DNA of 64,000 nucleotides from assembly GCA_030562195.1 (NCBI GenBank), contig CM060203.1, forward strand, positions 7,082,208-7,146,207, given 5' to 3'. Shown here one piece after another: positions 1-64,000 of the stretch. Source of the stretch: Nipponacmea schrenckii. Taxonomy: Eukaryota > Mollusca > Gastropoda > Lottiidae. The notes beneath the pieces are model-generated. The model ran no database searches and was not told where the DNA came from. It saw only the letters and a program-made list of their open reading frames with translations. The position numbers and the translations under genes are program-made. Position 1 is the first letter of the stretch; each line of letters begins with the position of its first letter.

Positions 1-841
1 TATTTACATAGTTTGAAGTCATCTTACCTGGGACATCCTAAAATAATATGTGTACAGTTGTACCTGCTGATTCTAAATGCATTTATTAAGCTTAATGTGT
101 ACAAAATTTGGAACTTCTTGCCAAATTGTTTCTTCAAAAGTGCCAATAAGTTTGTCATGTATGTTTCTAAATTATATTTTTAACAATGTATTTTTATTTA
201 TTAAAATAATTTGTAATATTTCATGAGCTAATATTTATTGGAGGGAAAAATGGTGTGATATTTATTTTACAAGATTCTGGCCAAATATGGGAACAAATAT
301 GAGTTATTACGAAATGTTTATGTAACTTATGTACTTTTATAAAAGGAATAAACAAACTTTCATTCTTTCTATTCTCTCCTTCTTTCATTCAAGTTAATGC
401 AATTTTTCTTCATTCATTTCTTCATTACAACATTCATTCTTTCAAACAATAAATTATTTTAACATAACAACCACAACCTACATCAGTGAATCATACATAA
501 TTGAGCATATTCTTATCTGTGACTCTTCTTCAAGCATATCTGATTACCCATTTCTTTACCCTTCCATGTGCATCAGTGTTCTTACAAAAATGTTGTCACA
601 CCTGCCTCCAAACCTCAAGCTATATATATATATATATATCCCATCACAAAATATTTCATCACGTTTTATTTTCAGGGGTAGTAGAATTTTAAAAACCTGC
701 AATAAATAAATTTATCATATCAAATGGATAAAGTCTTTTCACTGAGTATGAGTTCAGCTATCTATTTAGGTGTCTAAATATTCAAATGCAAAATGTTGAA
801 ACTAACTAAAGCACTTTTGAAACATCATGGTTACTATATAC
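1..841. other. Non-coding flank, possible 3' UTR on plus strand
   Basis: No convincing coding exon is seen. The sequence is AT-rich with a short (TA)n tract near 623-640. A plus-strand AATAAA near 346-351 could belong to a gene ending upstream of the window, but no coding sequence is attached. A minus-strand AATAAA at 670-665 lies about 170 nt past the galactosyltransferase stop and is a plausible polyadenylation signal for it. Confidence 0.4.
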
Positions 842-3800
842 TCACCACCATAGTGTTTCCTGAGGACCAACATTTTCAGGCATTTTATCAGGCCGTTTTC
901 CTATATCGACTGATATATTTGTATAAAGGAATTCTTCTGTTATCTTAAACACTGTATAGTTCATACCCTGTACATCATTTAAACCATCATGAGGCCAACG
1001 ACCACGCCAACCAAAAAATAAATCATTTCTGAAATAGAAAAGCAAAACTGATACTTCCATTTCTTGCAGAGAATGACCTTTATTCACTGGGAATAGAAAG
1101 CGTGGAACCAATACGGTTCTCACACCTGCAAGTCGATGCTAGATACATATTATAAGAGATATTCTCCTATAAAAGCTTAAAAGAATGGCCTAGGAAATTT
1201 CTTCATTATAAATATGAAAAAATATTATTTATAAAAAAAGGGCAGAATATTTCTACTGCATTAAATTTCACTGAGTCATTAACAGTTTTTTTTTTACTAA
1301 AATTACAATAAAGATAAAAGACAAAAACCAACCCATGCTCTGAGCGAGATAATTTAGCATGTCGTACCATTTTAAATCTGCCAATATGTTCCGGTGGACG
1401 GGTAATCAAAAGTCCTGATTCTTGAATTCTAAGAAAAAAAATATTTAAATATACATGTAATATCTGTTCGCTATATCTTTGAATAATTCTCAATTTCAGC
1501 TTTTTGTAACATATAAACCTGTACTCAATATCACACAACTGTAAACCCAGGACATCAACATATTATTGGTACCTCCCCCACAAGCTACCCATAAGTATAC
1601 TTATGTGGCTGATTAAAGAATAAGGAGTTACCTACCTTGCAGAGAGGTCATCGTCCTCGTTGCCCCAACCCCAGTAAGAATTAGAATAACCATTTATACG
1701 CTGGTAGTTCTCTCTATTTATAGCTATCACACCTCCTGCATAGTTATAATACATTACACTGAAAAACAAGGGCAATAATTATGGTTATGGTAGATGGTAG
1801 AGCCTTAGATTGTCCTGCTGGTTGAATTGTCGTTTGCTTGGAGAGTGTAGTAGTTCAGTCAAAGTGAGTATTGTTCTTAAAGGCCAATGCTTTCAAAAAG
1901 TTGAACCTCGTTGACAAGGCAGCTGTAATAAAACTTAGAATTAAAGATCTAGATTTTTTTAGAAGAAAAAGAGTTTATTATAGATATATCATTATTAAAC
2001 TCAGTCAACTTTCTATACATCCAACCCTTATAAATGTGCAGTTACACTTAACCAGTCAGTCACTTAAACACTAGCTACCAGAAATCTCAATGAACCAAGC
2101 ACCACTAGGCCAGTGGCTAGACAGCTATACTTACTGATATCTCATCTCATCAATAGCAGAGGACAAATGTCGAGCGTACTGATCACACATGTATAAGTTT
2201 TGGTTATGTTCAGGAAGCAAGTCAGCGTCATGGAAAACAAAACAATCAAATTTGTTTTGTTTTATAGCTTCTAAATATCCAATATTCATCAGTTTTCCTC
2301 GGTTAAATTTATCATGACCCAGCTGTAAAATTAGGAATAAAGATTTTAAATAGGTATGTACTAAACATAGAACTTTAGTTACCTTTCTGAGATACTAGTG
2401 ATAACATGGACCTAGTGCCATTAAGAGGGCATCAAGGAAACTACTTAGACCTGTATTTACCAAATTGGGGTATAGTACAGCTTAGAAATACCAGCAAACA
2501 CTCGCTAGATAGATTACAATAGTATCTTGATAAAGGGAAAGCAATACACAAATGTTGTTTGCAGTGTTCCTGTCTGTTACTGTAATGCATGGGTTGTGAG
2601 ATGGTCCCTTGGACATCGACATCAAAAAGTGTCCATGGATTTGATTTACCTGTTCCACCACAAATATTTGATAATGAATATTTTGTTTGACCAACATGGA
2701 GTGTAGTCTATTTAATAATATTTTCAGATGGTGAAGACGGTCACGGTAAGGTACTATAACAGCAACTCTCTGCCAAGCTGTACACCCATCAGGCTTATAA
2801 AATCCCCCTTTCTTCACATGCTCATTCTGTTTTCGAATCTCTTCAAACTCTGGGGCTGTGAAAATGTCCAACTTGACTAAATCTGAAAAAATATAAATAT
2901 AAGCTAATGACAGAAATGCAACTATCTTTTAATAAAACAAAACAATATCACTGCTAGGACTAGCTCACATAAGGGGGTATAAAAAAATCAGCTCAAGGCA
3001 ACCTAGAGAGTGTAAGAGGTCAGTTCAAGGCAACCAAGAGAGTGTAAAAGGCCAGTACAAGGCAACCTAGAGAGTGTAAGAGGTCAGTCAGTACAAGGCA
3101 ACCTAAAGAGTGTAAGAGGTCAGTCAGTACAAGGCAACCTAGAGAGTGTAAGAGGTCAGTCAGTACAAGGCAACCTAGAGAGTGTAAGAGGTCAATCAGT
3201 ACAAGGCAACCTAGAGAGTGTAAGAGGTCAGTCAGTACAAGGCAACCTGGAGAGTGTAAGAGGTCAGTAAGTACAAGGCAACCTAGAGAGTGTAAGAGGT
3301 CAGTCAGTACAAGGCAACCTAGAGAGTGTAAGAGGACAGTCAGTACAAGGCAACCTAGAGAGTGTAAGAGGTCAGTCAGTACAAGGCAACCTAGAGAGTG
3401 TAAGAGGTCAGTCAGTACAAGGCAACCTGGAGAGTGTAAGAGGTCAGTAAGTACAAGGCAACCTAGAGAGTGTAAGAGGTCAGTCAGTACAAGGCAACCT
3501 AGAGTGTGTAAGAGGTCAGTCAGTACAAGGCAATCTAGAGAGTGTAAGAGGTCAGTCAGTACAAGGCAGAGATGGGGTAATCGTAATCTGTAATTGTAAT
3601 TAGCTGTAATTGATTACATCTTTTCATGTAATTGCCATGTAATCTGTAATATAACATGTTTTATTACAAGTAATCGAAAATTTGTAATATTCTTATTTCA
3701 GCCAATTATGAACTTTAGTTTACTTATGATTACTCTAATAATCTTTCAAATTGATGAGTGGAAATTCAAAGGTATGGTATGTGGAATGGAAATACAACTT

Positions 3801-5070
3801 ACACTACGGGTTATGTTACCTTTTATCTATTTACATGCCAAAGTATGAAGTTTAGTATTCTTACAAACTTTTAGGGGTTGTAAGAATTAACAAAGATTTC
3901 TATAACTTGACGTTCTGTCATGAAAATTAAGTTTTCCAGGAAATGCAACTTAATTGTTTAATAAGGTTATAACCCAAAACTTATTTCAATAGAAGATTAA
4001 ATTCATCATAATGTGCTATTACAATTAAATCACCTAAACACAATACAACCTGCAGAGTGTAACAGGCAGTTGGCAACCTAATAAGTGTGAAATCTCAGTA
4101 AAGGAACCTGACTGAAGTAAGAGGTCAGTCAGTAAAAGGCAATTAGAACACCTGAGAAAATTCAAGCTACTACAAGGCAACCTGGAGAGTGTAAAAAGCT
4201 TAAAAGGTCATTACGAGGCAACCTAGAGTTTGTAAAAGATCAGTACAAGGCAACTTCAAGGGTGTAAAAGGTCAGTTCAAGATAACCTAGAAAGTGTAAA
4301 AGATCAGTACAAGGCAACCTCAAGGGTGTAAAAGGTCATTACAAGGCAACCTCAAGGGTGTAAAAGGTCAGTTCAAGATAACCTAGAGAGTGTAAAAGGT
4401 CCTTTCAAGGCGATCTAGGGAGTGCAAAAGGTCAGATTAAGGACACCTAGAGAGTGTAAAAGGACAATTCAATCAACCAAAAACAAGACAACCTAGAGGG
4501 TGTTTAAGCTTACACAATAGTTAAAATAAGACAAGCTATTATAAACCTCAAAAGCCTTGCAAAAGTTAGAATTCCAAACTAGAGGATTTCAAGATTAACC
4601 CAATCTTAATGAATAACAGACACAATTTTATGGTATACTACTCCTTAGATTTATTATACACACAACGTTTCAACAATCTACATTGTCATCATCAGGTAAT
4701 GACAATGTAGATTGTTGAAACGTTGTGTGTATAATAAATCTAAGGCGTAGTATACCATAAAATTGTGTCTGTTATTTAATGTCATCTCTACCCCTAAATG
4801 TCGCTTAAGGATTAATCTTAATGAAGTAAAGATAAAAGAAGCCAACTAGAAGATGTAAGGATCAAACTAAGACTTACCTAATTCGTCTAAATCTACTTTA
4901 CATTTATCTTTGGCTGTGTTATCTACACTAAGTATCTGAAGCAACATTGCAGGTGAGGTAAAAATACAATGACTTCTATAATTAAACATAGCATACCCAA
5001 CCAACAAAAATGCAACAAATATCAGCACATTGATTACCACACTTTTACATTTCTTCAATTTACAGAGCAT
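842..5070 (-). CDS. B4GALT: Beta-1,4-galactosyltransferase (B4GALT1-6-like), 6 exons
   Basis: Exons (minus): 5070-4878, 2882-2650, 2322-2135, 1758-1636, 1428-1333, 1028-842. They join in frame to 339 aa. Exon 1 has a short cytosolic tail and a signal-anchor segment (VLIFVAFLLVGYAMF), which fits a type II Golgi protein. Family motifs in order are VAVIVPYRDR, FNRGKLMNIGYLEA, the metal-binding FHDADLL (DxD-type), and GYSNSYWGWGNEDDDL, the hallmark loop that binds donor and acceptor. The N at GWGNEDDD favours the B4GALT1-6 branch over B4GALT7. The family transfers Gal from UDP-Gal to GlcNAc or Glc in the Golgi lumen. The stretch after HAKLSRSEHG is unlike the usual region before the HTDGLN-type motif, though PHDGLND follows as expected. 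The paralogue and acceptor cannot be assigned from sequence alone. Confidence 0.93.
2994..3573. repeat. 36-bp minisatellite in B4GALT intron 1
   Basis: About 15 near-identical tandem copies of a 36-bp unit whose core reads AGTACAAGGCAACCTAGAGA followed by GTGTAAGAGGTCAGTC. Occasional point changes and one or two shortened units are present. A block of degenerate relatives of the unit occurs again at about 4045-4510 in the same intron. Confidence 0.95.
4045..4510. repeat. Degenerate copies of the 36-bp minisatellite
   Basis: Units with the same core (AAGGCAACCTAGAGAGTGTA) recur, but they are diverged and irregular in spacing. The array looks older than the clean one at 2994-3573. It is separated from that array by about 470 bp that includes a TGTAATTG-rich patch (about 3576-3670). 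Confidence 0.75.
4614..4774. repeat. Long near-perfect inverted repeat (hairpin, MITE-like)
   Basis: Two arms of about 75 bp are nearly perfectly complementary around a short loop (CATCAGGT). The left arm starts TAACAGACACAATTTTATGG and the right arm ends with its reverse complement. The only clear arm mismatch is near CTACTCC versus GGCGTAG. It sits in B4GALT intron 1 and would fold into a strong RNA hairpin if transcribed. No coding capacity, so it is a foldback or MITE candidate; no clean target duplication was identified. Confidence 0.85.
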
Positions 5071-6549
5071 TTTGGCTGCCGTTGTTTTCTAGCCAGCTTC
5101 AGAACTGAAGGAAACAAAACATTACAAATTCAGGATAATTAAATGGACCAAAATAAAAAAAAACTTAATTCACTGTTAGAGGTGTGATGCCTAGGCCCAC
5201 CTTATGGACAGTTAATGTAGTTTTAGTATCATGTCCTACTCTTAAACTCCAGCTGCTCAAAATAAGAATGCTTATTAAAAAAAAAAGTGTAGTAAAAAAA
5301 TACTAGTAGTAATAGATCTAGGCATAAAAAAAAATATATTTTTCATTTTACGACTCATCAGCATAAATTAATACCAGCTTCATATAATTCCTACTTGTTA
5401 TTTCTCAATAATAGCTGAACTGATGAAGATTTTATATCAAAACACACGTCGACAGCAATAGATTATCTAATAAAAGCAAGTCAGGAAGTCGGTAGAACAA
5501 AATAAGCATGCCATAATAATAAGACATCAACCAAATTTGGCGAATCTGCTTCACTTGTTTTGCATTTAAATTTGTACTTACCGAGATTTAGGCTCTAAAC
5601 TTAAGACAGTTCAAAGTTGTCTGTTTGAAAACTCAGATACAAAGCAAATATTACGTATTATGAATGTAAAACTCCACAATTTTACATATTTCTTGTCCAT
5701 ATTCAGAAAATAAAAACATTCGTCGCCATGTTGTTGTACGGTATCACGTGATACGTTTAGATTTTCGAACAGGTGGCCACAGTTTACAAATTACATTAAA
5801 CCCACCAAGATCGCGGTATCCTTGAAACACAAACTTTTCGTATTTATAATTAATGTGACAGAAAATTTGTGAAGAAAACATTCGTTCGTGAAAATTCCGA
5901 TCTGGAAGCATAACAATTCCGATTAGAAACTACAACCTTGATAGGCAGGTGTCCATATGCAAATTTTCTTTAATAATGGCTACACGAGCAAAATTAATCA
6001 AAAGTTTACAAATTAATTTAAAGCCAATGATATTAACAATTCCAAAAATATTATTCCTTTTATAAATAAGAATTCATAGGTAATATAAAATTAGAATTCT
6101 TCCGTTTCATATTCAAATAAAGTTAAGTTATAAAATAGAAACAATACATATAAAAGGCGCCGGTTTAATTAATCGTGGGTGTTTTAATTGCTTTATTAAT
6201 TACAGCAGGTGCTTTATTAAACTCCTGTTGTTTTTTTGTTGTTTTTTACTGAAATGATAGAATATGGAAATGAGGGGTATAAAAGGATCCCTTTTGAAGA
6301 ATGAATTCTCAGTTCCCGGTAGCGTGTTGGAACTACCAAGCCACCTGAACTGAAAGTCTCAAGGTAAGATTTATGCTTTCTTTCAAAAGTATTCTGCATT
6401 AGCTTTTTCAGAAATATTTACCGTCCCTTCTCTATGATGCAGCTTAATATTGGCTGTATTTGGGGGTTTTATTGCAAAAAATTTACCCTCCCCCGTCCTA
6501 TACTGTTTTAATGATTCCACACAATAGACTATTTTCTATTCAATTACAG
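5071..6549. promoter_or_regulatory. Divergent intergenic region between B4GALT and the astacin mosaic gene
   Basis: The two genes are head to head with about 1.5 kb between start codons, so both promoters should lie here. No TATA box can be assigned with confidence. A consensus acceptor (TTACAG) directly abuts the astacin ATG, so that gene should have at least one untranslated 5' exon somewhere in this stretch or further into it. Confidence 0.4.
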
Positions 6550-9500
6550 ATGCATGTCCTATTCAGTTTAATGGTGTTGCTTTTATTTTCAAGAACAGCA
6601 TATTCAGATGATACAACAGTAAGTTTAATTATTACAATATAAGTTAAACAACAGTATGAAAGTGAAACGATATCGTACTTTTGAGAAATTAGGAAAGTCT
6701 TTTAACGAACTCCAATCCTGCTATCCACCACCTTTCAAAAGGAGCTGATATCTGAAAATTAGACAAAGAGTGGTACGACGAAGCATCTTCACGACGTCAA
6801 ACTATAATGGTTGATTCTGCGTTATCGAATGCAGCCAAACAGTTGATAACATTGTGGCTTATATGCTTTCCTTCGAGGAAACGTAATATTCAATCTTATC
6901 GCTTCATTTAAATCTTCGCTGATACACGAAAAGTGTCCATAGTTTATTTCAAACGCGGTTGGTAATAGTTCAAAATTGTGGAATTAATGACGAAAAGGGC
7001 TCATAGTCCTAGCCTTATCGTTGATGACACCACAAATCAAGATAGAAATGGCTATTCGTGCCCTCTATAGAATAAATAAGTCCTAACATTTTTGAGGATA
7101 AAAAACAACAAATTCCATCTTTTGTTTTTCAGTCCAATACTCCAGTCAGTAATGAAATCCTTGAACAGTCTATATCCGAGGCGGAAGATGAAAGCCGGGG
7201 AAGAATAGATGCTGTAGCTATTGGCGGAGGAGTGGATTTTATTGTAAATAACCAAAATGTAAGTAAGATGCGCATGGATGGCATTACTGCCCTTTAGGTT
7301 AAGCAACAATCGACACATTCGGAATTTATAGAGGAAGAGAATAACGGACACTTTTATTTCGGTTGTATATATGCCACATCATTCACTGCACCAAGCACCG
7401 AACCTCATGTATTCCTGGCTTCAGATATTTCAGACATTTGGAAAGCCCAGGTTGGCAATGGGTTGGATTTCTTATTTTCCAATTTTAAGGATAGGAAAAA
7501 CCATGATTGTGAATGATAATTAACGGCAAATAAAAAGCCAAATTTAAATGAAATTGCATATGAAGCTCATACCAGTTATTCAATACGTCTTTATTCCCAT
7601 ATCAGAGACCAATGGATGAAGAATCGGACAATCCCGAAGCTTTAGCAGCTCTTCAAGCCTCTAGACAGGGAGGTGAAAATGGAACCATACTCGAGGTAAA
7701 TAGAACTATCGTATCCTACAATAGGCCTAGCACAATTTTTCCAAATGAAGACAAAGAATGCATATCACACCCAAAATCACACAAAAATCTTACGAAAGTA
7801 GAAAATGATAAATGGAATTCTCATCGAAAGGTTATTTTGATGAACGGGGCCAGTTCAGTTAAAGGTTACTTTCCTTAAGGAATAAAACAGTATGATATTA
7901 ACTAATAAGATACGATCAAGGTGTGAATGGTGATGAAATGTGAGATATATTTTGTAGAGATTAAGAAGAACACCACAGGGAAATGAAGAAGTCGATCAGG
8001 TTAAGGTAACTGAAATGAAATTATTTCTGCTTAAAAAAATACACGGACAAAGAGTGCTAATCAGGAGAATTAAGATTTACGGAAATGAAAATAACATAGA
8101 CATTTCAGAGATCGGGGAATTCATGCTCTGTCATCGCATGCTCCTACTTGGCTAATGGAGGCAGTGTGGAATAACGGAACAACAACATTAGCCAACCCTT
8201 TTTGCGATTTTCAGCAATCGAGGGATCTTAAACGTGCGCACGTGGCCTCGGTTCATTGTCCCACCGAAAGACTAGCCTCCCTGACCCTCTTATATGATAA
8301 GGGGAAACTGGGTTGAAAATTTAAAAGTTCTACCTTTGTAGGGATAGAACCCTAGACCTTTAGGTTAGCGAGCAAGCTTCTTACGCACCGGCACCGCGGT
8401 TCCATCATATTGAAGTTAGATGAGTGTTTTAGAAACAGAATAAAATAGTTTTTTTTTTTAGAGTAGAGGACTTGTACAGGACAGAATGAAAAGATTTATT
8501 GTCAAAAGTGAAAGTTTAAGATGGGATCATGGTATTGTACCTTATCAATTCAGCAGTGGTATTGGTAAGATACAACTCATTTACAATAGTTTCACATGTC
8601 TTGAATTTCTTGAATAAAAAATAGAATAATTCTATCTCTCACTTTCACTTTGCCATTTAGTGAATTCTATTATTATGCAGTTAATTCATTAATATCTTAC
8701 TGGAAAATAGCATCAAAACGTTACAAAAATTCACGAGTATTATTGTTTTAAAGACGTGCAATTAGATTTTGATTTGTTAAGTCAATACCGATTCGATGAA
8801 GTCTGTTTGTGTTTTCTACCATCAACAGTGGAGGTGATAACAAAAAGCCAAAAATTCAAACGTTATCATCATTTGGTTTTTGAACTCCTCTTTTTATGTG
8901 TTATTTTGTTTTAGACGACACCAATCAGTATCAAATTCAAACAGCAATGAACAGATACGAGATGCTTACGTGTATCCGGTTCGTGCCCAACTCAGCAGAC
9001 GTCAAAACCAAGTACAAAATAGATCATAATGGCGTTGTGGAATTTGTCAACGGTCCTGGGTAGGCATTATACCCTTCAGTAACATCCAAAGAAAAAAATA
9101 CAAAACCAAATCAATTCAGTGACAAAAAAAGAAGTGAAGGCATAAATGGAGGGAATGGTTCAAATATGATTTTTGGGAACTGAAACAAAGATCTCGTAAA
9201 CCCAATTAAAAAATTTATATTTCTGTTGTTATTTAAGGTTCACTTCTATTTGCTCTTTATATTATGAACCTAATTCAATGTGTTTATTATTTCAGATGTT
9301 GGGCAACGCAAGGTAATTCCAGAAAAACTCAACATAACAGCTGCTGTAATAAAGATACATGTTTTCACGAACTAGGTCATACTTTAGGTCTGATCCACGA
9401 GCACCAGAGTCCGATAAGGTGGGGAAAGTTGAGGATAGATTGGGAGAATATCAAATCTAGTAAGTATTTAAATATATTTCTACCTACAAGTGTAAATTCC

Positions 9501-12500
9501 AGAGTTATACAGTCTGGTGTAATGGTGGTTGGTAAATGACAAGTTAACGTTTGCTTGATATCGCAAAATTGGTAGTAGTCTGGTGGATGGATTGGTTCAA
9601 ATTGGATCATCCTGTGTTGTTGGTTTGGTAGTTGATTTTCTTGATCTGGTCGGGTCGAATTATAATGCGATGAGACTCGGTCCTGGATAGTGTGGCATTA
9701 GTAACTCAGTCTTCTCATTCTTCAAATATCTCATGTTTACCCACTTCTTCTATTTTCAATGATATTGATAACTTCATACAATTCAATGGACCGTACACAG
9801 TTACACGTTCTATTTGTATACTTATAAAATTTCAATATATCAAGTAAAGAGCTCGTGAATGCGATCTCCCAAATTTCATATCCCGAGAGGAGATAGTTAC
9901 AGAGACATTAACTGCATTATTAAGTGTTGTCATCTGAGACCCTTAGTAAGACACAAATTAAATCTTCATTTATTTCGATTCCAGATTTAATGATTTGGTT
10001 CAGTGAAGATGATACAGACTACGCTACATCATTGGTAGATTATGACATTACATCAAGGATGCACTACTCATTTCATGTAAGTTGAGATCTGTTTTAAATA
10101 CCTACTCCCACTTTCCATCGTAGAAAATTTGACACTAACAACCAGTTTATAAGAAAAAACATACATTTTGGTTAGGTTATTTGCGGAAACTCATGCATGT
10201 AATCTAATGTGACGATAAAGAGCAATGTTCGATAGTCAAGACAATTCTCATGAAAGATTACGAATTTTGATGTTTTACAGGCCTTTACTAAAAATGGGGA
10301 ACCAGTCATGTCGGAACTATATCGTGGACCCAACTACAGAGCTGGAACTGGAGATTACTATGCCATAAAAGAAATCTCACTGGCTCATAAATGCCACGGT
10401 TTGTTTTTTTCGTTTTTCAAGTCCAACAGACCAATGATCTGAGAGCTTTTTATCTTTAAATTAACGCCAATAAGTATCAATGGTAACGAACCGAAAAAAT
10501 GGTTAGAATTGAGGCTGGATAATCAACAATGAAAGTCAACTAGTTCATTGAAGGGAAACCGTTTTGATAATAATCTTAAAACGTTTGTTTTATTCGTATA
10601 TTGCAGAGGAATTCTGCTCATCTGAATCTCTAAAGTGTGTAAATGAGGGATATATGACTTTGATAAGAGGTAAATGCCAATGTACTTGCCCTGATGGTTT
10701 AGATCCGAAGAGGGGCTGTGCTGATATACGCGAGAAAGGTAAGTCATGGGACAGGGAATGAACATACCACGGGTAAATGCAGGTACGCAGAGTTTGGAGG
10801 AAGGGCTTTTTTTGAAGGTAATGGGCTTTAACAACAATAACGTAAGAATCCTCAAACCACCAACCGTGAAATTGCACCTAGCAGTTTGCGAATAATATTA
10901 ACGGAAACTGCCGAGAAGTGCCGAATGATATCGAATGTAAAGGGCGTACATGAAGGCTTAAACGATGACAGTTTTTAAAGCAGATATTGTTGAATGTTGA
11001 ATAGTTTGTAGATGATATTCGTATGCCTATAAGTAATACTAATGCTTTCAGATCCAGTCACTACCTGGCCAAAAGGCACTTACTCCATATTGAAACCAGC
11101 TTCTAGTTGTCCAGACGGATTCAAAGAAGGAAAGGTAACGATACATGGTACAAGAACTGGTAGATCTCAACTTTTCCATCTGGGGGCTGGATATTGGGGA
11201 ACAAACATAGATATGAACATTTGTACTCGAGATGAAGACAACGGAAGTGACGCCAAATGGGAACCAGGCGATTATTGTATATTCAGAAAGGGGGGCACAT
11301 GTCCGTCAGGTGAGTTATTTTTTTAGCTACTTCCATATATGCTACTTTTCTTCGAAACTTTTGGATTCATCTCTTGCTAAGGCAACTCGAGAGTTTTTCG
11401 TCCAACAATTTAACAAATATCATGAGCACAAAGCTGACTAATTTACCAAATATATTAAAGTGTTCGTCTAGATTCGTCCTATTTTGTCCCTAAACCCTTT
11501 AGCTAGTAAAACATCCACTCTTTTCTTATAGGATTCTACGACAGTTTCGTCCAATTTGGAGAAGCTACTCCCCCTATCACAAGCGGTGTATTACCGGATG
11601 GAACCTTTGATGTCCACACGAGGCTCAGATTTTGTTGCCGAGCTGATGGGTTTTCAGACACCCCAATTATACTTCCCAACACAGTACCATTGGTGTTGTT
11701 TAAATTCAGAGGCCAATGCCAACAAATCCAGGGTATTTTTGCATTTTTATTGAGCAATTCAGAAAATAGTTTGAGTTTTTTTTCTATAACAAAAACCTTA
11801 TTGGTATTTCAGGATAAAGTTTGACGGACAAGTGTGACACAAAACGCCATTTAAAATTCTTTTCAGGAATGGCGCACATGCAAGAAGACTTTAACTTATG
11901 GAGCGGTACGGCCGAGTCCCATAACGTACCAGAATATGGATTCTCAGAGAATGCGCCACATAAAGTTGAGATTACTCGATACAATCTACTTGGTTTTTAT
12001 GTTTGTTATTACGCTCCTTTGAATTACGGTAAGAACACAATTAGCTTAGTTAAGAATAAGACTATGGAATAAGACTATGGAAGGAGTTTCGAGTCCAAAG
12101 ACCACTGAACCTTAATGTATCTACCCATTTTCTCATCATCTATTTATAAGTACATCCCTTCAATCAGTGTCACGTTTAGAAGACCATGCTCGAACAAGGA
12201 TATTACTTGTGCATACTAACCTTACCTACATGTTAAGTTCCATTGAATTGAGGTAGTTACAATCGATCATCTCGTTTGGTATGTTCCCACAATAAGACTG
12301 CGCTTCAGTGAGTCTGTTTGGTATTTACAGGTTGTGGCAAGATTATAAATCTAGATCAAGATCATCCCGAAGAAGAATTCACCAGTCCTAATTTCCCATC
12401 TAATTATAATGATTTGACAGAATGTAATTGGCTTATCCAGGTAACCACGCCCCTCTTACCCCTAGCACCTCCTGGGTGTCACTTTGAGAGTATGAAATCG

Positions 12501-15500
12501 GCAATTCTGAAATCCTGAGCACCAGAATTCAAATTTATGAGAATACATTTATCTACTCTGACTCCATGTACCATTATGCTTGTCTGTTTTCACTTCTCAT
12601 TCGATTTTCCGTTATCCCCGCTTGTAGCTATAGATAACTTGCTTACTATAGGCTTATCTTTGCTCAAACACTCAATGCCTCAAACTATATACATGTATAT
12701 ATGTTTTAATGTACCACTGACCACTTTCTTCACCGGAAGTTCTATTTTCCAGGTACCAGAAGACATGGCAGTTAAAATAGAATTTCCAGAGTTCGACATT
12801 GAATCAACAACCACTGGTTGCTTGGACTACGTAGAAATAAGACAGAATTTAATTGGCCAACCGGGAGTCAAGTAGGTTATATAGTATTTAAATTTCGAAT
12901 GAACCATGTAGATGATATACGGCGTAAAGTGGAAACTTATCATGTCATCATGAGTGCCAAAGTTGACAACGTTAATAACATATTGCTTCTCGTCCTGTAC
13001 AGTTAAATAGAGCCTAAAACTTTATATCAAATTGTTGGTTTCAGATACTGTGGTAATAATCTGGTATCCACAATGAGAAGTTTACATAACAAGGTCATGG
13101 TGACTTTTAGGTCCAATTCACAAGCCACTAAAACTGGTTTTAGAGCTAAAGCTTCCGTTATCCGTCGTAAGTATGTTCTGTTAGGTTACCTCATGACACA
13201 TTATGAACACTCCAACCACTGTTTACTGATGATTATGGCATTTCAAATCAGCTTACCTTCATGATAGATTGCTGTTGGAATATTCTAATCACTCCCTGGT
13301 GTCCTTTCAGCCGAAGATTACGCCTACAATCCTCTAGATCACGGTGTATCTTACCGAGGTAAGGTGAATTTTACCCATCTTTTCGAACCGTGTCTGCCAT
13401 GGAATCAGGTCACACATTGTCCACACAACCCTTTTACTCCAACGTAAGTTATATTTATTGGCATCTTATTGGTTGAGGTCACAACCGTGTTGACACAGGA
13501 TGCATCTGCTTTCCGGAGGCTTCAGTTAAACGACATGAATAAAAAGCCTTGTGATTGAACAAAAGCGGTTGGAAAAAAAGGTAGGCGAAAGACGCTGGAT
13601 ATATATATATATATATATATATCGCTTAAAGTTGTTGATTGTGTCCATTTAGGTACAGAAGACTAAAGAAAGACATATTTAAATCCTCAACTATTTTATT
13701 TCTTTAGGGGTCTGGAAGCCGACCTGACAGAAAACTACTGTAGAAACCCGAGCGGAGAGGATGCTCCCTGGTGTTATACTAATGAAATGGGCTGTATCAG
13801 AAATTACTGTGATGTTAGCCGTATTGGTAAATCCTCGTTCAATATTACGCCCACCCCCAAATCCCTGAATTTTACCGGAAGTGGTTTGTCATATACTAAA
13901 AACTAGAAACGTTGTTTAAAAAAATACATTTACTAGTTCAGAAGTCAATAACTATACTGCACCAATTGGGCCGATGACGTGAATATAATGCAAATAAAGA
14001 ATTGTTGCCCAACAAGCGTTATAGTGAATAAAGATTGTTTGTAGAATTTTTTTGCTATTATTATTGTAGAAACATTGTTATTATTCAAAAGCATAAACAT
14101 TTACAATTTCAGGTAAAATTCACAATAATTATGATGACTGTGATGCAGTTTTGTCTAGAGACCCTGATTTCTGCCAGAAAGATATCGCAATATCAGGTTG
14201 TGCTGTGACCTGCCAAAATACCTTAAATATACCCCCGGCTGAGCCAAAATGTAAGTCCTTGAGGGTTCTAAGCTCGGAGCACGAAATGGAACAGTAAACC
14301 GAGAACGTTAAAGTTCTCCCAATAGTTGGTAGTTAACAATCGCAAAATGTGGAGGTTAATGTCGCTGTCGATCAAAATTTCCTTTATTGCATGTTGTTGC
14401 CCGTCTTCATTAGCGCATTTAGTGCATAAAAGCAGGTTAAAAGCTAATCATCTTTATTTTATCGCCATCATTAACATGATTATACCCATCACTCCTAGCC
14501 AAAAACAGCAACAGATACCAAAGCAGCCTTTCATAAGAATTAAAAATTGCCTTTGGATATTTTTTCTACACACTCCTCAAAAGACACCAGGACTGGTAAT
14601 CATTGTATATTTCTGTTATTTCAGACCCCGAAGTTCATTGTCCGGCGCCAGAAAAGCTGGACGACTCTACTAACGATGGTGTTAAAGACCAGTATGGTGT
14701 GGGAGAAAGTGTAGTCTACACTTGTACCACAGGATACGATACTTTGACTAGAACGTGTTTATCAGATGGAACATGGTCACATGCTGGATTCGTATGTGGA
14801 GGTAAGGATATTAGAAATAAAATACAGCTTCGTAATCATTTGAAGCTATTCGTAAAGAACAGAAAAACGCAAAGCTCCATTCATTGCATATATGTTACTA
14901 TTGTAGGATGTCGGACGGGATGGTATCCATTCAGAGGGAAGTGTTATAAATATTTCCACCAGGATAGAGACGTGGGCTCAGCTCAGGAACATTGTCAATC
15001 TGAACAGGCCAAGCTAACTACTGTCAAAGATATGGACGAGACCAACTTTGTCGCTTCAATCAGGTAAAGGAACATACATTATGGATTCAGAATTTCGAAC
15101 TGAATCTCCTTCAATAGTCGACAAGGGGCAGACGGAAAATTCAAAAGAATTTCTTTAGTTTCAAAGAGGTGCATTACAGTAGGTTGTAAAACTCCACTTA
15201 TTTCACTTGAAATGTAATAGCCTTTTTTCCAATTTTTCAATTCAAATTGAGAGTAGACTATCTTTTTGCTTCCAGAGAGACAATGTTGAAGATTTGGGTT
15301 GGTTTGAAGAAACAGGATGATGGATGGTACTGGTCTGATGGTACTAAAGCAGAAAACCTTCGGTGGTCCAGTAAGTTTCAGTACTATCCTTTGACAAAGA
15401 CATACCATGGTAGCTCAGTGTCGCCATTTCATATCTTCATTATGAAATAAAAGCTTGGTAGCAAAAACGTGATTTGCGTTGCAAAGTCATTACTACAAGC

Positions 15501-18500
15501 TTGATAATGCTGTCCAGTGAGCTCGCTTTCTTTTCGATGAATAGGTAAAGTGGGCCACGAATATCTCTGTTTTAAGTGGGTATAGGTCAGCATTGTTTTG
15601 TGCTTGGGTTAATTTCCTGGCTTTTAATTAATCTACAGTTATAAAAACAAACATTTATTTTTCTTTCGTAGAAGAGCCCTTTTATTATATTTCTTCCGCC
15701 ATGATGCTTGGCCGCAACGCAGATCGGAAGATAGAAACACCCCACACTAACAATCTGAAACTACCTTACGTTTGTCAATATACACCCGGCGGTAAGTAGG
15801 TTTCTTATGGATTGTTTGAGAAGGTTACTTCCAACAACAAATTGTTACACAAGCCTCTCATTTCAGTTCCGTCCAATAAGATACAAAACAGTGGGAAAAG
15901 CCAAAATTCATGACAATAATCATCAATAAGATGTAAAATAATATTGCATTGCATTAGTCAAATCCTGGGCAGAAGACATGGACATAAGACCCTCTTTAAT
16001 TTGTTTTTATAAGATCATGTGCATATTTTAGAACAAGTGTTGTGTGTTGATCGACTCCCAAACTGTGAAGAGATCATAACCCATACACCATCAGTATGTC
16101 AGAATGTCAGTGGATTTGCTCAACAGGAATGTCCTTTCACTTGTAACTTCTGCAACCCTACTTCCGGTAAGTGTTCACTTAGCAGCTTTTAGTTTCCAAA
16201 CAATCAAACGCGTTGTTAAATCAAAGATGCCTTTAAAATATGTGAGCGGTTCTGGGTAAATCTTAGCGTGAATTATCCGCTTAGTTTAAAAAAAAAGTCT
16301 TTCATTTGATAGCAAAATGACAGGTCAAGGTCATTTTGTTTCTCATTGTTACAATGATACGACTGTCAATTGAAAGTCACATCCAGTCCTAGGTTCCCCC
16401 TATATTTTGCATTCTGTTTTGATGATTGGGCTGAAGTTTAAGTAAAATAGTAAGTTCAAGGATTGTTCTGTAGTCGGGTTCGAGTTCATGGAGAAAATAC
16501 TAAATTTCGCGAGATCATACCATCTAAATTCAAGTCAAGACAACATGATGCAAGTTTTAACCATGCACTGTATGGCCATTCCTTTCAGCAATATTAACCC
16601 GAGTTCGGCCCTCCTAATAGCGAGGGTCTGACCCGAACTTGGGTCAAATCTACATCACATGAGTCTCAACTCAGAATAGTAAAGTAAGAATGTGATTTCA
16701 ACCCGAGTTACAATAGAGCAAATTTTTAACAGTTTAAGCTAAATATAGATTGTAATGATGCCCGAGCCAGCATATTAATATTTTTTTCGTGATAGGTGAA
16801 GTATGTGACGTGGCAACGGCGGGAGATCATGCTGTTCAAATAGGAAGTGACGTTAAACTACACGCTGGCCAATCTGTGATGTTTGTCTGTAAAGATGGAT
16901 ATGGCATAACTTCTGGCAATCTTGGTAGAGTTTGTTTGAGGTCTGGGAAATTGACCGGCGATGCACCAACTTGTGCTTGTAAGTTGAAACGTGTAATATA
17001 ACTGTCTGCTAATTTTGCAGAAATTTGCCATTTTATAGTTTAGCTTCGCGAGACTAAATCCAAAATAGAGACAGACTATGTAATTATTGAAAAACCTTCA
17101 ATAAATTAATTGCATTGTTATGGTTAATTACTGAGTTTTTGTTTTAGATTTTTTAATAAGAATTATGTTATGTTATTTATGACAGCAGGTATATCTACTG
17201 ATGAATATAGGCTCTTATTGGCCAAGTTTAAACATTTTAAATTCTAAGGCTTTTGTTTTTTAAAGACTTTTCATCAAATTATTTTCCAGTAACGAGCTCG
17301 TTAGTAACGCTAAGCAATAATGTTAATCTACAAAACAGACAGTTTCCAGGAAAGTGGAGAGCTGGATATACTGGTTTACAGCCACATTTCAAAATAGATA
17401 GGGATGGTGAGATTATCCAGTGGCAGTTTTATTCTCTGTCTAAAGGCCAGATTGAGCTAATGGTTTGGCGACAACTTTCGTCCTACAGATCGTAAGTGTA
17501 TAACAATATATTCAAATCGTTCTCGAATAGTATGGAAGAGACAAACATTGCACGGTACAAATTCAAAGGAGGCGGTCATATTGTCATATTACATTCCTTT
17601 GGGTTTCTATATCCCAAAATAATTCGTCAGTTCGCCATATTATATTATATATATATTTTATATTGTTCGGGTTCTGACCGTTTTTGTGTCTATTTCAGCA
17701 TGCAATTGGTAGGACACAACTTTGCTTTGACCGAAACTAGTCGTATCCAGTATGTAGACATACCACCAGGAGAACGAATCCAAGTTAAAGCGGGCGATCT
17801 GATCGGGTACTGGGTCCAGGGTGGTTTTGCCATCCCCAGTGATCGGTGCAATGCCGGCTATTCCATCAAACTCAATGGATTCTACATGCCGAATCAGTTC
17901 GTGACTGGTAACACATATTCCTTTAGTTCAGATTACTACTGTAGAACCTTCTCTTTACGGGCAGTAATTGGGCCGGTAAGTATATAGATCTATTTACTCC
18001 TCTGGCAAAACCCACCTTGATCAACAAAGGTGCTCTAGTCTGTTGATATTCTTTTCATTGATTTATGATTGATTGACAAATTATGGATTTAGTTTCTGAC
18101 CAATAAGAACCATGGAAGCCTAAAACAAACGTGCTTTATCTGCTGCAGTGAAACACGGTAGAAATATGTTATAGTTTCGGACGTTTGATATCGAGCAATC
18201 GCTGATTGGTCTAACGGAATAGTGATTTAGAAATCAATATCCTTATGTTATAACTATATTTATCTCCTAACCTTTTATATAACATGATCATTAATTGGTT
18301 AAAATTGAATTAAAATGGTATAAGGGTAGCTAATTTTTAAGAATTTTGAGATGTTAAACGATCGTTGATGGGCTAATAGAAACATGACGTGGTGTAAAGT
18401 ACTAAGAGCGATTACAGGTCTTAAATGTTTCTTGCAATTCCTCAACACAAGATGCTGAAATCATTCATAGTTAATCTGTTGTTTGTTGACAGGTTTTATT

Positions 18501-18558
18501 TTTCACATACTAACTGGTATTGATAATCAAGCTTTTGTCTTTTCAGGCTTCTAAATAA
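6550..18558 (+). CDS. Secreted multidomain astacin metalloprotease with ApeC, CUB, kringle, sushi, C-type lectin and ShK-like domains
   Basis: 27 coding exons: 6550-6618, 7133-7258, 7606-7695, 8462-8564, 8915-9059, 9296-9459, 9985-10076, 10281-10398, 10607-10738, 11052-11309, 11532-11732, 11867-12028, 12331-12440, 12753-12871, 13045-13166, 13311-13443, 13708-13826, 14113-14250, 14625-14801, 14907-15063, 15276-15370, 15672-15791, 16032-16166, 16796-16978, 17266-17491, 17699-17975, 18547-18558. All phases close, giving 1260 aa. Residues 1-20 are a signal peptide, followed by a propeptide to about 100 and the astacin domain at about 100-302 (HELGHTLGLIHE zinc site, Met-turn SRMHYSF). Then come EGF-like (303-346), ApeC (347-553), CUB (554-670), kringle (about 690-754), ShK-like (about 760-796), sushi (about 803-859), CTLD (860-983), ShK-like (984-1028), sushi-like (1029-1089) and an unknown domain (1090-1256). 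Likely a secreted zinc endopeptidase with glycan- or microbe-binding modules. Substrate unknown. Confidence 0.9.
8165..8400 (-). repeat. tRNA-derived SINE-like repeat, copy 1
   Basis: Read on the minus strand it begins with a tRNA-like head (GGTGCCGGTGCGTAAG, then box-B-like GGTCTAGGGTTCTATCC) and continues into a body ending ACGTGCGCACGTTTAAGATC. Body sequence is shared with 35800-35960 and, more weakly, with 44572-44830. It lies in an intron of the astacin mosaic gene. Confidence 0.6.
8462..10398 (+). other. Astacin (M12A) catalytic domain exons
   Basis: Five exons encode the protease. The mature domain probably starts after the basic site DRMKR (residues about 104-108). The zinc motif HELGHTLGLIHEH gives the three His ligands and the general-base Glu. 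The Met-turn SRMHYSF and the downstream YYAIKEISLAHKCH segment fit the end of the family fold. A Cys pair precedes the zinc site in an unusual CC...C arrangement (SCCNKDTCFHE). The usual FxGD inhibitory Asp motif of astacin propeptides is not evident; GGGVDF is the nearest match. Confidence 0.92.
11052..12028 (+). other. ApeC (apextrin C-terminal) domain exons
   Basis: Three exons (residues 347-553). Diagnostic features of the ApeC family are visible in order: WPKGTYSILKPASSCPDGF at the start, YCIFRKGGTCPSGF in the middle, SGVLPDGTFDVHTRLRFCC followed by TPIILPNTVP, and a final LGFYVCYYAP. ApeC domains are known from apextrin-type secreted proteins of invertebrates, some of which bind bacterial cell-wall glycans. 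The inference here is a recognition module tethered to a protease. Confidence 0.82.
12331..13826 (+). other. CUB and kringle domain exons
   Basis: The CUB domain spans three exons: CGKIINLDQ start, FTSPNFPSNYNDLTECNWLI, GCLDYVEIR and YCGNNL. The kringle spans two exons with YRGKVNFT, CLPWNQ, ENYCRNPSGEDAPWCYT and IRNYCDV, which matches the core YRG / C..W / NYCRNP / PWCYT / YCDV signature. The usual first kringle cysteine before YRG is absent. Confidence 0.85.
14113..16978 (+). other. ShK-like, sushi, C-type-lectin-like, ShK-like and sushi-like exons
   Basis: Exon 14113-14250 has an ShK-type Cys pattern (DDCDAVLSRDPDFC...GCAVTC). Exon 14625-14801 is a sushi/CCP repeat (CPAPEKL, GESVVYTCTTGYDT, GTWSHAGFVC). 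Exons 14907-15791 form a C-type-lectin-like fold (CRTGWYPFRGKCYKYF, WVGLKKQDDGWYWSDG, LPYVCQY) without EPN, QPD or WND calcium motifs. Exon 16032-16166 is a second ShK-type module (CVDRLPNCEEI...CPFTCNFC). Exon 16796-16978 is sushi-like. These modules are typical of secreted binding proteins. Confidence 0.72.
17266..18558 (+). other. Unrecognised beta-rich C-terminal domain of the astacin mosaic
   Basis: Two large exons plus a 4-codon terminal exon encode about 165 residues after the last sushi-like module. The segment has alternating hydrophobic residues and conserved-looking phrases (GKWRAGYTGLQPHFKIDRDG, VKAGDLIGYWVQGGF), and only two cysteines in the second large exon, at RCNAG and YYCRTF. 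It resembles a jelly-roll or galactose-binding-like sandwich in character, but no named family is recognised. Confidence 0.6.
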
Positions 18559-18626
18559 AATCGATGATGGACGAAGACAAACCATGGAAAGGCTTGGGGC
18601 TCAGGGAACGTATGTAAATGGATATA

Positions 18627-18632
18627 AATAAA
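18627..18632 (+). terminator. Polyadenylation signal AATAAA of the astacin mosaic gene
   Basis: AATAAA about 70 nt after the TAA stop at 18556-18558, in a short AT-rich 3' UTR. Spacing is reasonable; cleavage site not determined. Confidence 0.55.
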
Positions 18633-19245
18633 TACATATTGCAAGCAAAATTATTTATTTTATTGGAGTTTCAACAACTGAAGTCCAAATTCATTACCAA
18701 TGAAAATGATGGAAACAATTTGTTCAGCCCTAGTTAAGGATTTCCAGCAATCGAGATAGTAGGCCTACCTTCGGGTTTCAGTCCGCCACACTGAGAGGAA
18801 TAACGTCTTTGTATTCTCCTAATTATGTTTTAACGGCATTCCCTTGGCCTATTTATAAAAATGTATGGAAGGCAATTAGGATCAAAACTTTGGTTTCGAT
18901 ACTGAGCTCTGCTCGACTTTTGAGAAGCACACAACACATTTCTCATATGCTATTTTTCAAAAGTAGGCTAATCGTATGTTTTCCTAGTCTCGGCTAAGAA
19001 GTTAATCCTTAAAGTCAATTTAAGGTCAATATAACATGCACGCAAGCTTTCCATGTTCTATTACGGCACTCCGAGAGAACGTACACATATTTAAACACTT
19101 AACAACTGCCCTTAATTCAGTTGTCTGCTTTAATCATATATTTTTTAAAAACGCCTTGCCTTCTGTTGCCTATTAATATGAAGTAGTAAATAACAAAACG
19201 CCGTGTTTTGAAAACAGAACTCATAGCAGTCAACCACTTTTCAAT
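18633..19245. other. Convergent intergenic stretch
   Basis: No gene seen. It separates the 3' ends of the astacin mosaic gene (plus) and the sulfotransferase gene (minus). A short fragment near 18740-18780 (CAGCAATCGAG and following) matches the tail of the SINE-like repeat at 8165-8400. Confidence 0.4.
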
Positions 19246-22016
19246 TTACCCAATTGTTTTTAAGAAAGCTTTTGGGAACATTTCATAGTTAAACGCCTTA
19301 AAATCAAAAGCATATATTTGTGTCAAATTTTTCAAAATTCGGAACGGGATTTCTTGATACGCATGCGTCAATAATTTATTTTTCTGTTTTTCCCACATAT
19401 TCTTCGTCTCTTGTACTTGACCATAAAGATGGATCAAATGTTCGCGAAATATATTCACATCAAAGGTTCTGTCCGTGTATAAATCTAGAAATTTCTCGGT
19501 GCGTAAGGGGAGATACCCTCCTACTTGGAGCCGCGTCCAAACCCTTTCGGCCAGTCCTTTCATGGAGATACAATCTGATACCTCCCTTTGACGAAATATC
19601 CTAAAATACGAATTTATCATAAGAGTTATGTCCTCGATTTCACTTTTGAAAGATTGGAATTTATCCAATTGATCCAAAAGATTAAATTTTCGAAGCATGT
19701 ATTTTGCTTCAATGTCAAACGACTCCATTTTACCAACGAAATCCGGTTTCAATAAGCATGGACTGCAAGCATAAAACAATGGCTTCCACAAATCATTCAT
19801 CTTCTCAGGTTGTCGACTGTCAGAAATGACGTAATCCAAAAATTCTTCAAACGTGACATCGTGTCCACACTTTTCACTCTTTCGACTTGGATGTTTTCGT
19901 TTCATCGAAATTTCCTTTCCGACAGTCGACCACGTGATCGGGAGATACACATTCTCGATATACGCATGCCACAGTCGCGCGTATGGATTGCTTACGAACA
20001 TCATCTTAGTTGTTGCGTCCACTACAAGTTGGTCGTTTTCGGTTTGTGGATGATATAATTTGAAATGTTCCTTCAGGCTATTTTGGGCTATGACCACATT
20101 CAAATCTACTGGACTCATCACAGACTGATCCCCATCTTCATTCTGAAGTGACCTATGATTAATTTTAAAACTCATTACTTCCTTAAGAAGGATATAAAAT
20201 CTAAAACTTGAATGGAATGCATCACTCAAAGTGCTAGAATAGAGTATAAGTGTAACGAAACAATTTATATACTAGTACGTATACAGTCGTTCTAGATAAT
20301 AATATGTTCAATACGTAATAAGTACTAAAATTTTAATAAACCAGATAATGGACAATGTGAGGGACCCCACAGGGCTCATTCTCGGGCTTAAAGACATTTT
20401 GAGAGCTTACTTAAATAATATCCAAACTTAGTCAAATAAACGTGATCCGCACAACTCACTGACGTAATCTGAATGAGTTCAGATTATGTCAACTGGACCT
20501 TCTTCAGTGTCAGTCTTGTTTTTTAAGAGATGGAAAATTGAAATATATATGGTTTGAGAAGACAGGAGAACTATCATATTCGCTAGTGAATACACAGAAA
20601 ATTGGAGATACCCAAAGTTCTGGAGACGAACAGATAGTTTGATGTTATCGGATAAAACAGATTCTGTTATTTTTTTTTATCCCATGGGTCATCCTAAAAG
20701 TTCCTTTCTACAAATTCAATTTACTAGAAAGAAACCCAGTACGTACGTTTATGATAAAAAAAAAAACCCAAACGCTAAGCTCTTTCCCTTTTCAAAAAAC
20801 AATTTGAAAACAACGGTACTTTACAAAGACAGTGTGAAAATAACAAAATCATTGATAAGAACAAAAAAAACGTATACGTACTTGAACGTTTGAAGCCAGA
20901 ATTTGGAGCCGGCGTTTGGAAGTACACAATACGATAATCCAACGGAAGAATCTAGCACGACAGACTCCACGGATCCAGATTTTGTTCCAGCACAGACCTT
21001 TTCTATTAGCTCTTTTCTAACGTTCTGATCTTTTTCTCTCGGGCCTATTGTTTTTGTTTGATGTTTGGCGCCGAGTAGAATCTGAGAACAGAAATGAAAA
21101 TAAAAAGGAAGTTTTACGCTAAAAACAGAGTTTGTGCAATGTTTTTGTCTTTCTGCTTCTGGTCGGGTAGATGAAGACGCCACAGCATTATAGACACTTT
21201 AATAGTAACTGATATACTTCTACCTTTGGATTTTTCTTTTGAAACCTTAAGGGATTTTTTAGGTAAATTTAAAGAGTGACCCTAGCCTTTATTGATAGGT
21301 ATTTTGAATACACTAATTACCTGTTTAACGTTGAAACCAGAAAATATTCCTTGTGGTGAAACTGGAATAGAAAATATGGAAAATACAGATGGAATGAAAC
21401 GAGTAAAATGCATGTATGCCCTACTGTCCCGTTACTAATTGGACTAATGAAATGGAATGGAGTACGACCTACTGTTTTTTTACTGCATATTGCGCTTCCA
21501 TAATTACTATTGCTTTATATCGTGTTTCACTAAACGAATGAAGTATAAAACATTTGACCTATTGTCAGAGCAAATCAAAGAAAACATTTGATCTATTCTA
21601 TATTTATAATGAAAATTAGTATATCAGCCTAAAAATAGTACCGTAAGTCTTAGAATGTCCTTGCGTTTATAATTTTTTGTGGGTTTCACTGAAACTTGGC
21701 CTCTCTAAAAGCATATTTTTAAAATATGTGCTCGTATTCTAAATTTTTATCAGCGCAAAGGCGGTCTTAGACTAACAGTACTGTTTTTGACGCTGCTATT
21801 CCAATTCTCATAAAAATAATGGGAAAAAAAATACAACTGAATAGACAAAGAATGCTTACCTTTCATTATACCAAATAAGATAATACCAACCAGGCATAAT
21901 AACAACAATAAGAAATGGCTCCATTTTTCACACATTTTCACCAATTTGATTTTGCAGAGTCTGCACATACCTTTGTTGCAGCATCTAAATTCGTCGAAAC
22001 TGATAAAATTTGACAT
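19246..22016 (-). CDS. Carbohydrate sulfotransferase-like protein (Sulfotransfer_2 / CHST type), 4 exons
   Basis: Exons (minus): 22016-21860, 21361-21321, 21081-20882, 20152-19246; 434 aa. Exon 1 carries a short Cys/Lys-rich cytosolic tail and a membrane anchor (FLLLLLCLVGIILFGIM), so a type II Golgi enzyme is expected. Exon 2 is a 41-nt microexon that fits the phase exactly. The last exon is the large catalytic part: FVSNPYARLWHAYIENVYLP at the 3'-phosphosulfate-binding position and DVTFEEFLDYVI, typical of HNK-1/dermatan-type CHSTs. The 5' PAPS motif reads CVLPNAGSKFW, where family members usually have a Lys after the Pro (PK), and the usual RDP of the second motif is SNP. The enzyme may therefore have altered or lost activity. 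Acceptor glycan unknown. Confidence 0.82.
21321..21361 (-). CDS. 41-nt microexon of the sulfotransferase-like gene
   Basis: A consensus acceptor (TTCTATTCCAG) and donor (CAG|GTAATT) bracket 41 nt. With the single base left from exon 1 it encodes VSPQGIFSGFNVKQ and restores phase 0 for the next exon. Omitting it would break the frame, which supports its reality. Confidence 0.65.
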
Positions 22017-22939
22017 ATTTCTGCTTCATATCGTTGATAATGGATCAATTCAAAATATAGCGTGTCATTTTGAGGTGGTTTTCGATTGAGATTGTGGAGT
22101 ATTTAAATTTTATTGACTAAGGTACAATGTGTTACAGCAGGTTGTTTTATATTATTCTGACAGGTAGATACTGTTTATCGACACTTGCTTAATAACTTCA
22201 ATAATTTCTGAATAATATATCATAAAAGGGTGGTAAAAGCATACTAGAAGGAGTGTGTCCTCAAGGAAGCGTTTACTTTTTAAAAATATTGAAATATTGA
22301 AACAACATGACATTCAGAAGTAACCAATGGCGTAACGAATGAAACAACATGACGTGGCGATAGCATCGACATGAATAAGGAAAAACAAACATGTGAGGCA
22401 AAAAAACGACACGATGTTATGAATCACCAATATAACGTAAGTGACGACACTGCTTCGTTCCGTGCCGACATAACGTGAGGCTATATAGTGAAGAAAACAT
22501 AGATGTGAAGAATATGGGTTGCCAAATGTCAATATTCAGATTCAACTAGGTGTAAACTAATCATATCTAACTCGTGCAGTTTTGGACATTCGACCGCCCA
22601 TTGAAGACATGACAAAAACGACATTGCGTGACGAAAGTACCGATATTACGGACACTCTGACATAACGTTACAAAAGGAACAGCATTGCTTGACGAAAGGA
22701 CAGACAATAAGGACACATTGACATAATGTGGCGAAAGGAATGACATGCAGTGACGAATGCATCGAAATAACGTGAAGAAAGCATTAATCTAAAATTACGT
22801 TACCTGACATAACGTTACATTAGTACAGCGTAATCAGACTTCCCAATGGACGTTTTCTTGATATTAATACAACGATTACTCTTAAAAATCTTTTATTGAG
22901 GATTTTTCGTTTAAATGCAGAATTTTTACTTTTCGTTGA
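22017..22939. repeat. Intergenic region with degenerate TGACG-rich minisatellite
   Basis: Between the 5' end of the sulfotransferase gene and the 3' end of the SRCR-ZP gene. From about 22305 to 22830 the DNA is built of loosely repeated phrases of roughly 40 bp (ACATAACGT, GACGAAAGGAC, ACATGACG). No coding sequence is seen. The phrases resemble the CACGTCACG-rich array at 27050-27236. Confidence 0.45.
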
Positions 22940-28045
<5,106 letters not shown>

Positions 28046-28389
28046 CTGAAACAGAGAAATTTTCCATTAGATATCATCCAGTCTTTGTATTTTTTATCAG
28101 GAATACAATGTATTTTACATAATTTTGATTTTCCATTCTCCGCATGTATGCCTTGTAGTTCCAGAAAAAACATGATGAAGTTACGTCTCTTGACTTGACA
28201 TTATCGAACCCCCGCTACCATTTCTTTTTGATTTATAAATATAGCTCTATTCATCTTCTACCTTCAATTTATCACAACATCGACATTCTCTTTTCGGTAT
28301 TCCAAATGACATAGAAACTTCCAACATGATCTTTGAACAAATTCACTCCTTTTTTGACATCAGCAGAATATTCAAGATATAAAACTTTA

Positions 28390-28551
28390 GAATTTTAATC
28401 TTATAATTAAACTTTATTGCATTCCCCTACTTTGTTATTTATTCATTGTTGTCTGTAGCATTGTAAATTATGTTTGTCTGGAGAGGGCTTATATAGGCGT
28501 AGCCTGCTGCCAATCAAGTTTAAATAAAATTGTTTTTTAAAAAAAAAAAAC
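28390..28551 (+). mobile_element. Possible retroelement 3' tail
   Basis: A stretch ending AAATAAAATTGTTTTTT followed by an A-run (about 28541-28551) looks like the 3' end of a non-LTR retroelement or a processed transcript copy. No reverse transcriptase sequence is present nearby, so it would be a 5'-truncated insertion. Confidence 0.3.
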
Positions 28552-28779
28552 TGAAGGGGCGATGTCTTAGTTTAAGCATTCCTGTAGTTACGGGCCTTAT
28601 AAAATAACAAGACTATACGAATCTACAATATACAATAACTGAATTGTAAATAAAAAAATTTATCATTAGCAATAAAAAACAAACAATAAATTTTAGGCTT
28701 TAAATTTAATAGTTAAATAAAGGGACAAAATAGAAGGGGTAAAATTCTTACCATGTTATTTCATTAACCAAATAAAACA

Positions 28780-28935
28780 ATAACAGTAAATGAGTTTGGT
28801 GGCATTTTAAACCATTACGTTACACAAAAGCTGAAAAACATTTTTTTAACATGGAAAGGCAACAAATATATAATAACAAATAACAGTAAAGGAGTTTGGT
28901 GGCTTATAAGCCATTTCGTTACACAAAACCAGAAC
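28780..28935. repeat. Direct duplication of about 45 bp
   Basis: Two copies of AACAGTAAATGAGTTTGGTG followed a few bases later by a CCATT.CGTTACACAAAA segment occur about 100 bp apart (near 28784 and 28883). No coding role seen. Confidence 0.6.
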
Positions 28936-29002
28936 GCAACATTCAATTTGATTCATTTTGAATTATTTACAACCAAAAAAAGTAATAATGTACTTTACTA
29001 AC

Positions 29003-29088
29003 CAAAATCACTCCCGTCTCCATCTTTGGCCTTAGTTAAAATCTTAATCATCAAATTGTGCTCGTATCTGGTATGTCTTATCGGGAAG
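29003..29088 (-). CDS. Possible further 5' exon of the SRCR-ZP gene
   Basis: An 86-nt open stretch is bounded by an acceptor (TTTTCATAG) and a donor (TTTTG|GTTAGT). In one frame it reads FPIRHTRYEHNLMIKIL then TKAKDGDGSDF and leaves one G, which is the phase required by the exon at 28045. Splice sites and phase agree, but the peptide matches no domain I recognise. Confidence 0.35.
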
Positions 29089-32000
29089 CTATGAAAATAT
29101 TTGCCCCTCCCCTTAAAGGCAAATGTTCATTTTTTTAGGGGTCGATTAGTAAAACGCAAATGTTTTTTTTTTCAAACAAATTTAGATTGATCAAATACAT
29201 ACACAGATGTAAATATGATTATTTATAAAAAAAAATATACGTTTTAAATAAAGAAAATTGTGCATACTGCCTGTTGAAATTAAAAGTTTCAGTAAAATAA
29301 CCAATAAACTGAATTTGAAAGGTTTTGGTCGATGTTTTATAGATCTCACTCAACCTTTTTAGTTTTTTCTCTTGGTTAATGGGTACCAGAAGAAAAAAAA
29401 GTTCGTTATAACACTTAATTTCTTTATCTATAGCGTAAATGTTTTGAACTAAATCCTTTTCAAAATTCCTTGGTTTCTCAACAACAGAAACCGTAGACAA
29501 GTAGGGTAAATCTTGACATAAAGTTCAGACGCCCTTAAAAATAGGATAATAATTGACGAGCTCCCCCCCCCACCCCTCCAAATAAAAATCAGAGAGATGA
29601 CATTGCTATAGGATTTTATTGAAATGGATAATAGGTAATAGGGATATTATCCCTTTATCTAGACATTTCTTTCAGGGAGTGCACAGGTAGTTTGATATTT
29701 ATTTGAGTTTATTAACTATACATCCCTATGAAGTCCTCATAGCTAGACTATTTGGTATTTTAACTTTCTCAACGTTATATCCCTTTTTAAGAAAAAATAG
29801 CATAAATAAGGAGGTAGAGGAGCTTTGAATGAGTGTTTTCTCTATTTTTTGACATTACAGTACACTGCTCGAACACTTCAGTGTAAAAATGTTGTGATCC
29901 TGACGACCAGTTTCGAATGTAATCTAATGTCATGAAATTGCCATCGGATAACAAGGCAACTTTTAAAATACAAACAGACGGCTTAGTTCCAATAGTACGT
30001 GATTTAGTTACAGGGTAGTTGAATTAGTTGCACTCTACTTTTTGCCTAACAGATCGTGGCCTTCGTTCATATGCGTGCAGGGATGTCAACTTTCGGTTTC
30101 GTTTACAAGTGGACTTGCTCATTTGATACCAATTTTCTTTTATGTATCAGATATGTTCCAAGTTTTCTTGCCTATGTCAGTGGTTTTCAATCTCTTACAC
30201 CCTCGAGCAAAGACTTAAATTGTCGAGATTCCTGACTCAAAGGGTTATGTTGTGAAGGTGTCCAGATGATTAAACCTTCACTGTAAACCGTTTTGGCGCT
30301 AACATGACTTTAACTATGAACCGTTGATTGAATTTCCAAAGTAAAACATTATAGCATTAGCGGGAATTTAATTGTAAATTCTCGGCAAAATCATTGTGTA
30401 ATAGTTAGGGCGCAACCAAAATTTTCCCGATTAATAGTAGAATGCTAGCCAAGTTCCTTTCGGACAGTTGACCATTTCATTTTGATTAATAATGTGTACT
30501 CTACACGTGGAGCAAGGATACATAATTCGAAAAACATTGTTTCCTGCTTGAAGTTGTTTTGTCATTTAATTCTCCGGACACGAAACCCTCAAAAAGATCT
30601 TGATTAAAACGTTTGTATTTCTTTCATTTAAACCTATCTATTTTGAACAGTTTTTACTAAAAGCAGGTACTGAACGATACGGTTATGAAAAGTACATTTC
30701 ACGACCAGTATTTCCATAAGTGAGCTTTGTATTAAATTTTTAACTCTTTCTTTCAAGCTGATGAAATCCCTCAATTCTGAATTTTGGTTAGGCCGACTGG
30801 TATGTCCTTCAAGAACGTACGGAGAGTACCTCTAATAATAAGGGACGTAGCGTGGTGAATGAAATCTGTAACGTAACCGATTACTTCAAGAACCGAAAGA
30901 GTGAAAACCCTGTGTCGGTTATGTTGTTATCGGTATGCTTACCGTGATTATTTCTAAAAATGGCTCAATTGTAAAAAAATGTCTGTCTGATTTCTCATAT
31001 TCGTATGTATACATGCATTTGCGACAGTTATATTTTTTCCTTGAAAGATCGTTTTAAATGTTCGTCGTTAAAACGAAAACAAGGTTTTCTAACTTTGTTA
31101 TGTGTATCCGAGATCCGAGATATTGTTGGCATCAATTTGCACCATTCTAAGTTTGAATCAGACGTCTGTGGTTTCAGCAATGCCATTAAAACCATGCGGT
31201 TTATGACTTCACTTATGCAATGTGCTTTATGTGATACGATGTTATTCGGCATCGTTATCAACGTGGAATGGAAGTTTTAACGGAAATTGGAATGGTGCAA
31301 ATTGATTCTATGAGTATCCTGATATATTTTGATAACTTCTTTAATATCCCTTCAAACGCTCACCCCTGCTACGTCCTTGGAATTTTGACATAAAAAAGGT
31401 CAATGATAGTTTTTAGTCTAAAAAAAAAAGGATGATTGATAGTAAAAAGGGGTAATTATTAATTGCTGATACTTTCTCTTGACCCGTTGGGGATTCACGA
31501 TAATTTGACTGTATTTAACATGAATGTTTCTTTGAAGTGGCATAATGGGAGTTTATTGTCCAAAATCGCATTATATAGGTCTTATAAGTATAAGAACAAA
31601 GGACGGCTGTCGCACTCGGAATTTTGGACACTCAATATCGACAGACCGCAACTTTCCACAATGCTTTGTTATATAAATGTTTGTTGTTCAAAATTGGCAT
31701 CCCTGCACTGAAATACGTGACAAAGTTTTCAAGACAAATCAATCGGATTCCTTTTACAATCAGATTATGAAAATAAAACATCTTACCTCAATTTCCTCAA
31801 AATAAAAATTTCTTAAGTGATGCATTCTTAGAATGTCTGGTCTTCTTAGAGTCTTAGTTCCCGTGTTTGTTTATCAGATACACTTATAGCTTCTATTTAC
31901 ATCGTTCTGATTTTCTAGTCTTTGAAATGTGTTTCTGAGGCACTTAAAGTTCATAATTAGACAAGTACACCCACAGGTGTGATTTGTATGTAAACTTATA

Positions 32001-32284
32001 GATTTGAGTTGCATTATGCGATATTTAAATATTAGACTACCTCATCCCTTTTAACAAACTTCTTCAAAACTATGTCTTGACACTCGGTTTGAAAGATTTG
32101 CCCCTTGTCACCACTACTGTACCAATCTAGTACATATTTCAGTTATATTCAATGTCTTGAAAAATCTCCAGAATATGTTCGCATACAAAAACAGTGTACA
32201 AGTGAAAGAGATAGAGAAAATTGATAATTTTCTGGGCTTTTTTCGGGGGCTATTATTCCAGAAAGAATTTATTATTTTTCAATA
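29089..32284. other. Long intergenic stretch
   Basis: No gene is supported. A 93-codon open stretch on the minus strand (29500-29219) is AT-rich, has no domain I recognise and has no clear splice context. A short C/A homopolymer patch lies near 29563-29575. Promoter and 5' exons of the SRCR-ZP gene may lie here. Confidence 0.4.
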
Positions 32285-32450
32285 AAAGACAGAACAGTAG
32301 TACATGTATATAAAACTCTATTGAATTAGTCCAATAAGATACAGAACAGCAGTATATAAATCTCTATTGTATTAATCCAATAAGTAGTACATTATAGTAG
32401 TACATAAAACACTATTTCATTAGTCCAATAAGATACATTACAGGAAACAA
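32285..32450. repeat. Triplicated CCAAT-bearing unit upstream of the bursicon-like gene
   Basis: Three tandem relatives of a roughly 55-60 bp unit, each including ATTAGTCCAATAAGA or ATTAATCCAATAAG and a TA-rich ACAGTAGTACAT-like segment. They lie 100-270 bp upstream of the TATA box. CCAAT is a common promoter element, so a regulatory role is possible. Confidence 0.6.
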
Positions 32451-32551
32451 TACACAATCTATTAATCGGGCGGCATATCAACTCTACCAGTTGATGACCG
32501 TATTTCTTTACTTGTCAGGGTACGTAGGTCAGGGACGTACAATGCCAGGAC

Positions 32552-32558
32552 TATATAA
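32552..32558 (+). promoter_or_regulatory. TATA box of the bursicon-like gene
   Basis: TATATAAGG in CTATATAAGGTGG. It is about 30 bp upstream of the likely transcription start near 32582 and 75 bp before a good donor (AACTAAG|GTAGGT, exon end 32626). The untranslated first exon then splices to 32970. Confidence 0.65.
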
Positions 32559-32969
32559 GGTGGTAACGGACAGAAACTCTTCAGAATATCAGACAACTTA
32601 AGACACACCAATCTCGGAAAACTAAGGTAGGTTGATAAACATTTTGCATTTTAAAAGCTTTGAAATGCTCAATCAAGATCTAAAGCTAATAAAAAAAAGG
32701 TATGAGGACCAACATTTTTGGAAATAGAAACTAGCTTAGGATCTTCGGACTATAAACGTTAGAGGAAATAATCAAACTGATTAAACAAGGGTGTTACGAA
32801 AATGGAAAAAAAATATGCATAATCTCAAATCAACAAAGTTCAGTCAAAAAAGCGCATTTTCAATAAACAGAATTTCTACCTGATTTTCTGCCATATTTAT
32901 GAATTAAGGAATATGGTTTCAACCACTGACTATTTTTTGGGAGACATTTTTATCTTATTGCCATTTCAG

Positions 32970-33386
32970 ATCAGCGCCATGAATCCTTTCCAAGTTATAA
33001 ATTGTGGAGCTGCTTTGACTGTCTTTCTGATCATTTCCGACATGACCATGGTATTTTCTGCGTCTACGTGTCATCGTATGATCGGACATCGCACCATCAA
33101 GTTAGGTAACTGCAGAGAAAAGAGAATCCCGACTTTCGGATGCCAGGGAAAGTGCGAGTCGCATACCAGAACATCTCCGTTCGACCCTTCCGTAGTAGAG
33201 CGGTCGTGTTCGTGTTGCCAAGAACTAAGCAAAATGGAGGTTCCAGTAGAAATATTGTGCCCAAGGAAAAACGGTATGAGGGGCTATAGACGAGTTATTA
33301 TCAGAGTACAGCAGATCACGGCGTGTATGTGTCGATCTTGTTCTAACGCAATCAATCTTCAAGCTGCAGAAAACCTTGTGGACTGA
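32970..33386 (+). CDS. Bursicon-like cystine-knot hormone (CTCK family)
   Basis: The coding exon follows an acceptor at 32968-32969. The ATG at 32979 is chosen because it lies just inside the exon and starts a signal peptide (AALTVFLIISDMTMVFSA); the product is 135 aa. The mature part, about 107 aa, carries the C-terminal cystine-knot pattern: CHRMIGHRTIKLGNC, IPTFGCQGKCESH (the C-x-G-x-C ring), ERSCSCCQEL, VEILCP and a terminal CMCRSC. The spacing and the phrases RSC.CCQE and CMC..C are closest to bursicon alpha. In arthropods bursicon heterodimers activate the LGR receptor rickets. Molluscan bursicons are known, but their role is less clear. A norrin- or DAN-like relative is the alternative. 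No beta partner is seen in this window. Confidence 0.78.
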   Translation: MSAMNPFQVINCGAALTVFLIISDMTMVFSASTCHRMIGHRTIKLGNCREKRIPTFGCQGKCESHTRTSPFDPSVVERSCSCCQELSKMEVPVEILCPRKNGMRGYRRVIIRVQQITACMCRSCSNAINLQAAENLVD

Positions 33387-34139
33387 GGCAGAATTATCTC
33401 ATCCAGCAACGGCAACAGATATTGGAATTAACAAACATTATTCCATCTCGAAGGACATAAATATAAACTTTAGAATATTTACAAGACCTTTGATCTCTTA
33501 CATCATACCGTATCAAAGCATTTTTTAATGACCTCATCATCATTATCATCGTCATCATCATCATCTTTAGTGCTCTTCATTCTCTTGAGAGATTGTGATA
33601 ATGAATGAGGAAAAGTTTTCTTCAATGGTTTTCTGTTTTTTTTATTGAGAATTTACCATTACTTTAATGTATTATTGTAAATCTCTATAGATTATAACTT
33701 GATATAGCGTAAATTAAACGTATGTTTGTATTTTGATTATTGTATAGTTTGCATACATGTAACTATGATTTTGATATATATAATCACATTTTGTGTATAT
33801 ATAAACAAATTTCTTAAATTTCATTTTTTTATTTTCTTTTAATAATTGCTGTTGTTGTTTTTTGATGGGGTTTATGTCAAGAATAGATCAGATCAACTGG
33901 TCATTTAGAGTATCTAGTCTGCCATGTTGATTATTATTTTTTTGTGTTATGCTTTACATTTCGATTTATTTTTTTATTCTTGCAATTGTTTTTTGAAAGT
34001 TTCTTTGTTTTTAGATTTGAATATTTGCATTATATTTTGATGTTATCGTGGTGATAATAGTTGTGATGTCATCAGGAATTATTTTGTGTTTTATAAATTT
34101 TATAAATCTTGTAATAATGATGCCTATGAAAGCTTTACA
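33387..34139. other. 3' UTR and convergent intergenic stretch, with (TCA)n microsatellite
   Basis: It follows the bursicon-like stop codon and contains a CATCATCATTATCATCGTCATC-type trinucleotide tract at about 33535-33565 and very AT-rich DNA. No coding sequence is seen. An ATTAAA at about 33713 could be a polyadenylation signal. Confidence 0.4.
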
Positions 34140-34389
34140 TTAATAAATTATATATATATTTCCTCTTACACTTAAAGCCATGACCTCTGGACCATAATCC
34201 ATCAGAGTAGGGACAGTGACAGAAATTCCCAACTTAGAATCATCGTTGAGGGTTTGTAGAATTCGATTAAAAGCCATTCTTATCGGCCTGTAGCTGAAGC
34301 ATGTCGGATTAATATTTCCATCTGTACAAATGACACATTTTCGATGGCAATCATCTGGCGTTTTATCAGGAGTTCGCACACAAAAGTCA
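34140..34389 (-). CDS. Unidentified Cys-bearing open stretch, possible alternative terminal exon
   Basis: An open frame begins at an acceptor-like AATTAACAG that abuts the stop codon of the neurotrophin-like gene. It reads DFCVRTPDKTPDDCHRKCVI then CTDGNINPTCFSYRPIRM, with a possible donor (TTTAAGT|GTAAGA) at 34167 or a stop at 34140. The Cys spacing and Pro/Asp-rich start look protein-like. No family is recognised and its transcript membership is unknown. Confidence 0.3.
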
Positions 34390-34393
34390 ACTG

Positions 34394-36749
34394 TTAATTG
34401 TTAATACATGCACAACACGATCCCAGATCAAACCATCCAACATTGTATGAATTTATTGTGACAACGTAGACGGCTGTAACATAATGATTTAATATCTTGC
34501 ATTGACACAGAAGACAATTGTCAGCCTGTCTGAAAAAGAATATATTCAAGAATCAACATAAATCTGAAAACTACAAGGAAGACTGTATTCGTTGTCGTAC
34601 AATCCTATCGAATCGCCGTAATAATTAAAAATTAGTAATAGATTGTCATCGTGATTTTCTTTTTTATCTTAAACGTTTAGAATAGAAACGGTACTGAGGA
34701 ATGAATAAATGAGGCCGTAAAACTCAGCCGCGCCAAACGTTTCTTTTAGAAAGTTATTCTATCGCTTTGTGGCATATTTATATGTATGGAAACTGTCGAT
34801 AATTTTGACCGGGTAGATTTTAAAGCAACGAAATAGGGAAGTAGTAAAATTCAGAAGAAAGCTAACTTGAGAAAATATAAAAAACCCAGCGTACTTGCAT
34901 GACTCTTGATAAAAATATTGCCTGAAGTCATCAAATTGTGCAATAGTTCTGTTGACATTTTCTACATCAACCGCACTGTTTGGGGAAATGTATTCATGTC
35001 CCCTGAAATAAAAAAGAATATAATACAATACAGAAATGCAATACAATCAGCTGATGATTGAATTGGTATACGGAGTTTAACATCTTTAACACGAAGACCA
35101 TGTAGGGGTATATAGTGCATATGGGCATATTTTGCAAAAAGGGCGGGGGGGGGGGGGGGTGTTGGTGGTGGGAGGTTGTTACTTAACATTATAGAGTGAA
35201 TCAGCGATTCCAGTAATTTTTGAAGAAAAATAAACAATAGTTGAAACTAAATCAAACGTACGCTTCTAACTTTGTTAACTTTCTTAAAAAGATGTAGATT
35301 TGGTATTTTACTTACAATTCACAACAGCCCGTATGTACAAGAGTATCGCTCAACAATACGCTACTATTCCTCAGACGATGATTCTCGCGTATGAAATTGT
35401 CTTGTTGTTTTTTGGTCCTAAAATATCCCGGAAATAGCTCATACACGGTTAAACTGAAAAATAATCAAAGAATTTATTGCATCATTATTAATTAGTTCTA
35501 AATTATTTCTCTATATATTGTATGTACACGCACGTTCCTAAAACAACGGTTGGATAAATACATGATCAAACATTCATGTATATATCCAACCGTTATTTTA
35601 GGATGGTACACGCAGAGGGTCTGCTATCTCATAGCGGATCTTCACAATCCCTTGCTATTACATTATTATTATATATTATATTTTAACGTACGTACTTGTA
35701 TAACAATAATTTGAAATATAGTGATTTGACTGGATTGTGCACTTAAGATCAGAAATAAAATAACTGGAGTTTACGTCCACGCAATGCCTTTCAGTTTGGG
35801 ATATTGCCAGGACTCCTTTATTGATTTCCACCTGGGATCTTAAACGTGCACACGGGTCCTCGGTTTATTATCCTACCCGGACGAGTAGAAGCTTTTTTGT
35901 TCATGTCAGGTAATTCATCTCGACCTTTATCCGAAATAAACCCTGGACCTTTAGGGCTCTGCGGCTTAGACAGAACATGACAGGAAGCTGGAAACAACTC
36001 CGCTGTGTGTGTATTTAGGACCTCTGTATTCTGTCTGTATTCACTTGAGTAGAGTACCATCCAATTAAATTACTCTATTTCAAACTTCGATGATACACCA
36101 AAAAGATTCTAAAGGTCAAAGTATTAGACATTGTTCTTACTGTCCAGATATTAGGAAAGATGACTGTGTCGTTTTTAAATTGTAAACTTTATGTATCACA
36201 ATCGAAACTAGTACTATCAAAATAACCAAAAGGATATACGTTGTGGCACCCTGAAAAAAAATAGTTGAAGACAACAAAAGAATAGGCAATAGTCACCATT
36301 CTTAAAGATCATGCCTGTGGCGGAAGGTTCAAGACTATGGCAGCTGATTAGGCCCACAAATATAACTTCGTTCGTTCAACCCTCATTCATCTAACCCTCA
36401 TTCATCTAAGTATGTAATATCATACTTTGTACTGATCTCTAAATGCCTGCTTTTTTCTAATTTGTCGTCTCTTTTAAAAAACATGAATACTCTCTTGCAA
36501 GAGTTTACATACATACCTGCGCCTGTCCTTTCGTAAGCTTACTTAAACGTAATGTTACAACACAAAATTCCTAATTAGACGATGATTTGCGTGAGAAAAC
36601 ACTTATGCCTTCTTTTATTTGACGTAGGATTTACATAATATCCAGATCTTCTTTGTAATCCGATTGAAATTAAAAAATGAAATACTTACGGCCAAAAGAT
36701 GAAAACGGTTTGGTTTTTTAGGTTTTCTCGCTGTTTCATGTATCTCCAT
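34394..36749 (-). CDS. Neurotrophin/spätzle-like cystine-knot ligand with N-terminal membrane anchor, 5 exons
   Basis: Exons (minus): 36749-36690, 36250-36141, 35453-35316, 35002-34895, 34529-34394. Phases close to 183 aa. Residues 1-20 are a basic cytosolic tail, and residues 21-45 a hydrophobic anchor (YILLVILIVLVSIVI). The C-terminal 90 residues carry a neurotrophin-superfamily pattern: TGCC, then AVDVENVNRTIAQFDDFRQY followed by FYQESC (compare the FxQYFxExxC segment of neurotrophins), a C..C.C cluster, HYVTAVYV, and GWFDLGSCCACI shortly before the stop. The final C-C-x-C is close to the spätzle and neurotrophin terminus. A secreted or shed ligand for a Trk- or Toll-like receptor is inferred. 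The precursor is short and I see no obvious furin site. It could be a diverged cystine knot of another class. Confidence 0.6.
35533..35605. mobile_element. 73-bp hairpin MITE with 9-bp target site duplication
   Basis: Terminal inverted arms (left CCTAAAACAACGGTTGGAT, right its near complement) surround a short TA-rich loop. The element is flanked by identical 9-bp direct repeats GTACACGCA at 35524-35532 and 35606-35614. A second family member lies at 63922-63991. It is too small to code. Confidence 0.8.
35800..35960 (-). repeat. SINE-like dispersed repeat, copy 2
   Basis: On the minus strand it reads AAACCGAGGACCCGTGTGCA then CGTTTAAGATCCCAGGTGG, matching the body of the repeat at 8165-8400. 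Upstream it has a GGTCCAGGGTTTATTTCGGA segment resembling a box-B end. It lies in an intron of the neurotrophin-like gene. Confidence 0.55.
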
Positions 36750-38817
36750 GTTTCTTATCCAAATTATTATTTGCGGCGAAATGTGTTCGAATCCTGTATT
36801 TGTTGATATATTTTAAATCCAATGTTATTTGGGATGCGCCTGTTGAAAATGTAATTGTTAAAATTGATTTATTTGGACAATATCATAAAACAAAGACACC
36901 AGTGGTCGTATGCGGCGCTCGTACTTAACCCTAGTATTAACATATGGACAACGCTGCGACTAAACTATTCATATTCTATACGTTTAACTACAAAGAACAA
37001 GAGGCTGAACTATTAATGTTCAAGTAATATGCTACAACATTTTTCAAGTGACAAGAATCACGTTTGATGAAAATGTACAAAAACGTCCCTCGATTGTCTT
37101 TCCAAACTTTTTATTTCTTATGAATATACCTGATATCATATTTTCCTCTCAGTGAAGTTTGAGAAATGTTATAATTTACGATACTTACCAGTTAACTAGA
37201 CAAAACGGATGTAATATATCATTTATTCTGACTCGACCTAGTTAACTAACTTGATTTAAAGGGAAATGAAATAAACTAAACGGGCTATACGGGTCATCAA
37301 ACAGTTCATGATTTTCGTTTGACAGTCTAACAAAGCTTTCAATATCACTTTTATCGAATTAAAATGTGATGTCAACAATTTGCTGAAGTTATGAATTTAG
37401 CTACTTTCGGTTTTTTAGGAGGTGTAGTATCGATAACTTAATAATATACGGTTTGATTTCAAACAAGAACATTTAATTGGCAGTAGCAATCGCCACTCGC
37501 AGGTATGAAATATCCAACCTTTTTATACGTCCACATGAATACATCGGGCCGTCCGTCGAAAATTTGTTGTAAACACAATGGAAGCTACAATTTTCAATGG
37601 ATTTTGAACTATTTGTTTTTAGTTGTACTCTTGACTCACCAAAATCGCACCAAATTTATTTTGTGGGTGCAATAGAATCTATTATTTTCAATGGATTTGA
37701 ATGAAACTTGGTGTAAGCATTGGAATTGATTATTCAATGAATGTTTTTTTGAGTTTTTGCCAGGGCGTTTGCAAAAAAGGACAATTTTTCGATTTTTGAT
37801 TTCATCCTTGGGTGATAAGAAACGCTTCCATAAGTTTCCTGAAAATCTGTCAAGAATTATACCTTCTTAAGTGTTTAAGACATAAACATTGAACTCGTTT
37901 TCAAGAACAAGGGCATATCATTTTTGATATACAGGTATCTTATTTTCATCAAAAGCTGTCAATAATTTCAAGTTGGCGTTTATTACAAATGAAAAGATCT
38001 TTAACCCTTTGAAATGTTGAAGGGTTGACATAACCCGGATATGTAATTGTAAAGAATAAATTAATATTCATCCGGGCCCCCAGGATGTCTAATATAGTTC
38101 TTGCAACTTGGTTAATCATTAAAACCAAAATCGACAACAGCAAACAATTGATTTCATAAATAATATTATATTCATTTATTTACAGATAAAAACTAACGTA
38201 ACAAAGACATCGTCTTATTTTAATTTGAACCGAAGATTTATTGGAGAGACTTAAAGTATAGTGCAAGTAAAAGCTACAAACCGGAAACCCCCTTTAACAT
38301 TAGAAAGTGGAGGATTAACATTACTGTATACCAAGTTTAATAGAAATCACATGGTATTCAGATCAATGTGCAGAGATGAGTGTGAATAAAAAACATTACA
38401 AAACAACAACACAAAACCATGGCCATACACAAAAACGAAATGAATTGATTATAATAATTACAGTAACTTTATGCAAGAATGTGGATGGCGAGATTGGGGT
38501 CAAGGCACGATAGTTCGCACTTCGCCACTTCCGTCTAGTTTTTCATTCCCCAAAAATAGCTGAATAAACTGTAAATACATACGAGACAGACAATATACAC
38601 AACCTCCTTTATTATACAAATGAGCTCTTCCTTCCATACATATACAGTACTATATATTGATTTTATTGATACATAGCCTGTATGTTTGGAGGATTCAAAA
38701 AGTTTAGAGGCGTCAAGAAGATGACTGCAATGATCCAGCATTGGCTGAGGTCTTCACCCACATAAATAGCAATTAATGTCAAAATATTTTGATTACAAAT
38801 AAAACGGAAGGTCTTGG
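36750..38817. repeat. Intergenic region with a dispersed-repeat fragment
   Basis: It lies between the neurotrophin-like 5' end and the UBA5 3' end, and no gene is seen. About 37490-38060 contains GTCCACATGAATACATCGGG and internally repeated TTTTCAATGGATTT phrases. This kind of low-copy dispersed repeat is common in mollusc genomes, and the class cannot be named from sequence alone. A minus-strand AATAAA at 38667-38662 is a candidate UBA5 polyadenylation signal. Confidence 0.4.
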
Positions 38818-41800
38818 TTATAATGTCTGCATCTCTTTCATTAATTCTTCCAGAGATTTCTCTGTCTTATCCACCACGGCACTGGAATCTGAGTTCTAGA
38901 ATAAGAAGGGAAGTATAGTGATTACCATTAGAACTGAATTAATAGTCAAGGACCTAGCATACAAAGTGTAACTTTGATAAAATAGGTTTTTTACATCTTA
39001 TTAACCTTATAGTGCTAATGAAATGAAATGAAAATTTATGGGTCATTTTTCTGTGCCTTATAGTGATAATGAAATGAAATGGTTATTTATGGCTTATTGT
39101 TCTTTACCTTATAGTGCTAAAGAAATGAAATAGTTATTTATGGCTTATTGATATGTACCTTATAGTGCTAATGAAATGAAATAGCTATTTATGGCTTATT
39201 GTTCTTTACCTTATAGTGCTAATGAAATGAAATAGTTATTTATGGCTTATTGTTCTTTACCCTATAGTGCTAATGAAATGGTTATTTTATGTGACATTTT
39301 TCTGTACCTTATAGTGCTGATGAAATGAAATGGTGATTTATGGCTAATAGTCCTGTACCTTATAGTGCTGATGAAATGAAATGGTGATTTATGGCTAATA
39401 GTCCTGTACTTTATAGTGCTAATGAAATAGTTATTTATGGCTTATTGTTATGTACCTTATAGTGCTAATGAAATGAAATAGTTATTTATGGCTTATTGTT
39501 ATGTACCTTATAGTGCTAATGAAATGAAATGATTATTTATGGCTTATTGTTCTGTACTTTATAGTGCTAATGAAATGAAATGATTATTCATGGCTTATTG
39601 TCCTGGAAATGGCATATATATCCTACTCTTCTTTATCTGTTTGAAACCAATGAAATCTACTTGGGCCATGCCATTCAGAGTGCAACAAAGATGATTTGCC
39701 AAGTCAGCAGGATTTGAGAACTTTATTTTCCATTTATTGCATGCAGATTTTTAAGGCGTCTCAAAGTATATTATCTTCTATAATACTCTTCTTGTATTTT
39801 GGACTGACCTGTGAGGGAGCGGGTGTTGTATATGCGACCTTTAACCCCTGAACTAAATCAGGGACAAAACCTTCGGAATTTTTTAGTTCTTCTTCTGTAG
39901 TTTCTGACACTAATTCAATTTCTGAAAATATTATAACATTAAAAACCAAATTCTACTGCTATACAGCACCAATGGAATTCATTTCAATACAAAGTTTTGG
40001 GTACAAAAGTCCGAAATCATGACAGCTGGTTTGAAAATATGAGTTAAAACATAAGCTAACTTCATCACTTAACATAACAAAATAAGTAAACAACAGATTA
40101 TTATAAGTCTTACCAAAAGGATTGTCATCATGTATAACATCATCTTCTTTTTCTTCAACCTTCTCTACTTTTGGTTTTAATTTTTCCCGTATCTATATTC
40201 AAAAGATATTAAATTAATAGAGTGTGTACTTAAAAGTGTCAAATTAAAAGAGTGTCTATTTAAGAGTCAAATAAAAAGAGTGTCTATTTAAGAGTGTCTA
40301 TTTAAGAGTCAAATTAAAAGAGTGTCTATTTAAGAGTCAAATAAAAAGAGTGTCTATTTAAGAGTCAAATTAAAAGAGTGTCTATTTAAGAGTCAAATTA
40401 AAAGAGTGTCTATTTAAGAGTGTCTATTTAAGAGTCAAATTAAAACAGTGTCTATTTAAAAGTCAAATAAAAAGAGTGTCTATTTAAGAGTCAAATAAAA
40501 AGAGTGTCTTTTTAAGAGTCAAATAAAAAGAGTGTCTATTTAAGATTGTCTACTTAAGAGTCAAATTAAAAGAGTGTCTATTTAAGAGTCAAATAAAAAG
40601 AGTGTCTATTTGAGAGTGTCTATTTAAGAGTCAAATTAAAAAAGTGTGTATTTAAGAGTCAAATTAAAAGAGTTTCCATTTAAGTGTCAAATTAAAAGAG
40701 TGTATATTTAAGAGTCAAATTAAAAGAGTGTCTATTTAAGAGTCAAATAAAAAGAGTGTCTATTTAAGAGTCAAATAAAAAGAGTGTATATTTAAGAGTA
40801 AAATTAAAAGAGTGTATATTTAAGAGTAAAATTAAAAGAATGTGTATTTAAGAATGTCTATTTAAGAGTCAAATTAAAAGAGTGTCTATTTAAGAGTCAA
40901 ATAAAAAGAGTGTCTATTTAAGAGTAAAATTAAAAGAATGTGTATTTAAGAATCAAATTAAAAGAGTGTATATTTAAGAGTCAAATTTAAAGAGTGTCTA
41001 TCAGGGATCATGATTTATTTTTTTTTCAGTCAGATATTTTCTGGCAATTTCAACCGATGTTTTTAGAGGGTCACATCTACTACTACACCAAAGCATGAAA
41101 CACATATCTTATTTACAATTTATTATATTTGCATAATCCAATAACAATATAGTGATAACATAATTCAATAAAACAACAATTAAACAATGTGACATGTGAT
41201 GATAAATAGAATTCTTGTCTCCTGTAGTTGGTGACCATTGCTTGACCAAAATGCATCTTAGAACTAATGGAACTGACTCTAAGTTATGGATAAGTTTAGA
41301 TGATTTTGTTATACTGTAAATCTATCATTTCAAATAGTCAAATATTGAACATTTAAAAATTCCAAAACAAAACATTCATATTGGATCAAGAAATTTCATG
41401 AAAACTATAGATGGCATTAAGTACATGTACATTTTCAGTTTGACGTTTTGTTTTCAATTACTCTGAACAATTTGACTACATGTATTTCTACCCAGTAACG
41501 AATTCAAAAATTTTTTCCAAAAAAAAAGATAGCTTGCCAGGCAAGGTAATATACGCCCACTGGCAGCATTGATTATGAATAAAACATAGGCTTAGAAAAT
41601 TATCGTATCATCATTAAATTTAATAGTGCACATCTTCAAAATGATATCGGCACACATAAAACAATCAAAAGAATCCATAAAGAATTGTAGTGAGCACGAC
41701 TTGCACCCTATAGCTAATGAAGTGAAAAACGTTAAGTCAGATGCGATATTTCGGTGAAAAATTATCCGATCATCACGAAAATCGATAGGGATCATCTTCA

Positions 41801-44800
41801 TAATGACACTGACCCACAAAATAAAAATCAAAAGAATCCATTAAGAATTGTAGCCTGTAGAGTGAGCAAGAGCTGCACCCTGTAGCTAATGAAGTGAAAA
41901 AATGCTAACTCAGAAGCGATATTTCTATGAAAAATTATCCGATCATCACCAAAATTGATAGGTATCATCTTCATAATGACAATGACCCACAAAATAAAAA
42001 GAATCCATAAGAATTGTTGCCTGTAGAGTGAGCACGAGTTTCACCCTATAGGTAATGGAGTGAAAAAGACTAAGTCAGACGCAATATTTCGGTGAAAAAT
42101 TATCATATCACGAAAATCAATAGGGATCATCTTCATAATCACACTGACACACAAAATAAAAATCAAAAGAATCCTTGAAGAATTGTACCCTGTAGAGTGA
42201 GCACGAAGCAAATGTGAACGGACGGACCGACTGACAGGGCGATTACAATGTACGCCTATTACTTACGTGTGGGCGTATAAAAAGGAAAACTGCCATAAAA
42301 CAACAATTATTGTGGAACTTTATAGATTCATAACAAATCTACAGTCTATAAACAAGATGTTTGGTCATTCCTCTTGTGGAACCTTTGTGGATTCATCAAG
42401 AGTCAAATCAAAAGAGTGTCTGAGAGTCCAAAAAAAAGGTAAAAAATATCATACCTCGAATGCTTGTTGTTGTTTAATACAATCTTTGTCGTCACAGGTG
42501 GGGTTAGGTCGTAACGTCATTGATGGGAAAAAATCTTGTAAAGCATTATATCCTAAATAATAACTGACATCACCAAACTTTAATAAATACCTGAAAAACA
42601 GAGGCTTTAAATGTACTAGAGGTGGAGCCTAATCTGTTAATCCTTTGAGTGATGTATTTGTTGGCTGCAGCAATTTGTATACCACAATAACTGGACAAAA
42701 TGCTGAAAATTATTTAGCACCTGGTAGGATAAATTTGCCAGGACACTGTTGTGTAATTCCAATCAGTTGAGGGACCTTTAAAGTTTACAGCATTTAGAGA
42801 GTCTTAACTTTAATGGCCCATCAGAACAAGTCAATGACTTTGACTGGTTCTCCAATTAGAGAGCTAGTTTCTTACTTGAGAGTATTTTGGACTAGGAAAC
42901 CAGCAACTACAGCCATGGTGGTCGGTAAACTAGCAGCACACACGCCTTCTCGTTTTAATGTTTTTTCGTCTGTCTTGGTGGCTACAACAAGGGGTGGAGC
43001 ACACTGGAAATATTTTTAAAACAAATTTGTGTAAAGGAGGATTCATGTCTTTATGTCTCATTATATCAAACAATGTGACAACCACCCAACCTTGATGTTA
43101 GGTGGCTTTGCTCTTGAACACAGAAAAAAGTATGACACATGTTTCTAAATAACAGCTCACTCCTCCAATGTTAAAACTAAATAGATATAGAAAACAAGGA
43201 AAGCTTTTCAGAAGTATTATTGGCTAGGTTTGAGAATTTAAAGTTAATGATCATTTTTATCCCAAGTGAAAATTTTCTTCAAAGATAAGAAATGTATGGA
43301 TAAATAAAATGACTCACAGCAAAACAAGACGTCTCTCCAGGAATAATAAACTGTATATGACCAGACACAGCATTCTCACTGACTCCAGATTCTATCCAAT
43401 TCTGTCCTAGTTCATTACATGCCTATGATAATAATAATGGTAGAGTTATGAATAAACGACTGTATAGATAGATAAATAAATAAAAGGTGCTTTGTCCATT
43501 TAGTCAAGTCACAGCCTGAAAGTCATGAGGCGTGTGTAACTTCCAAGGCCAACTTTAAAAACGTCAACCTGAGCCGTACAACAGTAAAATAACAAAGCCT
43601 ACCGTATTAATGGTCATTCTAGCTTCAAAATTATCCACACAACTCAATACCAAGTTAACAGGCTCTCCAGACTTTAAACCACCATTTCTATAATTCAGAA
43701 GACATAAAATAAGACCCACATATTGGATCTAAATACAGAGATACATTGCTCAAGACAAAGGTTTAATATTGAGAAATTAGAAAAGGGAAGGTTTCTATCT
43801 GTTAGAGATCTACTGGTTATGTTTTAGATCACTAAGTTTTAATGTAACATGTGTATAAGAATCAGGGGGAGGGGGATATTGATTAAAGCTGCTGAGTGGG
43901 TGGTGTCTGTATCCTGTCACTTACTTGATTCTGTCCATAAAATGATTAAAATTGTCCATGGTGGTGATGTTATAATTATAAACTTCAAACTCAACATCTG
44001 GGTTGATTTCTCTACAAAATACAATGAAATTTATCAGCATTCTATGGGAAAATGTTCTATTTTTACTCATTTCAATTCATATCTAGAAATACAATGGGAG
44101 TTTTTCTACTGTACAAAACTGATATATGTCAGCAATGATATCAAGATAAAGGAAGATACTCTATTCTACAATGTATAATTCAGACAACTACAATTTAACC
44201 TGTCTGGATATAAGCTGAGCCAGAGCAAATTTTCCAAGGTCAGCATGTAAGGGTGACACAAGAATGCAATTCCCATAAAAAGCATGTCTTGGTGACAAAG
44301 CTAAACTATGGTAAAATCAACAACTGATATATACAATAGTTCCCTTTTTATCAATCATATAGTTTTAAATCCCTAAGTAACTTTAAAATACATGTAGTTA
44401 ACTCACTTTAGTGTCTTTTCAGCAGCCTCTACTTTACTCATACCAGCTTGATGAGGTTGATAAAACAATCGGTTCATATTAGCTAGTTCAACTTTATCAT
44501 AGTCAAATAACAGCAACTGAAATACACACAAAAATGGATAGAAACTTACTGTCCAAGCTTCTTCCTTTGGCACAGTGGCTCAGCAAGTCAGTTGGCCACT
44601 GGCTAATCTGAAGGTCCACAGTTCAATTCAAGCAAATATTTAGATGAAATGAACCTTTGGATTTTCAACACAATTGTCAGTGATGCAGGATACATGGTAA
44701 AAAGTGTCTAGTTTTTCAGATAAATTAACTGAGGCCCTGTGTGCTTCAGGCTTGACACTGTCTAATTGGAAACCACAAAGAGTAGGCTAATGCAGTTGTC

Positions 44801-45994
44801 CTAGCAATATTTCCCTCATTGCACACTACATTACAATTTTGAAAATTAGAAAAGCAGCCTCATTAACTACTGTTAGTCTAAGAATGTTTTTGCATTGATG
44901 GAAATATAAACATTTGCACACATTATGTCTTCAAAACTTGTTTCTCCAAGAGAGAAATGTGTTTCTTTCCAATGTAACTTACATTTTTATCAATGCAAAT
45001 CCATTCTAAGTACTATACAGTACTATTTTGAAGTTGATGCTCTTGAAAAAATATGTCACAAATACCGGTACCATCTATCCTCAGTCCTATAAAAGTTACC
45101 TTGCCAATTCCACATCTGGTCAACATTTCAGCTGTTACACTTCCCACTCCTCCTACACCAACAACTGCTACACTGTATTCTCGGATTTTCTACAAAACAT
45201 AAATTTAGACAGCTATAACATTTAACAACATTCCCACCTCTCTTTGTCACTCTATATGAATACAACTGTTATTGTCTACATTTTGTCAATTAATCAGAAA
45301 TTTGTTACACCCAACTTTAATTACAAGTCTTAGAGGTAACACAAGGAAATTTCTATATATAGTTTTATACACATCCTATCATATACTCCTTGTGAATTAT
45401 GCTTTCTTGGTAGATAAAGTACATTAGGCTGCAGATACTAGTTTTGTTGGCTCAAAACAGATGTTACCCCTTATCCCAAGTTTGTCATTTACCATTCCAT
45501 GCACAATATTTGAAACTCACTGTAACAAATTATTTTACCTCATAATCATCTACTATACCCATTCTTTTCAAAGCCATTAGACGACTGAAACATAAAAATT
45601 GTTGTTAACAGTAACACTTCTAAAAGGCAGAATTCATGCTCCTAATCAGTTTGACAAATCAAATTTCCTTTAAAAGAATCCATAATCTATAACGTACATG
45701 GGGTATTTACAAATACCAAATCTGCATCCCTTTCAAAGTTTTAGCTTTTTTCTATAAACAACAGACAACAACAATGTAATGTGTTAATTAGTCTTGGAAT
45801 GACTAGTTGCTCGGCCGAATGTGCTCAAATACCTGCAAACACAAAAGCATTTACCTGTAAGGATTCGAATCGACAACTTCAGAACTCATTTGAGAAATCT
45901 TCGGCCGCAATACATTTAATTTTTCCCTTCTTTCTTTCTCCAACTCTGCTTCCAACTCTCTTATTTTTTTCTGAAGGGTTTCAACTGTCGCCAT
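38818..45994 (-). CDS. UBA5: UBA5, ubiquitin-like modifier-activating enzyme 5 (UFM1 E1), 12 exons
   Basis: Exons (minus): 45994-45855, 45584-45539, 45189-45100, 44516-44407, 44011-43925, 43687-43603, 43422-43318, 43003-42876, 42590-42455, 40192-40114, 39921-39809, 38895-38818; 398 aa in frame, close to the human length. The N-terminus is a coiled-coil-like helix ([19 protein letters not shown]). The adenylation fold shows [13 protein letters not shown] (ATP loop), [20 protein letters not shown] and [13 protein letters not shown]. The catalytic Cys lies in [14 protein letters not shown]. The C-terminal tail keeps the UFM1/LC3-interacting segment (DDNPFEIELVSE) and the UFC1-binding end ([12 protein letters not shown]). 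UBA5 adenylates UFM1 and passes it to UFC1 for ufmylation in ER homeostasis. The Trp of the human WGIEL motif is Phe here. Two introns hold large minisatellites. Confidence 0.97.
39006..39604. repeat. 51-bp minisatellite in the last UBA5 intron but one
   Basis: About 11 tandem copies of a roughly 51-bp unit (core CTTATAGTGCTAATGAAATG then AAATAGTTATTTATGGCTTA). Units vary slightly in length. It lies between the exons at 39809 and 38895. Confidence 0.92.
40219..41005. repeat. 28-bp minisatellite in a UBA5 intron
   Basis: More than 25 copies of a 28-bp unit (AGAGTGTCTATTTAAGAGTC then AAATAAAA). Some units are interspersed with a half-unit AGAGTGTCTATTT, giving a higher-order pattern. It lies between the exons at 42455 and 40192. 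Confidence 0.93.
41590..42215. repeat. Tandem repeat of about 165 bp, four copies, in a UBA5 intron
   Basis: Landmarks GCACCCTATAGCTAATGAAG, ATTTCGGTGAAAAATTATCC and GGGATCATCTTCATAATGAC recur with a period of about 160-170 bp; the first copy is partial. The block is followed by ACGGACGGACCGACTGACAG-like sequence typical of dispersed mollusc repeats. Confidence 0.8.
44572..44830 (+). repeat. tRNA-derived SINE-like repeat, copy 3
   Basis: The tRNA-like head includes CACAGTGGCTCAGCAAG (box A position) and GGTCCACAGTTCAATTC (box B position). The body contains AACTGAGGCCCTGTGTGC, comparable to the GAGGCCACGTGCGC phrase of copy 1. Diverged. It lies in a UBA5 intron on the opposite strand to that gene. 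Confidence 0.5.
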
Positions 45995-47647
45995 TCTGAT
46001 TTTTTTTTAAATATTCTTTACTCGTGATAACTTATGAATGACGAAATTCTAATTTATATCTGCAATATGTTTCGCAAATTAACTTTTGTCGGCCATAGAT
46101 ATTAACGTGGAGAAAACTTGGGTTAACCAGTCTTTTTTGCGAAGAAAGTCTATTTGCAATAACCGTCTGTATAAAAGTCTACTTCCTTGTTAACCATTTA
46201 TGACTTCTAATTAAAGATCTATGAAAAGGGACTATACTCTTAAAGTTGATACAGAATTAAGACTACATAGGCTTTGTTAAAAGTCTATGAAAAAGGATTG
46301 GTAAAACGAACGATATTATTATTTTCGAAGATTTTTTAATCTATGTCTATTCAAAATCCCATTCTGTCAAGTTTTGGCAAATTGTTTGAGTTTTTGGAGC
46401 TGTGTTGGCCTAAGATATTGCCCGCTGTTACACTATACACCCTGATGTGTTGTGCGAAGTCAACACTGCTTATGCCTGCATGATACGCTTTCCGCGCTTT
46501 TTCTCATGCCTTTATATCATGGTCCTGGTGGCTGTATGATAGAGACTATACTATTTCGGATTTCTCTTGGATTTTCTATGTAAACTTTTTCAAAGATTAC
46601 GTCCTGACTGGAAGTAGACAACTAAACAGAAAAGAAATTAATAACTTATTTTATAATTGCACTGTATTATGTTTAAGCTACAGTTTCTGTGTGAGGGGGG
46701 AAGTCGGTGGACTGATATTGTAAACTGTTTATTGCGAAAGCTTAAAATGAAGCATAATTGGAATTACGAAAGCACGGGCCGAGGTAAAAAATTTGATTTA
46801 CAAATAATAATGATGATCATTACAATTTCTAAAATATAAAGTCTGCATCCGAGAAGAAAAATATATATAATTATTTAATCTGAATAATTTAAGAAGTGAT
46901 GGGTCTTATTAGGTTTAAACGCAAGAACTAAATGTTTTTGAAGTATATCAGGGAACTTTCGTTGGAGTTCCTTATACAATTCTTTGGTGATTGGAACGGC
47001 TTAGCAGGTTGTCAAAGGAATTATTGGTAATCTACTTGGATTTTAAGACCATTTGGCTCTTTAGTATTCCATTTTTTTTTATCCAGAAATTTTCTCGAAT
47101 TAGCCAGAAGTTAGTTGTTGTGAAAAAAATAAATTTTTTTTTACCCAAAGGTAACCCGCCAAAATTCCGTGTTAGTTTATTCTTGTTACATTCGTTCCTA
47201 ACTGAGAACCCCTTAAATCAGCCGCAAAACAGGCCATGTCTTCAGCTATACTTTGTGGGGTTTTTTTTTTTAAACTATTAAAAAAAACTGTATAAAACCC
47301 AATTTTGTTTTGGTCCCCCCAATGGTTTTTGAAACAATGAATTTGAATCCAAAATATTCCACTTTTTTGGCAAAGCCCAAGAATATCACAAATAAAATAA
47401 AACAATAGGTTGGTATCGTTAAAAATTGGACGAGGATGTTATATAATACATTGTGATACATAATATGGATATAACTTTATGTCCAGTGCAGTAACTAATT
47501 TGCGCACATCAGGGACGATTCTAATAATTACAGAGAAATTCCACTTGTAGTAATTTATTCAATATGTTAATGATAAAGTTATTCTGAATTGAACCCCAAA
47601 TGTGTATAAAATATTATGCCAAGCTTGACTAATTAATTTTGTCAAGT
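45995..47647. other. Intergenic region upstream of UBA5
   Basis: No supported gene. It should contain the UBA5 promoter near 46000-46200 and the 3' end of the PAN-like gene. Several A/T homopolymer runs occur near 47070-47290. The short open frames here are low-complexity and lack splice context. Confidence 0.4.
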
Positions 47648-49989
47648 TTATTTGTCAACTTCCGCCCCGTCACTTTGTTCGGCCTCCATACCACTAATTT
47701 CGTCTACGTCCTCTTCGTCGAGTTCATTTCTACAATCATTACTGCCCTCTTCAGTATCTTCAATATCTTCGTTACTAACATAGCACGACTTCGTAGGAGA
47801 GACTTCACTCCCGGGCGGAGTCACAGACATCACATCTGTTGCCATATTCACTATCCCGAATTCATTTTCCAGACTCGTAACGGATGGTGTTTCAGTGTAG
47901 TGATTCGTGGAGGCAACTGATTTCACGGACGATATCGCATCAGCCATGGTTAACGTTACCACAATCGTTGGATTTAAGATTTGCGACGAGATACTTTGTT
48001 CTGAAGGAGACAAACTCATATCCGAATTTTGATTCCAGTCAATTGTAGACCAATCCGAACTAGATGCGACCAAATCCAAAAACATGGCCGTAGAACTTTG
48101 TTTGTAGATCGTGTCTTCAGATGTATTACCATTGTCTGTTGAACTCTCTGGAATAAAGAAATACTGTTCATTAAAATTAAATGATACCGACCGTGAAAAC
48201 AATTTCAATGGCTTGACATTGTTTCAAGTGAAATAATTTGATTGTCAGAAATGCGTTATGAAAAGTGACAAACTTGTCCCGGAAGATTTACAAGAATAAG
48301 AATTGAGGCGTCTGGAGGTTTCTTAGAATTTACGGTTTGAAATCTCAATTTAATCAAAAGAACAGCTTGATATTTCAAACTACACCTATCCTCTGGCCAA
48401 TCTCGTGAGCTAGATAAAGGTTATAAGAAATGATAGGTTGTACGTGGCTTGAGAATCAGAGGACAATAAATGAGGTACTGCCATTTTAAAGACAGAGATA
48501 CCAACTAGAAAACTAAGAAAAAATGTTAAAAAGAAAATTTCTCCTTTGGAACACTTTTTTGCAAATGTAATCAAAGTTATAGGTTTTCCCTTTCAGTTTA
48601 ATATAGAGAAATATTAAAAGGTTCATGACCAAGAAGTAATTCATTCTTTACCGTTTAATCGAACAATAGGGTAATTTAGTGCTTTTGAAACGGAAGTCGT
48701 TCTTACAGGATTTGAGTTTTAAGTAGCTTTCTTAACAGACAAGACAAGTTTTGCTATCTAAAGTTAGATAAACAATCTATTTTTATGGTTTGGATATTTT
48801 CTCAGTACAAAAACTTTTAGATTTAAAGCAATCCAGGAAAAATATCATTAAACATCAACCTTTGAATATTTGTTTTTATTATGAAATGATCGTTTTTTGA
48901 GTTCGAAAGGATTGTTCGTTTAGCAAAGTAACACAGGCCTACACTCATTTGCAGCTCTTGAAAATGATAACAGTATATTTTATTATTTAAAATAGAAATT
49001 TTCTTCAAAAACTTTGAATTTATTGATTTTCGAGTTAAACATACACAACTCCGATAGAGTTTAAAATTCTGAAATATTTTTAATAATTATTATGCAAAAT
49101 TAGGTTATTAATCAGGGCATATGATAAAATCATGTTAAATGAAAAATTTTGACAAAAATGTCATAAATATACACATTATATATATTAGTTTTTAATATCA
49201 ACATTTCCAAGTAGGCGTATTAACATATTAAAAGCATTTATAGTTTTACGTTTATTATCGATTAAAGTAAACCCATTAACAAATGTTTTATATTACAAAA
49301 GTAACAAAAAACTACGGATATCTCAACAATACCCAAATAACCCATTGTTTAAACTCACAGCAATATCAATTGATCGGATCAAATGTAAATTAAAGGATAC
49401 AAACCTATTCTATCATCACGATAATACTACATTGTTCAATTGATCAAAAATGCCCAAAATGGACATGAAAATTGATTTCTGTTAGATCACGTTTTCAAAA
49501 CAACATTGCATAATCCTTTTTTTCATTTGAGAAATGAGAACATAATGTTTATTTGGTATAATGATTTTCAACTAGACACACATTACAGCGTGTTGAAAGT
49601 TAGACATTCCTTTCAGAGCAGGGCCTATTTATTCATTTAAATATTGTTATATTCTTACCAGAAAAATGCGAAAAGCATCTAAAATGCTCCCCTTTCGTGA
49701 GTTGACCGCTTAAGGCTTCAGTGGACTTTTCACTAAATTTACACTCCACGGATGTTCCCAATTTCACAAATATTGTCACACAATTTGCAGTCTTTTGACA
49801 CGTTATGAAACAGTCTAAACGACTTCGTACGTCTGAGGAACCAATTGTCAGATTTTCCGGTAGATTCAGGTCGTTGAAAGAATAGATGTTTTGGAAATTA
49901 TGGAATTCCAAGGAACACATTCCACTTCTGTCCCATAGAAAGTTGTAAAGTACGAATAGAAGGATCGCATGCATTTTTTGTTTTATCAT
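47648..49989 (-). CDS. Secreted PAN/apple-like protein with acidic Ser/Thr-rich tail, 2 exons
   Basis: Exons (minus): 49989-49659 and 48147-47648, joined in phase to 276 aa. The start at 49989 (MIKQKM) or 49974 (MHAILL) both give a signal peptide (HAILLFVLYNFLWDRSGMC). Exon 1 has an apple/PAN-like Cys pattern: MCSLEFHN, DCFITCQKTANCVTIFVK, VECKFSE, RCFSHF. PAN domains mediate protein or carbohydrate binding. Exon 2 is 166 aa of Ser/Thr-rich sequence (NTSEDTIYKQSSTAM, TPSVTSLENEF) that turns strongly acidic near the end (NEDIEDTEEGSNDC, ELDEEDVDEI). It has no membrane segment. The tail looks disordered and heavily O-glycosylatable. The family is unrecognised beyond the PAN similarity. Confidence 0.6.
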
Positions 49990-52900
49990 TTGGTTTAGTG
50001 CTTTAAAGTATCTTGGGAGTATCCACAAATATTCTCACTTAAAATTACGGATAAAACATAATGCCTTAGTAAGTTAGTTGCATTAAGTTTTTATCCTAAA
50101 TCGCGATTAGTGCATAAAACTATTGATTGTAGAGAAAACAGAATGTTACTCTTATCATATGCATATAGATGTAGTGAGTTTCTGACAATCGACTGTTTGT
50201 TAGTGCACCTTGGTCCATACAAAACATATACTCATCCCGGCTTGTGGAACTAAAGACACTTGATCAAAACAAACACCGCGATGTATGTAACTTGAAGTGA
50301 AATCCACTATTTTTTCCTCTGGCACTCAAAAAGGTTAATTTCACAATCCCTTGAGCGTGTTTCATGCATTCGTGGATTGTAAATCAGATACAATCCACAA
50401 TCCAAAAACATTCGAGTAGGTATTAGCACACCAGTTACCACTCTTAGCCTAGTGCTTCAATCCAGTGTACAGCCGTAGGTATGGAATATACAATATATTA
50501 TAATCGTCTTGTTGTATATTTAAGAATAGCTGATGTTATCAATCCAATAAATTCCAGGGCCCGGATCTGTTCTTAAATACAACGATGATGAATCACTAGA
50601 TATCACCTAGTTCTAAAGTAGTCAAAGCAGTGAAGAATCTTGAAGGTTTATCTGAAAGGATATGTATGAGTCTCATTTGTCTATCTACACCGTAAGAAAT
50701 AGTCTGGACTTTACCACAATAAAAATAGCAACTGTATCATAGCTGTATTATTACCATGCGCTAAAGTATAAAACGACACATGTACTTGTGTATAAATGTA
50801 CAGTATACTTTTTGCACTTTTGCGTTCATGTACTCGAACGCAAGAAATTTGTCCATCTAACAAACATGTACTTTGTACATTGAAACATTTGTAAATTGTT
50901 ATGGTTGCAATTCATTACCGAGATGTTACAGAGCGAGAGCAGAAAGTCTTAGACCATTTGACAGCTTTGGCGAAAAACTAAGTAAGGTTAGTGGCATATC
51001 AAATTTACAAGCACACAAATTGTAGGTTGTGGTGGGAAAACTCATTTTCAATGACCGAGGAAACTATCCCGGTGCAATGTCGGTGGTTAGCTAGAAACAA
51101 TAGTTTCAAATAGCATTAATCTGATTAAATTTCACGACTTCTTTTCAGAAAAAGAATAAGCCTTTTATCTGATTGGGTTTACGGGTTGTTTGAGTTTTAG
51201 TTACCTGACTATTTTTCAGAATTAAACAAAAAAATCTCAATGAGAGTAAACTTGCACTTCCACAAACCTTTCAAATCAATCTGTTCTCGAGGATATATTA
51301 TCTCAATTGCAATCCTGTGTCTATCATTTAGAATAATATACAGTCTGTTAAATCGTCTCACGAGGGTTGTTTCCCGTTCACCCGTGTGATAAAATCACGC
51401 ATATTGCATTCAACAATACAATACGTCGATTTGAGAGAACAGTTTCACCAAATACAATGAGCTGTGTAAAAGTAAAAAGAAAAGTTATTGTTTGTCCGGG
51501 TCCACATTCATCTTAATAATGTTTGTAATCACAGTATCTCTTTCAGAGATTCTATGGACAATCACAGATGATTTCAATATTATCTTAGTCGATTCGGCAT
51601 CTTTACAGAGTTGACATTACGATGAAAGATTGTTGCAATGGGGTATGTCAACTCAACACTTCTCTCAAGAGGTTTATATTGCTAAATGTTAATTTTATAA
51701 TGTAGCAATTGATATGAATATGAAAATATAGTACGCCAACTCTGCATCATTTTCAAATGAAATGAATGAAATTTTACGTCCCACCTTTTTGCACCTTCTG
51801 AGCAAATGAAGATGGGGGCATCCTTTTCAGATAAACCAATAAGCTTCATTTTATAAACTTGAATTTATATTCATATCAACCAAATACAGATAATGGCATT
51901 CTTGTATTTTATTGTAGACGAATCTTGTTTTAATTTGAAAGTGGGTACCGGTACCAGTAATTTTAATAGTTTATAATCCGAATGAATGATTAGAATAAAA
52001 GAATGTGTGAATGAATGATATATTGCTATTCTGGACCGGCAATGAAAGTAAACTAGCCAAGGAATCGATGAATATGGCGACAGATTTGAATATGATATTT
52101 TTAAGTTCGATTTTACACGTCACTGAGGATTGTATTGACCCCAATATATATAATAAATTCTATGAAATTGAGGGAGGAACTTAAGAAAGAAGGTAAGTTG
52201 AATTTCTATTTAGAAAAGATTCAGGGTGTTAAAAAAATTCATCAGCTTTGTGGAAACTCTCACCTCCCAGTGCGCTTTTGGATTTTCATTGATATATTTA
52301 ACTCATTGGTGTATCTAACTCATTGTGTATCTAACTAATTGGTGTATCTAACACATTGATGTTTCTAACTCATTCATGTATTTTGTTCATTCGTGTATCT
52401 AACTCATTCATGTATCTAACTCATTCATGTATCTAACTCATTCATGTATCTAACGTATTCATATATCTAACATTATCTGACATTTCATAGTGATAAGTAT
52501 AAGTTGCATAATTGCTATTTTATACTTAATCTCAGCAGTGCATACGATTTTCGTACGAAATCTTGCAGACCAAAAATCTAGAAAGATCTTGAAGACTATT
52601 GGAATGCTGCTGTCGGTGCAATTCCATACTAACATTGAAAACTGCATGTCTTTATATGTTCAAGCAAGAGTAGAAACGTAATGTGTAAAACTACTTTTGA
52701 TTGTTCTCTTTTAAGGCACTATTAGGTGACACTTTAAAATGATGTTTTTACTGAAATCAAATGAAGAGGTAGTCAATCGACAGTCTGAGCACTTAAAAAA
52801 AAGCGGTTGTTGAGTGAGTTGCTAAATGGACTTGTTTTAGGCCATTATTGTGATATTTTCCTCTCCCAAAACCTAGAAAATGACAGAACTTATGCATTTG

Positions 52901-53817
52901 ACAACGGACCTGTATGTCACGAGTAGCACGGGACCAATTTTAGCATAGCATTTCAAGACGAGAATGAACGGGTATCGGGAATTACATAGTTTTAGAAGTA
53001 GATTTCACTGTTATACGGACAAATGTGACAGCTGTACTTTCTTAAACACATACAAAGAATATAGATAAATCAATTCTTTCATTCTTTCAATCAAACCGTT
53101 GTAGCATATGACACGCTGTGAAAACTGGATACAGTCTGCTTTAAAATGAAACTCCGATTTATATCTATAAGGTGTGAATATACAAGGGGTGGTATCTGAT
53201 ACGGTATACCTATACTGATTAAGTATATATCATTATTCAGTAGGAAGTAGAAGAACCAGAAGAGATTAATGCGTTCATACATACTGCCATAACCAATGCC
53301 TCGTGAATTGACAGCTAATGTATGGATGATATAAATCATCATCATCCATTATCAATCTTTAGTTCCCCCTAAACAATTCACATTTTTTTTGCAGAAATAT
53401 CGTAATATTAGAAATACAGTCCCTATTAACAAGTGTATCGACATTTCCAATTTCAGAATTTCAATGACAACAGACAATAGCATTTAGACATAGCACTATA
53501 TTAGAGTATCTTGCAACTTAAGGTTACTTGCAATGCATGTCCAAGGATAAAAGTAAATCAAATTCGATGTGAACTAACTTTCATATTGTGCAATCGTGTT
53601 TCATTAGAAAAAGAAATTCCGGTAAAAGTCTTAATAGGACAAATCTTCGCAGTTAAAAACGCATTCAATTACCAACAAAATACCACATTACCAGAAAATA
53701 ATGGCAAAAAGATAGTGAAAAAAAAAGTTAAAATGACAAGCTAGCAGCTTTTGCTTTTCGTGGGAAATATTTTTTATATTAACAGTGTACAGGAAGAACA
53801 TAACCAAATTTGCCGAA
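49990..53817. other. Long intergenic stretch
   Basis: No gene is supported between the PAN-like gene and the GALNT start. It contains a short tandem repeat at 52290-52480 and probably the promoters of both flanking genes. The short open frames near 52135, 52490 and 53511 lack domains and splice support. Confidence 0.4.
52290..52480. repeat. 17-bp minisatellite
   Basis: Roughly ten copies of CATGTATCTAACTCATT or close variants (GGTGTATCTAACTCATT). Confidence 0.85.
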
Positions 53818-56800
53818 ATGAGATTTCGGAGATCAAAATCGTGTTTTAAATTGATATTAGTGCTTCCTTTTATATGGTTTATCTACCTTGCAGTAACTAT
53901 CCTAATTTTAGATCGATCTACAGACCATTTCACGCATTCAAAATATAAGGAGGCAGGAAACCAGGACAGTAACGTTGTACATAATTTTAATGTTGGCAAA
54001 AATGAAGGAATTTTTAACTTGAATGATCAAAATGTTCAAGGAAATCACAAAGACCAAGACAATCTTGCCGAAAATGACGTAGAGAGGGAAAACCACCTTG
54101 CGCCATTGATTCATAAAGCAGCAGAAGAGCAAAATAAAATTGTGGGAAATATTGGCGTTGCTGAGGCTAGGGATAAAGCACAAGGCGAGAACATCGAGGC
54201 TAAAAAAGCTCAAATACGCGAGCAAGTCAAAGAGGCTGAAGAGGCAGCAGGAAAAGCCTTACTAGAAATGAAAGATGGCGGGCAGGAAGAAGAGAAAGCA
54301 GAAGAACCAAATGAAGAGGTCGTAGTTTTTAACCCTGGCGATATGAAAGTAGAGGGTCAAGAGGATATCTTTAAAAATGGACCAGGTGAGTTGTTTCTTA
54401 TTTTATTAGTAAAATCAACAGTGAAATATAACACCGATAGTGGATTGTATCCGAGATGGACCTGTAGGCGCTGTCGATACCTCGTCAGTTGTCATGAACC
54501 GCTTATCTATGTTGCTCTTTGGCGTTTGGTCCATCTTTTCTAGGATTTGATACAAATGCATTGTCTGCTATCACAAAAGATAGCCGAGAGAACTTTAAAC
54601 CAATTTTTTCCGAAATTTTAATTGATAGATGCTAATGCTCTGACTATTTTGCCTCATATAGGTGAAGGAGGAGATGGTGTGAACATCAAGAGGGATGAAC
54701 TGACTGAAGATCAGAAGAAGACATATGATGCTGGTTGGTCCAGTAATCATTTCAACCAGTACGTCAGCGACATGATCTCTCTCCACAGGTCTTTAAATGA
54801 CACCAGAATACCCGAGTAAGTATTGGATTTCATTTGGTTGTTGATTCAAAACTGTACAATGACGGCTTCTTTGAACAATGACCGCGTACAATGCTGAGTG
54901 TGGCAGTTGAAACAATCTCTCTTGAACAGAGTAAGGATAAGAATATTCAGATTACAACTGATTCCCCCCTCCCTCCCCTTCACAATAACTTTATGAGGTA
55001 TTTCAAAGACTGTCTGTCTGTATCTACACAGGGTCGTAGGAGGCTACATAAAGGCTATCCAACAATCACTGACGAAAAATAAGGGGTCATTTAAAGGCTT
55101 AAATTCAGAAAATTTATTAGGGATTGCTTATTGTAAAATTAGTTTAAGACATTTAAATTGATCAGATTCGCACATTTGACACTCATAAAAACACTTGAAT
55201 ACCAGGGTGGAGATATCTTTACTACTAATAAGTTGTGTTTGTTTTATTCTCTTGCTTCTAAGGCGATTCCAAACAACATTACTGTTTTTGTCAATGGAAA
55301 GTATTTCTTTCAGATGTAAAAACAAAATATATCAACTGGAAAAACTTCCCGATACAAGTGTGATTATAGTATTCCATAACGAGGCCTGGTCCACGCTTCT
55401 AAGAACTGTTCATAGCGTAATCGATAGATCGCCACCATCTTTACTGAGGGAGGTTATTCTAGTGGATGACTTATCTGACATGCGTAAGTAAATATACCTA
55501 CTATTCAAAATAACTTTCCAATACACATCTATAGGCCTTCACGTGTATGATAATATCAAAAGTAAGCATATTAGCAATTTTCTATTTCAGGTCACCTGAA
55601 GGCACCCTTGGACAGATACATCAGTAAACTGGAAAAAGTCAAACTAATCAGATCTCCAACACGGATTGGACTGACAAGGGCCAGACTCGTGGGGTTCGAA
55701 GCTTCGAAAGGCAAGACAGCTACTTTCTTGGACTCACATTGTGAATGCTTTCCAGGTAGGACGAAAATTTGTATACAGCTAGTAGATCTAGGTACAGCTG
55801 TAGATTGAATATAGCTGGAGGCTGGGTCATGTAGCAATTGACATGTTCCGGTATATAGTCTTCTCTATACACGTCAATATAAGTTGCAGCAATAGCCTTC
55901 AGACGCAGCACTTGGTCTGAAAGTTGTTATTAGACGCAACAGTAAGTTTGCAAGTCATTGTAAACTGTGTAGTAGAGTCAAGTACCAAATAATTTGTATG
56001 TTACTTTCTCCAGACGAAACAGTAGTTCTTAACGCCACTATTGCAGCTTTAATCGTGTGTGTTGTTTCAATTATTAATTGAAAACAAATGTAACAGGCTT
56101 GACACTTGTGATTAAGTACTTATGTAACACTACATACATTCAAATGAAAATACATTGAACATACCAGAAATGTTAAAAAGATAAAACTGACCCTAAAAGG
56201 ATCAATTTACACTATTCGATTTTTCAGGAAGACATCTGTGGTCTCTGCTATTCCACCAAAGTGATCGTTTGACGATCTGCTTTGAATAAATGGCATCATA
56301 AAACAATTATATTTTGTGGAATTGCAGGAATCACAGACTATATCACTTTGAATAAATGGCATCATAAAACAATTAATTTGTGTGGCATTGCAATCACGGA
56401 CTTCTTGAAGAAAGTTGGAATGGTTGAATGGTTGAAATCAGCGTCCTCAATACACATGACCATTTACCTCTTTACAATCTCATTAAATATCCATCACATG
56501 TTATTGATTGTGGATTCTTTAAGGGAGATGTCGAATTGGCATTCCCAAATACAAAATGAACATTATAAGCTATGTGTTCTAAAGCGAGAAAGCGCTATAT
56601 ATTGTGTTTCCACGCACCTTCCCCTATCACTAAGTAAAGAAAGTGTTCACGATCGCATTCCATACATTTTACACCGTAGGTTGGTTAGAGCCAATGCTAA
56701 CTAGAGTTGACGAAGATCCTAAACATATAGTTTATCCTGTAATCCAAGTCATTTCTGCCAAAACATTCACACTTAAGGCCCGCAAGCAACGACGAGAAAA

Positions 56801-59800
56801 AATAGGAGGAATTTCTTTGAAGGCGCTGACGTTTACTTGGAAAGGCATCCCTGATTTTGAACGCCAACGTCGCCAATCCGAAGCCGATCCCATCAGGTTT
56901 CCACTTCAATTTAATTTGCTACACAAGCTTTTAGAAATCCAAAATTATGCTTCCTTCTCATTGCATCTGTGGGTTTTCCATTTAACCATATTCTCTCAAC
57001 CACTCTCAACCCATTCTTACGTTAACCACTTCCCAACTGTTGCTCGAGGGACATCTTTGCAGGACACATTCCACCAAGGAAGCTATTACAACGGATCTTC
57101 ATTCGATCACCCAGCTTTCAATTGCCTGTCATCAACCTGATTTACTATTGTAAGGGTACTTCGTCCAAGCATTTTACCTACCGTACCAATACCGTATTTC
57201 AAAAGTAGTAGCTGAAATTTGCAAGAGGAAACGCCAATATTAGACGCTTTTTTTCCTTTCCTTTCTTCTTTGTTTCTTTGTTTCTATTTGTAGGATGGCT
57301 TCAACCACTGTAAGCCCGTATAGCTGAAGATAATCGTCATGTTGTTTTTCCAAGCATATTTTTTGTATATTACACAAATTTTAAAATTTCTACGACACTG
57401 AGATTTAAATATGGAGTTTTCTCCCTTAGTGACATGGTTTTTAAATGGAAAAATGTGCTTATCACCGGAAATCGGACGTTGATCCAATCAAGTATTATTC
57501 CACGACTTGGCCTTATGACACATTCAAATTGCATGTCTTATTATCCCCCTTGATGACGATCGGAATGGGATTGGTGGTTAAATACCTTTATGTCTCCTTT
57601 ATCACACAACAGAACCATTTTCACTCTTTTTTGGGCTTACTTTGTACGGGGTCATATCTGTTATCCTTTTAATACGAGAAGATATTTATACGTATACGTA
57701 CACACAATACAACTAGGACTGCAGGAATTTCTTTTGATAAATAATTTAGGCAAGAATATAGGGTAAATACTGGTTTAGATTAAGGTGTTACAAGTCATAA
57801 TGAGTCATTATATCCCACATCTTTACAATGTCAACCTGTTATGATATTCGTCTCATACCTTGCAACGTACCAAAATATGCCCATAACTCAGCTTTAATGT
57901 TTCTAGTTTTTCTGTCGATGGCTTTGATTGGCTTCATTCGCAAGTGTACACTATATTCAAATCACTGAATACCGTGATATAGTCAAGGTATAAAAAGAAG
58001 GTCGTAATAGCTTGATACTATGGTCGAATCTCTTGAATATCAATTCTTTGGTTGCAGTAATTTCCTTTGACGCATTACATAAACAGATTCCCCAAAAATC
58101 GGAAGCTCGAATCGTTCCGACATATATATTGCTATAAATGGAACTCCTCTGTTTGTTATAGGATGGCTGGAACCTTTGGTATTTAGAGTTTTAGAAGACC
58201 CTCACCATGTTGTTTTTCCGGTTATTGAGGACATAGATGCTAACACGTTTTTTACTCGAACTAGCATTGTCAGTCATCTAGGGATCTTTGACATGCGCTC
58301 CTTGATTTTCCTTTGGCGAGGGATAGACCAAAGAGTAAAAAAATATTGGAATCCAACAGACGCTATCAGGTTCGACAAACCTCAGATATGTTCGAAACGA
58401 ACGAAACACATAAAACCTCTTTTCTGGAAAGTTGTCCCAACGTTTGGTTTCTCTTTTTATCTACTAGACTGTCCTGCTTTCTCTTTAAGATTTTTAAGTT
58501 TTATTTCTGAAACTAGAAATCAGATAACAAAATCCCATGTCAACATAATTCCTGTTACCCGCCTAATTCTCCTCACAAGAGTGTCTTCTCTTCAAACCAA
58601 TTATTTAAGCCCTACTATGTATAAATGTGCCCATCAGAAGTATTTTATTTATCACCAAAGCGTACCTACCTTCAAGAGAATTAAAAGTTGCACTTAAATC
58701 AATACATGTAAAACCAGTTTTGATTTCTGTTTTTTTTTTGGCACTTGGGTACCTTACAATATCGTCCCGATGTTCTTGAAGAACAAAATACCAAAGGATG
58801 ACAATGCTACCTTCAACTTTTGAAAATTTGAGTCCGATTCTTTTAACTTCCAGGATGGCTAGAACCAATCTTATTCCGGATTTACCAGGAGCCAAATCAC
58901 GTGGTGTTCCCCTCTATTGCAAATATAGACGATGCCACCTTTGGTACTAAGAGTGGCCCTCTCATATTTCATGGGGTGCTTGATATGGCCAATTTAAATT
59001 TTTGTTGGAGACATATTCCAGAAAGTATCAAAAGTAAATTAGAACCAACAGATGCTGTCAGGTTAGATCCCTTGCCCCAGTAATGAGTAGGAAATATAGC
59101 AATACTGTAAACATACTTGGTTTTGGTGAACTACATATACTACTATATTACTATTATTATACTCATCCCCCAATTCATATAAAAACCTGCTAAAATACAC
59201 TGGTATATAGGTCCCTGTTCCTGCTTCTCGAGCAACCCCCTTATACTTATGTACACTCATGCCATTCCCATCTATTCAATTGCCTTGTACTAAAAGTGTA
59301 ATCTTAGTTTCGTCAACATCACTGACAATATTGAAACAAAAACAGAGGACGTATTAAACCTTAAAAAAACGTAGACTTACACTTACGATCTAAGTTGTTA
59401 AAACATATAGCAAAGTGGTATTGTATTATACTATATCATTGCCAATAATCTAAAAAGTCAAGTCACTTCTACAAAATTGCATATACTGTAGTATTAAACT
59501 TTTTAACATAAGTAAATTGCGAAATATCAATAATAAAACGATCCAATCAACATAATATTATGCTTCTTTTAGCTTCTACTTCCGGTAAACTGGCCGTTAT
59601 CCATCAATCTAATGCTCAGGAAAACACAACAATTCTCGACAATTATAAAAAGTTACCACAAGTCGGTCGGATCCCTTATAACTACATTTGAAAGATACCA
59701 TTGAAAACGTTACTAATGGAAATGTCTTTGTAGGTTGGCTCGAGCCTCTCTTGGAAAGAATCTATGAAGACTCCACACATGTGGTTTTCCCTATGATTAA

Positions 59801-62765
59801 TATTATTCACGACGATACGTTCTATACCAAGGGCCATATCCAGTTAACAATTGGTACATTGGACATTAGATCTTTGACGTTTACTTGGAAAGGCGTTCCC
59901 AAACCTGATAATCCTATTGCCGCGATCAGGTTCGATTACAATCTCTTTGGAATGGGTTAGCTTTATTCATCTTAATTGTCTTGAAAGGCAACTTAAGACA
60001 CGTTACTTTTTTTGTTGTTGATGACTTTCTACCGTGAGTTTGAAATTGACACTCTTGTTTCTGTTTCTTGGCCGATCTATTAAATTCGGAGAAAAAAAGT
60101 ACCCTTACCAGTTTCCCCACCCGTACCCGACTGGAACTGGACCCTTGTCCTTTATTTTCTTTTCTATTTAAAACTTAGAGAGCTGCATGGTTTAAGTTAG
60201 TTTGGTTTCGGTAAACTGGGTTTCGAGTTCTTAAGGGTTTCAAGTCAGTTTGGATATATTATTATCTTCACATCTTAATCTTTAACTGAGGGAAAGGGTA
60301 GGCTGTTCCTAAAGTTGAGATAAAAACTGACTCTCGACCCTTTACAGATCTCAAAATACTCGTATTTATTGGTTATGGTTCTTGAGGTTACTTTGGTGGT
60401 TTGGGGTTGATTTGTTGTGTTGATAAATTTTACCATGAATACATTTTCAAGTCAGTTTTTAAAGTAAATAAAATTTACATTGAGTGAAATATCGGAATAT
60501 TAATTTTTCCGTTCTTAATCCTGTTTAAATAAAGCTTTGGTTATTGATAGGTTTGAATACGGGATTGAAATAATCCATCGAATCTGGTAATTTTTTCCAG
60601 ATCACCAACGATGCCCGGCGGATTATTCACAATAGACAGGGAGTACTTCAAATTGATCGGCACCTATGACCCCGGCCTCGATTACTGGGGTGGGGAAAAT
60701 ATGGAACTATCCTTCAAGGTAAGAATTACTAAGACTGATAACTTACTGTGCTTGTTTGAATTTTAAAATCAAAATCACACGCTTGCGACGCTTTGAAGCT
60801 TTTGAAAACCCTACCATAACTACATTTTTGCTCTGGTTCCCCTGAAATTTGTATTTGACAGTGGCCATGAAAGACATGTATTCTCATATTATGATGGTTT
60901 TATAATTTTTCAAGGCATGGATGTGTAATGGTAGTGTAGAGGTTATCCCATGTTCAAATGTAGGTCATGTGTTCCGAAAGAAAAACCCTATAACATGGCC
61001 CGGGGGTGGCGACGTGGCCAGGAGGAATTCTATCCGGGTAGCCGAGGTTTGGATGGACGAATACAAATACAAGTATTATGAAAGAATTAACAATGATTTA
61101 GTAAGTAGACCTAGTATTTTACGCTTTGGGAACTTAAGCCCTATGTATTCACATACAGCTTTCAGAACGAACGGCTCTTTTTTGCTGGAATTTTTCCACT
61201 ACTCATAACAAAATTCAATGAAATAATCTCACCTATACAGAAAGTTCATTGTGTTACTTGAAATACACATATATCAGTACTTTTTCTATCGTCCTCACCG
61301 TCTGGCTGGTGCCAAGACATGTGCTCAGCTCCATTATCACTTTCCTAATTGTAGTTAGATTTTGGTGATGTATCTGAAAGAAAGAAACTGAGAAAGAGTC
61401 TTAACTGCAAGTCATTTAGTTGGTATGTTCAAAATGTCTATCCCGAGCTCGCTCTACAGAATGACGCAATTAGGTCAGGAGAGGTAAATAAAAGCTTTGC
61501 ATTATCATCTTTTCTATTTTTGGATAAAAAAAGAAGGATGGGGAAACGGATCCTAACTGGAAGTCTGATGAGTTAGAAACTAGAATTGTAAAAAAATTTC
61601 TTCTGGTAGTCTTACACTCATATACTTCAAACACTCATCCATTTCATTGCATGATTAAGCCTGCAACATAATATAGTACACGTTTACTACAATATGTCCA
61701 TTTATGTTTCCAGTTAGTAAATGACGGCCACGCCAAATGTGTGGATTCTTACGGAGATCAAAAATTATTGAGATTTGGCGCTTGTCATCATAAGGGATAT
61801 AACCAGGTTTGGATATTTTTTATTGCCTTAAAAGGGATTTTTTTGTCAAAATTGTTTTTTTTTAACAAGGGCTCAATTTGATCTAGGCGACATAACTTCC
61901 CAATGGCAAAATTGGCGTCAACTTGTAATCACACATATTCGGAAAAGGAATTTCGATCACCTTTGGGGCTGACAAGTTTGTGTGCATCATTTTGGTAAAT
62001 AGTATATGTACGCATGGACGCCTTACAGAGTGAACTTTACTAAATGTATTCTAATCTTTATCATTTTCACAGTTTTGGCAATTGACGGATAAAGGTCAAA
62101 TACGTCAGTCACCAAAGACGTTTTTATGTGTCAATGGCGATAAACCGAGGGTAGCTGTTAGATGTACGGGCATTCCGGAATGGGTGTACCAAGAGGTAAG
62201 CCAGACACTTGTCGATTCCAGTGCCTTGGAAGCTACGGGCTTGTTTGTTTGATGTTGTGATGCTCTTTCAATTTGAATGTTTTGACAGTTTAAATTCAAT
62301 TTGCTCAAGTTTGTATTTTTAAGTGGAAAATATATTTCACATTTTGCATCTAGTCTGGCTACCTGTTGGACATAGATTCCTTTAGCATTCACTCTACAAT
62401 CCATAGTCAGTTCCTGTTATTTTATGTAACTAATGATAAGGCTAGCCAAAGAATGGATTTAAAAGGTGGACAGTAAGCACCCATGGCGCTGTACATCTTA
62501 AAACCAATGTTACTGAAAGCTTCATTGATTTTCATATTATGAATAACCAAAGAATGGATTGAGACAAAGCCTTTTTCAGTCTAGATATATTCAAGTAACT
62601 GTGGTTTAATTTCAGGATCGAACGTTAATGAACCCTGCTACGGGGCTGTGTCTGCAGCCCAGTTTGAAGAAAGAGAACAGAGATTTTATCATGGCGGAAT
62701 GTCGGGGGACACAATGGCAAAAATGGCGATTCTATCTCAAAGAACTCCCAGACATCGTGAAGTAG
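53818..62765 (+). CDS. GALNT: Polypeptide N-acetylgalactosaminyltransferase (GALNT) with mutually exclusive catalytic-domain exons
   Basis: Constant exons: 53818-54385, 54662-54815, 55314-55483, 55591-55755, then one of four cassettes (56680-56896, 58162-58369, 58854-59061, 59734-59929), then 60601-60718, 60915-61100, 61355-61483, 61714-61806, 62073-62195, 62616-62765. The length is 683-690 aa depending on cassette. The ATG at 53818 starts a basic tail and a signal anchor ([20 protein letters not shown]), followed by a long charged stem (about 150 aa). The catalytic domain shows [28 protein letters not shown], the metal motif [19 protein letters not shown] and SNVGHVFR with its metal-binding His. 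The C-terminus is a ricin-type lectin domain with QFWQL and QKWRF. It starts mucin-type O-glycosylation in the Golgi (GalNAc to Ser/Thr). The catalytic metal ligands are all in constant exons. Confidence 0.95.
56285..56410. repeat. Direct duplication upstream of GALNT cassette A
   Basis: Two adjacent copies of about 65 bp starting GAATAAATGGCATCATAAAA then CAATTA, ending in a GCAATCAC(A/G)GACT-like phrase. It lies in the intron before cassette A. Confidence 0.75.
56680..56896 (+). CDS. GALNT cassette A (217 nt)
   Basis: Acceptor ACACCGTAG, donor ATCAG|GTTTCC. Encodes [20 protein letters not shown] through [15 protein letters not shown]. It is 9 nt longer than cassettes C and D and carries a basic insert ([13 protein letters not shown]) between the [10 protein letters not shown] and LTFTWKGIP segments. 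Phase at both ends equals the other cassettes (217 = 3n+1). Confidence 0.9.
57294..57491 (+). pseudogene. GALNT cassette B, decayed copy
   Basis: The acceptor (TATTTGTAG) is intact and the product starts GWLQPL, but the next codon is TAA (57311-57313). Homology continues ([32 protein letters not shown]) and ends in a VDPIK-like segment that lies in a shifted frame. Length 198 nt is 3n rather than the 3n+1 of the live cassettes, which agrees with a net frameshift. The donor position keeps GT (ATCAA|GTATT). It is described as found and not restored. Confidence 0.85.
58162..58369 (+). CDS. GALNT cassette C (208 nt)
   Basis: Acceptor TTTGTTATAG, donor ATCAG|GTTCG. Encodes [20 protein letters not shown], then [27 protein letters not shown] and PTDAIR. 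Same boundary phases as A, D and E. Confidence 0.92.
58854..59061 (+). CDS. GALNT cassette D (208 nt)
   Basis: Acceptor AACTTCCAG, donor GTCAG|GTTAG. Encodes [20 protein letters not shown], then [27 protein letters not shown] and PTDAVR. Same length as cassette C. Confidence 0.92.
59734..59929 (+). CDS. GALNT cassette E (196 nt)
   Basis: Acceptor TCTTTGTAG, donor ATCAG|GTTCG. Encodes [20 protein letters not shown], then [27 protein letters not shown] and NPIAAIR. It is the closest in wording to typical family members ([10 protein letters not shown]) and the shortest cassette. Confidence 0.93.
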
Positions 62766-62816
62766 TTTTAATGAAGGAATAGTACTTTTCATTCCTATGT
62801 ACCTTTCTAATTTAAG

Positions 62817-62842
62817 CATTCATTCATTCATTCATTCATTCA
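62817..62842. repeat. (CATT)n microsatellite in the GALNT 3' UTR
   Basis: Six CATT repeats about 50 nt after the GALNT stop codon. Confidence 0.9.
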
Positions 62843-62891
62843 GTTAGAGTCCTGTAAATAGGTTAATATGTATCATGAACGTATGTAAATT

Positions 62892-62897
62892 AATAAA
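62892..62897 (+). terminator. Polyadenylation signal AATAAA of GALNT
   Basis: AATAAA about 130 nt after the stop codon at 62763-62765, the first such signal downstream. Confidence 0.6.
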
Positions 62898-63921
62898 CAT
62901 TGTAATGTAATATCTCAAGGAATGGTGTATATTCCCTTTTAATATTCCAATACCAGAAGGAATAGACATGCCCGGTCTTGTGGCCGATACATAATTATTA
63001 GAAATGTAAGGGATTTCAAGCCCAGTCACAGAGTGGCAGCTGGTGTTTTAGCAGGACCCATGGAACCTGCAAGATACAGAACCAGTAAACCTAGATAATA
63101 TTCAATATTAATATGATTTGTATGTACATTGGTGAAAACAATATATACAATTATAAACAACAAAATTAAAAATATAATATACTTATAGATAAATGACAGT
63201 CGTGCGGGACCACATACTAAATATTTCGTTCTCAAAAAAAATCTATAGCGGATTCGGATTATCGGCAGCCAGATAAACGCGGCTCTACTGTAAAGTCCAG
63301 GGACATTCAAAACATGAATTGGCAAGTTTATTTTGTTTTTACCTCATATATATCGACCTAGATGAGCACAAATATCTTTACTCTTACCCGTTAAAAGGGT
63401 TAGGTCAACTGATCATTCAGGTTGTAAGGTCCGTCTGAGCCCAAAAAACTACAAGTATCTATATTTAAACAATCAAGTTGCTGAGTTTATATATTGTATT
63501 CAAAACAATATACAAAAATGTACAACTTGGTTTGTTGGTATATACAATCTATCATATTATAAATATACTGTAAACAATTTACATATCCTGATATTTGTGT
63601 ATATCTGTGTTGAATCAAGCATCAATTTGATCAGTCAACTTCATCTAGAATTGTAAAGTAGAATTGAAGACAATATTTTGATAGCATGTCTGAAAAAGTT
63701 TCATTAACTGTTTATTTTCCAAATATGAAATGAACTGTTTTTTGATCCTACCAGATGTGCACAAGTATCTTTGCTTGACTAAATTCAACATTGAAGGTTA
63801 ATTATACATAAATGAATAAAGGGCCCGTAAAGATATATTTATCTTTTGGAATGGTCATGACTTAATGGATGAGTTTAAATCAGAAAATGTTTGGACAACA
63901 CAGGCCATAATCATATATAAT
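62898..63921. other. Terminal intergenic stretch
   Basis: AT-rich DNA without a supported gene. Open frames on the minus strand near 63026-63325 are low-complexity and lack splice support. Confidence 0.4.
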
Positions 63922-63991
63922 ATCATGTTCCTAAAGCAATGGCTGGATATATGATATATACATGAACCAACTGTTGCTTTAGGAACATGAT
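63922..63991. mobile_element. Hairpin MITE, second member of the 35533-35605 family
   Basis: Left arm ATCATGTTCCTAAAGCAATG and right arm TTGCTTTAGGAACATGAT are inverted copies around a TA-rich loop. The CCTAAA(A/G)CAA(C/T)GG(T/C)TGGATAT phrase is shared with the element at 35533-35605. Confidence 0.75.
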
Positions 63992-64000
63992 GTAATATGA

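What the first reader, a model, noticed from the sequence alone, without database searches (positions are those of the whole stretch)
55591..60718. Frame-enforced mutually exclusive exon array in the catalytic domain of a GALNT
Four intact homologous exons (A, C, D, E) and one decayed copy (B) lie in series between constant exons 55591-55755 and 60601-60718. The upstream exon ends after codon position 1 and the downstream exon begins at codon position 3. Every intact cassette is 3n+1 nt (217, 208, 208, 196), so one cassette keeps frame while none, two or three break it; four together would also keep frame but would duplicate the segment. The swapped segment follows the DSHCEC metal motif and ends before SPTMPGG. 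In human GALNT2 this region, as I recall, includes residues lining the acceptor-peptide groove (around Val255, Phe280, Trp282). Metal ligands stay constant, so the array could produce isoforms with the same chemistry but different peptide preference. Alternative exons are known elsewhere in GALNT genes, but I know of no described array of this kind at this site.
Basis: partly seen in the sequence, partly recalled or inferred. Interest (0 to 1): 0.92.

Follow-up and report, generated by a model that had tools for sequence, protein, structure and literature searches.

The report
Swappable peptide-groove exons in limpet GALNT
A limpet gene for an enzyme that attaches the first sugar of mucin-type chains carries four interchangeable versions of the exon that shapes its protein-gripping groove, so one gene can probably make four enzymes that prefer different target proteins.

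Summary
The array is real. A complete GALNT gene (11 coding exons per isoform) spans 53818-62765 (+). Between constant exons 55591-55755 and 60601-60718 lie four intact homologous cassettes (A, C, D, E) and one decayed copy (B). Each single-cassette mRNA is open (683-690 aa); skipping all cassettes, or joining any two or more, gives an early stop. The cassettes are old and constrained: synonymous differences are near saturation, yet all four stay open. The nearest relative is a Lottia gigantea model with an A-type cassette. No limpet RNA was available. In Pacific oyster, five deposited proteins of one homologous gene differ at exactly this segment (one, X6, also lacks 35 lectin residues), so the site is a multi-choice exon there. 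On GalNAc-T2 numbering the cassette holds 5 of 8 listed hydrophobic groove contacts: Phe280 and Trp282 stay fixed, position 255 is V/D/N/I in A/C/D/E. Alternative GALNT exons are published at other places (pgant5 gating loop, pgant9 lectin domain); I found no report of this site, with the gap that one paper names GALNT13/gly-5 events without positions. Most likely: mutually exclusive exons retuning acceptor choice. Exclusivity in limpets and altered specificity are inferred.

The parts
53818..54385 (+). coding exon 1: cytoplasmic tail, hydrophobic anchor segment, stem
   Evidence: ATG at 53818, donor CAG|gtgagt; hydrophobic stretch read by eye, no transmembrane predictor run
54662..54815 (+). 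coding exon 2 (stem, start of catalytic unit)
55314..55483 (+). coding exon 3 (HNEAW region)
   Evidence: Pfam PF00535 on isoform E from residue 256
55591..55755 (+). coding exon 4, constant, ends with DSHCECFP (DxH metal motif); last codon split after position 1
56680..56896 (+). cassette A (217 nt); position 255 = Val; basic loop, net charge +6
   Evidence: 62 of 73 residues identical to the L. gigantea cassette
57294..57492 (+). cassette B, decayed copy: in-frame stop at 57311-57313, donor GT lost
58162..58369 (+). cassette C (208 nt); position 255 = Asp
58854..59061 (+). cassette D (208 nt); position 255 = Asn
59734..59929 (+). cassette E (196 nt); position 255 = Ile
60601..60718 (+). coding exon 6, constant (SPTMPGG ... 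YWGGEN); first base completes the Arg codon shared with the cassette
60915..61100 (+). coding exon 7, constant (VGHVFRK; segment of the catalytic flexible loop)
   Evidence: single copy in the window
61355..61483 (+). coding exon 8
61714..61806 (+). coding exon 9 (start of ricin-type lectin domain)
   Evidence: single copy
62073..62195 (+). coding exon 10 (lectin domain)
62616..62765 (+). coding exon 11 with stop codon 62763-62765

Best explanation
A limpet member of the PGANT9/GALNT5-like group of polypeptide GalNAc-transferases carries an array of mutually exclusive exons for the strand-loop-strand segment that follows the DxH metal motif and forms one wall of the acceptor-peptide groove. 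Splicing joins constant exon 4 to one cassette and that cassette to exon 6. SHOWN: the gene structure, four intact and one decayed cassette, the phase lock that makes every other combination stop early, long constraint on the cassettes, and the same swap in deposited oyster proteins. INFERRED: that limpet transcripts use one cassette at a time; that wrongly joined mRNAs are removed by nonsense-mediated decay; that weak cassette donors (CAG|gtt in 4 of 4) let regulators choose; that the isoforms keep donor chemistry and the proline pocket but differ in acceptor preference through position 255, its neighbour 254, and the loop around 262-271.
For: Only 4 of 16 cassette combinations are open, the four single ones; the other 12 stop 614-1236 nt before the last junction. 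Cassette donors have T at +3 in 4 of 4, against 1 of 9 donors of constant exons (Fisher p 0.007). Synonymous differences: pS 0.65-0.87, dS not calculable in 4 of 6 pairs, dN 0.45-0.73; the two finite pairs give dN/dS about 0.2 and 0.3. Neutral simulation leaves 5.0% (0.5 substitutions per site) to 1.2% (1.5) of cassettes stop-free. Cassette A has a counterpart in L. gigantea, 62/73 identical (flanks 148/163 and 137/145), where C, D, E match only 32/70, 26/70, 33/63. Oyster: P0014, P0024, P0030, P0032 are 298/298 and 271/271 identical outside the segment, and with P0022 the cassette pairs are only 29-41 of 70-73 identical; an older gene model, P0121, reads three of these cassettes in a row. GalNAc-T2 passages list Val255, Leu270, Phe280, Trp282, Tyr284 among 8 hydrophobic groove contacts (PMC4432651 passages); W282A nearly abolishes activity there, and F280/W282 are kept in 50 of 50 rows that cover them, 4 of 4 limpet cassettes included. 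Position 253 is Ile in 4 of 4. Position 255 is Val in 13 of 13 canonical rows that I chose, yet varies in 8 of 10 arrays, the highest mean pair difference (0.77) of 28 canonical-invariant positions. Fold: L. gigantea protein model pLDDT 87.3, cassette blocks 79-98, best PDB match PGANT9 6e4r.
Against: No RNA from this species or any limpet was available, so exclusivity and use of C, D, E are not shown. A scan for docking/selector pairing found nothing: shuffles did as well in 19 of 24 (5' docking) and 16 of 24 (3' docking). Position 255 is not outstanding in each array alone: in the limpet array it ties with 254 and 273, in oyster 279 and 254 have more letters, and two of ten arrays (Armadillidium, Ephemera) do not vary there. 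The ten arrays are not independent, and eight come from gene models that run copies together. No isoform of the window could be modelled (spliced proteins are not accepted). In the oyster X3 model the end of the cassette is weak (pLDDT blocks 58 and 64). A protein search with C, D and E joined found nothing at E 0.001, so those three cassettes have no seen counterpart elsewhere.
Confidence: 0.78

Rival explanations
1. Relic array: one cassette (A, the one kept in the L. gigantea model) does the work, and C, D and E are rarely used and on the way to decay like B.
For: B is plainly decayed; the L. gigantea model shows an A-type cassette only; C, D and E had no counterpart in the protein search; all cassette donors are non-consensus at +3.
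Against: Four of four cassettes are open with AG/GT sites after near-saturating synonymous change; chance survival is a few percent each, before counting indels and splice sites; F280, W282 and I253 are kept in all four. Gene predictors usually keep one of several exclusive exons, so the L. gigantea model says little. The oyster gene uses several.
Confidence: 0.12
2. Cassettes are alternative for a reason other than acceptor choice, for example stability, partner or lectin-domain contact, or a catalytically dead decoy isoform.
For: Variation is spread over the segment, including the stretch after Trp282 (17-20 residues and shortened in E) that lies away from the listed groove contacts; the net charge changes from +6 (A) to -2 (D, E).
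Against: Constant catalytic motifs, F280/W282 and I253 are kept in all four, against expectation for dead decoys; three listed groove contacts (255, 270, 284) vary. In pgant5 and pgant9, where splice pairs were assayed, acceptor preference was what changed (PMC12776162 section 3, PMC6115407 passages).
Confidence: 0.25
3. The cassettes are not exclusive by regulation; several are spliced in together and the products are only cleared by decay.
For: Every multi-cassette form stops early; no docking/selector signal; all sites look U2-type GT-AG, so no spliceosome incompatibility (by eye).
Against: It needs most transcripts to be wasted with four cassettes; oyster proteins show clean single swaps, though proteins could not show wasted RNA.
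Confidence: 0.1
4. Assembly artefact or separate genes.
For: None found.
Against: Introns between cassettes are unrelated (no blastn match between them at E 0.01) and cassettes are only 24-35 of 66-70 residues alike, so this is not a mis-assembled repeat; each cassette lacks the rest of a gene, and constant exons occur once.
Confidence: 0.02

Closest known systems
Drosophila pgant9 exon 8A/8B (PMC6115407, passages read)
   Same: Same enzyme group (best PDB match); two interchangeable exons change acceptor preference; tissue-specific.
   Different: Lies in the lectin alpha repeat (~30 aa), two choices; here it is the catalytic groove segment, four choices. The window's lectin exons are single copy.
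Drosophila pgant5 A/B (PMC12776162, passages and Introduction read)
   Same: Catalytic-domain splice variants with different peptide preference.
   Different: Residues 398-457: flexible gating loop plus helix-turn-helix, two choices; the homologous window exon (60915-61100) is single copy.
GALNT13 / gly-5 tandem duplicated exon events (PMC9741552, section 17 and passages read)
   Same: GALNT genes with homologous exon swaps, called convergent across vertebrates, arthropods and nematodes.
   Different: The text names the genes but not the positions, so overlap with this site cannot be excluded from what I saw. Nematode gly-5-like isoforms P0184/P0185 differ only in the lectin alpha repeat.
Crassostrea gigas GALNT5 isoforms X2, X3, X5, X6 and P0014
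   Same: Same segment, same boundaries to within a residue at the protein level, five cassettes.
   Different: A different gene lineage; retains a canonical cassette (X6 type). Its five cassettes are not one clade (AU p 8e-6). I saw deposited proteins, no paper.
coq-2 a/e exons in helminths, annelids and molluscs (PMC7434440, passages read)
   Same: Mutually exclusive exons remodel an enzyme core and switch substrate.
   Different: Unrelated enzyme, two choices, small-molecule substrate.
Dscam1-type exon clusters with docking/selector RNA pairing (PMC6071210, passages read)
   Same: Array of more than two exclusive exons.
   Different: Far fewer choices here, and no docking/selector signal found from one sequence.

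Membership tests
Polypeptide GalNAc-transferase (GT27) | GT-A glycosyltransferase domain with DxH and WGGEN motifs | tested here: met
   PF00535 E 5.9e-29 for isoform E; DSH and WGGEN in constant exons; PDB best match PGANT9 E 5.4e-146
Polypeptide GalNAc-transferase (GT27) | C-terminal ricin-type lectin domain | tested here: met
   PF00652 E 2.1e-14
Polypeptide GalNAc-transferase (GT27) | type II membrane anchor | tested here: inconclusive
   hydrophobic stretch near the N terminus read by eye; no predictor run
Polypeptide GalNAc-transferase (GT27) | transfers GalNAc to Ser/Thr of peptides | not testable with these tools
   -
Mutually exclusive exon cluster | tandem homologous exons of the same phase between constant exons | tested here: met
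Mutually exclusive exon cluster | zero or multiple inclusion is not productive | tested here: met
   12 of 12 other combinations stop early
Mutually exclusive exon cluster | transcripts contain exactly one cassette | not testable with these tools
   no limpet RNA; in the oyster homologue proteins carry one cassette each, except gene model P0121 which strings three
Mutually exclusive exon cluster | a physical device for exclusivity: steric crowding, U2/U12 mix, or docking/selector pairing | tested here: inconclusive
   introns of 484, 672 and 1265 nt between intact cassettes argue against crowding; all GT-AG; docking scan negative on one sequence
pgant9-type lectin alpha splice pair | duplicated lectin alpha exon | tested here: not met
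   lectin exons single copy in the window
pgant5-type gating-loop splice pair | duplicated exon for gating loop and helix-turn-helix | tested here: not met
   exon 60915-61100 single copy

The most novel reading that the evidence does not exclude
The groove-wall exon of GALNTs is a recurrent evolutionary hot spot. Separate lineages (limpet paralog, oyster GALNT5, arthropod PGANT9, another mollusc GALNT) have multiplied this one exon, each keeping donor-site and proline-pocket residues and exchanging position 255 and its surroundings. One gene thereby offers a panel of acceptor specificities, doing by splicing what vertebrates do with about 20 GALNT genes and what abalones seem to do with gene copies of the same subfamily.
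Probability: 0.4. Interest if true: 0.78.

Novelty: new variant of a known kind. Interest (0 to 1): 0.64.

Why it matters
What sets the acceptor choice of GALNTs is a long-standing question, because they have no clear consensus motif. Here nature supplies matched enzymes that are identical except for about 70 residues of the groove, four in limpet and five in oyster. Assaying them on peptide libraries would show directly which groove residues set preference. It would also show a way to diversify mucin-type glycosylation without adding genes, in animals that depend on mucus, adhesives and shell matrix.

Tried and rejected
Docking/selector scan: a plain scan of 18-nt windows in the two outer introns against the inner introns was no better than shuffled docking introns (worst-of-targets: 19 of 24 and 16 of 24 shuffles as good; sums: 5 of 24 and 20 of 24). 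With one sequence and no conservation this is weak evidence either way.

One shared origin of limpet and oyster arrays: cassette trees rest on 72 columns. With all 39 rows the limpet cassettes, Lottia A, B and Patella group at 80/88; after I dropped three long rows (B, Lineus, one abalone) the limpet group falls to 47/35, and a forced mix of oyster X2 with window C and D is not rejected (p 0.263). So separate origin is likely but not proven.

My first mapping of Phe280/Trp282 to the FDW motif, made from memory, was wrong by six residues; one search corrected it to the FxW pair, which removed an apparent loss of Trp282.

Expectation that 255 would be the top position in every array: not so.

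Cassette-only protein search with C, D and E joined: nothing at E 0.001. Own-genome search did not complete. Tree of constant parts: 2 of 38 rows dropped because the boundary pattern did not match (P0020, P0132). Unbiased pair scan: of 18528 protein pairs among 193 hits, 112 shared enough words to align; same-gene-like pairs differing at the groove site were all oyster proteins, those differing at the lectin alpha repeat were nematode or unnamed proteins.

Full report
CHECK OF THE OBSERVATION. The stretch 55591-60718 reads as described. I extended it to a full gene model on the + strand: exons 53818-54385, 54662-54815, 55314-55483, 55591-55755, one cassette, 60601-60718, 60915-61100, 61355-61483, 61714-61806, 62073-62195, 62616-62765. 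Internal exons have AG acceptors and GT donors. The isoforms have 690 (A), 687 (C), 687 (D) and 683 (E) residues. Isoform E matches the GT2 glycosyltransferase domain (PF00535, E 5.9e-29) and a ricin-type lectin (PF00652, E 2.1e-14); its best solved relative is Drosophila PGANT9, 6e4r, E 5.4e-146.

PHASE LOCK. All 16 combinations of the four intact cassettes in genomic order were spliced in a script. The four single ones are open. The empty form and all 11 multi-cassette forms stop early, 614 to 1236 nt upstream of the last junction, so they are candidates for nonsense-mediated decay (inference). The finding's remark that four together keep frame is wrong: the total length is a multiple of three, but each later cassette is entered out of phase.

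COPY B. It starts with a good acceptor, has TAA as its seventh codon (57311-57313), and has AAG|TATTAT where a donor should be. It is a dead cassette and was not mended.

AGE AND CONSTRAINT. Cassettes are 24-35 of 66-70 residues alike. pS is 0.65-0.87 and dS cannot be calculated in 4 of 6 pairs; dN is 0.45-0.73. Introns between cassettes show no blastn match to each other (E 0.01). In a neutral simulation only 5.0% (0.5 substitutions per site) to 1.2% (1.5) of cassettes stay free of stops. The four have thus been kept open by selection for a long time. One oddity: A and E share an identical 20-nt tract (56827-56846 and 59875-59894), which hints at a past gene conversion or a shared element.

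SPLICE SITES. The four cassette donors are CAG|gttt, gttc, gtta, gttc. T at +3 occurs in 4 of 4, against 1 of 9 donors of constant exons (Fisher p 0.007). Weak donors are expected of regulated exons (inference). Introns between intact cassettes are 484, 672 and 1265 nt, too long for steric crowding by my recollection of the usual limits. A docking/selector scan was negative.

WHERE IT COMES FROM. The closest protein is L. gigantea LOTGIDRAFT_131969 (P0004): 62/73 identical in cassette A, 148/163 before it and 137/145 after it. On constant parts (36 rows) the window gene groups with it and with a Patella vulgata GALNT5 protein (98/92), and these with six abalone proteins (100/99), apart from the canonical GALNT5-like genes of limpets. 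The window is therefore from a limpet near Lottia, and the gene is a gastropod side branch of the PGANT9/GALNT5-like group. Abalones have several separate genes of this branch, for instance P0036 and P0041, only 132/320 alike before the segment. That reads as gene copies doing what limpets do with exon copies; this is inference.

THE SAME SITE IN OTHER ANIMALS. In C. gigas, proteins P0024 (isoform X5), P0030 (X3), P0032 (X2) and P0014 are identical over 298/298 residues before the segment and 271/271 after it. P0022 (X6) is identical too, except that it also lacks 35 residues of the lectin domain. The five cassettes are only 29-41 of 70-73 alike. This is one gene with at least five choices. 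An older gene model, P0121, reads three of these cassettes in a row, which fits tandem exons. Two of the types, X2 (P0031) and X6 (P0023), also occur as full 642-residue frames on contigs no longer than 2.6 kb from a source labelled lgn; I take these as transcript-derived, which the tool does not say. Gene models that string two to five copies of the region occur in Diaphorina citri (5), Armadillidium (4), Blattella, Ephemera and Timema (2 each), with the copies ending earlier, near FDWNL; and in a different GALNT of Pinctada, Littorina, Elysia and Batillaria (2 each). Those are inferences from gene models, not shown isoforms. In an unbiased scan of 18528 pairs among the 193 fetched proteins, 112 were close enough to align. 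Same-gene-like pairs that differ at the groove segment were all oyster proteins. Other such pairs differ at the lectin alpha repeat, as in Steinernema P0184/P0185, and a few elsewhere.

HOW IT PROBABLY WORKS. Passages of PMC4432651 give the hydrophobic groove contacts of GalNAc-T2 as Val255, Leu270, Phe280, Trp282, Tyr284, Phe361, His365 and Phe377. On the solved chain numbering the cassette spans 232-302, so it holds the first five. In an alignment of 61 rows, Phe280 and Trp282 are kept in 50 of 50 rows that cover them (11 shorter arthropod copies end before), all four limpet cassettes included. That paper found that Trp282Ala nearly removes activity. Position 253 is Ile in all four limpet cassettes; it is a donor-site neighbour by my recollection of engineered GalNAc-T2 (a PDB title names an I253A mutant). 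Position 255 is V, D, N, I in A, C, D, E; V, N, N, T, N in oyster X6, X5, X3, X2 and P0014; V, I, N, Q, R in the Diaphorina model. It is Val in all 13 canonical rows that I picked. Among 28 positions invariant in those rows, 255 has the highest mean within-array difference (0.77; 8 of 10 arrays vary). Limits: the ten arrays are not independent, Armadillidium and Ephemera do not vary there, and in the limpet and oyster arrays taken alone 254 and one other position do as well or better. The loop 262-271 also differs, with net +5 in A and +1 in C, D, E. So the chemistry and the shared proline pocket appear fixed, and the rest of the groove wall is exchanged. Changed acceptor preference follows by analogy with pgant9 and pgant5 (PMC6115407 and PMC12776162, passages plus the latter's Introduction).

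STRUCTURE. The L. gigantea protein folds as a GALNT (mean pLDDT 87.3; ten-residue blocks over the cassette 79-98) and matches PGANT9 6e4r_A first (E 1.1e-53) and peptide-bound GalNAc-T2 2ffu_A at TM 0.79. Oyster X3 folds too (mean 80.9), but the end of its cassette is weak (blocks 58 and 64). Window isoforms could not be modelled.

WHAT IS KNOWN. Ten searches of an open-access library brought up pgant9 (lectin alpha), pgant5 (gating loop) and a review-like analysis that lists GALNT13, Pgant5 and gly-5 as having tandem duplicated exon events, without positions (PMC9741552 section 17). None of the listed titles or passages that I saw describes an exon array at the groove segment or in mollusc GALNTs; longer result lists were seen only in part (15 of 103, 10 of 902), and subscription journals are missing. 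PMC6994419 (passages) calls a Biomphalaria enzyme the only investigated mollusc member. The kind (exclusive exons in a GALNT) is known; the site, the number of choices and the recurrence look new.

VERDICT. A genuine exon array, very probably spliced exclusively, most likely tuning acceptor choice. New variant of a known kind.

Noticed in passing
56827-56846 and 59875-59894: Cassettes A and E share an identical 20-nt tract although synonymous sites are otherwise near saturation; possible gene conversion or shared element.
   Followed up: partly
P0132, P0145, P0146, P0148 (protein hits): A different mollusc GALNT has gene models that run two copies of the groove segment together (Pinctada, Littorina, Elysia, Batillaria), a likely second exon pair.
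   Followed up: partly
P0122, P0123, P0124, P0125, P0126 (protein hits): Arthropod PGANT9-like gene models string 2-5 copies of a shorter form of the segment, suggesting further arrays.
   Followed up: partly
P0073 and P0075 (protein hits): Two Sinanodonta proteins on one contig are close in the constant parts but far apart in the groove segment.
   Followed up: no
2482-2925 (-): Open frame matching Glyco_transf_7N, E 6.2e-26 (beta-1,4-galactosyltransferase-like).
   Followed up: no
19249-20271 (-): 341-residue open frame matching Sulfotransfer_2, E 1.3e-22; with the two glycosyltransferases, three sugar-modifying genes in one window.
   Followed up: no
3020-3613: Repeat of about 36 bases open on both strands (STRQPRECKRSV / CLVLTDLLHSLG).
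   Followed up: no
14600-15064 (+), 27280-27780 (-), 32823-33383 (+): Open frames matching Sushi, weakly an immunoglobulin V-set (below its cut-off), and DAN (cystine knot).
   Followed up: no
52286-52471: Tandem array, period 17, 11 copies, about 1.3 kb upstream of the gene's ATG exon.
   Followed up: no
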